64,000 nt of DNA from an uncultured Verrucomicrobia subdivision 3 bacterium. Lineage in GTDB: Bacteria > Verrucomicrobiota > Verrucomicrobiia > Limisphaerales > UBA11358. Positions within the stretch are counted from its first letter, which is position 1. Every line of letters begins with the position of its first letter. The DNA is taken from contig CAILMI010000030.1 in NCBI GenBank assembly GCA_903835255.1, positions 1 to 64,000 on the forward strand, written 5' to 3'. Positions 1-64,000 of this stretch are shown in pieces. The notes beneath the pieces were generated by a model. That model saw only the letters and a list, made by a program, of their open reading frames with translations, was not told where the DNA came from and ran no database searches. A program made the position numbers and the translations under genes.

Positions 1-156
1 ACAGCAACGCGCGTCCGATTCCCTCGCCCCGCAGCGCAGCGCGGGGAGAGGGCCAGGGAGAGGGGCGGCGTTACCGGGATGCGAAGGATGCCCAATCCCC
101 AGTTCGTTCCACCGAATCCGGACCAGATCATTCCGGAGAAGGGAAACACAAAGTGA
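1..156 (+). CDS. 3' end of an upstream CDS (possibly transketolase N-terminal subunit, by context), C-terminus ...RVRFPRPAAQRGERARERGGVTGMRRMPNPQFVPPNPDQIIPEKGNTK*
   Basis: Frame 1 is open from base 1 to TGA at 154-156; the next gene is the C-terminal transketolase subunit, which is usually preceded by the N-terminal subunit. Confidence 0.5.
   Translation, partial: TATRVRFPRPAAQRGERARERGGVTGMRRMPNPQFVPPNPDQIIPEKGNTK
14..65. repeat. Dispersed repeat copy 1 (tccgattccctcgccccgcagcgcagcgcggggagagggccagggagagggg)
   Basis: 52-nt identity with 275-326. Confidence 0.9.
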
Positions 157-274
157 TTAGTTGCTTTCAAGAGCACCGCCTCTCCCCAGCCCTCTCCTCC
201 ATTCCAAATGGAGGAGAGGGGGTGGCGGCCTGCGCGATTCATATCTCTCGAATATTCGAGAACGGCAATGCGCA

Positions 275-326
275 TCCGATTCCCTCGCCCCGCAGCGCAG
301 CGCGGGGAGAGGGCCAGGGAGAGGGG
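275..326. repeat. Dispersed repeat copy 2
   Basis: Identical to 14-65. Confidence 0.9.
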
Positions 327-364
327 TTTCTTCATTTTTTACCGCCACTTTTCATCACAAGTAC

Positions 365-1363
365 ATGAGCGCACCCGCCCCCTCCCTCTTCACCCCGGCC
401 GCCAAGGCGATGGCCGAAAAAATCGGCCTGAAGCTGGGTCGCGCCAACCTCGAGGAATTCGCCGCCACCCTCGAAGAACTCGCGAAAGCAAATCCGAACA
501 TCATCGCCGTCACGAGCGACTCGCGCGGGTCAGGCAAGCTCGCGCCCTTTGGCAAAGCCCTGCCCAAGCAGATCGTCGAGGTCGGCATTGCGGAGCAGAA
601 CCTCGTCGGCATCACCGCGGGCCTGGCCGCGTGCGGCAAAAAATCATTCGGGGTCTCGCCCGGCTGCTTTCTCACCGCGCGGTCGCTGGAGCAGATTAAG
701 AACGACGTGTGTTACTCGGACGTCCCCGCGGTGCTCATCGGCATCAGCTCCGGCGTGAGCTACGGCGCCCTGGGCACAACGCACCACTCGCTGCACGACC
801 TCGCGGTCCTGCGCGCAATCAATAATCTCACGATCCTCGTGCCGGCCGATAACTTCGAATCGCGGCAGGCCATCCTCGCCGCCGCCCGCGCGACCCACCC
901 GGTCTTCGTCCGTTTTGGCAAAGCCCCCATGTACGGCTTGCACGCGCCGGCCGCCCACTTCGAAGTGGGCAAGGCCATGACCGTGCGCGAGGGCAATGAC
1001 GTGGCATTCATCGCCACGGGGGAAACGGTGGTGCACGCGCTGCTGGCCGCCGGACATCTGGCGGAACGCGGCGTGAACTGCCGCGTCCTGTCCCTGCACA
1101 GTATCAAGCCGCTCGACGCCCCGGCCATCCTGAAAGCCGGTCGCGAGTGCAAGGCGGTCATCACCGTGGAGGAGCACATGGTCCACGGCGGTCTCGGCGA
1201 AGCCTGTGCCGCAGTGCTGATGCAGGCGGGGGTGAGCAAGCCTTTCCGCATCGTGGGGTTTCCGGATGAAGAGACTGTACCCGGCGCGCAGGCGGACATC
1301 TTCCGGCATTACGGGATTTCGATGGAGGGCTTGAGCGAGATGGCAAACAGGCTTTTAAAATGA
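365..1363 (+). CDS. Transketolase C-terminal subunit
   Basis: MSAPAPSLFTPAAKAMAEKIG...VEVGIAEQNLVGITAGLA...; Transket_pyr and C-terminal domains only. The listed ORF start at 161 extends over repeat DNA; ATG 365 preferred. Confidence 0.9.
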   Translation: MSAPAPSLFTPAAKAMAEKIGLKLGRANLEEFAATLEELAKANPNIIAVTSDSRGSGKLAPFGKALPKQIVEVGIAEQNLVGITAGLAACGKKSFGVSPGCFLTARSLEQIKNDVCYSDVPAVLIGISSGVSYGALGTTHHSLHDLAVLRAINNLTILVPADNFESRQAILAAARATHPVFVRFGKAPMYGLHAPAAHFEVGKAMTVREGNDVAFIATGETVVHALLAAGHLAERGVNCRVLSLHSIKPLDAPAILKAGRECKAVITVEEHMVHGGLGEACAAVLMQAGVSKPFRIVGFPDEETVPGAQADIFRHYGISMEGLSEMANRLLK

Positions 1364-2331
1364 ACCGGGCGGGTATTTACCTCTTCCGTTGGATGGCCAG
1401 CCTTGTGCTTGGCCTGATGATGGTTAGCTGTGCGGGAAGAAGCACGGCCTCGAAAACCTCATCCTCAAGGCTGATAAAAACGCAGATGAACAGCTTGGGG
1501 ATGGAGTTGATTTTTGTTCCCGCCGGCCAGTTCGTTGCCGGAAGTCCGACCACGGAATCCGAACGGGGAACCAACGAGACACCCCATCCCGTGATTCTCA
1601 CGAAACCGTACTGGTTGGGCGCAACACATGTGACCGTGGGCCAGTTCACGGCGTTCGTGAAATCGAGCCGATACCAGACGGCGGCGGAAAAGGAGGGCTG
1701 GGCCAATGGATCCTGGAACCTCGCTGAAAATAAATGGAATCGTTTAATGGGTGCGTCCTGGCGGCATCCCGGCTTTGCACAAGAGGAGTCTCATCCGGTG
1801 GTTTGCGTGAACTGGCACGATGCAAAAGCATTCTGCGACTGGTTGAGTTTGAAGGAAGGGCGGCATTATCGGCTGCCGACGGAAGCCGAGTGGGAATACG
1901 CGTCCCGCGCCGGGCAGACCACGGCGTATTTGTGGGGCAACGATCCGAATGACGGACAAGGCTGGGCAAATTGCTCCGACCAGACTGCCGCAGGCCGGTT
2001 CACCTTGTTTCCGGCTTTCACTTGGTCGGATGGTTTTATCTACACGTCACCCGTGGGGACCTTCCGTCGCAACGCCTGGGGATTTCAGGACATGCTGGGA
2101 AATACACTGCAGTGGTGCGGCGATTGGTTTGGCGAATATCCAACCACCGCGGCGACCGATCCGCAAGGGCCAGCGGCAGGAAAAGAGCGGGTATTGCGCG
2201 GCGGATCGTTCCTCTACGGGCCGCGCCATTGTCGCTGCGCTTTCCGGGGACGGAACCTGCCTGAATTTCAAAATTATTATATCGGCTTCCGCGTGGTGCT
2301 AGAAACGGGTCCGGAAGAGAACGTCAAATGA
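1360..2331 (+). CDS. SUMF1/formylglycine-generating-enzyme family lipoprotein
   Basis: GMELIFVPAGQFVAGSP...YRLPTEAEWEYASRAG...RVLRGGSF; N-terminal lipobox-like LMMVSCAG; 4-bp overlap with upstream gene. Confidence 0.9.
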   Translation: MNRAGIYLFRWMASLVLGLMMVSCAGRSTASKTSSSRLIKTQMNSLGMELIFVPAGQFVAGSPTTESERGTNETPHPVILTKPYWLGATHVTVGQFTAFVKSSRYQTAAEKEGWANGSWNLAENKWNRLMGASWRHPGFAQEESHPVVCVNWHDAKAFCDWLSLKEGRHYRLPTEAEWEYASRAGQTTAYLWGNDPNDGQGWANCSDQTAAGRFTLFPAFTWSDGFIYTSPVGTFRRNAWGFQDMLGNTLQWCGDWFGEYPTTAATDPQGPAAGKERVLRGGSFLYGPRHCRCAFRGRNLPEFQNYYIGFRVVLETGPEENVK

Positions 2332-3809
2332 TGAGCCTTATTCTCGCCATTGATCAAAGCACGTCCGCGACCAAGGCGGTGCTCTTTGACGCGCGCGGAG
2401 CCATCGTGGATCAAGCTTCCCAGGCGCATCGCCAGATCTATCCGCAGCCGGGCTGGGTGGAGCACGACGCCGAGGAACTCTGGAAAAACGTGCTCACGGT
2501 CATCCGCGCGATTGCCAAACGCAACCGGTCCAAGCTCAACAAGCTTTCCGCCCTGAGCCTCACCAACCAGCGCGAGACCGTGGTGGTGTTTGATCGCAGC
2601 ACGGGAAAGCCGCTGCACCATGCGCTCGTCTGGCAGGACCGACGCGGCGACGCCATTTGCGCCAGGCTCACGAAGCGGGGTCATGGGCCAAGTGTTCTGA
2701 AGAAAACGGGTCTGAAGATCGACGCCTACTTCTCCGCGTCCAAACTCCGCTGGCTGATCGAGAACAGGCCCGCGCTCGCGGCCAGCCTCAAGAGCGGCCA
2801 GGCGGTCATCGGAACCATCGACGCCTATCTGATCCACCGGCTCACGGGCGGCCAGGTTTTTGCCACGGATTTTACCAATGCCAGCCGCACGCTGCTCTTT
2901 GACATCGGCAAACTAAAGTGGGATCTCGACCTCTGCAAATTGTTCAAAGTCCCCGCCAGCGCCTTGCCCGAAGTCCGCGAAAGCGCGGCCCACTTTGGCG
3001 AGACGGATGCGGACGGCATTTTACCCAAACCTCTGCCCATCGTTGGTGTGATGGGCGATTCCCAAGCATCGCTGTTTGCGCAACGCTGCTATCAGCCCGG
3101 CACGGCCAAGGCGACGTTCGGCACGGGCACGAGCGTGTTGCTCAATATCGGCGACACGCTGCGCATCTGCGAAAAAGGCGCGGTCACCGCGCTGGCGTGG
3201 GTGTATCAAGGCCGGCCGACGTATGCATTCGAGGGCCTGATTAGCTTCTCAGCCGCCACCATCGAGTGGCTCAAGAATCAACTGGGCCTCATTCAAAGCG
3301 CGGCGGAGGTCGAGAAACTGGCACGGAGCGTGAAGGACAACGGCGGGGTTTACCTCGTGCCGGCTTTTGCTGGATTGAGCGCACCGCATTGGTCGCCGGA
3401 GGCGCGCGCGGCGATCGTCGGCATGACGGCGCACACCCGCAAGGCCCATGTCGTCCGCGCCGCGCAGGAGGCCATCGCGTATCAGATTCGCGACGTGCTC
3501 GACCTGATGCGCGCGGAGGCAAAGGTGACGCTGCAGCGCCTTCAGGCCGACGGCGGTCCGACGCGGAACCGGTTTCTGATGCAGTTCACCGCCGACCTGA
3601 CCGGCGCGGAGATCCAGGTGGCCGAGGTGGCTGAGAGTTCCGCCTGGGGGGCGGCGATGAGCGGTTTGCTGGGGCTGGGTCTTTGCAAATCACTGGGCGA
3701 ACTGGCACACTTGCCGCGCCGCCAGAAAAAATTCCGCCCGCAAATGAAACCTGCCGAAGTGAAAAGACTTCACACCGGTTGGACGCAGGCGGTAAAACGG
3801 GTCCTATAA
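2328..3809 (+). CDS. FGGY-family carbohydrate kinase (glycerol kinase-like)
   Basis: [17 protein letters not shown]...[29 protein letters not shown]. Confidence 0.88.
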
Positions 3810-3849
3810 CCTTTCAGACGCGAATCAAACCAAACACGTAAACTCAATC

Positions 3850-4803
3850 ATGAAAACCAACTGGATCAAACAGGCATTCGCCGCCGGGCTTTCGATGGCG
3901 GTGCTGCTCTTCACGCAAACCTCCTCCGCGCAGGCTGCCCCCAAACAAAAAATCGCCGTGGTGGTGTCGACGCTCAATAACCCCTGGTTTGTTGTGCTGG
4001 GCGAGACCGCCAAAGCCCGCGCCGTGGAACTCGGCTATGAGGCGACGCTCTTCGACTCGCAGAATGACACGGCAAAAGAGGCCGCGCATTTCGAAAACCT
4101 GATTGCCGGGGGCTACAGGGCGGTGCTGTTCAACCCGACCGACGCGAATGGCTCCATCGCCAACGTGGAGAAGGCCAAGGCGGCGGGCATTCCGGTGTTC
4201 TGCATCGACCGCGAGATCAATTCGACCAATGCGGCCACCGCTCAGATGCTTTCCGACAGCTATTCCGGCTGCGTGAAACTCGGCCAGCTGTTCGTGAAGA
4301 CCGTGGGCAAGGAGGGTGAATATGCCGAGCTGCTCGGCATTGTCGGCGACAACAATACCTGGAACCGCTCGAAAGGGTTTCACAGCGTGGTGGACCGTTA
4401 CCCCGGCTTGAAGATGGTCGCGCAGCAGAGCGGCGAGTTCGACCGCGCGAAAGGTATGGAAGTGATGGAATCCATCCTGCAGGCCCATCCCGACCTCCGG
4501 GGCGTTTTCTGCGGGAACGACGCAATGGCGATGGGCGCGTATCAGGCGCTCGTCACGGCGGGCAAGATGGACCAGGTAAAAGTCTTCGGCTTCGACGGCG
4601 CGGACGACGTGGTGAGGTCCATTGCCGAGGGGAAAATCGTGGCAACGGGCATGCAGTTCCCAAAAAAAATGGCGCAGCAATCCGCCGAATTTGCTGATCA
4701 ATACATCAAGGGCAAACGTGATTTCGCCCAGAAAATCCCCGTGCCGGTGGAGCTGGTCACCCGGGAAAACGTCGGCAAATACGGCGATTACGGAAAGAAA
4801 TAA
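3850..4803 (+). CDS. Sugar ABC transporter substrate-binding protein, RbsB-like
   Basis: Signal peptide; [15 protein letters not shown]...[17 protein letters not shown]...VFGFDGADD periplasmic binding protein fold. Confidence 0.9.
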
Positions 4804-4806
4804 TCC

Positions 4807-5439
4807 ATGCGCGTTCTTCGCTGGATCATTGCCCTGATGGTGGCCGCAGGCCTGTGCCGGGTGTTCCCGCTCTTCCACGCGGTGCCGCTGAAGACGGCGG
4901 CGGCGGCCAAGGCCGCAGCCGCCTTCAACCCCGCGCAGTTCGCAGAAACTTTTTGGACTGGAACATTACTGACCTCACTGGACCGGGCGGTGCGCGCCGA
5001 CGAACTGGTGTCACTGATCCAAACCGACCCGGCGGCGGCAAAAAAGAAATACTCCCGGAGCATTGGCCTGAGCGAGGGCTATTTTTATTTTCTGCGCGGC
5101 GAAGGGAAGATTCTTTCCGTGTCAGACGACGAGGTCATTATCGCCGTGACCGGGGGCGGCACCCGCGCCGAAGTCTCGCTGCAGGCGGGTCTGATTTTTG
5201 GCAATGCGGTGCGCGACGGCACCGGGCTGCTCAGTGCGAACGATTATCCCAATTCGCAGGACTTCAATGATATTTCCGCGGCGCTGAATCACCTCGTGGA
5301 AACCAGCGTGCAACCGAAGCTGCGAGCGCAGGCAAAGGCCGGCGCAAGGATCTCTTTCGCCGGCTGTGCGGAAGTGAATGACGAAGCCGCCGATCTGAAG
5401 CCGTTGAAAGTGATCCCCCTCCAGACGCAATCTGAATGA
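4807..5439 (+). CDS. DUF2291-like protein linked to sugar ABC transporter
   Basis: Position between SBP and permease; sequence pattern consistent with DUF2291. Confidence 0.65.
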   Translation: MRVLRWIIALMVAAGLCRVFPLFHAVPLKTAAAAKAAAAFNPAQFAETFWTGTLLTSLDRAVRADELVSLIQTDPAAAKKKYSRSIGLSEGYFYFLRGEGKILSVSDDEVIIAVTGGGTRAEVSLQAGLIFGNAVRDGTGLLSANDYPNSQDFNDISAALNHLVETSVQPKLRAQAKAGARISFAGCAEVNDEAADLKPLKVIPLQTQSE

Positions 5440-6401
5440 ACACCCGGGAACTTTTGAAAAAGCTGCAGCCGCTCATCGCGCTCATTGTGATGGTCGCGGT
5501 GCTGTCGCTGCTCTCGGACAAGTTTCTCACCCTCGCCAACCAGCGTAATATTCTGCTGCAAATCTCGGTGAACCTCTGCCTCTCCATCGGCATGACGCTC
5601 ATCATCCTGACAGGGGGCATTGATCTGTCGGTCGGCGCGATCCTGGGGTTAGCAGGCGCGGTGGCGGCGGGATTGTTAAAGAACGGTGTGGCGCTGAATC
5701 TGTTCGGGGTATCGTTGCAATTCACGCCCCTAGGCGCAGTGGCAGCGGGCATTCTCACCGGGCTGGCACTGGGCGGGTTCAATGGTTTTGCCATCACGCG
5801 CTTCAAGCTGCCGCCGTTCGTCGCCACCCTGGGAATGTTGAGCATCGCGCGCGGACTCACCCTGCTCTGGACGGGAGGCTTTCCGATCACGAGCTTAGGC
5901 GCAACATTTGGTTTCATCGGCGCGGGAATTTTTCTGGGCGTGCCGATGGCGGTGTGGATTTCCGCCGGATTGGTCGCTCTTTTCTATTTCATTTCCCGGC
6001 GCACATTGCTGGGCCGGTACATTTATGCCGTGGGGGGAAATGAGAAGGCGACGGCGTTTTCCGGCATCGATGTGGACCGCATCAAGATCCGGGTCTATGC
6101 GCTGGGCGGCGCGCTGGCGGCGGTGGCGGGGCTGATCGTCACCGCGCGCCTCGACGCCGCCGACCCCAAGGCCGGACTTGGCTACGAACTTGATTCCATC
6201 GCCGCGGTGGTCATTGGGGGCACCTCGCTCTCCGGGGGCCGCGGCTCGATTCTTGGCACCGTGCTTGGGTGCCTGATCATCGGGGTGTTGAACAACGGAC
6301 TGTTCCTGCTCGACGTCTCGCCCTTCTGGCAGCAAGTCATCAAGGGCCTGGTGATTCTCGCGGCCGTCGCGGCGGATAGGCTGGGGACGCGCCGGAGCTG
6401 A
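5436..6401 (+). CDS. Sugar ABC transporter permease, RbsC-like
   Basis: Multiple TM segments; GGIDLSVGAILGLAG, GYELDSIAAVVIGGTSLSGGRGSILGTVLGC. Confidence 0.92.
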   Translation: MNTRELLKKLQPLIALIVMVAVLSLLSDKFLTLANQRNILLQISVNLCLSIGMTLIILTGGIDLSVGAILGLAGAVAAGLLKNGVALNLFGVSLQFTPLGAVAAGILTGLALGGFNGFAITRFKLPPFVATLGMLSIARGLTLLWTGGFPITSLGATFGFIGAGIFLGVPMAVWISAGLVALFYFISRRTLLGRYIYAVGGNEKATAFSGIDVDRIKIRVYALGGALAAVAGLIVTARLDAADPKAGLGYELDSIAAVVIGGTSLSGGRGSILGTVLGCLIIGVLNNGLFLLDVSPFWQQVIKGLVILAAVAADRLGTRRS

Positions 6402-6405
6402 TGCG

Positions 6406-6424
6406 GCCTCCGGTCACCGGAGGC
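6406..6424. terminator. 8-bp perfect hairpin between convergent permease and ptsI genes
   Basis: GCCTCCGG TCA CCGGAGGC. Confidence 0.4.
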
Positions 6425-6439
6425 GGGCCCTGGGGTGGC

Positions 6440-8215
6440 TCACGTTTTGTTCTCAAACAGGCCGGGGGCGGTCTCGCGGGCGAACTTCTGGCAGCGGGAA
6501 TAGATTTCCGAGGGGGATTCGCATTGCAACGCGAACTCTGCCAGCGCCTGCGCCTCGGTCAGCCGGAGCCGTCGCAGGATGTATTTCACCTGGGGGACGA
6601 CGGTCGGGGCGGCGCTCAGCTCATCCACGCCAAGTCCGATTAACAAGGGCGCCAGTATGGGGTCGCCGGCGATTTCGCCGCACACCCCCACCCAGGCCCC
6701 GTGCTTGTGCGCGGCGTCCACGGTCATCTTGATAAGGCGGAGAATTGCCGGATGGGTCGGCTCGTACAGATGCGACACCTTCTCGTTGGTGCGGTCGGCG
6801 GCGAGCGTGTATTGGATCAGGTCATTGCTGCCGATGCTGAAAAATTTCACGCGGCGCGCCAGCGTGTCGGCGATCAGCGCGGCGGACGGGATTTCAATCA
6901 TCGCGCCGATGTCCATGGCCTCATCGAACGGAATGTTTTTCGAGCGCAGCTCGGCCTTGCACTGTTCAACCAGCGCGGCGGCCTGGTTCAGTTCGTCCAG
7001 GCCAGAGATCATTGGGTACATCATCTTCACGTTGCCCTCCACGCTGGCGCGGAGGATGGCGCGCAGCTGGGCGCAGAACAATTCAGGCTGGGCCAGGCAG
7101 AACCGGATGGCGCGCCAGCCGAGAAAAGGGTTCATCTCCTGCGCCAACTGGAGATGCGAGGCGAACTTGTCGCCGCCCAGATCCAGCGTGCGAATGATGA
7201 CGGGGTGGGGTTTGAGTGCGGCGGCAACCCGGCGATAAACTTGGTACTGGTCCTCTTCCCCCGGCGCGCTCTCGCGGTTGATGAACAGAAATTCCGTGCG
7301 GAACAGGCCCACCCCTTCCGCGCCGTGCTGCAGGACGGCCTCGATGTCATTCTGATCCTCGATGTTAGCGGAGAGATGAATGCGCTTCCCGTCCAGGGTG
7401 ACGGCGGGCTGGCCCTGAATCTCATGGAGCTTTTCCTCGAGCGACGCCTTGAGCTGGGAGAGCTGCCCATATTCAAACAGAGTCTGGTCGGTCGGATTGA
7501 CGATGACAGTGCCGTTGTATCCGTCCAGCAGCGCGTAGTCCCCCGTGTCAAACTCCTCGCTGGCCGTCTTCAGTCCGACCACGGCGGGGATGCCTAGCGA
7601 CCGGGCGATGATGGCGGTGTGCGAGGTCTTGCCGCCGATGTCGGTTACGAACCCCAGAACGACTTTTTTATCCAATTGCGCCGTCATGGACGCGCTTAAA
7701 TCATGGCTCACCAGGATGCACGGCTCGGAAATATGGCGGAGGTCGAATTGATCCCGCACATCCAGCAAATTATCGAGCACGCGCGCGGTCAGATCGCGCA
7801 TGTCATCGGCGCGCTCGCGGAGATACTCGTCGTCCACGGCGGCCAGGGCGGCGGCGTACCGTTCGGAGACCGCATGAAAGGCGTGCTCGGCATTGGCGCC
7901 CTGTTCGCGGATGGAGCGGATGACCTCATCCACCAGCATCCGGTCTTCGAGCATGAGCAGGTGGGCCTCAAAAATGTCCCCCTCCTGGGTGCCCATGTTT
8001 TCCACGACCCGGCGCTGCACCTCGGAAATCTGCTGCCGGGTCTGAACCAGCGCCTTCTCGAACCGGCCGACCTCCGCCTCGATTTCATTGGGGGGGAGGT
8101 CGCGCTTGGCGATGACGTGGCGGGCGCGGTGCAGGACAAGGATTTTGCCGCGGCAAATGCCGGCGGAAACGGCAATACCGCGAAAGGCTTTTTCTCCTTT
8201 GGGGGGCGTCGGCAT
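6440..8215 (-). CDS. ptsI: Phosphoenolpyruvate-protein phosphotransferase (PTS enzyme I)
   Basis: GIAVSAGICRGK...GGKTSHTAIIARSLGIPAVVG...FFSIGSNDLIQYTLAADR; start chosen at MPTPPKGEK. Confidence 0.93.
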   Translation of the reverse strand: MPTPPKGEKAFRGIAVSAGICRGKILVLHRARHVIAKRDLPPNEIEAEVGRFEKALVQTRQQISEVQRRVVENMGTQEGDIFEAHLLMLEDRMLVDEVIRSIREQGANAEHAFHAVSERYAAALAAVDDEYLRERADDMRDLTARVLDNLLDVRDQFDLRHISEPCILVSHDLSASMTAQLDKKVVLGFVTDIGGKTSHTAIIARSLGIPAVVGLKTASEEFDTGDYALLDGYNGTVIVNPTDQTLFEYGQLSQLKASLEEKLHEIQGQPAVTLDGKRIHLSANIEDQNDIEAVLQHGAEGVGLFRTEFLFINRESAPGEEDQYQVYRRVAAALKPHPVIIRTLDLGGDKFASHLQLAQEMNPFLGWRAIRFCLAQPELFCAQLRAILRASVEGNVKMMYPMISGLDELNQAAALVEQCKAELRSKNIPFDEAMDIGAMIEIPSAALIADTLARRVKFFSIGSNDLIQYTLAADRTNEKVSHLYEPTHPAILRLIKMTVDAAHKHGAWVGVCGEIAGDPILAPLLIGLGVDELSAAPTVVPQVKYILRRLRLTEAQALAEFALQCESPSEIYSRCQKFARETAPGLFENKT

Positions 8216-8240
8216 ACGAGTCACGCCAAGAAATAGCCGA

Positions 8241-8336
8241 ACGGGTTTGGCTTGCAAAGGAATTCCACCTTAAAAATGAACCCGAGCAGCCAGGTTCGGA
8301 AGGGAGTCTGGCCCGGCCAGCAAGGCCCCGACCCAA
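8241..8336 (+). ncRNA. Candidate structured RNA resembling the small bacterial SRP RNA hairpin
   Basis: TGAACCC...CCAGGTTCGGAAGGGAG core-like string; 5' GGGT..GGCTTGC can pair with 3' GCAAGGCC..ACCC; lies in the ptsI/efp intergenic gap. The conserved 3' AGCA is replaced by AGTC, so tentative. Confidence 0.3.
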
Positions 8337-8402
8337 AGAGGAACATCCGTCGGCGCCGGCAATTTCAAACCGCTCTCAAAAAAACCGCCGGCAGGGAGGG
8401 GG

Positions 8403-8960
8403 TTACGCCCGCTCCATGTATTTTCCGGTGCGCGTGTCGATCTTGATCTTTTCGCCGGTTTTGATGAACAACGGCGCCTGCACGGTGATGCCGGTTTCCA
8501 TGATGATGGCTTTTTGAACGTTGTTGGCGGAATCGCCGCGCACCCCTTCGGGCGCATCGGTCACCGTCAAGATCACATTCGAGGGCAGCTCGATGGACAC
8601 CGCCTTTTCCTCCACGAACGTCACGGTCACCGCCGCATTTTCAACCAGATAATTCTTGTCGTCGCCAATGAGTTCAGCCGAGAGCGTCACCGTCTCATAG
8701 TTTTCCGGATCGGTGAAGACATAGTCGGCGCCGTCCTTGTAGCTGTACTCCATCTTGGTGGTGATCATCGGCACCGGCTCGATTTTTTCGGTCGAGCTGA
8801 AGCGCACGTCGGAGGATTTTCCGGTGCGAATGCTGCGCAGGGTCGCCTGCACGAAAGCGCGGAGGTTGCCGGGCGTGCGATGCTGCATGTCCAGCACCAC
8901 GGAGATATCGCCATTGTAATTGATTGCCATGCCCCGCCGGAGATCCCCTGCTGTTGCCAT
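8403..8960 (-). CDS. efp: Elongation factor P
   Basis: MATAGDLRRGMAINYNGDISVVLDMQHRTPGNLRAF...TDAPEGVRGDSANNVQKAIIMETGITVQAPLFIKTGEKIKIDTRTGKYMERA. Confidence 0.95.
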   Translation of the reverse strand: MATAGDLRRGMAINYNGDISVVLDMQHRTPGNLRAFVQATLRSIRTGKSSDVRFSSTEKIEPVPMITTKMEYSYKDGADYVFTDPENYETVTLSAELIGDDKNYLVENAAVTVTFVEEKAVSIELPSNVILTVTDAPEGVRGDSANNVQKAIIMETGITVQAPLFIKTGEKIKIDTRTGKYMERA

Positions 8961-9147
8961 AAGATTAAATTAAAGGTTAAACGGTTTTTCCACTGTAAGA
9001 GCTGACAAGATTATCCCAAATCCGACTTGAGGCAAGCTCCGGTTTTTCCGATGCCCGCGCCTGAACCGGTCGCCAAGGGCCAACCCCTCCTTGACACCAC
9101 AAAACTTTGTGTGTTAAAAGTTTGGAACCACTATTAGGAGTGGTTTT

Positions 9148-9603
9148 ATGCGTTGTCCCAAGTGCGGTTTTCAGGAAGATAAGGTCATTGATTCGCGCGC
9201 CTCCCGGGAAGGTGCGACCATCCGCCGCCGGCGCGAATGCACCGGCTGCCAGCATCGCTTCACCACTTACGAGGAAGTGGAGCATGAGGGATTGATGGTG
9301 CTGAAACGCGACGGGCGCCACGAGGAGTTCTCCCGCGAAAAACTGCTGTCCGGCATCCGCAAGGCCTGCCAAAAACGGCCCGTCAGCCCGCAGGCGATGG
9401 AAGATTTGGTGGACCATATCGTTGCCGCTGTCACCGCCAAATACGAGAATGAAGTGCCTGGCGAATTCATCGGCAAGATGGTCATGGAAGGGTTGAGAGA
9501 GACGGACGAGGTCGCCTATGTGCGCTTTGCCAGCGTCTATCGCCGCTTTCAAGAGGCCACCGACTTCGTGTCGGAGGTCCAAAAACTCGAGGCCGCCAAA
9601 TGA
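9148..9603 (+). CDS. nrdR: Transcriptional repressor NrdR
   Basis: MRCPKCGFQEDKVIDSRASREGATIRRRRECTGCQHRFTTYEEVE. Confidence 0.97.
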   Translation: MRCPKCGFQEDKVIDSRASREGATIRRRRECTGCQHRFTTYEEVEHEGLMVLKRDGRHEEFSREKLLSGIRKACQKRPVSPQAMEDLVDHIVAAVTAKYENEVPGEFIGKMVMEGLRETDEVAYVRFASVYRRFQEATDFVSEVQKLEAAK

Positions 9604-10157
9604 TTGCCCTCTCTTCCGATCACCTGATCTTCCAACTCAGCAACGGGGAAAGTATCCCCTGCTCGCCGGAGATGATCACCATCGAAATTTCCGGCAGTGC
9701 TGCGGACCCGATTGATCCGGACCTCCTGCAGCACGCCTCCGCCTCAGTGTTCCACTATTTCAAGGCGGAACTCCATCGCGAATCCGTCACCGTGGGTGAA
9801 TTCGCCCTCGCTCTGGACAAAGTCCTGCGCCATTTCGGGTTGACCCTCTACGCCGACGAGTCGCATTCCCGAGCCAACCTGATCCTCGAAACCGACCTCG
9901 GCCGCATCGCCCGCGAATCCAGCAACAGCCTCGAACTGTTTTTCTTTCCGCGCCTGCGCGACGAACTGCGCGCGCGGCTGCGTCAATCGCCCCGCCTGTT
10001 GCGCTTCTGCGGGCTGCGGGGTTGCGTCAAGCAGCTCGCGGGAGCACAGCGCTGGAGCGGCCGCTGCGAAAAAATTCAGGACCAGATTGTCGGCTACCTC
10101 CGCGAATGCCTCACCGCCGAGCCCGCCCCGAAAGACTGCGCCCTAGTGGTGGAGTAA
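9600..10157 (+). CDS. Conserved-looking hypothetical protein coupled to nrdR
   Basis: 185-aa ORF with 4-bp overlap with nrdR. Confidence 0.7.
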   Translation: MIALSSDHLIFQLSNGESIPCSPEMITIEISGSAADPIDPDLLQHASASVFHYFKAELHRESVTVGEFALALDKVLRHFGLTLYADESHSRANLILETDLGRIARESSNSLELFFFPRLRDELRARLRQSPRLLRFCGLRGCVKQLAGAQRWSGRCEKIQDQIVGYLRECLTAEPAPKDCALVVE

Positions 10158-10266
10158 AAGCCGGCGCTCAATGCGCCCTTTAAAACGACGGAACGGACGC
10201 GGCGCGACCCCGCGAAGCCGGAATGGAATGGGTGAAAATCCGCCCCATTCCTTTCCCAATAATCCC

Positions 10267-10611
10267 ATGAATAAAACCCTGTTTGAAAAAATCGGCTCGC
10301 GGGAAATCCCCGCCACCATCCTCTATGAGGACGACCAGGTGGTCGCCATCCGCGACCTCCATCCCCAGGCGCCCACCCACGCGCTGATTTTTCCGAAAAA
10401 ACCGGTGCCGCGCATTGCGGAGGCAACTGCCGAGGATGCGGCCCTCTTGGGCCATCTGCTGCTCAAGGCTGCTGAAGTGGCGGACGGGCTGGGATTGAAG
10501 CGGGGCGGCTACCGGCTGGTCCTCAACAACGGGGCGGACGGCGGCGAAACCGTGCCGCACCTGCACTGTCACATCCTCGGCGGCCGACCCCTCGCCTGGC
10601 CGCCAGGCTGA
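10267..10611 (+). CDS. HIT family (HINT-like) protein
   Basis: MNKTLFEKIGSREIPATILYEDDQVVAIRD...VPHLHCHILGGR histidine triad. Confidence 0.93.
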   Translation: MNKTLFEKIGSREIPATILYEDDQVVAIRDLHPQAPTHALIFPKKPVPRIAEATAEDAALLGHLLLKAAEVADGLGLKRGGYRLVLNNGADGGETVPHLHCHILGGRPLAWPPG

Positions 10612-10675
10612 ATTCCGCGCGGGCTAAGGGGAATGGCCCGAACACCGGTCCGGCGTTTGGCCGGAGGCGTTCGCG

Positions 10676-11359
10676 TCACTGCCGTGGACCGAAGACACTG
10701 TCGAGGATGACTTCTTTGGTTTTCCAGATCAACGCCAGCGTCATGGCCAGCGGCAGAAGCGCGAACAGGATCAGGATCCAGAAACCCAGGCGATGGACCC
10801 AGACAAATAGGTCGCCGAGGATTCCGGTCAGGCGCGGGTCGTTTGCCAGGACTACATAGAGGGTGGCGCACAGCAGCAGCAGCACGAGCAGCCAGCGGTT
10901 GAGGGCGCTGAACAGCCGGGTTTCCTGCCGCAGAGTTTCATCCGGCAACATCGCCCCGAGCTGTTTCAGGACGACATTCAGGTTGAATAGGAAAATGACC
11001 GAGGAGATCAGGAGCCCCGCCACCGCCGCGCTGAAGAAGGGCTGGCCGGGCATCTTGTTGTGCCAGTAAAGAAATGGGCAAAGGCCGAAGTTGACCAGGC
11101 CGGCCAGGGTCGCGCCGTCAAGCGCCCGGCGCCAGGGCCGTTCCTGCCGTTGAAAATGACCCATCTGCCAAAGGCCATACAGCGGCAGACCGGTCGCGAA
11201 GAGCGCCGGCAACAGGCCCGGCGGCTGGAGCCAGCCGGCCCGGACGGTTTCCGCGCAGACAATCAACGCCACGGGCAGGCCCCAGAACAGGGCGGACAAT
11301 CCGCGCGCGAGCTGGCCCAAAGATCGGAGCAGGACTGCGTTGGAATCAGAATCAACCAT
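10676..11359 (-). CDS. Hypothetical multi-pass membrane protein
   Basis: 227 aa with several hydrophobic segments. Confidence 0.65.
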   Translation of the reverse strand: MVDSDSNAVLLRSLGQLARGLSALFWGLPVALIVCAETVRAGWLQPPGLLPALFATGLPLYGLWQMGHFQRQERPWRRALDGATLAGLVNFGLCPFLYWHNKMPGQPFFSAAVAGLLISSVIFLFNLNVVLKQLGAMLPDETLRQETRLFSALNRWLLVLLLLCATLYVVLANDPRLTGILGDLFVWVHRLGFWILILFALLPLAMTLALIWKTKEVILDSVFGPRQ

Positions 11360-11570
11360 GGCAGAAAGAATGAAGGAAGAATGGCGAATGGAAAAACAAA
11401 TTCAACCACCCCAACGCCGGGGAAGATGAGGTGAGGCGACTCAAACCCGTTCCCACTGCTATCAAAATGCGGAACACCAACAAAGCCGTGCCAACCTCTC
11501 ACCACCCCGGCCCCCCGCACTCAACCTTGATCCGGCAGTGGACCCGCCGCCCAGGAATTAATGGGCGGAA

Positions 11571-13511
11571 TCAAAAATTCAGATAGGTGTAGGACCTCAG
11601 CCCGCGCTCGTAATCATCCAGCAGGCGCATGGCTTCACTCGGCTTCATGCGATCCGATTTGATGGCCTCGTCCATCTGGGCCTTCATCTGCCGCTTCAAT
11701 TCGTTCTCGTCATACTGCACCGCGGTGAGCGAGTGGATGATGGTGTCGCCCTCGATGATTTCCTCGATGTAATAGCCGGCGGGCTCGTCGGGCTCCAGGA
11801 AAACGTGGACCTCGTTGACGCGGCCGAACAGGTTGTGCAGATCGCCCATGATGTCCTGATAGGCGCCCATCAGGAAGAAGCCGATATAATAAGGCTCCTG
11901 CTGGCCGTTGCCATTCGTGTTCAGCGGATGCACGGACAGCGTGTCCCGCACGTCGCGCAGGTCGATGAACTTGTTGATGGCACCGTCGGAATCGCAGGTG
12001 ATGTCCACCAGCGTGGCCTCGCGGGTGGGTTTCTCGTTGAGCCGACCGATCGGCATGATGGGGAACAGCTGGCCGAGCGCCCAATGGTCGAGCAGCGACT
12101 GGAAGACGGAGAAATTACAGAGGTACTGGTCGGCCAGCATGTCATCGAGCTTGCGGATCTCGTCCGGGACATAGGCCTGGCCCTTGAAGCTGGTGACGAC
12201 GGCCTGGCTGATTTCCCAATACAGATTTTCAATCTTGGCCTTGTCCGGCAGGTCGAGCAGACCGAGCGCGAACATCTGCTGCGCGTCCTCTTTGCGCTCC
12301 TGCGCGTCATGACAGGCCTCAAGCTTGTTCAGCTTGTTCAGATTTTTTTTGATGTCCAGCAGCTCGCGCACCAGCGCATGCTCGCTGTCGCCGTATTGAA
12401 GAAAATCGCCGGGCCGGATCTTTTCAATCGCTCCGAACACTTCCACGATCAGCACGCTGTGATGCGCGACGATGGCGCGGCCGCTTTCACTGACGATGTT
12501 CGGGTGCGGCACCTTCTCCGCGTTGCAGACGTCGGCGATGTAATAAACGATGTCGTTGGTGTATTCCTGAAGCGTGTAATTGGTGGAGCTGTCGAAGGCC
12601 GAACGGCTGCCGTCGTAATCCACCCCCAGGCCGCCGCCCACATCCATGTACTCGATGGCAAACCCCATCTTGTGCAGCTTGGCGTAAAACCGGGCGGCCT
12701 CCTGCACCGCTTTTTTGACGGTCAAAATATCCGGCACCTGCGAGCCGATGTGGAAATGGAGCAGCTTGAGACAATGGCCGAGCTTTTCCGCCGTCAGCAG
12801 CTCGGTCGCCGCCAGCAGTTCGGCGGTGCTCAGGCCGAACTTGGCGTTTTCGCCGCCGCTTTCCGCCCACTTGCCCGCCCCCTTGCTCAAAAGCCGCGCC
12901 CGGATGCCGATGTGCGGCTCCACGCCCAGCTGCTTGGAAACGGAGATGATCTGCTTGAGCTCCTCCAGCTTTTCGACGACCAGGATGACGGTCTTGCCCA
13001 GCTTGATGCCCAGCAGGGCCATCCGGATGAATTCCGCATCCTTGTAGCCGTTGCAGATAATCAGGCTGCCCTGCTGGTTTTGAAGCGCCAGACCGGCGAA
13101 CAACTCCGGTTTGCTGCCGACTTCCAAGCCGAAGTTGAACGGCTTGCCCGCATCCAAAATTTCCTCCACCACTTCGCGCAACTGATTCACCTTGATCGGA
13201 AACACGCCGCGGTATTTGCCCTGGAAATTGAATTCCGCGATGGAGCTTTGAAACGCCTTGTTGATGGCCTCGACGCGGTGCCGCAGGATGTCCTGAAAGC
13301 GGATGAGCAGCGGGAACTTCAATCCGCGTTCCCGGGCCTCCTCAATCACATCCGTGAGGTCCACCGTCGCCCCCGCGTCCTGAAGCGGTTTGGCAACGAC
13401 ATGGCCCGCGTCGTTGATGTCGAAATATTTCGCGCCCCAGCGCGGGATATTGTAGAGCGTGCGTGCGGATTCAATGCTCCAGGGCGGGACGTCGGCGTTC
13501 AGAATGTTCAT
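11571..13511 (-). CDS. speA: Biosynthetic arginine decarboxylase
   Basis: YNIPRWGAKYFDINDAGHV...FPIKVNQLREVVEEI...EYMDVGGGLGVDYDGS. Confidence 0.96.
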   Translation of the reverse strand: MNILNADVPPWSIESARTLYNIPRWGAKYFDINDAGHVVAKPLQDAGATVDLTDVIEEARERGLKFPLLIRFQDILRHRVEAINKAFQSSIAEFNFQGKYRGVFPIKVNQLREVVEEILDAGKPFNFGLEVGSKPELFAGLALQNQQGSLIICNGYKDAEFIRMALLGIKLGKTVILVVEKLEELKQIISVSKQLGVEPHIGIRARLLSKGAGKWAESGGENAKFGLSTAELLAATELLTAEKLGHCLKLLHFHIGSQVPDILTVKKAVQEAARFYAKLHKMGFAIEYMDVGGGLGVDYDGSRSAFDSSTNYTLQEYTNDIVYYIADVCNAEKVPHPNIVSESGRAIVAHHSVLIVEVFGAIEKIRPGDFLQYGDSEHALVRELLDIKKNLNKLNKLEACHDAQERKEDAQQMFALGLLDLPDKAKIENLYWEISQAVVTSFKGQAYVPDEIRKLDDMLADQYLCNFSVFQSLLDHWALGQLFPIMPIGRLNEKPTREATLVDITCDSDGAINKFIDLRDVRDTLSVHPLNTNGNGQQEPYYIGFFLMGAYQDIMGDLHNLFGRVNEVHVFLEPDEPAGYYIEEIIEGDTIIHSLTAVQYDENELKRQMKAQMDEAIKSDRMKPSEAMRLLDDYERGLRSYTYLNF

Positions 13512-13664
13512 CTCGGTGAATTCAAGTCGGTCGAACTATAAAAGGCTGCGCGGGGAAATCAATCATCCCGTTTAAAAAAATCACAATCCAAAAGACGCGG
13601 GACGGCAGCAATCCCACCCGCTGGACACAACGGGCGCCTCTCTCGATCTCGCCCGCCCCTTCGC

Positions 13665-13760
13665 GTTCATTCGAGAAATTCGTGTTGGGTCTCAATAAAT
13701 TAGGCCCGGGTCCTCGCTGTCTTTGCCCTCTCTGCGTTCTTTGCGGTAAAAAATTTCCTG
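13665..13760. repeat. Putative dispersed intergenic repeat (TTCGCGTTCATTCGAGAAATTCGTGTTG...CTCTGCGTTCTTTGCGGTAAAAA)
   Basis: Resembles a recurrent intergenic motif seen in several bacterial phyla; single copy here, recognised from memory. Confidence 0.35.
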
Positions 13761-13849
13761 ATAAAGGGGTCCAGCGTCACGCGGATAGCGCTCACAGCCG
13801 CGCCCAGCCGGGAGTTTGACAATCCCACCGATGAGCCTACGTTTCACTC

Positions 13850-14224
13850 ATGAAAGGGGTTTGCACCAGTTTTGGATTAGTTGCCGCCTCCCTCCTGATT
13901 GCCGGAGCAGATCCGGCACTTCCTGTACTGGAGGAATCGGCGACGGTGTATCAGGACTGGCTGACCCATCCCGCCACGGCGCTGGTCTTGGAGTTCCCGG
14001 CGGAACCTGAATTCCGGCTGGGTCAGGACTTAACGTTTACAGGCTTGCTGGTGGATTGCTTCAATCCCCAGGAGACGTGGGACATGCTGGATCCCGGGGT
14101 GCGCTCGCGGCCGCTGCGGGAACCCCTGCCGCCTTGGAGGATGCCCCTGACACCGCCGGAGCGCGTGGGCGACCCGGCATTACATGACCCGGACTTTGTC
14201 TTCCTCCGATTGAACTTTCCGTGA
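13850..14224 (+). CDS. Hypothetical secreted protein
   Basis: 124-aa ORF with signal-peptide-like N-terminus. Confidence 0.5.
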   Translation: MKGVCTSFGLVAASLLIAGADPALPVLEESATVYQDWLTHPATALVLEFPAEPEFRLGQDLTFTGLLVDCFNPQETWDMLDPGVRSRPLREPLPPWRMPLTPPERVGDPALHDPDFVFLRLNFP

Positions 14225-14338
14225 CTCCCCACGGTCGCGGTCAGATCCTGATTTCCCAAGGTATTTCGCGAGTTGAAAGTTGAAAACCGCACGAAGGCAC
14301 CCGCTTTGGCAGTTAAATTTAATCTTGGGACATCAGCG

Positions 14339-14455
14339 GGTAGGGCGGGCAGTCTTCTGCCCGCCGCCGTTACCAATCCGCGCGTGCGGGTTTACCACGA
14401 CGGCGCGCACGGAGTGACGCGCCCTACCTGTCCCACAGTTGCCAAGAACGGCTAT
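14339..14455. repeat. REP/MITE-like folded element, copy 1
   Basis: Inverted ends GGTAGGGCG/CGCCCTACC; internal perfect hairpin GCGGGCAG TCTT CTGCCCGC; 3' ~54 nt recur at 53968-54020. Confidence 0.75.
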
Positions 14456-14468
14456 CCAGCCATCGGTT

Positions 14469-14684
14469 TTACCGGGGATAAATCGGCCCGGACACAGCCT
14501 GGCACGCCGGCAAAGGCGGATTCCATCGGGTATTCAGCGCGGCATTCACCCGTGATTTTTCGGAGTCGGTCAAGCCGGCCCAGCCGGCGATTTCGGACAG
14601 AGAGCGGTGACAGCCCGTGCAAAACCGGTTGTCCGCCGACATCTGACAAATCCCGACACAGGGCGAAGTGACGTTCATGGGCAA
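14469..14684 (-). CDS. DUF1289 family protein
   Basis: SPCVGICQMSADNRFCTGCHRSLSEIAGWAGLTDSEKSRV matches the CxxxC..CxGCxRSLxEIAxW pattern. Confidence 0.75.
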   Translation of the reverse strand: MPMNVTSPCVGICQMSADNRFCTGCHRSLSEIAGWAGLTDSEKSRVNAALNTRWNPPLPACQAVSGPIYPR

Positions 14685-14688
14685 TGGC

Positions 14689-15549
14689 TCAGGGCAGCGT
14701 CAGGATTTCCGGGCGCAACTGACCGACCTGCTGGGCTGGCAATTTTTTATCCAGCGAGCCCGGGACCATGGCTTCCAGGGCCACATGGCCGTCCGCAAAC
14801 GTCACGTTCGCCCGCTGCGCGTGGCGAAAATGGCCGTGGGCATAGTAGCTGGCGCTGGAAAAATTCGTGGCGCTATCGAGGTAATACCATTCCTCCACCA
14901 TCGGGCTGGCGCGCGTGGCGGGGGCTTGAAAATCATTCACCTGCGCGGCATCGGCAAAAATCGCGGTCTCGGACACCCGGCGGATCTGGTCCACACTCAC
15001 CGGCGCGCCCGCGGATGAAAGGCGGAGGTTGTAACCGTAGCTGCAAACGACATTCGTTGCCTTCAACTTGAACTGAGGGCCGAAGGCGTCCAGCGACGGA
15101 CACAGCCGCACATCCGAGCCGTTGAGATAGGGCGACAATTTGCCGGCGGCCAGGTCAAAGGGGCGCCGGCCCTCGGGCAGGGTATTATTGAGCCAGCCAA
15201 ACCACCACAGCGTGCCGTTGTTGGTGGCGCCCTCGGACATCCTGAAGCATTTCCCGGAGTTGTCGTCCCAATACAAAAACGCCGCGATGCCGAGCTGGCG
15301 GAGGTTGCTTTGGCAATCGGCGCGCTTGGCCATCGACTTGGCCCTGCCCAGCGCCGGCAGCAGCATCGCGGATAAAATCGCGATGATTGCCATGACCACT
15401 AGCAATTCCAACAGCGTGAACCCGAGCGCATACCTTTTTCCGGAGTGCCATGGTCTTCCGCCCTGCCGGCAGAAGGGGGCGCCCAGGCGCTTGGTTTCAG
15501 GCCCGCCCCGGGGACGCGCGGTTGGATTAAAAAAGATCGGGTCTTTCAT
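14689..15549 (-). CDS. Type II secretion-like pseudopilin (prepilin N-methylation, H-X9-DG)
   Basis: [25 protein letters not shown]...[13 protein letters not shown]. Confidence 0.9.
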
Positions 15550-16553
15550 GGCCGGTCAGCGCGAATGCGGTAAAAAGCCGCTGAAACAACCGGGTTCGTG
15601 TCCTGAAAAACCAGGCGCCCATTTTCCACAGGGGTTTCATTCGCGATTTCAGTCCAGCTCACAAAATTGGAGGACCGCTCCAATCTGAAAATCCAGTTTG
15701 TGCGACAGTCGAAGCTGCATTGCCAGTGACCGCTGAGGAATTGTCCCGAAAAAATTTGCACCGGCGCCGCCGTAAAGCCGGCATCTGGCAGCGCGGGCGC
15801 GTGTTTATGGATGAAGTAGGGCGCGGCGGGATCACTATCAAAGGGGTAGGAACCGGCGGCCACGGAGAATCCAACCCATGACCCCTCCGTCAAGTTCATG
15901 CCATCCAAACCCGTTGATGCCAAGTCCCATTGACCGTGAAATCCCGTAGAAAAATAATCTGGATCTGTGGAAGTCCAATACGAAGGAGTGCCCCGGTCGG
16001 GCGCATTGGTAAAACCGCCCGCTCCGCCCTTTTCAACCCACATCTCCCAATTAGGACCAAAGTATCCCCCCCAGTAGACATCACCGCCCAGCACCGGCCC
16101 CGCTGCGTCCACATCCACCGTGGCATTGGTGAGATAGCGGTGATTGAAATAATTCGTGGCGATGGCATCTCGGATGCCGGAAAGGCCCGTGCCCGACAAC
16201 CGGTAGCCCAGACCTACCACATAGGTGCCATAGGTGGGATCGATCACTGAATAGAGCGCCGGATCCGCAACCAGAACCGCCTGAAACATGTCGGCGCCAC
16301 TGACCGTGCCGTTGAATCGATACCCCCACACCAGCGTCTTGCTGGCGATTGGCGCCGGGACGGTTGAAAAGACGATATTGCCGACGTCAAACGTTTCCGG
16401 CGAACTCCATTCGATGACCAGCGCGGCCCGATTGGTTCCCGACCCGGTCCAAAATTGGATATCGTCCAACGAGACGGCAATAGAGTTGTGAGTGGCGAAC
16501 AGGCAGACAAGAGCCAAGCCGCCGATGTTTTTTTTCAAGAACTGGTCTTTCAA
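15546..16553 (-). CDS. Secreted/surface protein of the DDIQFW..GSG.N.AALVIEW type, downstream of a cobalamin riboswitch
   Basis: Signal-peptide-like [26 protein letters not shown] (TTG start proposed at 16553); C-terminal Ig-like ...[12 protein letters not shown]. Confidence 0.75.
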
Positions 16554-16739
16554 TGCTGTTCCGCGAACAAAAATGCGGAACGGTTTGGGTTGAGAGACCA
16601 GGGCGGAGCCGGGGACTTTTAGAAAATGAAAAAGCCTCCAGACTCCGGCAAAACGGGGAATGAAGGCATTCAGCGAATCCTGACGAAAACAGTCCGTCGG
16701 GCTGGCCTCATCCTTCTCTTTGCGGAGAAGTTGGCCGGG

Positions 16740-16925
16740 AACTTTTCCCCGGCCGCGACGAGTGCAATCAGACCGGTATCCTGACTTCGGCTTCAAACCT
16801 TACTCCCGCCTTCCCGATTCCGCTTAGCGGATTCAGTGGCATTGGGAGTTTGTAGCCGTTACAGTGGCGCAACCGTCCCGGATTCTCACCGGGTTCCCTG
16901 ACATCTGACTGCGTTGGGTGCGGAA
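16740..16925 (-). promoter_or_regulatory. Cobalamin (B12) riboswitch
   Basis: Reverse complement reads GGGAACCCGGTGAGAATCCGGGACGGTTGCGCCACTGTAACGGC...GAAGCCGAAGTCAGGATACCGGTCTG, the diagnostic core. Confidence 0.93.
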
Positions 16926-17051
16926 AAAATCCGCACTTTCAAAGAGCGCCCTCTTTGTACGCTGATTGGCGGGGTTTCCAAGCAAAATTTTCCGCTCGCG
17001 GAAAACTTGCGCCGAATCCCCTTTATTCCCATACTGTCCCTCCAAAAATTT

Positions 17052-18047
17052 ATGAATAAAGCTCCTCTTCGCGTGGCGATCACCGGCGCGGCCGGCCAGA
17101 TCGGTTATTCCCTCCTGTTCCGCATCGCTTCCGGCGCCGCCTTCGGCCCGGATCAGCCGGTCATCCTGCACCTGATCGAAGTGCCGGATGAAAAAGCCAT
17201 GGCCGCCCTCAACGGGGTGTGCATGGAACTCGACGACTGCGCCTTTCCGCTCTTAAAGGGGCTGGTGCCAACCTCGAACCTCGCAGAAGGCTTCAAGGGC
17301 GTGAACTGGGCGCTGCTCGTGGGAGCCGTGCCGCGCAAGGCCGGCATGGAGCGCAAGGACCTGCTCGGCATCAACGGCAAGATCTTCACCGGCCAGGGCA
17401 ACGCCATCGCCAAGAACGCCGCGAGCGACGTGCGGGTGCTCGTGGTCGGCAACCCGTGCAACACCAACTCCCTGATTGCCGCGAACAACGCGCCCGGGGT
17501 TCCCAAGGAGCGCTTCTTCGCCATGACCGCGCTCGATGAGAACCGCGCCAAATCCCAGCTCGCCCAAAAGGCCAGCGTGGACATCACCGCAGTCACCAAC
17601 CTCGCCATCTGGGGCAACCACAGCGCCACCATGTACCCCGATTTCTACAACACGCGGATCAATGGCCGCCTCGTGCCGGAAGTCATCAGCCACCGCGAAT
17701 GGCTGGAGAAGGATTTCATCTCCACCGTCCAGCAGCGCGGCGCGGCCATCATCAAGGCCCGGGGATTGAGCAGCGCCGCCAGCGCCGCCAATGCCGCCGT
17801 GAACACAGTCTACAAACTCACCCACCCGACGCCCGCCGGCGACTGGTTCAGCGTGGGCGTGCACTCCGACGGCAGCTACGGCATCGAGAAGGGACTGATC
17901 TTCAGCTACCCCATCCGCAGCAACGGCAAGGACTTTGAAATCGTCCAGGGCGTGCCGCTCAACGACTTCAGCAAGGCGAAAATCGCGGGCACGGAAAATG
18001 AATTGAAGGAAGAGAAGTCGCTCGTGGCCGATCTGCTCCCGAAATAA
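17052..18047 (+). CDS. mdh: Malate dehydrogenase
   Basis: [28 protein letters not shown]...[13 protein letters not shown]. Confidence 0.95.
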
Positions 18048-18061
18048 CTTCTAGAATCCGG

Positions 18062-18096
18062 GCGGCAATCCCGCGCAGCGGGATTGCCGCTTTTTA
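18062..18096 (+). terminator. Rho-independent terminator of mdh
   Basis: GCGGCAATCCCGC GCA GCGGGATTGCCGC followed by TTTTTA; perfect 13-bp stem. Confidence 0.92.
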
Positions 18097-18104
18097 TTGA
18101 CCCC

Positions 18105-18500
18105 ATGAAATCACGCCCCAAAGTGGGAGAAGCCCGCGAACTGGCCGTTCCCACCGACATGAAGCACGCCGTGGAATTTCACGGCGACGGCATGCCCGCA
18201 GTCGTGTCCACGCCGAACATCCTCCAGTTTCTCGAGCGCACCGCGCGCCACGCGCTTGACCCGCATCTCGACGCCGATGAACGTTCCGTCGGCCTCGAGC
18301 TTGATATCCGCCACCTGGCCCCGACGCCTGTGGGGCAGACGATTCATTGCCGCGCGCAGGTGATTGCCGTGGAAGACCGCAAGGTCACGTTCCAGATTGA
18401 AGCCCGCGATGCGCACGAGGTCATCGTGCGCGGCCTGCACAAGCGCGCCGTCATCCGCACAGAAAGCTTCAGCCGCCGGGTGAAGGAAAAAACGCGATAA
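18105..18500 (+). CDS. Thioesterase (hotdog, FlK-like)
   Basis: [57 protein letters not shown]. Confidence 0.8.
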
Positions 18501-18663
18501 CACAAGAGCCGCCCCGGCTGCCCCGCCCTGCCATGGGGAGGGCCCCTCGCTTTCGGGGGGATTGGGGGCTCAACCCCGTCTTGACACATGCCGGTTCATT
18601 GCTACCCTCTCCCGCTCCGTTCATCCGGAGTTTTTCCGCGCCTGTGCGCAACCAATTGAATTT

Positions 18664-18801
18664 ATGAAACGCCAGTATCAACCGTCAAAAATCCGCCGCA
18701 AACGCCAGCACGGGTTTCTCAACCGTAATTCGAGCAAGAGCGGCAAAGCCACGCTGGCCAACCGCCGCCGCAACGGCCGCAAACGCCTGACGCCCGTTTA
18801 A
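18664..18801 (+). CDS. rpmH: 50S ribosomal protein L34
   Basis: [45 protein letters not shown]. Confidence 0.96.
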
Positions 18802-19215
18802 GTGTCGCGCGCCATGCCCGCGCCGACCCCAGATGCCGGATCCCCGACGCCCGCCCGCCGAACCTTGCGCCTGGGCCGATCCGTGCGGATCGAGCGGAGC
18901 GGCGACTTCGCCCGGCTCCGGCAACAGGGTCAGCGCATGGCGCTAGGATGCCTCATCGCCAACTGGCAGCGGTTGCCAGACGGGGCCCAGCCCCGGCTCG
19001 GCGTCGTCACCAGCAAAAAAATAGGCGGCGCGGTGCAACGCAACCGGGCCCGGAGGCTCTTAAGGGAAACTTTCCGCCGGCACCAATATGATCTGGCCCA
19101 ACCCGTCGATATCATCCTGGTCGCTCGGAATTCGATTGCCGGACGGACTTATGCGGAAGTGGAAAAGGATTATTTAACGACCCTGCGCCGAGCCGGCTTG
19201 CTGAAACCAACGTGA
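18802..19215 (+). CDS. rnpA: Ribonuclease P protein component
   Basis: RLGVVTSKKIGGAVQRNRARRLLRETFR; position after rpmH. Confidence 0.92.
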   Translation: MSRAMPAPTPDAGSPTPARRTLRLGRSVRIERSGDFARLRQQGQRMALGCLIANWQRLPDGAQPRLGVVTSKKIGGAVQRNRARRLLRETFRRHQYDLAQPVDIILVARNSIAGRTYAEVEKDYLTTLRRAGLLKPT

Positions 19216-19505
19216 ACCCAGCCCAACATTTCCTGCTATTCGCCCTCCGCGCGTATCGCTGGATCCTTTCGCCCGCGCAGCTTTTTCTCTTCGGATCCAC
19301 GGGCGGCTGCCGCTTCACGCCCACCTGTTCGCATTTCGCCTCGGAAGCCATCCGGACCCGAGGCTCCCTCACCGGCAGCTGGCTCGCCCTGAAACGCATC
19401 GGCCGCTGCCATCCCTGGGGCGGCTGCGGCCATGACCCGGTCCCGCCTTCGGGATCGAGCCTGCCGCCCCCCGGCTCCCTCATTTTTCAAAAACACACCC
19501 CCTAA
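19212..19505 (+). CDS. yidD: Membrane protein insertion efficiency factor
   Basis: ALRAYRWILSPAQLFLFGSTGGCRFTPTCSHFASEAI...HPWGGCGHDPVP. Confidence 0.95.
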   Translation: MNPAQHFLLFALRAYRWILSPAQLFLFGSTGGCRFTPTCSHFASEAIRTRGSLTGSWLALKRIGRCHPWGGCGHDPVPPSGSSLPPPGSLIFQKHTP

Positions 19506-19510
19506 TTTCC

Positions 19511-21274
19511 ATGGATCGCACCGGAATCATCGTCGTCACCCTTTGCGCCCTCTTGCTCGGCGCTTGGTTTATTCAGGAACAAAAATATCAGGCGCAGCGA
19601 CCGCCCCCCGCCCCGAGCACCGGGACTGTTGCCCCCGCTGCCGCGCCCGCCCCTCTGGCCCCCGCCGCCGCCGCCGCACTGGCGACCCCTTGGTTTGACC
19701 CCGGCGCCGGCGCGCCGGAAACTCTGATCACCCTCACGAACGCAGAGGCGCGCTACACCTTCAGCTCCCGCGGCGGCGGCTTGAAATCGGTCCAGCTCTC
19801 CCATTATCCGGACACCATTCCCTTGCGCTGGAAAAAACAGATGGCCACCAACGGATACGCCCTGCTGAACAGCGGCGCGTCCACCCCGGTCCTGGCGCTG
19901 CTCGGCGACCCCGGACTGGTCGGCGACGGCAACTTCACCCTGACCCAAACCCGCGCCGGCCTGCGCGCGGAAAAAAACCTGCCCGGGGGCTTGCGGCTCT
20001 TGAAGGAGTTCCGTCTCGGCTCCAACTACCTCCTCACCGCGACCGTCAGCCTCGAAAACACCTCGCACCAGCCGATCGCCCTGCCCGCACAGCAATGGGT
20101 CGTCGGCACCGCCACGCCGATGGGACCGGATGATGACGGCCTGTATCTGGGGGCGCTGTGGTGTGACGGCACGAACTCGCCGCAGGATTGCGCGGTGTCC
20201 TATTTCAGCCCCAGCACCACCACTTTTTTTGTGTTCCCGCGCACGCCTAAGACGGTTTATCAGGAAGGGACGGGCAACGTCGCCTGGGCAGCGGTGCACA
20301 ATCAGTTCTTCACGTTGATGGCCATGCCGCAGGAGCCCGCACAGCAGCTGGTGGCCGTGCCCGTAAAGCTGCCTGTCCTGACCGCGACCCAGTCCGCCCC
20401 GCCCGAGGGCGTTCAGGCCGCTCTCTTGTATCCGGCGCAAACCCTCCCGGCCGGCCAGACGCTGGAACGGAACATCACCCTGTACGCCGGACCCAAGGAA
20501 TACCGGACGCTCGCCCTGATCGGGGACCAGTTCAAAAATCACGCTGACCTCGTGATGCAATTCGGCTTCTTCGGATTTTTTGCCAAGGGGTTGCTGCTGG
20601 CGATGAATTGGCTCCACGACGCGACCACGCTGGGCTACGGCTGGGTCATCGTGCTGATTACCGTGATCATCAAAGCGCTGTTCTGGCCGCTCACCGCCGC
20701 GAGCACGCGCTCGATGAAGCGGATGCAAGCCCTGGCCCCGGAGATGGCCGCGCTCAAGGAGAAATACAAGGACGACCTGCAGAAATTCACCCAGAAGCAG
20801 TGGGAAGTGTATAAGAAAAATAAGGTCAGCCCCCTGAGCGGCTGCCTGCCGATGCTCATCCAGACCCCCATCTTTATCGGCTTTTTCACCATGATTCAAA
20901 GCGCCATTGAACTGCGCGGCGCCCACTTCCTCTGGGTGTCTGATTTGTCGAAGCCCGACACGCTCTTCATCATTCCGGGCATTGATTTCCCGTTCAACCT
21001 GCTGCCGCTGCTGATGGGCGCGTCCATGTTGTGGCAATCGCTGATCACGCCCGCGGCCCCGGGCATGGATCCCGCCCAGGCCAAGATGATGCGCTACCTG
21101 CCGCTGGTGTTCCTGGTGTTCCTCTATAATTACTCGGCCGGTCTGGCGCTCTATTGGACGGTCAACAACCTGCTGACCATCCTGCAGACCAAGCTCACGA
21201 AAAATATCACGGTCCCCGCGCCGGCCACCGTCACCGTTTCACCCTTGACACCCCTGTCAAAAAAGAAAAAATGA
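19511..21274 (+). CDS. yidC: Membrane protein insertase YidC
   Basis: C-terminal LLLAMNWLHDATTLGYGWVIVLITVIIKALFWPLTAASTRSMKRMQALAPEM. Confidence 0.96.
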   Translation: MDRTGIIVVTLCALLLGAWFIQEQKYQAQRPPPAPSTGTVAPAAAPAPLAPAAAAALATPWFDPGAGAPETLITLTNAEARYTFSSRGGGLKSVQLSHYPDTIPLRWKKQMATNGYALLNSGASTPVLALLGDPGLVGDGNFTLTQTRAGLRAEKNLPGGLRLLKEFRLGSNYLLTATVSLENTSHQPIALPAQQWVVGTATPMGPDDDGLYLGALWCDGTNSPQDCAVSYFSPSTTTFFVFPRTPKTVYQEGTGNVAWAAVHNQFFTLMAMPQEPAQQLVAVPVKLPVLTATQSAPPEGVQAALLYPAQTLPAGQTLERNITLYAGPKEYRTLALIGDQFKNHADLVMQFGFFGFFAKGLLLAMNWLHDATTLGYGWVIVLITVIIKALFWPLTAASTRSMKRMQALAPEMAALKEKYKDDLQKFTQKQWEVYKKNKVSPLSGCLPMLIQTPIFIGFFTMIQSAIELRGAHFLWVSDLSKPDTLFIIPGIDFPFNLLPLLMGASMLWQSLITPAAPGMDPAQAKMMRYLPLVFLVFLYNYSAGLALYWTVNNLLTILQTKLTKNITVPAPATVTVSPLTPLSKKKK

Positions 21275-21340
21275 CGCGGCCGCTGTTCATGATTTCATCC
21301 CGGCGGTCTCCGGAATGCATTTGAGCGTTTAATTCGATTT

Positions 21341-21790
21341 ATGCCCGCCCAACCCAAAGCTGTTGTCGAAAAAATCCTGTCGCTGCTGGACTTTCCTGCG
21401 ACGGTGGAAGAGCACCCGCTGGAAGACGGCCTGCTGCTCAACGTGGAGACAGCCGAGTCCGGACGCCTCATCGGCCGACAGGGTCAGACGCTGTCCGACC
21501 TGCAATATGTCACCAACCGTATTTTGTTCCAGCAGGACGCCACCGCGCCAAAAGTGACGGTGGATGTGGGCGGGTATCGGCTGAAGGCGCGCGAGGCGCT
21601 GATCCAGAAGGCGCAGGAAGCCGCCGAAAAAGTCCGGCGCTGGGGCGAACCCGTGGAACTGGATCCCATGGGATCCTTCGACCGACGCATCATTCATCAC
21701 GTGTTCAAAAACGACCCCGACGTGGAGACGCATAGCGTCGAAGTGGAAGGCAGCGAAAGAAAAGTGCTTTTCCTGCGCCCCCGCCACTAA
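21341..21790 (+). CDS. Jag/KhpB-like KH-R3H RNA-binding protein
   Basis: LIGRQGQTLSDLQYVTNRILFQ...MGSFDRRIIHHVFKNDPDVETHS; position after yidC. Confidence 0.88.
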   Translation: MPAQPKAVVEKILSLLDFPATVEEHPLEDGLLLNVETAESGRLIGRQGQTLSDLQYVTNRILFQQDATAPKVTVDVGGYRLKAREALIQKAQEAAEKVRRWGEPVELDPMGSFDRRIIHHVFKNDPDVETHSVEVEGSERKVLFLRPRH

Positions 21791-21988
21791 ACCGAATTCC
21801 CGGCGGACGGCAGGACCCGCGCTGCCATTCTCATTGCTCCAGAGAGCCGGTTTATCCGTCACGCGATGCTTGATGTGTCCGTCTCCTTGGGACACCCTCC
21901 CTCATCGGTTTTAAAAACGGCATCCGAACACACGGCGGCAGTATCCCTCGGCCAGATCGGAAAGACTTTCTAAAACCGTGGGCACACC

Positions 21989-24790
21989 ATGTCTCAAAAA
22001 CTTGTTTTTCTAGGCTGGGACAAGCCGTGGACCGACCTGTTCGCCGAGTGGCTGGGGCGGGAGCCTGAACGGTTGCGGCGCCGTTTGGTGGTGGTGCCCA
22101 CCCGGGAATCGGGCCGGCAGCTCCGGGAAAAACTGCTCCACCGCACGGATTCACAGACCCCCAGCGCCCTCCTCGGACCCCGCATGGCCACCCCGGATGA
22201 TTTCTTCCGACCTGCGGAAACCATGCCGGATGCCATCCGCTGGGCCGGATGGCTGGAAGTGCTGCGCGGCACCCGCGACGACGAGGTAGCGGCACTGTTT
22301 CCGGCCGGAGTGCGGGACAAGGAGGATTCCTGGCGGCTGGCAGTCGCCCGGCAAATCGAGCAAGCCCGCGAATCGTTGATATCCGGCAACGCTGATTTTG
22401 CAGAAGTTGCCAAGAGTTTGTCGGAAGACAATGCTCGCTGGATCGAGCTTGCCCAACTGGAACGCCGCGTCATTTCAGTGTGGAAAAAATGGAGCCACAC
22501 GGATCCGGTCGGCGCGAAAGGGGAGCGGGCGCGCAATCCAGTCTGCCCGCAAGGGGTGGACGAAATCATTCTGGCGGGCGTCACAGACCCCACATGGCTG
22601 GCCGTGGAGGCGTGGCGACGTCTGGCCGAGCAGAAAATTCCAATCACCATCCTGGTAGGAGCGCCTGTGGAATTGAAAACGGCTTTTGATGACTGGGGCA
22701 GACCCAGACCGGAGTTCTGGTCTGATCGCAGACAGCACGCCACTCCCGAACCCACCCAATCAATCGTGGCGGCCGACTCCGTGGCACTGGCGGAGGCCGT
22801 GGTGCAAAGCTGCGCGAGCCGGAGCAACCGCGACGTGGCAGTGGGTGTCTGTGACTCAACCTTTGCGCCAGCGGTCGCTCGCCGGTTTCAGGAGGCGGGC
22901 TGGCTGACTTTTGATCCGGAAGGAATTCCGCTGGCAAAGGATGGCTGGCCGGAATTGCTGGAAGCGCTCGCCGGAGCCCTCGACGCGCCCGACGATTACG
23001 CTGCCATAGTCCGAGTGGCGCGACATCCTGTAGTATGGAGCGAATGGCTCAAGGATTACGGCGCGAAAGCCTCCTTTGCCGCGCTGGATGAATGGGAAGT
23101 GGAGCACGCCGCGTCGAACGTGACGGCCTGCATTGCCCAACTCCGCGGCAGTCAGCGTGAAGCCGAAAAAGCCGCCGGCGAATTGCTCGCGACCATTCGG
23201 GTCTTTGTCCAGGAAGCCTCGGCAGAAAATTCCGATGTGCTCACAGACAAGCTTCACCATTGGCTTCAAACGGCCGCACCGCAGGCGGCGAGTCATGCCG
23301 TGGCTGAGATGGAGTCGTGGCCACAACTCCGCAGCGCGGGCTTCGGCTTGTCACTTCGCTTGAAATGGCTGGCTACGTCACTCGCCTCGGTTTCCCGGGG
23401 CTCCGACCCCTCGGACGCGGTTCTGGCATTGCAGGGCTGGCTGGAATTATCGTTCGATCCGGCAGCCCATCTGATTCTCGCCGGCGTTCACGAAGGTAGC
23501 GTGCCGGAAGCGCCCGCGACGGATCCGCTCATCACTGAGGCGGTGCGGGAACAGTTCGGTTTGCGCGACCGCAAGTCTCGTCTCGCCCGCGAGATTTTTC
23601 TCTACACGGCGATGGTGGAAGGCCGTCGGGCCGGTGGTAGCGTAACCGTGGTCACGGCGCAGGTGGATGCGCAGGGCGAACCGTGCAAACCGTCGCGCGT
23701 GCTGCTTCAAGCCAAGCCGGAACTTCTGCCGGAACGCGTGTTGCAGTTCGTCAAAGAAAAACCCGACGTGCCGCTGCTGCACACCCCGCCCTGGTCGCGC
23801 GCCAACTGGAAGCTGCGCCCGCCGGCGAAAGTTCTGGCAAACAAAGAGTGGAAGCATGTCAGCCCATCGACGCTCAAGCTGTATCTTACCTGCCCGACCC
23901 GGTTCTTCTTTGCTCGGGTGCTCGGGTGGGAGAAGTTCAACGCGTTCGAGGGGGAATTGGACGGAGGGCAGTTTGGCGACCTCATCCACGCCGTATTGAA
24001 AGAATGGGGTGGCAATATCGAGGCCCGCGAACTGACCGAAGGGAAGGAATTGTGCAGCTACTGGCTGGCGTCACTGAAACGAGAGGCCAACGAACGCTTC
24101 GGCGCAACGATTTCCCCGCTGATCCGGCTCCAGCTCATGTCGGCGGAAGAACGGTTGGTGGCGCTCGCAGAGAAACAGGCTGAACAGCGCCGCGACGGCT
24201 GGCACGTTGTCGAAGTGGAAAAAGAACTTAATGATGTGCTGATGCTGGGTGGATTGCCGGTAAAAATGCGTGTGGATCGCATCGACCGGCACGACGACGG
24301 ACGCATGCGAGTGATTGATTACAAGACCGGGAAAACCGGCGTGGACCCGCTCAAGGCGCACCTCCGCATCTGGTCGGAGGAAAAATGCTCCGCGCCGCTC
24401 GCACCGTTGTGGCGGGTTACGTCCGCGCGCGGTGGTGAAAAATTCTATTGCTGGACTGATCTGCAGCTGCCTCTCTACGTCGCCGCCGTCCAAAAGGAAC
24501 TCAAACTGGATGTCACCCCGGAGGCGTATTACGCATTGCTACCCGATGCAGTCTCCGAAACGGAGTTTGTGGCGTTTGAAAAAGTGGATGAGAAAGTAGA
24601 GAGCGCCATGCAGTGGGGTGAAGAAGCCGCCCGGCGCATTGTCGCCGGGATCTTTTGGCCCCCCGCGCCGGAGGTGAAATATGACGATCTGACCGCGCTC
24701 GCACCGGAGGGCTTGGAGCAGGCGCTGCGCGAAGAGTGGGCAAATTTCTTGTCGGGCAATCGGCCAGCCGAAGGAGGCAAAAAACCGTGA
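21989..24790 (+). CDS. PD-(D/E)XK nuclease family protein, AddB-like
   Basis: VSPSTLKLYLTCPTRFFFARVLGWEKF...FGDLIHAVL...MRVIDYKTGKTGVD. Confidence 0.85.
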   Translation: MSQKLVFLGWDKPWTDLFAEWLGREPERLRRRLVVVPTRESGRQLREKLLHRTDSQTPSALLGPRMATPDDFFRPAETMPDAIRWAGWLEVLRGTRDDEVAALFPAGVRDKEDSWRLAVARQIEQARESLISGNADFAEVAKSLSEDNARWIELAQLERRVISVWKKWSHTDPVGAKGERARNPVCPQGVDEIILAGVTDPTWLAVEAWRRLAEQKIPITILVGAPVELKTAFDDWGRPRPEFWSDRRQHATPEPTQSIVAADSVALAEAVVQSCASRSNRDVAVGVCDSTFAPAVARRFQEAGWLTFDPEGIPLAKDGWPELLEALAGALDAPDDYAAIVRVARHPVVWSEWLKDYGAKASFAALDEWEVEHAASNVTACIAQLRGSQREAEKAAGELLATIRVFVQEASAENSDVLTDKLHHWLQTAAPQAASHAVAEMESWPQLRSAGFGLSLRLKWLATSLASVSRGSDPSDAVLALQGWLELSFDPAAHLILAGVHEGSVPEAPATDPLITEAVREQFGLRDRKSRLAREIFLYTAMVEGRRAGGSVTVVTAQVDAQGEPCKPSRVLLQAKPELLPERVLQFVKEKPDVPLLHTPPWSRANWKLRPPAKVLANKEWKHVSPSTLKLYLTCPTRFFFARVLGWEKFNAFEGELDGGQFGDLIHAVLKEWGGNIEARELTEGKELCSYWLASLKREANERFGATISPLIRLQLMSAEERLVALAEKQAEQRRDGWHVVEVEKELNDVLMLGGLPVKMRVDRIDRHDDGRMRVIDYKTGKTGVDPLKAHLRIWSEEKCSAPLAPLWRVTSARGGEKFYCWTDLQLPLYVAAVQKELKLDVTPEAYYALLPDAVSETEFVAFEKVDEKVESAMQWGEEAARRIVAGIFWPPAPEVKYDDLTALAPEGLEQALREEWANFLSGNRPAEGGKKP

Positions 24791-27700
24791 GCACCAAACT
24801 TCAACATACCAGCATCCGCGCTTCGGCGGGGACTGGAAAAACGTATCAGCTCGCGAATCGCTACATCGCCTTGCTGCTGCTGCAGGCGATGGGCGGCGGA
24901 AAGATTGCGCCGGAGAAAATTGTGGCGGCGACCTTCACCAAGAAAGGTGCAGGAGAATTTGCCGAGCGCATTCTGCATCGGCTGGCCGCAGCCGCTGGCG
25001 ATGCAGCCGAACTTAAAAAACTGCAGGCCGATCTCTCCCGCCTGGTCAAAGGCGACGAGCACCAGGGCATCGCCGGACTCGCTCCCGGCGTGGAGTTGGC
25101 CATGGACACGGCAACATTGCAATCCGCGCTCGAGGTCATGATTGATCAGTTTGACCGACTGGTGCTGGGCACCATCGATGGCTTTATGGCGCGGTCTGTG
25201 CAGACGCTGGCGTTCGAACTGGGCCTGGGCGGGTTCGCCATTCTGGAGGAAGCCGCCATCGAGCGCGAACGTCAGTTACTCCTTGGCGAAGTATTTCGCG
25301 CCGTTCCCTCCGAAGATTTGGAGAGTTTTTACCAGACCTTGAAACGCGCCACGCTGAAATCCTCCAGCAGCCTGCGCCGGGAGTTGGACACCTTTGTGAA
25401 AGCTTATCACAAACTGCTCCACACACTCCCGGATGTGGAAGCTTGGGGCGGAACCTCGTTTTGGGATGGAGAGATTTCGAACCCTGCGAACAAGGATTGG
25501 CAGAAGGAAGCCGCCGCCTTGGCAGGCGAAATTCCAACGCACGATTTTGGCCACAAGCAGGTTGAAAAATCTCTAGTAGCCGCTTTGGAGTGGCTGGCGT
25601 CACGCAATCCCGGAACGAGCGCAGGCAAGATTTCATCTTGGCTGGATCAGGATGGCAAACTCGCCGAGCTCTGGCATGACTGGCCCGCGCGAGAATGGAC
25701 GTTTGAGTATTATAAAAAGCCTCGCACCGTTCCGGCTACGGTCATGACGTCGCTGAGACCCATCCTCACGGCTTGGCTCGAAGCCGAGTGCGCGGCATTT
25801 TCGCGAAAGACCGCAGCCGTCCACGAGATCGTGTCTGGCTACGAAAATCTTTATGACAAGCTCGCCCGCCGGAAAGGCCGCCTGACCTTCGACGACCTGC
25901 CACTACTTCTTGACGAAAGGAACGGCGCGGAAGCCGCCAGCGCCGCTCTCCGGATGCTCGCATTCCGGTGGTATCAGCAGTTCGACCACTGGCTCCTCGA
26001 TGAATTCCAGGACACAAGCCGCGTGCAATGGGGAGTGTTGAAGCCGTGGCTAGATGAAGCCATCCAGGATGACAGCGGCACAAAATCGGTGTTCGTCGTT
26101 GGCGACCCCAAGCAATCCATCTATGGCTGGCGCGGCGGCGAGCCGCGTCTCTTCGATGAACTCTCCACCAGCTATCCCGGTGCGTTCACGGAACAAATCA
26201 TGGCCGAATCGTGGCGCTCACGACCCGCCGTGCTCGAACTGGTAAACCGCGTCTGCGCGCCGGAAACTAATCCGGCCTTGCGCGAACCGGATAAATTTTC
26301 ACCCGCCGCTCTAAACCGCTGGCACTACGATACGCACATTTCCGAAATGAAACGGCAATCAAAACCAGGCTACGCAGCAGTGTTGCTCACGGCGAAGCCC
26401 GAAGATCAGGAAGGCGAAGCTGCGGACGCGGGCACTGAGAATGGCGGCGATTTGTCCGATAAACTTGCCGCACAGTCGCAGGTCATCAAGGCCGTGCTGG
26501 AAAAGGTGAGGCCGCTGGAGAAGGGTTTGACATGCGCCATTCTCGTGCGCAAAAACGACAACGCCCAGGCCGTCGCCCAGTGGCTGCGCGCGCACGGAGT
26601 TCCGCAAGTCATGGTGGAAGGCGTCGCCACGCTCGCCGAACAATCGCCGATGGTGGCCGCGCTGGTGGATGCTACGCGCTGGCTCGCTGCGCCCGCCAAT
26701 ACGCTCGCCGCCGGCCATATCAGCCTGACCCCGCTCTGGAATGTTTTGCAACAACCGTTATTGAATGCGGAAGCCAAAGATATTCCGCCGGGCTCGGTTT
26801 GGCGCCACTGGCGTCAGCGCATCGCGGACATCGGAGCGCCGCAAGTGACCGATGAATGGTGCGCGGCGCTCGCGACCGGTCAGCCTGAACCTTACATCCA
26901 ATATTGCTTACGCCACGTTAGCCAACTGGCACAGCAATCGGGTGCGGCGTTGGCTTTGCCCGACTGGTTGGCCGCGCTGGAACAATTGGCGGTGCGCGAA
27001 ACGGCAGCCGCCGGCTCAATCCATGTCATGACCCTGCACAAGGCCAAGGGTCTCGGGTTCGATGTCGTGTTCTTGCCGGATTTGGATTCAGGTGGCGGTG
27101 GACCGGACGACATCTTGATCCGTCGCGATGAGCAGGGCTGTGCCACCGGTTGCCTGGCGTATCCGCCGAAATGGTTGCAGGCCTGGGAGCCCATCCTTGG
27201 AGATTGCACCGCCGCCCAGAAAGCCGACCAGGATCTGGAAGCCCTCTGCGTGCTCTACGTCGCCCTGACCCGGGCCAAGGAAGCGACTTTTGTGATTCTC
27301 AACCAGGAGCGGCCGCGCCGGACTTCCCGGGTACGGGATTGGATCCTATCCGCCGTCGCCCAACCTGACCTGTCGCCGATGACATCGCCCTGGGGCATCG
27401 GCACACTGCACTGGGAACACGGGTCACGGAACTTTTATGCGGACCTGGAAAAAAACCGGGCACCCGCCCCGGCCAATCGTCCGGCACCGCCTCTCCTTTC
27501 GCCTGTTCCCCGCCGCAAACGGCGCCAGCCCTCCGACGCCGGTCATCCGAAAGCGAGCCGCCCCAGTCTTCCGAAGCAGAACTCCGGCGGCCTGGAATTT
27601 GGATCCGCCGTCCACAAGGTTTTTGAGCAGATCGAATGGTGGACGCCGGGGCAGCGGTTGGAAGGCGATCGGGAGGCCGTGGCGCTCGTCCGAAAATGCC

Positions 27701-28035
27701 TCGCCCTCCCTGAAATCCGTGCCCTGTTCACCTGCGACGCCCCCGGGGATGAAGCCCTGCGCGAACTGCCGGTGGAATTTCTGGAGACCAATTCCTGGTG
27801 GAGCGGGATTGTCGACCGGCTCGTCCTGCGGCGGGACGCCGGCGGCAGCCTGCGCCAGGCGCTGCTGATAGATTACAAAACGGACCGCGTGGAAACCGCC
27901 GACACCCTGCGCGACCGCTACTCAGAACAGCTGGCCGTCTATCGCCGGGCCGCCGCCACCGCGCTCGGATTGCCGGCCGCGGAGGTTCAAGTCTTTCTGC
28001 TCAGCACCCATCTGGGAGCGCTCCTGCCCCTGTGA
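24787..28035 (+). CDS. UvrD/AddA-like helicase-nuclease
   Basis: SIRASAGTGKTYQLANRYIALLL...VVGDPKQSIYGWRGGEP...LYVALTRAKEA...LLIDYKTDRVE; GTG start overlapping the preceding stop. Confidence 0.92.
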   Translation: MSTKLQHTSIRASAGTGKTYQLANRYIALLLLQAMGGGKIAPEKIVAATFTKKGAGEFAERILHRLAAAAGDAAELKKLQADLSRLVKGDEHQGIAGLAPGVELAMDTATLQSALEVMIDQFDRLVLGTIDGFMARSVQTLAFELGLGGFAILEEAAIERERQLLLGEVFRAVPSEDLESFYQTLKRATLKSSSSLRRELDTFVKAYHKLLHTLPDVEAWGGTSFWDGEISNPANKDWQKEAAALAGEIPTHDFGHKQVEKSLVAALEWLASRNPGTSAGKISSWLDQDGKLAELWHDWPAREWTFEYYKKPRTVPATVMTSLRPILTAWLEAECAAFSRKTAAVHEIVSGYENLYDKLARRKGRLTFDDLPLLLDERNGAEAASAALRMLAFRWYQQFDHWLLDEFQDTSRVQWGVLKPWLDEAIQDDSGTKSVFVVGDPKQSIYGWRGGEPRLFDELSTSYPGAFTEQIMAESWRSRPAVLELVNRVCAPETNPALREPDKFSPAALNRWHYDTHISEMKRQSKPGYAAVLLTAKPEDQEGEAADAGTENGGDLSDKLAAQSQVIKAVLEKVRPLEKGLTCAILVRKNDNAQAVAQWLRAHGVPQVMVEGVATLAEQSPMVAALVDATRWLAAPANTLAAGHISLTPLWNVLQQPLLNAEAKDIPPGSVWRHWRQRIADIGAPQVTDEWCAALATGQPEPYIQYCLRHVSQLAQQSGAALALPDWLAALEQLAVRETAAAGSIHVMTLHKAKGLGFDVVFLPDLDSGGGGPDDILIRRDEQGCATGCLAYPPKWLQAWEPILGDCTAAQKADQDLEALCVLYVALTRAKEATFVILNQERPRRTSRVRDWILSAVAQPDLSPMTSPWGIGTLHWEHGSRNFYADLEKNRAPAPANRPAPPLLSPVPRRKRRQPSDAGHPKASRPSLPKQNSGGLEFGSAVHKVFEQIEWWTPGQRLEGDREAVALVRKCLALPEIRALFTCDAPGDEALRELPVEFLETNSWWSGIVDRLVLRRDAGGSLRQALLIDYKTDRVETADTLRDRYSEQLAVYRRAAATALGLPAAEVQVFLLSTHLGALLPL

Positions 28036-28172
28036 CTCGCCCGCTTCCTGCGGCTATGCCAAAAGAGATGGCACGTAATGGGGTAACCGACAAATAAGTG
28101 AGTTAACGGCTATGAAATCATTCGGGCCAGGATTTTAAAAATGGGATAGCGGTCAGAAGATCGACGGGGAAA

Positions 28173-28202
28173 ATCAGGCGCTTGCACTGGTCCGACGCCT
28201 TG
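28173..28202 (+). repeat. 30-bp repeat copy 1 (atcaggcgcttgcactggtccgacgccttg)
   Basis: Exact match to 54080-54109, same orientation. Confidence 0.9.
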
Positions 28203-28352
28203 GGATAGGGTCGCATCCGTCGCAGAAATTTATTCGCGCTCTTCTAAAATTCATACAATATAAATCTCCCCGATTATCTCGTTTCAAAAAAACTTTTCGT
28301 TTCGTAACCAAAACTTCACTTGGATAAATGGCATCCCACTTAATAATGGGGC

Positions 28353-29198
28353 ATGAACTTTTTTTGCAGATTGTTGGCTTGCGCTCTGGCATGTGCGGGA
28401 TTCCACCTAAATGCTCATCCCGATCTTGAGGAGGCTATTGAGGCCACCACAGCCAAACTGATCGAACAAAATTATCCCAATGCTCTTTTGCTGGAGCGGG
28501 CGGATTTATTCCGGCGCCACGGACAATTTAATGAAGCGCTCGCAGACATCGATTTAATAGAACAACGAACGAATGCTTGCGCTGAAGTGATGCTAGAACG
28601 AGCACAAATCCTTTTGGATGCCGGAAAAATAAAAGATGCTAATGCAGTCGTTCAAACATTGTTGCGCAATCATCCAACAATTTGTGACGCCTTCATCATC
28701 CGAGCCCGCTGCGAATCACGCTTGGGGCAGCGCGAGGCGGCTATCCAAGATTTCACCACTGCCATCAACAAAAGTTCGGCTCCGGGACCGGATTTATATC
28801 TCGAACGCGCAAGACAATTAGCCCTTCTTGGCCGCCTCGATGAAGCCGTGCGCGGGTTGGATGAAGTCATCGCACAAGCCAACGATGCCTCGCCGATTGT
28901 CCTGACGGCCATTGAATACGATCGTCAGCGCAAGGCCTTCGACTCCGCCATCCAGCGCGTGAACCGGCTCATCAAACGCTATCCTGTGAAAGAACCTTGG
29001 CTCACATTGCGCGGTGAAATCTGGGCGCAATCCGGACGCAACGGAGAAGCCGAAGCCGATTTCCGACAGGTTTTGAAAGGCATTGAAGCGTATTCCCCGG
29101 AACGCCGTTCTTTGGAGCTGACCCACGCTTTGGCTGCGCGGGTGCAAAATAATCTTGCCCGGATTTCCGCCGCGAGCCCCACTGCTCAGCATCCGTAA
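28353..29198 (+). CDS. Secreted tetratricopeptide-repeat protein
   Basis: Signal peptide; NALLLERADLFRRHGQFNEALADIDLIEQ and successive TPR-like helices. Confidence 0.8.
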   Translation: MNFFCRLLACALACAGFHLNAHPDLEEAIEATTAKLIEQNYPNALLLERADLFRRHGQFNEALADIDLIEQRTNACAEVMLERAQILLDAGKIKDANAVVQTLLRNHPTICDAFIIRARCESRLGQREAAIQDFTTAINKSSAPGPDLYLERARQLALLGRLDEAVRGLDEVIAQANDASPIVLTAIEYDRQRKAFDSAIQRVNRLIKRYPVKEPWLTLRGEIWAQSGRNGEAEADFRQVLKGIEAYSPERRSLELTHALAARVQNNLARISAASPTAQHP

Positions 29199-29200
29199 TT

Positions 29201-30016
29201 TCAACGATGCCGCGCCCAGAGCGCGCTTTCATCGTTGCGCGCCAGATCATAACCAAACTTGCTGTTGCGCATCGTCTCGATATGACCGTCGAAGAAGCCG
29301 GCATTGCAACGGCCGCCATGGCGCGGCACGGAGCGCGCATCGCCCCAAGTGAATCCGACAGGGTCACTGGGTGCGCGGAAGAAGCTTGCCCCGCCGCTGC
29401 TCTGCGGGGGCTGATCCGGCTTCCAATCGTCGGGGGCGAGATTTTTGGAGGGGTTGCTCATCATGCCGGCATCAGCAAAAATCACCGCCGCACTTGGCCG
29501 CGACACGGTATTTTCCCGAACCAGCGGGGGCACGGGCTGACCGGTCAGCGCCAGCACCGCAAATTCGGGATAGTTCATCCCGATACCAAGCGGGTGGCGG
29601 TAGCTCACTGAACCGCCGATGGCAGTAGTAGCCGGCAAATTTAATTGAGGACAGCTGAACACGTTCGCGGCATTCGCAAAACCGCCCTCGCGCAACGCGT
29701 CCTGCCAGAAAAACCCGCCGGCATTCTGCACCACAAACATATCGGCGTCGTAAACCCAATCACTAAAGCCGGGCACCCCGAGTTGCCGCCATAAGACCAT
29801 CACACGCCCATTGTTTTCATCCGCGTACAACGATGTGGCGAGGGAAATCTGCCGGAGATTGTTCACGCAACCGAGGGTGTGAGCCTTGGCCTTGGCCTTG
29901 GCGAGCGCAGGCAGCAACAAAGCCGCAAGCACAGCAATGATGGCAATGACGACCAGCAGTTCAATCAATGTAAAACCGCTGACTGGCCGAGCCTTAGACA
30001 GGGATGTTTTTTTCAT
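29201..30016 (-). CDS. Pseudopilin with H-X9-DG motif
   Basis: [32 protein letters not shown]...[14 protein letters not shown]. Confidence 0.9.
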
Positions 30017-33009
30017 TGAACGATTTTAATACGATAATAACGGCTCTTGCTCGCGGGCGCACCGCCGGTCAGGGTGAAATCGTCGATGAAACTCCGAGCG
30101 GAGGCCACGCCGGCAGGGGCGGAGTCCATCTCGTCTTCCAGAGAACGAACGATGTCGGTGAAGCTGCCTGTAAAACCGGAATTATTCCCGCCATCTGAAT
30201 ACTGCACGCGGTAGCGCACGCCACCCACAGAAGCCCAGGTGATGGTCGTGAAGCCGTTAGTCGCGCGGGTTTCGCTGATGATCTTGATGACTGACGCACG
30301 GTTGGTTGGATTCGTATCGGCGATAAATTCTTCAAGATTATTTTTTTGATCGCCGTCTGGATCGGCATTCGGATCATTGACGCCAAATCGCGTTTCCCAG
30401 ACATCTGGCAGGTTGTTGCCATTGGTGTCTGCCGGAGCCACTACGGTGAGATTCATGCTGGCAACCGCGGTGGCCAAAAGGCCGTCATTCGCGCTCCAGG
30501 TGAAACGATCTGCGCCGCGATAACCGTGCACGGGTTGATAGGTGACCGAGCCGGCGCTGGAATTGAAATTCAGAATCAAACCGTGGGTTGGGACGGTGCT
30601 GGTCTGGAAAGCAAGGCTGTCGCTATTGGGGTCGCCGACGGCGAGCAATAGATTCGTGGATGAATCACCAATGATAGTGCGGCTCTGGTTGGTGGAAACC
30701 GGGGGAAGATTTTGAACGTTGAAACGCCAGACTGGGCTGGTCTCCGCATTGCCAAAATCGTCCTGCAACACAACATACCATTCGTAATTATTCGTCGAAG
30801 CGAGACCACGCCAGGCGCAGCTCACCAGATTGCTGGCGGAAACGACGTTGGTGGCGAGCGCCGCGAATCTAACATTCGTGGCGCCGGAGCCATCCATGTT
30901 GTACGGAAAGGTAAACTCGCTATCAGAATCGCTTTCAAATTTATTCAGCCACGGCGAATAGGTGAGCGCGCGGATGACATTGTTGCGCGGCGAAAAAGTG
31001 TAATACCGCATCCAGCCGTTTCCCCCATTCGTGCGGCTCTGGTAGTCCGTCAGAATGGAATAAACCGTGCGACCTTGGTAGGTGTCATTGCGCTGGCCTT
31101 CGCCGCCGATATGGCCACATAGCATCAGAAACAAATTTGAATTCCCCTTGAGCGCTTCATAAATCGCCAATCCCTGCCCACCGAACGAGGCGTTGAAACC
31201 GGTATTCACAATCCAATGACTAGTCACGATGGCTCGGCGGCTCGAGTATGTCTTGAGAAGCGTATCCGCCCACGCCAGCACCGCGGATGAGGGAGTGGTA
31301 TCGTATTCAAAATGAATCCAGATGAAATCCATACCGCCCGCACTAAAAAACTGGAAGCTGTTATTGTTATTTGTTCCGTAATGACCCCCGTAATAATCGT
31401 AGCCGATGAAATGCGAGACGTTAAAAAACTGGTTGAAGAATGTCGTGTCGCCGGAATCACCGGTGCCGATGGGGGACTGGTCATGGTTGCCCACTCCCAT
31501 GCCGTAGGGAATGCCGTTGCTCAACAACGTCTGCACGGGATTTTCCAACCGATACATCGCATTGGTGGCGTTGCGCCACTCGATGTTATTACCGCCGTTC
31601 TGGCCGTTCTGCGTGATGTCGCCGAGATGGGAAACAAATTTGAGATTCAGATGGGTGCGGTTTGCCACGAGCCAGTCGGTCTGCGACTGAAACATCGCGG
31701 GCACGCCGCCGTGAAGGGAACTGGAATAGAATTGCGTGTCCGGTAAAACGGCGATGGAGAAATCCGCGTTTGTATTGCTTGATAGAGGCAGTTGTCGGCC
31801 AAAGAATGTGACGGTGAGATTTCCGGACACGGGATTCGGCACGCTGACTTTCAAAACTGGCGATGCGCCAAGATTCGATGCTTCATTTGTCGGCGCCACG
31901 AGCACCGGCGCGATGGATGGGATGAAAATAAAGGACGCTACCGGATCGGCGCCGCCGCCGGGCGTTTGCAACGGCGGCGGGTTGGCAGGCAGATCGCGCG
32001 ACTGAATCAGCCAGCCGTCGCCATCGCGCTGATAGCTAACAATATTGTCGGAGTTCTGACTGGCCCCGCCTTCGGGCGAGAGAATGAGCACACCGCTGTC
32101 GGGATTCTGGCCAGGAATTGTTAAACGCCAAAGACCTTCGCTCACATTTACGATGTTGAAACGCGGCGTCGTGCCGCTGAACATGAGAAGAGTGCCATTG
32201 CCCTGGAATTTTCCGGAAACAACCGCGTTATTTGTCTTGGGTACAAACACAAATGCGACGGGGTCCTGCTCGGAGCCTGTCCCGTCCGTTCCATTGTCCT
32301 TCACCCAGACCGTCCAGGTGCCGTTGGTGATATTCGCCTGCGAGGTTGCGTAGTTGTCCTCATTTTTGCCATGGCTGACGAGCAGCACGCCATCGATGCG
32401 AGAGTCCACGCTGAAGTTAGTAAGATTAACGATGAATTTTCCGCCACCGAGTTCAATAAAGTTTGTTCCCGGCATCAAGCCTGCCGAACCCGTAAAAAGA
32501 TCATTCACACCGCCGTTCGTGGCGCCCGAATTACGGGCCAGACCGCCAAGCCAGTTGGTGTAGGGAAAAAATGCCGCCGCGATATTGATATTGTATTCCG
32601 CGCCAGTGGGAGAATTGAAAATCGAGACATAGTAGCCGCCCGCACTGCCCCCGGTTCGCGTGGAGTCAATGGTGCTAGTGCAAAAGTTGGTGCCGGGATA
32701 GGCCGCCTCGCCATTGTCGCGCCCGTTTTCTGAGACGCTGGAAATCACGACTCCGGTAGAAGCGTCATCCGCATAGTCCTCGCCGATCTGAAGATTGAAA
32801 TCTCCGCGATTGGAATCGCCCCGGATTTTCATGCCGCCGATAGTGACCGTTGGGGTCATCTCAACGGAATCAACAGTATTATTTGTATCGACCTGCGTGA
32901 CTGAGATATTAGCGGCGGCGATATGGTGTTGCGCCAGCAAGCGCGACGGGGCCAGTAAGCCCACACACAATAAAAAAACGCCTAAAAATATTCCGTAATT
33001 TTTGTTCAA
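30013..33009 (-). CDS. Secreted calcineurin-like metallophosphoesterase, multidomain
   Basis: [15 protein letters not shown]...[12 protein letters not shown]...GVGNHDQSP...[10 protein letters not shown]-terminal [27 protein letters not shown] calcium-binding repeats. Confidence 0.88.
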
Positions 33010-33084
33010 GAGCCTGAAATGAAATAGCCGTGGCTGGTTGATGACTCGGCCAGCCAGGGCAAGATTCGATAAAACTAAACCGCA

Positions 33085-33879
33085 TCACGGTCCCGGCTCA
33101 GTATTATTGCTGTCCTGGCTAAAGTTGATGACTTTCAGATAATCCTTCCGCTTGACCCACTGCGCGTGACCGTCGCAGAAATTCATGATCGTTCCGTCTG
33201 CGCCATGATTGTCCTGAGCGTCAGGCCAGTTATTATGCGTGCTGCCGAGGCCTTCGCTGCCGGTATCGTCGGCATCCAACATCAGCATCACATCACAGGG
33301 GCTGACATGCTGGCCCAACGCACCGCTGTACTTGGTGATGGTTTTTGCACCGATGCTTTTTTCCGTTTTCTTGACCGAGGTGGAGACGCCCCCAATCAGA
33401 GATGTGAAAGTTCCGAAAATTTCATAGCTCGTCCCATTGGCAGTCTTGCTCACGGCATTGTCCTTGAGGTCAATCACGTATGAAATCGTGGTGAATGGGA
33501 TGTTCGCGGTGTCGGGTCGCACCACGTTGAAAGTCGAGGCGCAGGTATAGGACTTCAACATCTTGTTGTATTCATACATCCAATTGTAGTCGTCATCCGA
33601 ACCGCTGCGGTCGGAGTAAGCCGTTGAAGCAAAACTGGCATAGCTGCCAATCGGCACGGTTGCTCCCGTAAGGTTGCCGTTGAAATCTTGGGCATACATC
33701 ATGCTCGCCAGCCCCTGCTGGCGCAGACCGCTGGTGCAACTCACGCGCCGCGCGCGCTCCTTCGCCTTAGCGAGTGCGGGCAGCATCATCGCCGCTAGAA
33801 TAGCAATAATGGCGATGACCACTAAAAGCTCAATGAGCGTAAAGCCCCGGTTTGAATTGAGAGATTCAGATTTTTCCAT
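33085..33879 (-). CDS. Pseudopilin
   Basis: [39 protein letters not shown]. Confidence 0.9.
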
Positions 33880-33934
33880 TTTAAAATAAATTTGTCGGCA
33901 GGCGCGGAGACGATTTCCGCGCCTGCCGTATTTT

Positions 33935-36900
33935 TTACTGGAAAACCACGCGGTAGAAGGCAGCGCTGCTCAGCGGCCCATTGTCGTTGAAGCTGCCATT
34001 GCCACCGCCGTCCGTCGTAGCCGGCCCCAGATCCGTCCATACACCGTCCAGGCTAGAGGCCCGGAAGATGTGGTAGCTGAAGCCAGCAGTGCCGGTGAAC
34101 TGGACCTGAATCTGGGACGGGCTGATAATCAGCGGCTTGATTACTGCCGGAATCGCGATAGCGCCCACCGTGAAAAACACCCGCAGACGGGGGCGTTCCT
34201 GTTCCGGCGTGTAACCTGGAACCACGCTGCTCCATTTTGAAGAGCGAAAGCCCCAGCCGTCTGTGCCACCGGTCCAAGGCACAACCGCCCAACCATAATT
34301 CGGGCGGGTGCCGTTAGCCCAAATCTGGAGATCGTCGGTCACTTCAAACGTGTTGATCGTGCCTTGCACCAGCGGCTGCAAACCACTGTTCCCCGCCGCA
34401 AACGAGGGAGTAATTGCTGCGATAACACCATCGGGCTGAATGCCGTTAGTGCCATACGTATTCCAAGTCACGGTGTCTGCCGACCAGGACTGGAGCATCT
34501 GATAAAAACGACCGCCGTGGCCCATGCAACTATTACCTACGCTCGGCAATTCGAGTACGGCCGCTTCAATCCTGGAACCTGGAGGAATCTGGTTCGTTCC
34601 GCCGCCAATGATCAGATCAAAGCGCAGCAGCGTTTCCGTGGTATTCGTATTGGCAGCATCGTGATAGTCGCTGAATGAGGTCGCGTCGGCGACGTAGTTC
34701 ACATCGGGAGTGGCCTGGCGCAAGTTGGTGTCCACCGTATTGGTATATCCAATGACACCCTGACGGAAGCTAGCCGCAGAGAATCCTTGATCCAGCCAGA
34801 GGACGCGCAGGCGAGGCCGCAGTGAAATATCCGTGGCTTCCGAGGGGCTGAAACCCGTGCCGTCCGTCATCAATGTCCAGCCTTTGAAAACCCAGCCGAA
34901 GTTGTTCGTGCCGTTCACCCACGTCTGCACGTCGGGCGTGACGCCGACGGTGACGATACCGGTGCCGGTTGCGCCGCTGCCGTCTTCCACTCCGAGCTGC
35001 GAGTCATAAACCGAGCTGGATTCGACATTGTCTTGTGCCACACCCTCACCGAGGGAATACCACGTATCATTAGTCGCATCCCACGGAACCAGCATCCGGT
35101 AGAGTTTGCCGCCATCTCCCGTGTTATTCACGTTTACGAACAGGTCTGCAGAAACCACCACCGCATTGCTGGGAATCTGCCAGAAATTTGTGCCGGTGAA
35201 ATTATCGAAGCGGAGCAGCACTTGCGATTCGTTAGGCGTGCCGCCATCCGGCCAGTCAATCAAGAGGCCTTCAGTCAGGTTGCGACCAGCGGGCCAGGGC
35301 GTGGTGGGAGCCACCTGCGACAGGGCAATGTCCGCCTCGCCGGTGTAAGGGCCGTAGCCGTAATCCGCGCCTTCTTGGAACTGCATCAGCCGGAGCGTGC
35401 CGACGCGGATGGATTTGCCGGCCATCACCGTCACACCCAGGCCGTCATTCAACTCGACCTTCACATAGCGCGTCGCCCGGGACGGGCTGTTCGTCGTGGT
35501 GGTGAAAGTCGTCGCCTGAATCAACCGTTCCACGGCAAGGCGCGTCGAATTTGTGTTGAGCGAGATGACCAGCGGCGTTCCGTTCGTGCCGCCAGTGTAG
35601 CTGCCGATGACAATCCCTTCGTAGGTGACATCAGAACCGCTGATGCCGATTTGTTGGGTTCCGAAACCGTCGTTGCGGATGGCGAGAGTATCTGCCGACA
35701 TGCCATTGGTAATAATGAGAAAAGATACGGAACCATTGTTGAAATTCAAAACATCCGCGTCTGCGACGCTAGCGCGTCCATCAATGCCAATCGGGGGCAT
35801 GCCCAGGCCATAGATGCAATCGCCGGACGGCAGGAAGAGCGACGTTTCATTATCAAGTCGGACAGCGGCGATGAATTTATTTCCGTTAAAAGCACTGTAA
35901 TATGAATCCGTTGAAGAGATGCTGTTTGAGATTGTAAACGAGACGGAACCGTTCACCAAAAGATCATCAACGGCCGTAACTGTGACCACCTGCGTGACAT
36001 TCCAGTTCAGCGGCGTGAACGTCAAATTGGTTGGCGAAACGGTAGCGATATTCGTGCTCATCGAACTTACACTGATGACCACGTTGCTATCCGGCTGGGT
36101 GGACAAAACTACAGAAAAGTTGGTGATGCCCCCTTCAATCACCGGCAGGGGATCAGTATAGCTCCAGAGAATATTGGGCTTATCCAAGTCGACATTAACC
36201 AATGTGACATCCGCTGGATTAATGCCATTGAAATTGGAATCCGAGCTGACGGCGGCGCCGGTGATCACATGATATATTTTGTTACCATCCACCCGAGGAT
36301 CATCCACCCCGGTCACTGTGACCACCTGCGGAATGTTCCAGTTGCTGGCGGTGAAGGTCAAATTCGACGTGTCCAGCACCCCCTCCGCGACCGTGTCCGA
36401 GGAAAGTCCAATGGTCACATCCGCCGAGGGCGCGCGGTTGAGAAACACAGAGAACTGGGCCGTGCTTCCAGATTCCGTCGTGGTTAATCCATTCGTGGGA
36501 GTGACGGTGATGCCGTAGTTCTCATCATCCACGTTAATGACGGAAATATTGCCCGGTTTCAATCCATTGTAACGCAAGTCGGCGCTGGCAATTGTGTCGA
36601 GGATGATTGTGTAGGCCTGGTTTCCATCCGCCACCGCGTCGTCCACACCGGTGATGGTGACGGGCTGGGGAATATTCCAGTTCGTGGCATTGAACGTGAG
36701 CGAGTTGGTGGAGATGATTCCTTCGGCCAGATTGCTGGAGGACAAATTGATTACCACATCATTCGTCGGCGCAAGATCTAATTGCACATTGAATGTGGCT
36801 GTCAACCCGAACTCGGAAGTGACGAGTGTGTTTGTCGGCGAAACGGTGACGCCCGGCGTCGCAGCCGGAATATAAACAAACGAGCAAACAGGCTCATTCG

Positions 36901-38056
36901 TGCAGGCTTCCAAAAACGGATCCGTTGTACTCGTTCCCACATCGCGATGCTCAATCATCCAACTGTTTCCGTCTTTTTCGTAGCTTACTGTGTTGTCAAA
37001 ATTGAAGGTTTTGCCGCCTTCAGAGGATACGACCAGCACGCCTTGATCCGGAGAGGCTCCGGGAATTGTTAGGCGATAGCGGCCGACTGCCGTGTTCGAC
37101 ACGCTGAATCCAGGAGTCCTGCCGTTATAAATCATGACCACCGCATTTGTGCCCGTCGCATCGAGGCCGAATTTGCCCGATACCAGATTCGTTTCGGAAT
37201 TGGGGACAAACACAAACGCGTAGGGATCTTGTTCCGTAGAAGTGTTATTGGCGTTGTTATCTTTGACGTAGATTGTCCATGTGCCGTCGCTGTTGGTTAC
37301 GGCGGAGGCATAGTTGCCTTCATTTTTGGCGTGATTGACAAGCATGACACCAGGGTTCGTGCTCGAATCGTAGCCCTTGTTAAAGAGGCTCACGCGGAAC
37401 TGGCCGTTTGACTCCCTCTTCATATTGTAATTGCTGGCGTTTGTCTCCGTGCTTTTGGCTAGAATCATGCCCGGCGATGCCGTGTAGATCGTGTTCGAAC
37501 CCCCATTCACCGCATTCGTATTGCGCAGCCAGCCGCACAGCCAGTCGTTCGTGCGAAAATAGGCGGCTGAACAATTGATGTTCATTTCTCCCGAATTATT
37601 ATTATTGATCTGTTGTATCACGCACCAAAGCCCCCCGTTGGTAGACCCGTCAAAAGCCGGCGCGGCATATTGCTTTGCACCGTCCGCCAGTTCGCCGTTA
37701 TCCACCCCGTTCTGGCTGATAGACACCAGCATGACCCCTTCAATGGAGTCAAACGCAGGCGTTTCGCCAATTTGCACATTGTAATCGCCGCGGTTGGAAC
37801 CCGCGCGGACGCGCATATCGTTGATCGACAGCGGTGCGGTCACGACCACCGAATCAATCGTGTTGCCGGTGTCTTTCTGGAGCACCTCGAAATTCGCGGC
37901 GGAAATGTTGTGCGGCGGCGGTTTGGCGAAGATGTCCGTGGCCTGCAGCGCAACGGCTGCCGTGAGAGCCAGCGTCGCTCCGGTGAAAATTCGCCCGGCG
38001 CAAAAAGCAAAGCGTTTTGGAGAAGAGTTCTTCATAATCTCGAATTGAGGTTGCAT
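33935..38056 (-). CDS. Giant secreted protein with Calx-beta-like repeats and two DNRLRE-like domains
   Basis: Repeated [22 protein letters not shown] blocks; ...[12 protein letters not shown]...[23 protein letters not shown]...[13 protein letters not shown]...; N-terminal module shared with 30013-33009. Confidence 0.8.
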
Positions 38057-38489
38057 ATTTTTAGTTGGGTTACTTACCGGATATTAAATCAGTTGCGCCG
38101 CGACCCCTATTCCTGGCTCGCGCCAGCGTCCTTTTTAACCCGAAAACCAAAAATACCAACCGACAATCAGGTTTCAATTTGACACAAAATGTCACAATCA
38201 AGTTGCAAACGTGTGACGACACCCGCAGGGCATTGAACCGTAACATCACCGACACATCCTTGTCTAAATCGCCATGTGAAAAGCCTATGAAGAATTCTAG
38301 CCGCCACCCGCCTAAGCCGGCGGTTGCGGGAATGCAATGGCGGTGGGGACGCCCGTCAGAGTTCTTAACGGAGTCAATATTTAGTCTTTAGACTTCTAAA
38401 AACTCTATCGACCTCTCACTCAAACCAAAGTAGAGAACAAAGCACTCACTGCACACGTCATCCATTATTTGAACCAAGGCATTTCGGTA

Positions 38490-39305
38490 TCAAAGCTGTT
38501 TTGATTGCAGGAATTTCGCGAGGCCAACCAAATCATCCGTGCCGATGATATCCACGCCCGCGGATTGCAATTCGCGCCAGCCGGCGAGCGTGTCGGGAAT
38601 GGCCCAGAAGCGCAGGCGGCGGTGCTGCTGGTGAACACGGTCGACTAATTGGCGAAGCTTGATTTTTTCGTCATCGGGAAATGCGCCGCGGCCGCGCCAC
38701 TTGAAATGTTGCATCCAGTTTTCGCTGATGAGCGGTATGAGCTGCGGCGTGAGATTAATTTTCATATCAATAAGGCGCCCATCCATTGCTGCGTAGCGCA
38801 ACGGCTCCGCCGCCACTATTTCCAGGGAACGATTTCCGGAAAGAATAATAGTCAACGCGTTGGTCTCGGCTTTGGATTCAGTGAACGAAGTAAGAATGTT
38901 CGTGTAGCCGAGCAACACTTGCCGCAGCGCAACGTATGTAGCTTCCGCCTCCGACTTCACATCAATCATTAAAGTGAATGACGCGGCATTGGTGAAAACG
39001 TGGCCGCCGTTTTGCCGGACACGTTCGCGCAGCGGGTCGAGATACAACGCCTGCAGCGTGCGTTCAACTTTTGCGTCCGCACGGTTGTGCGCCACGAGCA
39101 ATTGACCGTCCACGAGCCAGATGTCCGCTTCCACGCTGTCAAACCCTTGTGCCAGCGCATCCCACAGCGGATGCGGATGCTCGTAGTCATTGTGCGCGTG
39201 AGCCGACAGCAATACATCCCCTGCCAAAACCTTCGCGGCAATCGCCATCCCCAGCGTGATAATCGCGGTGACGGCGGATTGGCGGATGCACGTCAATAAT
39301 TTCAT
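38490..39305 (-). CDS. Glycerophosphodiester phosphodiesterase / PI-PLC-like secreted protein
   Basis: LLSAHAHNDYEHPHPLWDALAQGFDSVEADIWLVDGQLLVAHN. Confidence 0.85.
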   Translation of the reverse strand: MKLLTCIRQSAVTAIITLGMAIAAKVLAGDVLLSAHAHNDYEHPHPLWDALAQGFDSVEADIWLVDGQLLVAHNRADAKVERTLQALYLDPLRERVRQNGGHVFTNAASFTLMIDVKSEAEATYVALRQVLLGYTNILTSFTESKAETNALTIILSGNRSLEIVAAEPLRYAAMDGRLIDMKINLTPQLIPLISENWMQHFKWRGRGAFPDDEKIKLRQLVDRVHQQHRRLRFWAIPDTLAGWRELQSAGVDIIGTDDLVGLAKFLQSKQL

Positions 39306-39311
39306 GGGCGC

Positions 39312-41858
39312 TTACTGGCCGTTTGCAGTAAGCGGACTGGTAAAGACCGCGCGATGGATTGGCGTGGGATACGGAACGTCCGCGCCTTTTGCTGCCGCCC
39401 ATAGGATGCGGTTCAATGCATCTTCGGGAGCTCGGTCGTAATCGCGGAAGTCCATCTTGGCAGATTCCTTCGCGCCGGGAGACTTGGCGGTGTTCTTGGT
39501 GTTCAAATCCACGCTCGGCATTAGCGGTTCGTAGACGCTAGGTTGGGCAGACGTGCCGAAGCAGTTAAACATGGGCGTCGCTCCGGCGTCATATTGTGTC
39601 AAAGGCGGCAAGCCGAGAATTAATTCAATCGTGCGCACCATGCTGGCCGTCGAATACATCGTGCTGTCCACCGCGCCGCGCTTGCAATAGGGACTGATCA
39701 CAAGGCCCACGGTGCGATGGGCGTCCACATGGTCCGGTCCGTTCTGGGCGTCGTCTTCAATGACAAAAATCGCTATCTCGCTCCAGTACTTGCTTTTGCT
39801 CGCAGCCTCAACGAGGCGACCCAGGCCGAGGTCATTGCTAGCCACGCACGCGTCGGGCGTAAACGCATCCGGCGTCGTTCCTTTGGTGTGATCTTCGCCA
39901 AGGGACATGATCATAAACTGCGGCAGATTGCCGGTTTTTTCAGCCGCCTGTAAATCTTGGATCCACCATTTGACCTTGTCCATGTCGCGCGCGCCGGTCC
40001 AGCGGCCGCGATTTTCCGACGGAACTTTCCGCGAACCCTCGCCATAGGATTTAAAACTCACGCCGTTGCGTTTGCATAAGTCCCAGAGGTAGCCGGCGGA
40101 AGGCGTTTCCATTTCCGCATTGCCCGGTAGCTTGCCGTGTTTGGAATAGGAGATGATCCAGGAGCGCTGATTAAAATCTGTCGCCATCGCGGCATCGCAC
40201 CAACTGTGACCGTCCACGCTGACCTCGCTGTTGCAATACAAGTTATCAAGCAGCACATAGTCGCGCGCGAGCTGATGGTGATTAGGCGTGACGCGCTCTC
40301 CGTAAAGTGTGGCCGACCGATCACCATTACCGACGCGCTGGCCAACGGCATTTGTCATGTCGCCGAAAACCTGATCGTAAGTCCGGTTCTCTTTGATAAT
40401 ATAAAGAACGTGCTTGATCGGGCACGGCTGGCCTACATGGTCGGGAATCACACTCACGCTGGGAATTGGCGCGCGATGCAACGACTCCGGCGTGTAGGGC
40501 GAATTGCGCCGCACCTGCTCGGTGTAGGCAACCATCTGCGCGGCATCGGGCCGGGCAATGAACGAAACCGATCCTTCCAACGTGCGCGGAATATAATCAA
40601 AGGCTGGCGAGCTGTTGCGGTTCTTCTTTTTTACCAGCGCGGGATCGGTAGAGGGAAAATTCGCTCGGGATACCAGGCCCTTGCCGTTGCCGACGAAAAG
40701 CGTCTGGCTGTCGGGGCTGACACACACCGCTGACGGGTACCAGCCCACAGGGATGAAGCCATTCACAACGGATACGGACTCGCCATTGCGCTGGGCGTCT
40801 TCAAACAGCGAATTGGAAATATCCACCACCAGCACGCTATTGTTGTCCGCATTGGCGACGAACAATGTTTTTCCATCGGGCGAAACCGCGACGGCGTCCG
40901 GCGTGCTGCCTTCGGGCGATTGAGGATACAGCGATGTGGAGATAATTTCCCGCGTGTTCTCGGGCAAACGACGCGCGGGGCTGGCCTCTTCGCCTGAATT
41001 TTCCAGCGCCTTGGTCTGAATTACATGCACCGTGTTATCGCCGCTGCAGGCGACGAAGAGGCGGCCGTCCTTTGACACCGCCAAATCATTCGGCCGAATG
41101 CCCACGGCAATGTCGCGCACGCGCCGATTTTTCTGCGTATCCACCACGCTCACGCTTCGTCCGCCCCAGTTGCTAACGTAGAGATGCCGTCCATCCGCGC
41201 CGAAAGCGCACGAGTGCGGATGCTCGCCAACGGTGACGGCCGCTTCGCGGAAAAGTGTCTTGGGATTCACGACCCAGATTTCGTGATTCGCCTCATTGCA
41301 AACGTATAGTTTCCCCGTCTTCGGATGCACCGTGATGCCTGCGAGGAAAACTAGTTCTTCATCTGCCGCCGGCTTGTTGGTGGCAATGCACTCTACTTTT
41401 CCAGCCGCGTAACTGAACTGATAAATCTGCCCCGAATCTCCGCCACTCACAAAGATGCGCTTCCCATCTGCACTGAATGCTAATCCGTTCCAAACCTCCG
41501 GCAGCGGGAAAAATTGTGCACGCTGACGCTTGGCAATATCCAGCACGCTTAATCCCGTGTTATTAAAACCCCCGCTCGCCGCGAGCAACATCTTCTTATC
41601 GGGCGAAACAATCATCTTCAGCGGCAGATCGCTGATTGCTACATGCTTGCCAGCGGGCGTGAGCCCCCAGCCGTTGAAAAGCAGATTCGTGTTCGGCGCA
41701 AGCCCCACCGTCGTGCGCACCTGGGTATCATTGACCGCCTGTTGCGCCGAGCGCACTGGCGCGGGCGTTTGCGCGAAAGTCGGGACGCTCATCAAAGTTA
41801 AGGCGAGCGCCAACGCGGTTGATAGCGCCTGGCGAATTGAAGTTTTAGAGAATTGCAT
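39312..41858 (-). CDS. YncE-like beta-propeller + phosphoesterase (PF04185-like) fusion, copy 1
   Basis: N-terminal YVTN-type propeller repeats; [20 protein letters not shown]...[19 protein letters not shown]. Confidence 0.9.
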   Translation of the reverse strand: MQFSKTSIRQALSTALALALTLMSVPTFAQTPAPVRSAQQAVNDTQVRTTVGLAPNTNLLFNGWGLTPAGKHVAISDLPLKMIVSPDKKMLLAASGGFNNTGLSVLDIAKRQRAQFFPLPEVWNGLAFSADGKRIFVSGGDSGQIYQFSYAAGKVECIATNKPAADEELVFLAGITVHPKTGKLYVCNEANHEIWVVNPKTLFREAAVTVGEHPHSCAFGADGRHLYVSNWGGRSVSVVDTQKNRRVRDIAVGIRPNDLAVSKDGRLFVACSGDNTVHVIQTKALENSGEEASPARRLPENTREIISTSLYPQSPEGSTPDAVAVSPDGKTLFVANADNNSVLVVDISNSLFEDAQRNGESVSVVNGFIPVGWYPSAVCVSPDSQTLFVGNGKGLVSRANFPSTDPALVKKKNRNSSPAFDYIPRTLEGSVSFIARPDAAQMVAYTEQVRRNSPYTPESLHRAPIPSVSVIPDHVGQPCPIKHVLYIIKENRTYDQVFGDMTNAVGQRVGNGDRSATLYGERVTPNHHQLARDYVLLDNLYCNSEVSVDGHSWCDAAMATDFNQRSWIISYSKHGKLPGNAEMETPSAGYLWDLCKRNGVSFKSYGEGSRKVPSENRGRWTGARDMDKVKWWIQDLQAAEKTGNLPQFMIMSLGEDHTKGTTPDAFTPDACVASNDLGLGRLVEAASKSKYWSEIAIFVIEDDAQNGPDHVDAHRTVGLVISPYCKRGAVDSTMYSTASMVRTIELILGLPPLTQYDAGATPMFNCFGTSAQPSVYEPLMPSVDLNTKNTAKSPGAKESAKMDFRDYDRAPEDALNRILWAAAKGADVPYPTPIHRAVFTSPLTANGQ

Positions 41859-41890
41859 TGAGAATAATTTATAGCCGGGACAAAACCGAT

Positions 41891-42631
41891 TCACTGCGTC
41901 GCGCTGGCATCAATATCTTTCCGCACCCAGTCGGCGTGCATGTCCAGATAAAGCTGGTTGCGTCCGCCGTGATGCGCGGACCAGCCTTTCGGCGACGGCT
42001 CGCTGCCATTACGCGCCCAATCACCGTGATAACCCGCCCACCACGAGCGTTCAAAAAACGGGCTCATGAGCCATTCCTCGTCGGACACGGAACTTTTCCG
42101 CGCCAACGCCACGCTCGTCGGCGAACGCCCGCGCAGATAGCGCGCCTGCGTCGGATCACGCTCGGCGAGTTTGTCGCTGATGTAGTTCGCCCAGCCGAGC
42201 TGCGGTTTGTTCACTCCGCTCTCGCGCCATGGACTCGCAAACCACCCGCGCCAGTCGTTCGTGATCAAGCCGACCGGCGGGCTAATGAACAGGTCTGTCT
42301 TGCCAGGACCAGCCACGAGCAAGGGAATGAAGCTCCCCATTGAAGCGTAGCGTTTGTCGCTGGCATTCACCGGCGGCGTGAGTTGTAGTTCCGCGTCGGG
42401 AACGTCCGGCATCCGGTCGCGGTTGTCGCCGAGATAGATCGTGGTGGCGATGCTGATCTGATGCAGGTTCGAAAGGCAGGAGGTGCGATGCGCCCTGCCC
42501 TTGGCCTTGGCGAGCGAGGGCAGCAGCATGGCCGCGAGAATCGTAATGATGGCAATGACGACCAGCAACTCGATCAGCGTGAAGGCCGCGGAAACATTCC
42601 GGCGATTCCAAGAGCGAAACTCAGTCTTCAT
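41891..42631 (-). CDS. Pseudopilin
   Basis: [38 protein letters not shown]; start overlaps the end of the gene at 42621. Confidence 0.9.
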
Positions 42632-45191
42632 CGCGGCTCCCGGAGGTCATCACGAAACCGGCACGGACGGGTGCGGGCATCGGGCTGTTGCTGCCCTTAA
42701 CAGAGCGCCAGATAACTTCGTTGAATAGCAAATCATCAGCGGCATCTTCCTTGGCGAAGTTAAATTTGATGTCTGAACCCCATGCGGCCAGACTATTTTT
42801 TTCCTTTAGATCAACATTCGCAGGCAATGCCTCAAACGGCGCGACATCCAACGGCGCTCCGAAGGAATTGAACATCGGCGCGGCAGCAGCGTCGAACTGT
42901 GTCATCGGCTGCAAGCCGAGAATCAGCTCCATCGTCCGGAGCATGGAGGACGTCGAATACATGGTGGAGTCCACGCCGCGTTTGCGCGAATACGGGCTAA
43001 TGACCAGCGCCTCGGTGCGATGCGCGTCCACATGATCCGGTCCGTTTTGGGCGTCATCTTCCACGATGAAGATCGCGGTCGTCGCCCAAAATTTGGAGCG
43101 CGTCACAGCCTCTATAACCTTGCCCACTGCAGCATCATTGTCAGCGACATAAGCCGTGGGCGTCAGGTGGTTTTTAGTGACTCCGTGCGTGTGATCGTTT
43201 GGAAGACGCAGGATTTGCAGGCGCGGCATTTCTCCTTCGCCCTCGAATCGCTTCAGTTCGCTAATGAAACGGTTCGCGCGTATGTCGTCCGAGTAATCCA
43301 TATCAAAGCCGATAAACCAAGGATCAAAATGTCCTTGCAGCGATTTCAGTTTCGTGGATGAAGGCTTGTTCGTCGACGCCGCATTTTGCACGAACTCTCC
43401 GTAGCTGCGATAGCTTACCCCGGCCTCGCGGGCGCGATCCCAAATGTATCCGCTCGCCGGCGCTGCCACGGGAAACACGCCTTCGCTGGGATAAGGAAAT
43501 TTTGATTTCTTATGGCCGTAGTTGAACGGCCAGGTTTTCTCGACGAAATCTGTCGCGTAGGCCGCCATCGACCATTCATGACCGTCGGCGCTGACTTCGC
43601 TCTCGGCGTAGAAATTATCGAGCAGCACGAATTCTCGGACCAGCTTGTGAAGATTTGGTGTGATTTTTTCAGGAAACAGACAAAGCGTCGGGTCGCCGTT
43701 GCCTTCGGGCAAATCGCCAAAGACTTGGTCGTAGGTGCGGTTCTCCTTGATGATATAAATGCAATGTTTGATTGGGCTGTCATCTCCGACTCGCGCGGGA
43801 ATCGGATTGCCTTCGGGGCGCGCCAGCGTTACGGAGGCATCGTCGCGCAGCGGCGTGCATTTCAAAACTTCCGCCGTCCACGCGGCCATCTGCTGCGACA
43901 GTTTGTCCCTTGACGGCAGATCAATGATGCTCAACGTGCCGCGAAACAGTTTGCCGATGTATTGCTCGGAGGACTTGCCCCGCACGGGCTGGGGGCCTTT
44001 TGGGTTGGCCTTTGCGACATTGCCCTTCCCGTTGGCGACAAGGAGTTTTTTTCCGTCCGGCGTGACTCGAACCGATGTGGGATACCAGCCCGTCGGTATG
44101 AATCCAAGCGAGCGGCTCTTGCCCGGTGTCTCGACATCGAACACGCCGATCGCGTTGATATTGGCGTTGGCGACGAACAACGTTTTTTGATCCGGCGACA
44201 GCGCGAGGCTGTTCGGGGTCGCCCCGCGCGGTGATTTCGGAAATAGCGTGGCCCAAATTGTTTCAACCGCGCGCCCTGTGCTCGCGTCAATCACTGACAC
44301 CGTGTTGTCATTCGCGTTGGCAACGAAAAGAAATTTTCCATCGCGGCTCAAAACCATCTCGCACGGATGCGCGCCTGCAGCCCAGTGCTCAATGACTTTT
44401 TCAGTTTTCAAATCCACGACCGCGATGTTTGCCTTGGCCCATTCGCTGACGTAGAGCCGGTCTCGTTTAGAGTCCACCACACAGGCATAGGGAAAAACGG
44501 CATCGGGATTATCAGCCAGTTTGGCGGCCTTGGCGCGCTTGGTCGCAGCGCTAGTGTCCTCATCCTCGGCGCCGACGGCTTCTGGCTGAATTTCTTTTTT
44601 GCCGACAACGAGATCGATATTGCTGACTGATTTGTCCGACAACTTGACGCGCGAAACCGTGTCGCCCCACAAATTCACGGCAAATAAATTTTTCCCGGTA
44701 TTATCCAGCGCTATACCTGCCGGCACACCGTTCTGACCCGGTTTGCGGAGCGCAATACTGTTGCTGATTGAAAACTTTCCACTGTTGAAGGTGAAGGTAA
44801 AAATATTTTCCCCGCTTGCGCCACTGCAAAATATTTTCTTTCCATCCGGGCTGAATGATAAGCCATAGAACGCCTCGGCCACATTTGCACGCGCTGTGAT
44901 TTTCTTTTCCGACAAACTGACTGCAACCAGTTCATTCTGGCTGTAACCAGAGTGGAGCAGCACGGCGAATTTTCCGTCCGGCGACACGGCAAGGTTGACT
45001 GGGAAATCGCCTAGCTCGACATGGCTGCCGGCCGGGCGCAGCGACCATTGGTTTGGCAGCAGCATCGAGCCGTCCGGCCGCCGCCCGGGCCAGTGGGCTG
45101 TTTCGCCAGCTTGGGCATAATTTGCGGTCGTCAGCAGAGTGACCGCGAGGAGCACTTTGGCTGCGTTCAAGTTCGTTAATTTCATTTTCAT
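42621..45191 (-). CDS. YncE-like beta-propeller + phosphoesterase fusion, copy 2
   Basis: [19 protein letters not shown]...[20 protein letters not shown]...[27 protein letters not shown]. Confidence 0.9.
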
Positions 45192-45203
45192 AAGTTTTGT
45201 TGA

Positions 45204-46538
45204 CTAAATACTAGCCGCATCAGTTTGTATTGGTTGCGTCGCCGGACTACGTCCCGCAAAAAACAGAGCCGCAATTATAATTGCCGCAAGCGAAACGATG
45301 GCCACTACCCAGCCGGTGAGCATAAACAAATCCAGTATATTCCCGCCGGGATGTAAAAAATTTTTAGCCACCATGACACCCACATAACCAAGGTAGCCGA
45401 ACGCATCTGCCAGATACATCAGGTAGCCGATATTCCCGCGTTCACGTGTCATGGCGATAAACCGCTCAAACACGGTGGTGTGTACCGCCACATACGGCAG
45501 GTATAATCCCAAACCCATCAGCACGACAAATGCAAACGGCGATACCAGCCCGGCTGCTTGGGCCGCGAGCGCTGCCAGAATCAAACCCAGCCCGCTGGCT
45601 GCCACAGTCAAACTTAAAAAAAATGCAGTGCGATTCTCCCGCACCAGCACATGTAGGCCGTTGATCAGCAACACCCCCATCGCTACATAAATTTCAGAAC
45701 GCGTAAAAACGGCCGCATTAATCTTAACGCCCAGCCCGGCCCAGATTTCTGGGGCAAAATCAGCCCGCATGCTGCGCAACACCGTGACCATCAAGTACAC
45801 GGCCCCGATAGCCAGCAGCCCCGGCGCGTAACGCCAGAACAAACGGGCGCGTTCGGCGGCGTTTATCGGTGCTCGCTCCGACCGCGCCGCCACATCTGTG
45901 GCATCCGGCGGTGGAATCTGCCGCAGCATCCAGACAAAAACGACCAGCGGGAGCAGAAAGATAAGTCCCGCAAAGGCGGGCATCCAGATTTCCGGCACTC
46001 CGCTTTTCAGCAACCAGGCGCCGACGGATTTGGTGAAGCCGTCCGCCAAAATAAAACTCGCGCATAGCCCAGCTACGAAAGCTTCCGTCATGCGCCGCCC
46101 TTCCAGAAATCCGAGCACTAAGCCAAACACCATCCCCAGCGGCAGTCCGTTCAAAAACAGACATGCGATATTCCATGGCGGCGGCACAAGGCCGAACATC
46201 ACTAGTGCCAGCTCCGCAATGCCTACCAGCATAAGCAACATGTGACCGCGCCGCGCCTCGGTCATTTCGGCGATTACTTTAATGCCAATGAACTTTGAAA
46301 TCGTGTATCCCAGCACCTGCGCTAGCACAAGCCACGTCTTGAATCCGACTACAAACGGGGCTTCATTATAAGTCCCTGCCGTGAACGGCTTGCGCAGCGC
46401 ATACATGCAGGCATACGCTCCAAAAGCTGCCGCCACGCACCAGCAATTTAAAAAAAACCGGCTGTTAAAAATCAGTCCAGACGCCCTGCTGGTCAGCCTA
46501 TTATTCACGAGCAGATCCGCGATGGTTGCCGCACGCAA
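45204..46538 (-). CDS. MFS-like transporter (DUF5690-like)
   Basis: 12-TM-like; YACMYALRKPFTAGTYNE...GYTISKFIGIKVIAEM. Confidence 0.75.
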   Translation of the reverse strand: MRAATIADLLVNNRLTSRASGLIFNSRFFLNCWCVAAAFGAYACMYALRKPFTAGTYNEAPFVVGFKTWLVLAQVLGYTISKFIGIKVIAEMTEARRGHMLLMLVGIAELALVMFGLVPPPWNIACLFLNGLPLGMVFGLVLGFLEGRRMTEAFVAGLCASFILADGFTKSVGAWLLKSGVPEIWMPAFAGLIFLLPLVVFVWMLRQIPPPDATDVAARSERAPINAAERARLFWRYAPGLLAIGAVYLMVTVLRSMRADFAPEIWAGLGVKINAAVFTRSEIYVAMGVLLINGLHVLVRENRTAFFLSLTVAASGLGLILAALAAQAAGLVSPFAFVVLMGLGLYLPYVAVHTTVFERFIAMTRERGNIGYLMYLADAFGYLGYVGVMVAKNFLHPGGNILDLFMLTGWVVAIVSLAAIIIAALFFAGRSPATQPIQTDAASI

Positions 46539-46690
46539 GTTTCGGACTCGAATTCATCTCATCTAACTTCAATTTAATATCAAGCGCTTCTGATGCCTTA
46601 TCGTGACACATTTTTTTGCGGCGTTTCAAGGAATCGAAATGTCGCCATTCCTTTTCCCTCGAAGTCATTACCTAATTTTAGACAGTCGTT

Positions 46691-47656
46691 TTAACCAAAC
46701 TGTAACTTGGCGCTCCCCTGATTATCGTTTTCCCGACATTCCTGCGGAGTGGTCTGAAATTCACGTCGAAAGGATGCAATGAAATGGCTGCTGGTCTTGA
46801 AACCGAGTTGGTAACCCACTTCCTTGACAGAAAGTTTCGAATCGCGCAACAGCTCGCGCGCGCGCTCCAGTAGCATCCGGTTATAAAAACTCGCAGGAGA
46901 CTGCCGCGTGGAGGCGAAAAATAAACGGGCAAAACGTTCTTCGCTGCTGCCAAGAAACTGGCATAGCTTTTGCAGGCGGAAATTTTCCTTGCGACACCAT
47001 CGCATAAATTCATGGGCCCGCACAAAATCCCGTCGTGGTAAACGGGGCGTAAGATCCGCCGGCATCTTGTGGACATGCTTCTGCGGCCACGAGCGCAGGG
47101 CCTCGACCAGCATCCGCATGGACAGGGTTTCAAGGACTATTTTATGGCCCGGCAAACCACCGCGTAATTCTGCCGCAATATTTTGCGCGCAGTCATGCAG
47201 CACCTGATTTTCCAGCTTACCCATAAACGCTGGGCTGCTCTCATCGGTTAGCGGCGGAAGGTTGAATTCATTGACCAGTGGAGCGACTAGGCGGCGCTCA
47301 AAGGAAAGTATTACCGCTTCGCAACTTCTGCCATTCCGCGAACGGTAGCCGCTGGTGTGTTCGATGCCGTGATTGCCAAAGATAGTTCCGCCGCGACCCA
47401 CAACTTCCGTCTGCCCCATCTGCGATTTGACAATTTCACCATCCAGACACACGACGATTGTGTATTCGGCGTAAGTGTGCGGCTGAAATAATACATCGGA
47501 TTCAGGTCGATAATTCTGCACACATAACCGGCCATCTTCACGCGTCCAGAAAACACTGGAGGGCTTTAAGTCATCACCGGGTTTGAAGGGGAGCGTTGGC
47601 ACATTTTTTCGGAGTAAAAAATTTGACGCTTTCGTTTCGTTCAATGATAAGATCAT
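46691..47656 (-). CDS. AraC-family transcriptional regulator
   Basis: C-terminal SVKEVGYQLGFKTSSHFIASFRREFQTTPQECRE. Confidence 0.92.
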   Translation of the reverse strand: MILSLNETKASNFLLRKNVPTLPFKPGDDLKPSSVFWTREDGRLCVQNYRPESDVLFQPHTYAEYTIVVCLDGEIVKSQMGQTEVVGRGGTIFGNHGIEHTSGYRSRNGRSCEAVILSFERRLVAPLVNEFNLPPLTDESSPAFMGKLENQVLHDCAQNIAAELRGGLPGHKIVLETLSMRMLVEALRSWPQKHVHKMPADLTPRLPRRDFVRAHEFMRWCRKENFRLQKLCQFLGSSEERFARLFFASTRQSPASFYNRMLLERARELLRDSKLSVKEVGYQLGFKTSSHFIASFRREFQTTPQECRENDNQGSAKLQFG

Positions 47657-47727
47657 GGCCGGACTTTAATTATTCTACCTTAGCCTAAACATTCGCCGAT
47701 AAATGAAACGATTGAGTGAAGAATAGG

Positions 47728-47749
47728 TGACAAAATGCCGGACATGTCA
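47728..47749. promoter_or_regulatory. Candidate operator TGACA-N12-TGTCA between divergent AraC and PhnX-like genes
   Basis: Inverted repeat in the divergent intergenic region, also containing GACATGTC palindrome. Confidence 0.3.
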
Positions 47750-47863
47750 TTTAACTCCAGGTGCCCGATTTAAAAATCGAAGGGAACAGAACATCGCTAC
47801 GGCTTGTCAACGCCGCCCGACTTTAAGCAATATTTGGGAAATAAGTTCAAAATCATTTAAACT

Positions 47864-48598
47864 ATGCCCTCGCCAAAAATAAAACTGGCCATGTTTGACC
47901 TTGCCGGTACCACCATACGCGATGATAACGCAGTCAGCAGTTGCCTATTTCGCGCTGCCCAGGAATTCAACCTGCCAACATCCGCCGAGGAAATCCAATT
48001 ACATATGGGGACAAATAAGATTCACCTCTATCAATTTCTGATCGCTAAGTCGCAAGGCATCAAAATGGATTTTAGGGATTTTGAAAAAGAGCAGCCGCAT
48101 GAGACTCTGGATTTAGCCAGACAGATTTTTTTCCGCTACGAGGAAATTATGATTGCCCATTACCGGCGCGAGGTGGTCCCCATTGATGGCGCGGTGGAAA
48201 GTTTCCGCTGGTGTCATGAACACGGCATCAAAGTTGCCACCGGCACCGGATTTCATCGCCAAATTACGCAGGCAATCATGGATGCACTGGGTTGGTTGAG
48301 GGACGGGCTAGTGGATGTGGCAGTAGATGTCGAGCACACTCCACGCCATCGCGGCCGGCCCGCTCCGTTCATGGTTTTTCATGCCATGAGCCAGCTGGAC
48401 ATCCAGAGCGTGCATGAAGTTATCAAGCTCGGCGACACGCCCGCTGACATGTTAGAGGGACACAACGCCGGCTGTCGCGGCATCATCGGCGTGTTGAGCG
48501 GGCCTCTGCCGGTCACCGCATGGGGCGGCTACCGGCATACGCACATTATCCCGAGCGTTAAAGATTTGCCGCACTTGATTGAAAGCGAATTTTGCTGA
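47864..48598 (+). CDS. Phosphonatase-like HAD hydrolase (PhnX-related)
   Basis: MFDLAGTTIRDDNAV (DxAGT motif); cap MGTNK lysine; VHEVIKLGDTPADMLEG. Confidence 0.82.
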   Translation: MPSPKIKLAMFDLAGTTIRDDNAVSSCLFRAAQEFNLPTSAEEIQLHMGTNKIHLYQFLIAKSQGIKMDFRDFEKEQPHETLDLARQIFFRYEEIMIAHYRREVVPIDGAVESFRWCHEHGIKVATGTGFHRQITQAIMDALGWLRDGLVDVAVDVEHTPRHRGRPAPFMVFHAMSQLDIQSVHEVIKLGDTPADMLEGHNAGCRGIIGVLSGPLPVTAWGGYRHTHIIPSVKDLPHLIESEFC

Positions 48599-48600
48599 CT

Positions 48601-49698
48601 ATGAAAACCAGCCGCGTCGCAATCTTTCATGGAGCCAACCAGCCCATCACGTTGGAGACTGTCGCCGTGCCTCCGCTGCGGGAAGGAGAAATTCTCGTTC
48701 GAAATGAATACACCACTCTTTGCCGCAGCGACTTGAATACATTTTGCGGCAAGCGTACGGAAAAAATACCCACCATTCTCGGCCACGAAATCGTTGGGGT
48801 CATTGAGGAACTTGGACCGAATGCACCGCTGAAGGATTGTCGCGGAAGCGCGCTGCGCGAGGGCGATCGCGTCACCTGGGCCATCTACGCCTCGGATCCC
48901 CATTCCACAATGGCGCGGGAGGGCCTTCCGCAAAAAGCTCCCGGCCTGTTCAAATACGGCCATGAAGAAATTCTTCCCGAGAGCCATCTCCACGGCGGCC
49001 TCGCCGACTACTGCATCCTGCGACGGCACACGCCTATCATCGGCATCACAGCAGAAATCCCTCTGCCGGCTCTGGCGTTGATCAATTGCTCGGTGGCTAC
49101 CGTCGCTGGAGCGCTCCGGCTGGCGGGCACGTTAACTGGACGCGATGTGCTCGTCACGGGCGCGGGCATGCTGGGCGTGATTGCCTGTGCGATGTGCCGA
49201 AGCCAGGGCGCGCGCCATGTCATTGCACTGGACGTGAGCGATGCGCGATTGGAAACCGCCAAAAAGTTTGGCGCCAATTTTGTGTCGAATGCAGCGAAGG
49301 AATGCGGCCTTACCGTAGAAAATATTAAGTTGCTCGCGCCGGACATCCATCTCTCAGCCGCGCTAGATTTTAGCGGTGTGCCGGAAACGATGGAGATGAT
49401 TCTATCAGCACTGGGCGTCGGCGGCGTGGCAGTTCTCGTAGGGGCCACCTTTCCGCAGCGTGCGCTATCCATCAACGCCGAGCGGCTCATCCGCAATATC
49501 CACACAGTGCGCGGCCTGCATAACTACAACCAGCAGGATTTCATCGCCGCCGCAGAATTCATGGCGAGGCATCATAGCGATTTTCCATTTGCCAGGCTAG
49601 TGGAAGACGCCTTCAATCTGGACTCGGTGAACGAAGCGTTCCACAGCGGCGTAAATACCGGAGCGTATCGAATCGGTATCCGGCTCAACGAGCGCTGA
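48601..49698 (+). CDS. Zn-dependent alcohol dehydrogenase (phosphonate-catabolism-associated type)
   Basis: TLCRSDLNTFCGKRTEKIPTILGHEIVGVIEELG...VLVTGAGMLGVIACAMC. Confidence 0.82.
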   Translation: MKTSRVAIFHGANQPITLETVAVPPLREGEILVRNEYTTLCRSDLNTFCGKRTEKIPTILGHEIVGVIEELGPNAPLKDCRGSALREGDRVTWAIYASDPHSTMAREGLPQKAPGLFKYGHEEILPESHLHGGLADYCILRRHTPIIGITAEIPLPALALINCSVATVAGALRLAGTLTGRDVLVTGAGMLGVIACAMCRSQGARHVIALDVSDARLETAKKFGANFVSNAAKECGLTVENIKLLAPDIHLSAALDFSGVPETMEMILSALGVGGVAVLVGATFPQRALSINAERLIRNIHTVRGLHNYNQQDFIAAAEFMARHHSDFPFARLVEDAFNLDSVNEAFHSGVNTGAYRIGIRLNER

Positions 49699-49725
49699 AG
49701 CTTTCCGCCGTTCCTCCCGACGGTG

Positions 49726-50571
49726 TCAGCGGACTCGCGAGATGACCCGGGACGTCTCCCCTTTTTTTATGCGCCCGGAAATATGCTCTATCACGGGCAG
49801 CAAGTCGGCAACAGTTTCAATCAGATAATGGGGACGGAACGCGAGCAGTTTTTTCTTAGCCGCTGTGATTTTTGCTTTGCGCTTGGCAGCCGGTAGGGCG
49901 GCGAGTTCCGAACAAGAGCAGCCGACTTCATTGCCGGATTTGACCACGGCCACCACCCATGCGCCCGCCGCGTGGCCCTCTGCGATATCCGCGGGCGTGT
50001 CGCCGACTTTTACAAAAGTGCTAGGCGGATAGATACCTAATTTCTGAGCGATATAATACATCATCCACGGCGCGGGCCGGCCCTGGCCGACGTGGTCGGG
50101 ACACACCCACAAGTCAGAATAGTAGCCCTGCTTAAATGCGAGCGGGATGAGATCCTTGATCATGAAGCTCTCGAATCCGGTGGTGTTGGCAATCTTGATG
50201 CCCTTTTCGCGCAGTTCGTTGACCACCTCGACTACGCCGGGAATCAGTTCGTGATATTGCACCACCCACCCTGCTTGCAAGGGCGCAAATTCGGCGCACA
50301 ATACATCAAGGGATTTGGCCGTTGGCGGGTTGCCGTTGGCCTCCGTCCATCGATCGCGGATAGCAGCGGTTTCCAAGAGTGTGCGGATATGATCGCGCTT
50401 GTGTAAACCCATCGACTCGCGCGCCTGGGCGGGCGAAATCGAGACGCCGTAGCGCGCGAACAGTTCGATGAAGGCAGCCAGCGGTCCCCGGCAGCCATAA
50501 TCGAGAATTGTTCCAGAAATATCAAACACGACCGCACGCACACCTAGCTTATCTTGATTTTTAAGAGACAT
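49726..50571 (-). CDS. phnX: Phosphonoacetaldehyde hydrolase
   Basis: VVFDISGTILDYGCRGPLAAFIELFARYGVSISPAQARESMGLHKRDHIRTLL...GRPAPWMMYYIAQKLGIYPP...VKVGDTPADIAEG. Confidence 0.87.
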   Translation of the reverse strand: MSLKNQDKLGVRAVVFDISGTILDYGCRGPLAAFIELFARYGVSISPAQARESMGLHKRDHIRTLLETAAIRDRWTEANGNPPTAKSLDVLCAEFAPLQAGWVVQYHELIPGVVEVVNELREKGIKIANTTGFESFMIKDLIPLAFKQGYYSDLWVCPDHVGQGRPAPWMMYYIAQKLGIYPPSTFVKVGDTPADIAEGHAAGAWVVAVVKSGNEVGCSCSELAALPAAKRKAKITAAKKKLLAFRPHYLIETVADLLPVIEHISGRIKKGETSRVISRVR

Positions 50572-51469
50572 ACTTGGCTAATGATCAAAACCGCACCCAA
50601 ATCTTTGCAGGCCGGAGTTTGCTGGTTTTGATAATTATATCGCTTTGATTTATACGGTTTTGCTAAGCGGGGTGAAATACCAAGCAGTATCCAAAATCCC
50701 GTTTTACAAAGCGGCGCATGAAACTTTTACGCACTATTTAGGGGCGGAAATTATTTCCTTTCACGGATATCAGGCGAATCAGGGAGCGTTTTACCTGATC
50801 AAAAAGTTCGCTTTCGCTCACCATCAGAAACAAATGCAAAACCGGCTTGGATGCCATTTCTGAAGCCTACCCGCCCAACGCGGAAATTTGATTAGTTTAA
50901 ATAGTGAGTGTTGAATCCAGCCGATTGCTGGGAAGAATCACCGTCACCGCACCGGAAATCGTGCTGGCGGCGATAAATCGGGGTAGTATTTCTCGGTAAT
51001 CCGCCAACTGATCACGCAGTAATCGGCAGGTGACCTCTCCTTTAGTTTTGAGGTCAGTCGGCTGCGTAAACTAGACCAGTGAGGGAGCGTTGGGTGGGGT
51101 AACAAAGCTTTTGCCAGCGCTGAATTGGTTTTTTATATTCAGAATAAATATTTCATCCGATGGCTTTTGCCCGCTGACACTAGGGCTCCAAATACCAGCC
51201 TGCCCTGATCTGATCAGGGTGGAGCACATCTCGGCTGTGGGTCACGACCTATTGCCTTCCCTCAAAAATGTCGGCTTAACCAAATATAGCTCGTTCGTCA
51301 TCACATCGTGCATAGGAAGCAACTACCAAAAATAGATGTGCTAAGGCTGCGCGGCACGACTGCACGAAGTTACTAGAGGCAAAGACACCAACTGCCAGCC
51401 AAATCAGCCTGGCCATTTTGATTAACCACGAACGCACCGTGTTTTCTTAATAACTGGGTGTGCGGAAAA

Positions 51470-53176
51470 CTATTTTTTCCCGCCCTGCGAAATAGCCGTC
51501 TCCCAGGATCCGTTTCCCTCTTCGAGATAGCGCACGCCGTTGACCTCGGTGAATTTTAACTGTTGCCGCCAAACTCCGCTTTCCATTTTAACTACGACAT
51601 CGCGCCGCCCGAGTTCCACTCCGCTGACGGCGGGGCCGGAAATCGTTAACGCCTCGCTCAAAATCCGGCCATCCAGGGGCTGCGGCGGTCGAATGCCCAT
51701 TAGCCAGAGCAGCGTAGGAACCACATCCACGTTACCGGAGGGAATGGGTGAAATGACGCCGCGTTTAAAATCCGGGCCAAAGGCAACGGCGAGATTGTGC
51801 AAATCTGTGGGCGATAATGTTACATGCATGCCATCACCCGCCCGGTATTCCGTATTTCCTTCATTAGTGATGTCCACCCGCATCGGTCCTGCACTTATAC
51901 CGTTTATTTTCCAACTCGAAGCCACGATGACATCTGCCGCCGTGGGCGCATCCAGCTTCACTTCGGAGAGGGGAAACGTTCCCGGCACGCCCGTGCGCGT
52001 GAATAGTACTCCGGAAGTAGATTCCTGCTGGAGGGCTGTTACCACCCGCTGGATGGTCTCTGGGGATTTTCCCACGACATACACCAATACCGAACCTCCG
52101 TTGCCCACAACCATGATATCATTGGTCTGCGGGGGCGTTGTCCAGACGGATTGGGCATTGAGTCCAGCCCGGCGCAAGGTCGCTGCCACATCGCCGTTCT
52201 GGCCAACGGTCGAGAAGCCGTGGTCTGAAACCACGAGGATATCGGTTTGCTCGCGGACGCCCCGCCGGTCCAGTTCTGCCAGTACGGCAGCTAACCTGTC
52301 GTCAGCATTTTTGATTCCTGCAAGCGCTTCCGGCGAACCGGGTCCGTGATGATGCTGGGAATAATCCGGCTCGCTCAACCAGAGCACGGAATAACCCGGC
52401 AATTTGTCTTTCCAAAAAAAATCCAGCAGACAGCGTGTGGCCCAAGTATCGCGACCGGTATTCGGCGAAGACCCGGGCGGGAACCCCCCCAACTGATTCG
52501 TCAGCCCTTCGCACAAATTTTCCGGAAGCGTCGCCCCTGCGAACCACACGGGATTTTGTGAATCTGCCGGACGCGCCAGCCGGTCATGCAGCAGCGCGAC
52601 CGGTTTTGCCCCGACCACCGCCGTGCGGCCGCCTTTTTTTTGAACCAGCTCCGCCACCGTGGGCACACGAATATATTTGCCGCCGGATAATTTATCGCCC
52701 CGCCGCACGGCGGCAAAAGCTTCCGTGCCAATTTGTTGGAGAGGATTAATTTCTGGGCGGTACTCCCTGTTGGCGAGGATGCCGTTGCGCTGTGGAAACA
52801 CGCCTGTGGACAGCACGGCGCCATTGACTTCCGTTGACGTCGGATACGCGCTGTGATGATTGGCGAACCAAACGCCCTGTTCGCGCAGGGCATGAAGGGT
52901 TGGAGTTAATTCCGCAGAAACATAATCAGGACGCATTCCATCCCAACATATTAAAATAAAATACTTTGCCTGACCGGACGCATGAACCCAAGTGGCCACA
53001 CCCGGTAAAAAAATAATTGCGATTAAAACAAAAACTAAGTTGCGCATCTCACAACATATCCAAAATCCAAAATAATATTCAATGGCAAGCCGGTGACAAT
53101 ATGGTGAAGAAAGTGAGTCACTTGCCGAAGTCGTCATGCGCATTCCAATTTCAAGCTTGTTACTTTCCAGGGTCAA
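51470..53176 (-). CDS. Alkaline-phosphatase superfamily phosphodiesterase/nucleotide pyrophosphatase-like
   Basis: FILICWDGMRPDYVSAELTPTLHALREQGVWFANHHSAYPTSTEVNGAVLSTG...ILVVSDHGFSTVG; real start is downstream of the listed one (about MRNLVFVLIA). Confidence 0.85.
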   Translation of the reverse strand: MTLESNKLEIGMRMTTSASDSLSSPYCHRLAIEYYFGFWICCEMRNLVFVLIAIIFLPGVATWVHASGQAKYFILICWDGMRPDYVSAELTPTLHALREQGVWFANHHSAYPTSTEVNGAVLSTGVFPQRNGILANREYRPEINPLQQIGTEAFAAVRRGDKLSGGKYIRVPTVAELVQKKGGRTAVVGAKPVALLHDRLARPADSQNPVWFAGATLPENLCEGLTNQLGGFPPGSSPNTGRDTWATRCLLDFFWKDKLPGYSVLWLSEPDYSQHHHGPGSPEALAGIKNADDRLAAVLAELDRRGVREQTDILVVSDHGFSTVGQNGDVAATLRRAGLNAQSVWTTPPQTNDIMVVGNGGSVLVYVVGKSPETIQRVVTALQQESTSGVLFTRTGVPGTFPLSEVKLDAPTAADVIVASSWKINGISAGPMRVDITNEGNTEYRAGDGMHVTLSPTDLHNLAVAFGPDFKRGVISPIPSGNVDVVPTLLWLMGIRPPQPLDGRILSEALTISGPAVSGVELGRRDVVVKMESGVWRQQLKFTEVNGVRYLEEGNGSWETAISQGGKK

Positions 53177-53260
53177 ACAGCCGTTTTGATTGCACAGAAT
53201 ACAAAGGATTTATCAATGGTCAGGTCTTCTGGGAAGATACTGTAAGCCGTTGGTTATCAA

Positions 53261-53296
53261 GCGCACACAGCGGAATTGGCAGACACGCCAGACTTC
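53261..53296 (+). pseudogene. Truncated tRNA-Leu-like remnant A (gcgcacacagcggaattggcagacacgccagactt...)
   Basis: gcggaattggcagacacgccagactt matches tRNA-Leu 5' half; no 3' half follows. Confidence 0.65.
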
Positions 53297-53381
53297 AAGC
53301 TGGGAAATTTTGGCATTTGAACCCATGTGGAATAATGACGCGGGACGTCTAGGGCCGTTGCTTATTTAGCTTCGACTTCGT

Positions 53382-53954
53382 TCATTTGTAGGATTTGAAC
53401 TCATTTGCATCCTGCGTCATCAACCGCAGCAGCTTGGGATGGATGAATAGTTTTTCACGGCCCACGGGTTTTTCCTCCAGCACGCCCACCTTTACCAGTT
53501 CCTTCAAATAAACCGAGGCCGTCTGGCGCTCGGCGATTTTCTTAGCAGTGACGTTTTGGATCCGGGAATACGGCAGCTCAAAAATTAAATCCATCAGCTC
53601 GTGGCTGTAAATCTTTGGCTCGGATTCGCGCACAAATTCTACCGGATGCTTTTGGAGCTTGCGCATCGCCTCGAACTGGTAATGCGCCACCGCCAGCCGC
53701 ACTAGCGGATCCATCTCCGTGGCCTCGTGCAAAAATTATTCCCAGTTGGCCAGCAATCCGCGGAGCAACGCCTCGCCCACTGGCGGCGTATAAAAAATTT
53801 CACCGTTTGATTTGGCCAGCGCCGCGCCGGATATCTTCCTCACCGTCATCGTCTGGCCCTTGATTAAACTGCAAATCTCCTCCGACATGCGCGCTGCCAG
53901 CGGTCTTTTTTTCAGCGACTGAAAACCCTCCAGCAATGCCCGGCGGTAACGCAA
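53382..53954 (-). pseudogene. Fic-family protein pseudogene
   Basis: YRRALLEGFQSLKKRPLAARMSEEICSLIKG...[37 protein letters not shown]/MRKLQ...; in-frame TAA, missing HPFxDGNGR core, N-terminus lost. Confidence 0.85.
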
Positions 53955-53967
53955 CGCTTACCATGGC

Positions 53968-54020
53968 GGCGCGCACGGAGCGTCGCGCCCTACCTGTCCC
54001 ACAGTTGCCAGGAACTGCTA
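53968..54020. repeat. REP/MITE-like element, copy 2 (partial)
   Basis: ggcgcgcacggag(c/t)g(t/a)cgcgccctacctgtcccacagttgcca.gaac.gctat shared with 14402-14455. Confidence 0.85.
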
Positions 54021-54079
54021 TAGTAAAATATTTTCGCGCTCAGCCACAACTACGGCAGGATTCTGCGGGAATCTCTGAC

Positions 54080-54109
54080 ATCAGGCGCTTGCACTGGTCC
54101 GACGCCTTG
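54080..54109 (+). repeat. 30-bp repeat copy 2
   Basis: Exact match to 28173-28202. Confidence 0.9.
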
Positions 54110-54175
54110 AGGTATGGTTTTTACCGGTCGCGAGCCTCAATCCCACAGTGCGAGGCGGACCCGGCTGATTTGATT

Positions 54176-54217
54176 GCGCGCGTGGTGGAATTGGCAGACA
54201 CGCCAGACTTAGGATTA
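54176..54217 (+). pseudogene. Truncated tRNA-Leu 5' half (putative attL)
   Basis: gcgcgcgtggtggaattggcagacacgccagacttaggat matches the intact tRNA-Leu at 57623 except one extra T, then diverges inside the anticodon stem. Confidence 0.88.
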
Positions 54218-54753
54218 GTTCTTTCAGGATTTCTTGCGGATTCTCACGGATTAGAGCAAAACACAGGCAGCATTGTAACCATTGAACGAAAACAGTTTTT
54301 AGACCGCCAAAATTGATGCGTCTGGCAATTTCGACTACTGGCACAAAAAGTGGCACAATCAAAAAGCGGCGTTTCTGTGAATGGCAATCTGACCTGAATC
54401 GGTGAATCAAATCACGCCACGGGGCATCTGTGGCGCAAGGCAGCGCGGTTAGGCTTGGCGTTTCGTCCGCTCGTAATAGTCCACGATCTCGGCCAAGTCC
54501 CCGCCTGACGATCCTGTGAAGTGTTTTGCACCATCGGCGCACAAGCTTCCCAAAACTTCACTGAATGGATGCAGCGTCACGCCATATGGCGTCACCGTGC
54601 TGCCAGAACTCCCTGCCTATCCGTGGCTGAATTAGTGCCACGCGGCACGATCTGGCCAAAAATGTGAACCTTGCAATCTGTCAAGTAGAGCGCGTGAAAC
54701 TTTTGTGACTTTGTTTTCTTGGCCGTTTTCCAAGGTCTTGGCAATGTGAGAGC

Positions 54754-55320
54754 ATGAGCAATAATGCGCCTGAATCAAATTTGTCACTGGATACCCCGCC
54801 TGAGCCGTGCGGAATACGCACCCCCGAAACGGAACTGAAGCCGCAGTTTTTTCAGCAAGTCCCAAACGTCCTGATTAACGATGTCGCCAAGAACCGACTG
54901 AAACCGCTGGATGTCGTTGTGTATATCGTCCTCAAAAATCATCTGGGGCAAAACCCTTGCACTTGGGTAAGCAACGGCACGATTGCCAGACTGTGCGGCG
55001 TGACAAGCATCACCGCTCGCCGCTCCCTAAATAATCTACTGGTGGCGGGGCATATTGAACGACGGGATTGCCACGCGGGACACACGGCAAAAACTTATCT
55101 GCGCACCAATGTCATTGACGGCAAGGTGATCTGTGGTTCGCCACGCCAAACGCCAATCCGTCCAACGTGCGCGGCCATGCCTGAATTGACGGCCACGCCT
55201 GAGCCAATAATTCCGCCGCTGCCCAAGCAGGTTAATCTGGAATCGGCTGAGGCGAGCGCAATGCCGCCGCAACCTAATTTTGAAATGGCGGGGGCAGATG
55301 ATGACGAACCCCCATTCTGA
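54754..55320 (+). CDS. Helix-turn-helix protein, replication-initiator-like
   Basis: QVPNVLINDVAKNRLKPLDVVVYIVLKNHLGQNPCTWVSNGTIARLCGVTSITARRSLNNLLVAGHIERR wHTH pattern. Confidence 0.65.
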   Translation: MSNNAPESNLSLDTPPEPCGIRTPETELKPQFFQQVPNVLINDVAKNRLKPLDVVVYIVLKNHLGQNPCTWVSNGTIARLCGVTSITARRSLNNLLVAGHIERRDCHAGHTAKTYLRTNVIDGKVICGSPRQTPIRPTCAAMPELTATPEPIIPPLPKQVNLESAEASAMPPQPNFEMAGADDDEPPF

Positions 55321-55333
55321 AAAGCGGGTTTCG

Positions 55334-55465
55334 CAGATGAGCAGGGATGGTTCACAAATGAGCAGGGGGCGGGGGACTTGGATGAGCCAAGCGGGGGCGC
55401 ACAGATGAGCAACAAACTAGATTCAGGAAACAGATTCAGGAAAGAGATTCAATCGCAGATTGAAC
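55334..55465 (+). repeat. Iteron-like short direct repeats (..cARATGAGCA.. and agattcaggaa)
   Basis: cagatgagcaggg / acaaatgagcaggg / acagatgagcaac and tagattcaggaa / cagattcaggaa / gagattcaa. Confidence 0.55.
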
Positions 55466-55496
55466 GCGAAGCGCAACCGCTGCGCGGTTAAAAAAC

Positions 55497-55514
55497 CGCC
55501 ACGGGCGTTTTTTT
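55497..55514 (+). terminator. Hairpin-T7 terminator
   Basis: CGCC ACG GGCG TTTTTTT; adjacent AACCGC TGC GCGGTT AAAAAA could act on the other strand. Confidence 0.5.
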
Positions 55515-56022
55515 AGGCACTAACTGGAAGCGTATATCAGCAGCTACCTGCAAAGGAGCATTTTCACCTTGTAGTTACCTACTGGTTACTGTCGAACTGC
55601 GAAATATAAGGGTTTTTGACCTACTTTGGAAATTGGCGGCAGCGTAGCGAAAACGGGGATAAAGAGAACCACGACTGGCCTAGTTTCAAAATTGAGCGGG
55701 GTTCACGGATGACGGGGGCGCAATCCAGCGACGATTTAGTTTTGGCGGCGGCGAACTTATCAAACACACCCTCCATGCCGTTTTTGTGTCTGGCTACGTC
55801 GAAATTTTTTCATAAATTAGCCCCCCCCTGCCCCCCCCACGATTTTTATTTGGGCGAATTCGTTCAATTTTGGCCGCGCGAAACATCCAGTAAATAATTC
55901 GTTACCTATTACCAGTTGTTTAATTACTGGATAACTTACTCTAATGAATAATCTTGACTAAACACCAAGTTAATTGCATCATTTGATTATGCTCGCCCCC
56001 GTAGGTGTAGCGAGTTGAATTT

Positions 56023-56319
56023 ATGCCAAGCGAAAAACTAACCATTAACCAAAGGACGAAATCCAGCCCAGAAGCCAGCGAAGCGGTTGAAATCCCATTT
56101 GCCCTAGACCGATTCATTCAGAATATGGGCATCACAGATACTACTGCTTGGCGGTGGCGTAAGCGTGGCTGGTTGAACACCAGGAACATTGCGGGGCGGG
56201 TCTATATTCTGCCCAAAGATTTGCGCGAGTTTAATCGCCGCATGGAAGCAGGTGACTTTGCCCAAGAACATAAGACGCCCAAGCGCACAAAGAGCGGTGA
56301 ATGCTCGCTTGCTGAATGA
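56023..56319 (+). CDS. Small DNA-binding (excisionase-like HTH) protein
   Basis: FIQNMGITDTTAWRWRKRGWLNTRNIAGRVYILPKDLREFNRR. Confidence 0.65.
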   Translation: MPSEKLTINQRTKSSPEASEAVEIPFALDRFIQNMGITDTTAWRWRKRGWLNTRNIAGRVYILPKDLREFNRRMEAGDFAQEHKTPKRTKSGECSLAE

Positions 56320-56322
56320 AAC

Positions 56323-57543
56323 TCATTTTGCGTCTGCCGCTTGTTCCAACGCCGTCGGGTCAAAATTTAGTTTCCGCGCCTGCCGCTGTGCATGGTCGTT
56401 TGTCAGGTGTCCGTAAACTTTGCCGATCAAAATTCCGCCGTCTGAATGTCCAACCCAGCGAGCAATCGTCATGTAGTCAATGCCGCTCATCACACAAAAC
56501 GAAATGAAGAAATGGCGGCAATGGTGAAAACCAAAATCCTTGAAGCCTGCTTTGTCCCGTGCCAGTTTCAAACTCTCCCTGAAAGTTTTCGCTGGCTTGT
56601 CGTTTTTACCTCTTTGCGGCGATGGGAAAATATATTCTGAATCAGGAGCGCGTCTCGCCAACATTGCTTTCAGGAGTGCTTCAAGTTTGGGATTGAAGTC
56701 CACAGAGCGCGATTTGTGATTCTTCGCCAACCCGTCAGAGCCAATGGTGATCTGGTTTTGCTGCCAGTCCACGTCTAACCACTTCAAGCGCAGAGTTTCC
56801 GAAATGCGCGAACCGCAAAACGACATGAAGCGGATTAAATCTGCGAAGCCTGCACCATTCTTGGAAACTTCCACGGCTGACTGGCAGAGCTTTTCAACAT
56901 CGGCGGCGGTGTAGAGCTTCTTTTTTTTGGCAACCCATTTCAAAGGCCGCAAGTTTTCGGTTGGAAGCCGCTGAATCCAGCCATCGTCAATCGCTTTTTT
57001 CAGGACGTTGCGAAGACACACGACAGCAAGATTCACTGTGCGCCCGCTGACTTTCTCCCCCTGACGTTTTTCAATGAAGCCCGTAATCATCGGCTTAGTG
57101 ATTCTGTCCACGCGGGTTTCATTCAGATGTTGCACCCAGCGATTCAAATGCCCGCGCTCGGTTTCCAACGTGCGGGGGCGTTTGGCATCTTTGACCGTTT
57201 CGTAGTAGGCAAGGTATTGTTGAACGTAGTCACAAAACTTTGGCGTCCGTTTCAGAACGGGCAGGGCATTATCTTCGCGTTTGGTTTGGAGCTTTTTCAG
57301 TTCCATCACCGCGTCAGGAATAGTCTTGGCGTTCTCTAGTGGCACACGGCGCGTGTTTTTCTGGCCTGTGTTCGGGTCTTCCACAGTCAGCCGCGCATAA
57401 TAACGTCCGTTTCTTACCCACAGGCCGCGAATTGGTTGCTTGCGCCCATCCCTGACCTTTTGGTAGGTTAAATGCCTTGGAATTGGCTGACTTTTGGTTT
57501 GTGCCTCGTTGCCAGTCTTGCTTTCCGTTTCAGCGGGTTTCAT
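56323..57543 (-). CDS. Tyrosine recombinase/phage-type integrase
   Basis: FMSFCGSRISETLRLKWLDVDW...FGFHHCRHFFISFCVMSGIDYMTIARWVGHSDGGILIGKVYGH. Confidence 0.92.
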   Translation of the reverse strand: MKPAETESKTGNEAQTKSQPIPRHLTYQKVRDGRKQPIRGLWVRNGRYYARLTVEDPNTGQKNTRRVPLENAKTIPDAVMELKKLQTKREDNALPVLKRTPKFCDYVQQYLAYYETVKDAKRPRTLETERGHLNRWVQHLNETRVDRITKPMITGFIEKRQGEKVSGRTVNLAVVCLRNVLKKAIDDGWIQRLPTENLRPLKWVAKKKKLYTAADVEKLCQSAVEVSKNGAGFADLIRFMSFCGSRISETLRLKWLDVDWQQNQITIGSDGLAKNHKSRSVDFNPKLEALLKAMLARRAPDSEYIFPSPQRGKNDKPAKTFRESLKLARDKAGFKDFGFHHCRHFFISFCVMSGIDYMTIARWVGHSDGGILIGKVYGHLTNDHAQRQARKLNFDPTALEQAADAK

Positions 57544-57622
57544 AAGGCAATACTGGCACAAAAAGTGGCACAAAGTCAAATAATTCCAAAGCTACTGCTG
57601 CAAGTAGCTGTAAATCAACGAT

Positions 57623-57706
57623 GCGCGCGTGGTGGAATGGCAGACACGCCAGACTTAGGATCTGGTTCCGTAAGGAGTGGAGGTTCAAGTCCTCTCGTGC
57701 GCACCA
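57623..57706 (+). tRNA. tRNA-Leu (anticodon TAG), CCA encoded
   Basis: GCGCGCGTGGTGGAATGGCAGACACGCCAGACTTAGGATCTGG...GGTTCAAGTCCTCTCGTGCGCACCA; acceptor stem pairs with one G-T; anticodon loop CTTAGGA. Confidence 0.95.
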
Positions 57707-57872
57707 TCTTGTATTGGGAATTCAAGTGATTCCCAAAAAGTTTGCACAGATTTTTCAAAACTTTCGGGCCGGATATAGAAACTGTCAGAAACTGTCCCCG
57801 CCCGCCCCGTCTCCCCGCAATCCCAAAGCCCGGGGCACCCCGCTAACCTCGGATCTGTTAACCCCGGATCCG

Positions 57873-58709
57873 TTATCCCCGGCGGGTTGCCCTCGGCGAG
57901 AACTCAATTTTCCTGCCCTCGCGCGCCGCGCTCACCTGGAGCCGCCCCTTCTGTTGGGATACCAAGGCCCGGGCATGTTTTACCAGCTGATCGATCCGGC
58001 GATCGTTGTGGTCGGGGTCGTGATGGAAGAGGTGCAGGTGTTTGACGCCGGACTGCAATGCGAGCGCCACGGCATCATCCACGCAGCCGTGTCCCCAGCC
58101 GACATGTGCCCGGTATTCCGCCCGGTCATATTGCGCATCCAAAATCAGCGCATCGGCACCCCGCACAAATTCAATCAGATCCCGGTCCAGGCCGCCCGTC
58201 CGCGGCTCGGCATCGGGCAGAAAGGCAATCCGGCCGCCCGGGGAATGCAGCCGGTAGCCGACGCACAGTCCGGGATGGTTTGCGCGCTGGGCCTGAACCC
58301 GCACAGAGCCCACGGAGAAATTGAAGTCCTTGAACTCCTCGATTTGAATGTTGCTGGGCAGGCGGTTGAACGGCACCGGAAAGTAGGTGCTTTCCATCTG
58401 GCCGGTGAGCGCGGCAACCAATCCCTTGCGGGCGCCTTCGCAGCCCAGAATCCTCAGACGGCAGCGGGGATTATAAATCGGCCCGAAGAACGGCAGTCCC
58501 TGAATATGATCCCAATGCGTGTGCGTGAGGAGCAGTGTGAGATTGAGCGGCCGATTTTTAAATTCCCGGAGCAGCGATTTCCCAAGCGCGCGCAGGCCGG
58601 TGCCGGCGTCGAGGATGATGATTTCGTCCCCGTAGCGCACTTCCACGCAGGAGGTGTTGCCGCCGTAGCGCACGGTGGTGGGGCCCGGCGTGGCGATAGA
58701 GCCGCGCAC
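57873..58709 (-). CDS. MBL-fold metallohydrolase
   Basis: LDAGTGLRALG...LLTHTHWDHIQGLPFFGPIY...ILDAQYDRAEY; true N-terminus probably slightly upstream (IKFWGVRGSIATPG). Confidence 0.85.
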   Translation of the reverse strand: MRGSIATPGPTTVRYGGNTSCVEVRYGDEIIILDAGTGLRALGKSLLREFKNRPLNLTLLLTHTHWDHIQGLPFFGPIYNPRCRLRILGCEGARKGLVAALTGQMESTYFPVPFNRLPSNIQIEEFKDFNFSVGSVRVQAQRANHPGLCVGYRLHSPGGRIAFLPDAEPRTGGLDRDLIEFVRGADALILDAQYDRAEYRAHVGWGHGCVDDAVALALQSGVKHLHLFHHDPDHNDRRIDQLVKHARALVSQQKGRLQVSAAREGRKIEFSPRATRRG

Positions 58710-58805
58710 ACCCCAGAACTTGATGGAGACGCCCCGTTTGATAAAAAGAGTTTACTGCGGCCGGATGCAAATACAAATCGTAAAAACCGGCGGCGGCGCA
58801 CCGCA

Positions 58806-59450
58806 TCAACCGCCCTGCTTGCGGGCAAATTTCATGACGGCTTCGGTCTGGCTATGGACGTGCAGCTTCTCATAGATGCGCTGGATGTAGGTGCGCACGG
58901 TGCTGAGGCTGATGTCCAGTTCGCTGGCGATCTCCTTGTAGGGATGGCCCCGGGACAACCCCTGCAACACCTCCAGCTCGCGCTTGGTCAGCGTTTCCGT
59001 CTCCGCCTGAGCTGCCGCCTGTGCCGCCGCATGCATCTGAAAGGATTGCACCACCTTGCGCGCAATGTGGCCGGACATGGGAGAACCCCCATCATAGACT
59101 TCCCGGATGGCTTCGAGAATTTTGGCGGGGCGGTTGCTTTTGACCAGGTAGCCAAACGCTCCGGCAGAGAGGGCCTGGAACACCTGTTCCCCCTCCTCAA
59201 AGACGGTGAGCATGATGATTTTCAGCTGCGGCGCGGCGCGGCGGAGGCGGGGCACACAGTCGATGCCGCTCATGCCGGGCAGATTGATATCCATGAGCAC
59301 GACATCCGGGGGGTGCAGAGGGATGTCCGCCAGCGCGGCTTCCGCATTGGGATACGCTTTCAGACAGCGAAAGCCCGACTGCCCCGCGAAATACCGCACG
59401 AGGGTTTCGCGCAGCTTGGCGTCGTCTTCCACGATGGAAACTTTAATCAT
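58806..59450 (-). CDS. NarL/LuxR-type response regulator
   Basis: MIKVSIVEDDAKLRETLVRYF...VVLMDINLPGMSGID...LTKRELEVLQGLSRGHPYKEIASELDISLSTVRTYIQRIYEKL. Confidence 0.93.
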   Translation of the reverse strand: MIKVSIVEDDAKLRETLVRYFAGQSGFRCLKAYPNAEAALADIPLHPPDVVLMDINLPGMSGIDCVPRLRRAAPQLKIIMLTVFEEGEQVFQALSAGAFGYLVKSNRPAKILEAIREVYDGGSPMSGHIARKVVQSFQMHAAAQAAAQAETETLTKRELEVLQGLSRGHPYKEIASELDISLSTVRTYIQRIYEKLHVHSQTEAVMKFARKQGG

Positions 59451-59603
59451 GAGGGACTCCGGCAAAGCGACCGGGGGCAGCCCGGACGCCGCTGACTCTA
59501 CCACAGCCAAAGTTGAAATGGCATTCATTTTCAAGCGCAGTCTATCCTCTCCCTGCAACGGTGAGGCAGTCGGATAAAACGTGGACACGGCCTGCGGCGC
59601 CGG

Positions 59604-62600
59604 TCAGGAGACGGGGGCGGTGAACACCAGCTGAGTGCCCTGGCCCGGCCGGCTCTGACAGTCCAGCCGTCCGCCGATGGAGCGCATGCGCTCGCGCATG
59701 TTTTCCAATCCGTTCCCGCCGCCGGCCCTTTTGATAGGCGCGGCGACGTCAAAACCGCAGCCGTCGTCCTCGATGATGATTTGGAACTCGGCGGGGCTGA
59801 AGACCACCTGGACGCCGACCTGTTGGGCTTTTGCGTGTTTAAGGATATTGTTGAATCCCTCCTTGACGGCGAGAAACACCTGATGCCGCACCCCGGTGGG
59901 CAACAAGACCGAGGGGATGGCGGACGGCAGATCAAAGCCGCACCGCACCGGGCTGCCCTCAAAATAATCCTCCGCATAGCGGCACAAATAATGGACCAGG
60001 TCGCTCAGGCGGTCATTGCGGGGGTTGACTGCCCAGACAATCTCTTCGAAGGAGCGGATGGTCTCGCGGGAGGTTTCAGAAATCTCCTGCACCTCGCTCC
60101 GCGCCGAGGCGGGAATTTCCGGATGCGCGCCTGCCATTTCACTCAAGAGCGACAGGCGGGTGAGCTTGGCCCCGACTTCGTCGTGCATGTCACGGGCGAT
60201 GCGGGCGCGTTCCTTATCGAGGGCCGCCATCTGTTCCAGCTGTTCCATGCGGCTCCGCAGCCGGCGAAACGAGAGGTACCGGACGATGGTAACCACGAGT
60301 GCGGTGAAAAGGAAGAGGGCGCTGCCGCGAAACCACCACGTCTGCCAGAAAAACGGCGGCACCACGAGGAGCACGGCGGCGCCTGTTTCACTCCAGACTC
60401 CGGCATTGTTGCAGGCCAGCACATGAAACCGATAATCGCCGGCCGGCAAATGCGGGTAACTGGCGCGACTCGGCTGACTCGCTTCAACCCAGTCCTCATC
60501 AAAGTTTTCCAGCTGATAGCGGAAGCGGACATTTTCCGGGGAGGCGAAACTCAAGGCTGCAAAATCAATCTCCACCTTGCGATGGTCCGCTGGGATGATC
60601 AACCTGGCTTCGTGCTCCCCCAGATCTGGCACAGTGCTTCCGCTCTCCATCCGCAAAGGCGAGTGGGAGTGATAAAGCGCGGCGGTTTTTTCATCCACAG
60701 AAACGCGTTCCACCACCACCGGCGGCGGAACCGGGTTGTGGCGGATATTTTCGGGCTGGAGCGTGAGCAGGCCGCTGCGCAGGGCAAACCACAGCCGTCC
60801 GTCACTGCCTTTCCAGACATTGGGGAAATTGGCGGTATTGGGCTGGAAAGTGGGGAGGCCTTCATTGCGCCCGTAGACCTGAGAACGCACAGTTTTCAAC
60901 CGCCCCTCCGCCCGGGCATTCAACTCGGCCAGCGATATATGAAATAGACCCCGATTGCCCATCACCCACAGACCCCGTCGCTGGTCGGTCAACAATTGTG
61001 AGGCGAAATCATCCGTCACCCCTTCGGCCTCCGTGATGAGGGAAAGTTTTCCATCTTTGAGGCGTCCTATCCCCGCACCGGCGTACCCCACCCATAAGGT
61101 CCCCTCCGCATCGGTATCCAGAGCCCGAATCGAGGGAGAATCCGGCAGCCCGGCGGCGATTTCGATCAAAGTGGAGGAGTCGCGGACGCTCAGAATATGC
61201 CCCTCCAGCGTGCCGATCCAGAGTTGGCCATCCGCCCCCTCCGCCATGGCGCGAATCGTGCGATTCTCCCCGGGCAAAGACAGGGGTGCTTCCAGCTTCC
61301 CGTCATGCAACCGCTGCATGCGGCTGGGCGAGCCCGACACGACCCAGACATCCTGATTGGTAGCCACAAAAACCAGATGAACGGCACCGCCAATCAGCCC
61401 ATCCTCCCGATTCCAAACGCGCCAGACTCCCCCGCTCAAATGATGCAGCGTGCGATCCCGGGCGCCCACCCAGACCCCGCCGGCCTTGTCGGCCGTGACG
61501 CAGGTGGCGACATCCCCGATCCAGCCGGCTTCCGCACCGACCGTATTCCATTTTCCATTTTGATATTTTACCAGAACTCCACTTTGGCCGACGGCCCAAA
61601 TAACGCCGTCCAAATCCTGGCACACCGATGCCACCGCTTCAAAGGGGAGTCCATTTTCCTTCCCCATCAGAGTGATTGCGGAGGGTCGGATCAGATTCAA
61701 CCCGCCGCCCCGGGTGCCAACCCAGATATTGCCTTCCTCATCCGCTCCCAAACAACTTACCGACTGATGCGACAGGGGAATTTTTTCTAAGACGCCGCCT
61801 TTAAACCGGAACAGGCCGTCGGCCATTGTTCCAATCCACAGCGCCCCCGAGCGATCCTCAAACAGCACTTGAGGCTCGGCGTTTCCGGGCAACCTCTGGC
61901 ACTCCACCGGTTCGCGATCCTCCTCATATTTCAACAGGCGGGCCCCGGCGCAGATCCATATGCCGGCTTTGGCGGACGCACACATCCGGACCGTAGATTC
62001 TTCAAAGGTTAATTTAGACACCAACTGACCCTCTCGAATCACGCCCAGCTCACCCCCTTTTGAAAACCATATGGAGCCACGCACATCGCTCATCACCCAC
62101 GCATTGAGACCGGCGGGCAGCCCCTCCTGCGCGGTGTACCGTGTGATCTGGTGATCCTTGATCCGACACAGCGTCCCCGAATAAATAATCCAGATGGCGC
62201 CCTCCCTATCCTCGGCCATCGCGGCAATCCGCTCCGCCGGCAAGCCCTGTTCGGAGGTGAAGGTGAGGGCACTGTTGGACTCCACGCAAATCACGGATCC
62301 GCGATCCATGCCCAGCCAGAAGCGGCCCCGGCGATCCAGCAGCAGGGAACGGATGGATTTTTTGAACAGGCTTGGGAGGGGAACTGCCTCGAAGGCTGCG
62401 CCGTTAAAACGCAACAAGCCAGCGTAGGTGGCCACCCACAAATATCCGTCGTCCGTCTGGGCCACGCCCGTCACGCTGTTGTCCGGCAATCCCTCATCCG
62501 TCTGCCACGCGCGAAAGGACCAGTGAGAGAAGTTGTCCGGACCCGCAGCATGCGCCCGCCCCGAAACCAAGATTCCAACCCACATCATCACCGAGATGCA

Positions 62601-62630
62601 ATGGCGGAAAAGCGGGGACATGGGGGTCAT
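59604..62630 (-). CDS. Reg_prop/Y_Y_Y sensor histidine kinase (HisKA_3 + HATPase)
   Basis: Repeated WIGT.DGLFRF propeller motifs; ERARIARDMHDEVGAKLTRLSLLSEMA...IIIEDDGCGFD...GGGNGLENMRERM. Confidence 0.93.
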   Translation of the reverse strand: MTPMSPLFRHCISVMMWVGILVSGRAHAAGPDNFSHWSFRAWQTDEGLPDNSVTGVAQTDDGYLWVATYAGLLRFNGAAFEAVPLPSLFKKSIRSLLLDRRGRFWLGMDRGSVICVESNSALTFTSEQGLPAERIAAMAEDREGAIWIIYSGTLCRIKDHQITRYTAQEGLPAGLNAWVMSDVRGSIWFSKGGELGVIREGQLVSKLTFEESTVRMCASAKAGIWICAGARLLKYEEDREPVECQRLPGNAEPQVLFEDRSGALWIGTMADGLFRFKGGVLEKIPLSHQSVSCLGADEEGNIWVGTRGGGLNLIRPSAITLMGKENGLPFEAVASVCQDLDGVIWAVGQSGVLVKYQNGKWNTVGAEAGWIGDVATCVTADKAGGVWVGARDRTLHHLSGGVWRVWNREDGLIGGAVHLVFVATNQDVWVVSGSPSRMQRLHDGKLEAPLSLPGENRTIRAMAEGADGQLWIGTLEGHILSVRDSSTLIEIAAGLPDSPSIRALDTDAEGTLWVGYAGAGIGRLKDGKLSLITEAEGVTDDFASQLLTDQRRGLWVMGNRGLFHISLAELNARAEGRLKTVRSQVYGRNEGLPTFQPNTANFPNVWKGSDGRLWFALRSGLLTLQPENIRHNPVPPPVVVERVSVDEKTAALYHSHSPLRMESGSTVPDLGEHEARLIIPADHRKVEIDFAALSFASPENVRFRYQLENFDEDWVEASQPSRASYPHLPAGDYRFHVLACNNAGVWSETGAAVLLVVPPFFWQTWWFRGSALFLFTALVVTIVRYLSFRRLRSRMEQLEQMAALDKERARIARDMHDEVGAKLTRLSLLSEMAGAHPEIPASARSEVQEISETSRETIRSFEEIVWAVNPRNDRLSDLVHYLCRYAEDYFEGSPVRCGFDLPSAIPSVLLPTGVRHQVFLAVKEGFNNILKHAKAQQVGVQVVFSPAEFQIIIEDDGCGFDVAAPIKRAGGGNGLENMRERMRSIGGRLDCQSRPGQGTQLVFTAPVS

Positions 62631-62675
62631 TCTAATTCGGAATCCGCGGCGCGCAAGGCCGGATGCCCGACAAGG

Positions 62676-64000
62676 TCATGGCACTGGGGCGACCGGCCCG
62701 GCGGCCTGCGTATTCCTCACCCACAACAGCGGCTGGGTGATGGCGATGTTGCGACGGACCTCGTCATCGACCGGGTCGGGCGGCAGTTTGCGCCAGAGGT
62801 CCAGATAGGTGGATTCCTTCAGGGCGAGTCCGGCAAAGAGCAGCGAGCTCTGCCGGGCGGGCCAGCCGTCCCATGCCATCACATCCGGCTTGAGCGGCCA
62901 CTTGGATTTATCCGCAAGAAACGGGTAGAGATATGCCTCGGCCCGGCGGATGCCCCGCCCATCGGGTAACTCGAATTTCCAAAGGTCATCCGCGGGCGTG
63001 GACAGGACCTGACAGAGCGTCGTCATATTATCGAGCTGAAAGATGGAGTAGGCGTAAGGCTTGGTGCGCTTGAGTTCCTGGGGGAAACTGCCGTCCAGGG
63101 CCATCTGGTTGGGCACGAAGACCTCCTTAAACTGCCGGCGACATTCGCTCTGCCGCGGCTCATCGCCGGTGAACGTTGCAAACACCGCCACCTGCAGCCA
63201 GAAAGCGACGGCATGATTATTCCTGGTTTTGGCCTCGTCGCGGCCATTTTGGCTGGTCAGCATCCATTCGGTGTAATCCCGGAACCATTGCTTCACCTCG
63301 GCGACGGTTTGATGTGAGAAGGAAGGCGACGTCTGCAGCGCCTCGATGGCTTTGGGAATTTCGATAAGGTGCAGCGTGTCGATAATGCCAATGCCGCGCC
63401 CGGAGGAGACGCCCGGGATGGCCTGCGCATATTTCAGGTGGGGATTCATGCGGGTCGCCGGGTCGATAAAAAACACCCGGACCCATTCCGCCGCCCGGGC
63501 GGCATAGCGGTCTTCTCCGGTGAGGCGGTAGGCGGCACCCAGGGCGGCGACCGCATCGCGCATCTGGCGCAAGGCCATACGATGCCGGTTGAAATTTTCG
63601 GGATTGGTCTGGCCATCGCGCTGAAGGTAGGGCAGGCCGTTGGATTTGGCGGGGTCGGGCCACCAATAGTCGCCGTTGGAATAGTAATCATTCGGGCCGC
63701 CCTCGCTCAGCGGCGCGCGAAATTGCGTGAGGGCGACTGGCGAAAGCGTGAGCGCTGATCCGGCCGCCTTCAGGATGCGATCGCGGTCCAGCGCGGCGAC
63801 ATTGAGCGGGGGTTTCCCCGCCGGGAATAGCAACTGGAGACGCTTGCCGCCGGCGTCCGGAAACTGGGCGAGGGTCTTTCCGTATTTCGTGTCCCCATAA
63901 ACATTCAGCGCCTGGCGGAGCTGGGGCGCAAATTCCGACCGGCTGAATTTCTTGATCTGTTCGTAGGGCCATTTTTTAGACGGGTCGGCAACGTACGGCA
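62676..64000 (-). CDS. Alginate lyase family protein, 5' end beyond window
   Basis: YYSNGDYWWPDPAKSNGLPYLQRDGQTNPENF...NNHAVAFWLQVAVFATFTGD; frame stays open to base 64000. Confidence 0.85.
   Translation of the reverse strand, partial: PYVADPSKKWPYEQIKKFSRSEFAPQLRQALNVYGDTKYGKTLAQFPDAGGKRLQLLFPAGKPPLNVAALDRDRILKAAGSALTLSPVALTQFRAPLSEGGPNDYYSNGDYWWPDPAKSNGLPYLQRDGQTNPENFNRHRMALRQMRDAVAALGAAYRLTGEDRYAARAAEWVRVFFIDPATRMNPHLKYAQAIPGVSSGRGIGIIDTLHLIEIPKAIEALQTSPSFSHQTVAEVKQWFRDYTEWMLTSQNGRDEAKTRNNHAVAFWLQVAVFATFTGDEPRQSECRRQFKEVFVPNQMALDGSFPQELKRTKPYAYSIFQLDNMTTLCQVLSTPADDLWKFELPDGRGIRRAEAYLYPFLADKSKWPLKPDVMAWDGWPARQSSLLFAGLALKESTYLDLWRKLPPDPVDDEVRRNIAITQPLLWVRNTQAAGPVAPVP

Follow-up and report, generated by a model that had tools for sequence, protein, structure and literature searches.

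A gene cassette predicted to oxidize 2-hydroxyethylphosphonate ahead of two phosphonoacetaldehyde hydrolases

The 64,000-nucleotide stretch of DNA analyzed here (the window) carries what is probably a cassette for hydrolytic phosphonate degradation, with 2-hydroxyethylphosphonate (HEP) as its most likely entry substrate and two phosphonoacetaldehyde (PAA) hydrolases acting after it. In the proposed pathway, phosphonate esters may be split by exported phosphoesterases to yield HEP, HEP would be taken up by a DUF5690 MFS protein and oxidized to PAA with NAD+ by a TIGR03366-type Zn dehydrogenase (ADH), and PAA would be split into acetaldehyde and phosphate by two HAD hydrolases, HAD1 (of a new clade) and HAD2 (PhnX), with C-P cleavage proceeding through a Schiff-base Lys and a nucleophilic Asp. 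The analysis is based on genomics: substrates, reaction direction and the transporter and phosphoesterase roles are predicted from directly observed gene content, conserved residues, recurrent swaps of partner genes and the lack of other PAA-forming genes among those tested. The genes concerned are the following.

42621-45191, minus strand: predicted exported beta-propeller and phosphoesterase protein (PF04185)
45204-46538, minus strand: DUF5690 MFS transporter (PF18943, 459.6 bits), predicted phosphonate importer
46691-47656, minus strand: AraC-type regulator (PF12833), divergent from HAD1-ADH
47864-48598, plus strand: HAD1, PhnX-related hydrolase of the GTNK clade, predicted PAA hydrolase
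48601-49698, plus strand: ADH, MDR Zn-type dehydrogenase, TIGR03366-like, predicted HEP:NAD+ oxidoreductase
49726-50571, minus strand: HAD2, canonical PhnX, convergent with ADH
51470-53176, minus strand: predicted exported type I phosphodiesterase (PF01663)

The initial annotation had described two PhnX-type HADs around a dehydrogenase, with no PhnW, at 47864-50571; the coordinates confirm this gene order, and a genome-wide profile search bears out the missing PhnW. The ADH reading frame opens at TTG 48592, and its homologues start at the equivalent of ATG 48601, which is probably the true start, 2 bp past the end of HAD1. An AraC-type regulator also lies beside the cassette in loci L037, L038 and L039, and a pattern search found no Pho-box-like inverted pattern.

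Both hydrolases had been said to retain the DxxGT nucleophile motif and the cap Lys, and alignment to Bacillus cereus PhnX agrees: the nucleophilic Asp of DxxGT is present in each and matches Asp12, and the Schiff-base Lys of MGTNK in HAD1 and of MGLHK in HAD2 aligns to K53. HAD2 passes the PhnX profile TIGR01422 (294.7 bits, cut-off 220) and has equivalents of D12, C22, M49, K53, H56, R160, D186 and D190, so that, judged by sequence, it is a true PhnX. HAD1 falls below the cut-offs of both TIGR01422 (118.4 versus 220 bits) and TIGR03351 (164.5 versus 218.9 bits); the equivalents of D12, K53, R160, D186 and D190 are kept, and H56 and C22 are replaced. Across its clade, K53 is found in 32/32 and D12 in 31/31 of the core sequences with a residue at that position, and in the three Bacteroidota members as well. 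His56 is Leu throughout, with His instead at the neighboring position 55 and at 129, where it may take over the base role of His56. The block G-T-N-K-[IV]-H-L-Y corresponds to GLLKIDHV of PhnX, and T-G-F-H to T-G-Y-T. An AlphaFold model of HAD1 (mean pLDDT 90.7) resembles HAD phosphatases and PhnX, matching B. cereus PhnX 1rql with a TM score of 0.77 at 24% identity in Foldseek.

A scan of GTDB species genomes identified HAD1 relatives with 65-83% identity in Verrucomicrobiota, Chloroflexota, Desulfobacterales and related bacteria, Gemmatimonadota and Planctomycetota, and others with about 52% identity in three Bacteroidota, followed by a gap down to at most 38% for TIGR03351 proteins. The 35 HAD1-type sequences are monophyletic, span at least six phyla and share the motif GTNK-[IV]-HLY; in a tree built by a quick method without bootstrap, a branch with SH-aLRT 100 sets them apart, and their long stem lies beside TIGR03351, with PhnX separate. 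Sequence relationships thus place HAD1 in a third clade, apart from both PhnX and TIGR03351. The suggestion that canonical and phosphonatase-like types share this locus is accordingly correct as to HAD2, which is the PhnX, and needs amending as to HAD1, which lies in a separate clade beside TIGR03351. A plasmid search with ADH and HAD1 as queries returned only distant matches.

ADH scores just under the cut-off of TIGR03366 'HpnZ' (311.4 versus 328.1 bits), as do ADHs of phosphonate operons elsewhere (315.8, 310.1 and 327.5 bits). By sequence and context it belongs to the same family as TIGR03366 (HpnZ_proposed), whose function is only proposed and whose name says only 'putative phosphonate catabolism associated alcohol dehydrogenase'. 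The four structural-Zn Cys are absent from the ADH clade of the window and from many Bacteroidota, and present in others. Among 51 homologues from these loci, the catalytic Zn ligands C44, H65, E66 and C166 and the glycines G190, G192 and G195 of the NAD-binding GxGxxG are invariant, as are K115, K121-Y122-G123-H124 and H310-N311-Y312, the basic residues among which are candidates for phosphonate binding.

The partners of this dehydrogenase vary. In L026 and L035, from the order to which the window belongs, DUF5690-ADH is followed by PhnY-PhnA without HAD1; PhnA is over the cut-off in both, and PhnY scores 639 and 631 against a cut-off of 636. Each of the two phosphoesterases of the window also has a homologue in L035 (66% and 47%). 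An independent sample of the phylum (388 genomes) contained 10 others with the ADH family, whose neighborhoods were fetched later. L160-L163 read PhnY-ADH-MFS-PhnA, with PhnW, FAD oxidase and HAD absent from the runs, and L159 reads PhnY-PhnA-FAD-DUF5690-ADH-MFS; L155 reads ADH-PhnX, an MFS gene is the only ADH neighbor in L156-L158, and L164 has none of the searched partners. A further locus, L028, reads ADH-MFS-PhnX; its PhnX and that of L155 are over the cut-off. Wherever they were checked, the PhnA and PhnX assignments beside ADH were over the cut-off. The ADH tree implies a minimum of 11 switches of partner type, and the 11-member subclade that includes the window ADH has members paired with HAD1, with PhnX, with PhnY-PhnA or with none of them. 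Since otherwise unrelated PAA-using enzymes swap places beside ADH, the simplest reading is that the enzyme forms PAA, with HEP as its alcohol. Oxidation of HEP by the ADH, one of the options raised initially, is therefore the best reading, given the repeated pairing of the family with PhnY and PhnA, with canonical PhnX and with HAD1. Points against it are the four ADH loci that have just an MFS neighbor or no searched partner, and the ADH and PhnY scores close to or under the curated cut-offs. A saccharopine-dehydrogenase-like gene recurs beside PhnX/PhnW, DUF5690 and ADH (L068:14435-15598, L026:6027-7277, L077:4884).

Seen from HAD1, 27 of the 34 clade loci have a TIGR03366-type ADH in the same orientation, in both gene orders, and in 24 it lies within 200 bp; this count leaves out L042, where the apparent ADH is a short match. 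In L046 the contig end falls just inside an ADH match beside HAD1. TIGR03351, the nearest larger group to HAD1, is likewise found with DUF5690, ADH and FAD oxidase; HAD1 differs in its sub-cut-off score, its own motif and its ADH partner in place of the FAD oxidase, TIGR03364 being present in one of 34 HAD1 loci versus 28 of 43 TIGR03351 loci. In L061, a Sedimentisphaerales MAG, the order PhnW-ADH-HAD1-PbfA sets three PAA-forming candidates around one hydrolase. Most relatives come from MAGs. Four MAGs (G252, G253, G256, G257) have an AEP transaminase over the cut-off in the HAD1 locus and, genome by genome, no PhnX over the cut-off, no PhnX-family HAD except HAD1 and no PhnA. The product of PhnW is PAA, and HAD1 is therefore the sole candidate for PAA cleavage in these genomes; its position there suggests that HAD1 most likely cleaves PAA too.

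Several HAD1 loci have further genes of note. L062 and L064 do not count as examples of PbfA with HAD1, as the class III aminotransferase 3' of HAD1 (L062:10917-12251, L064:4813-6147) is of the PRK06062 type; it is a possible further PAA-forming aminotransferase, and acylating aldehyde dehydrogenase and citryl-CoA-lyase-like genes lie upstream. In L054:6985-8573, L057:6986-8586 and L052:6981-8611, class II aldolase-like and beta-PGM-like HAD genes precede a GlpT-like transporter and HAD1, with no directly adjoining ADH, and might be an alternative PAA source. The Chitinophagaceae locus L067:8214-12034 holds a TIGR03351-type HAD, ADH, HAD1, DUF5690 and FAD oxidase, an independent layout of two HADs around an ADH.

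The pair of hydrolases could also be explained by parallel routes, a scheme of the kind that the initial annotation had proposed. HAD2 would then act on PAA, and ADH plus HAD1 would convert another alcohol, such as 1,2-dihydroxyethylphosphonate into 1-hydroxy-PAA or 2-hydroxypropylphosphonate into 2-oxopropylphosphonate. A second PAA hydrolase in the same cassette seems superfluous, and two substrates would explain the pair better; HAD1 and PhnX occur together in the window and in five of the 34 HAD1 loci besides, and the remodeled site of HAD1 (GTNK-[IV]-HLY, TGFH; His56 and Cys22 replaced) sits on a long branch. A different substrate for each HAD is nonetheless unlikely, because ADH also partners PhnY plus PhnA, or PhnX alone, which need PAA, and because HAD1-clade enzymes stand beside an AEP transaminase in the four genomes where they are the only PAA-hydrolase candidate.

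The reading of HEP as the substrate is further supported by the phosphonate genes of the window genome, which is 97.5% complete, so that a missed gene is possible. Genome-wide, there is no PhnW over the cut-off (best TIGR02326 and TIGR03301 scores 107.9/400.8 and 153.9/360.8 bits), so that PhnW elsewhere in the genome together with an inactive second HAD, the finding that would have spoken against the initial interpretation, is not what was observed. An aminotransferase on contig C17 was considered as a hidden PhnW and rejected (154 versus 361 bits), L-aspartate--glyoxylate aminotransferase BhcA being the better fit. PbfA, TIGR03364, PhnA and PEP mutase are likewise absent in the genome-wide search, and the rest of the window holds no traces of PhnW, PbfA, PhnY, PhnA or FAD oxidase, PhnY having been searched in the window only. 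Without PEP mutase and PhnA there is no phosphonate synthesis by the known route, and, as far as the genome search for PhnW, PbfA and TIGR03364 reaches, PAA could arise only through ADH. The lack of PhnW, PbfA and TIGR03364 oxidase as other PAA sources therefore favors HEP. A role of ADH as a biosynthetic PAA reductase was rejected, as the genome has no PEP mutase. Among the 12 ADH-bearing genomes of the order, 11 have PhnW (one as a sub-cut-off fragment), 10 have PbfA over the cut-off and 3 have TIGR03364; the window genome is the only one without PhnW, and it lacks PbfA and TIGR03364 as well.

This exceptional gene set might instead reflect decay, an ancestral PhnW-PhnX-PbfA cluster having lost PhnW and PbfA, so that PhnX is a relic and HAD1-ADH still works, or the whole cassette is dead. 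The same-genus genomes G206 and G215 retain PhnW and PbfA in the vicinity of the corresponding genes, and at 3.2 Mb the window genome is smaller than theirs (5.3 and 6.5 Mb). Such a degraded remnant is very unlikely, though, since every reading frame is intact and the catalytic residues are conserved; loss of PhnW is moreover no obstacle to HEP use, and the retention of two hydrolases may be a consequence of it, HAD2 perhaps being left over from an AEP module like that kept nearby in G206 and G215. Likewise very unlikely is reduction to ethanol of the acetaldehyde released by PhnX or HAD1: acetaldehyde is a classic ADH substrate and ADH adjoins the hydrolases that form it, but the same ADH family occurs in PhnY-PhnA operons, where no acetaldehyde forms and such an enzyme would serve no purpose, and PAA in the window genome would then have no source.

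Uptake of HEP by the DUF5690 protein is compatible with its family and predicted fold. The protein passes PF18943 (459.6 bits, gathering cut-off 25), and DUF5690 recurs beside the ADH and HAD genes. No PDB entry is related to it in sequence. By fold, its model (mean pLDDT 90.1) comes closest to the human organophosphate:Pi antiporter G6PT/SLC37A4, with other MFS folds scoring nearly equal. The basic residues R49, K50, R255 and R258 are invariant (33/33). In GlpT, helices 1 and 7 each contribute one Arg that binds phosphate, and by analogy the invariant residues of DUF5690 fit this type of phosphate binding in kind. The model suggests that DUF5690 probably imports the substrate of the cassette; several loci have a different MFS protein instead, GlpT/PgtP-like or of another type. 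Both phosphoesterases have signal-peptide-like N-termini, as judged by eye, and could release phosphonate from esters. The beta-propeller protein has homologues in L043, L067, L084 and L035; the type I phosphodiesterase has one in L037 (59% identical) and one in L035 (66%), where it closes the DUF5690-ADH-PhnY-PhnA run. A second beta-propeller/phosphoesterase (39342-41684) lies near the first in the window, on the same strand and with 38% identity to it.

HEP is an abundant natural carbon-phosphorus compound. Its described use by bacteria is via C-P lyase, with release of ethylene (PMC5649143). PAA is an established hub that different enzymes feed and drain interchangeably, as in the PhnWX and PhnWYA routes and entry through PbfA-PbfD, and clusters without PhnW are known (PMC10590968). 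The cassette resembles these routes in converging on PAA, followed by PhnX or PhnY-PhnA, and PbfD with PhnX or PhnY-PhnA in the absence of PhnW has already been described (PMC10590968). It differs from them in its entry enzyme, an MDR Zn dehydrogenase presumably acting on an alcohol, with no transaminase, lyase or TIGR03364 oxidase in the genome. The NAD-dependent HAEP racemase PbfF is likewise a dehydrogenase-like enzyme of phosphonate catabolism, for which oxidation of HEP to PAA was considered by its authors and then set aside (PMC12366243). PbfF belongs to pfam02826 and has no relationship to MDR dehydrogenases; identity of ADH with PbfF was rejected on that ground. A Pfam02826-type 2-hydroxyacid dehydrogenase-like gene, of the fold class of PbfF and with no PbfA nearby, directly follows HAD1 in L046, L048, L052 and L065 (Opitutales and relatives).

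We regard it as reasonably likely that a dedicated, C-P-lyase-independent HEP pathway exists in several phyla, consisting of an MFS importer (DUF5690 or other), a TIGR03366 HEP dehydrogenase and then HAD1/PhnX or PhnY-PhnA, including a third PAA-hydrolase family without the catalytic His56 of PhnX, and mineralizing HEP with no ethylene. A literature search with thin coverage of subscription journals returned no paper that mentions a HEP dehydrogenase, TIGR03366 or DUF5690 by name, and within the same scope an alcohol-oxidizing TIGR03366 entry, the GTNK hydrolase clade and a DUF5690 importer were not found described. A dedicated HEP-oxidizing enzyme would fill a gap in phosphonate recycling. 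If the prediction holds, functions would be assigned to a dehydrogenase family and a transporter family that are both orphans so far, as well as to a new hydrolase clade, and surveys of metagenomes could draw on new markers for a HEP route that at present escapes them.

The window also contains a small integrated element (54192-57661), a 3.4-kb segment on which a tyrosine integrase (56323-57579) and an HTH_36 protein are encoded. It is bounded by two exact copies of a 24-bp repeat, at 54192-54215 and at 57638-57661; the second copy lies within a tRNA-Leu (57623-57706).
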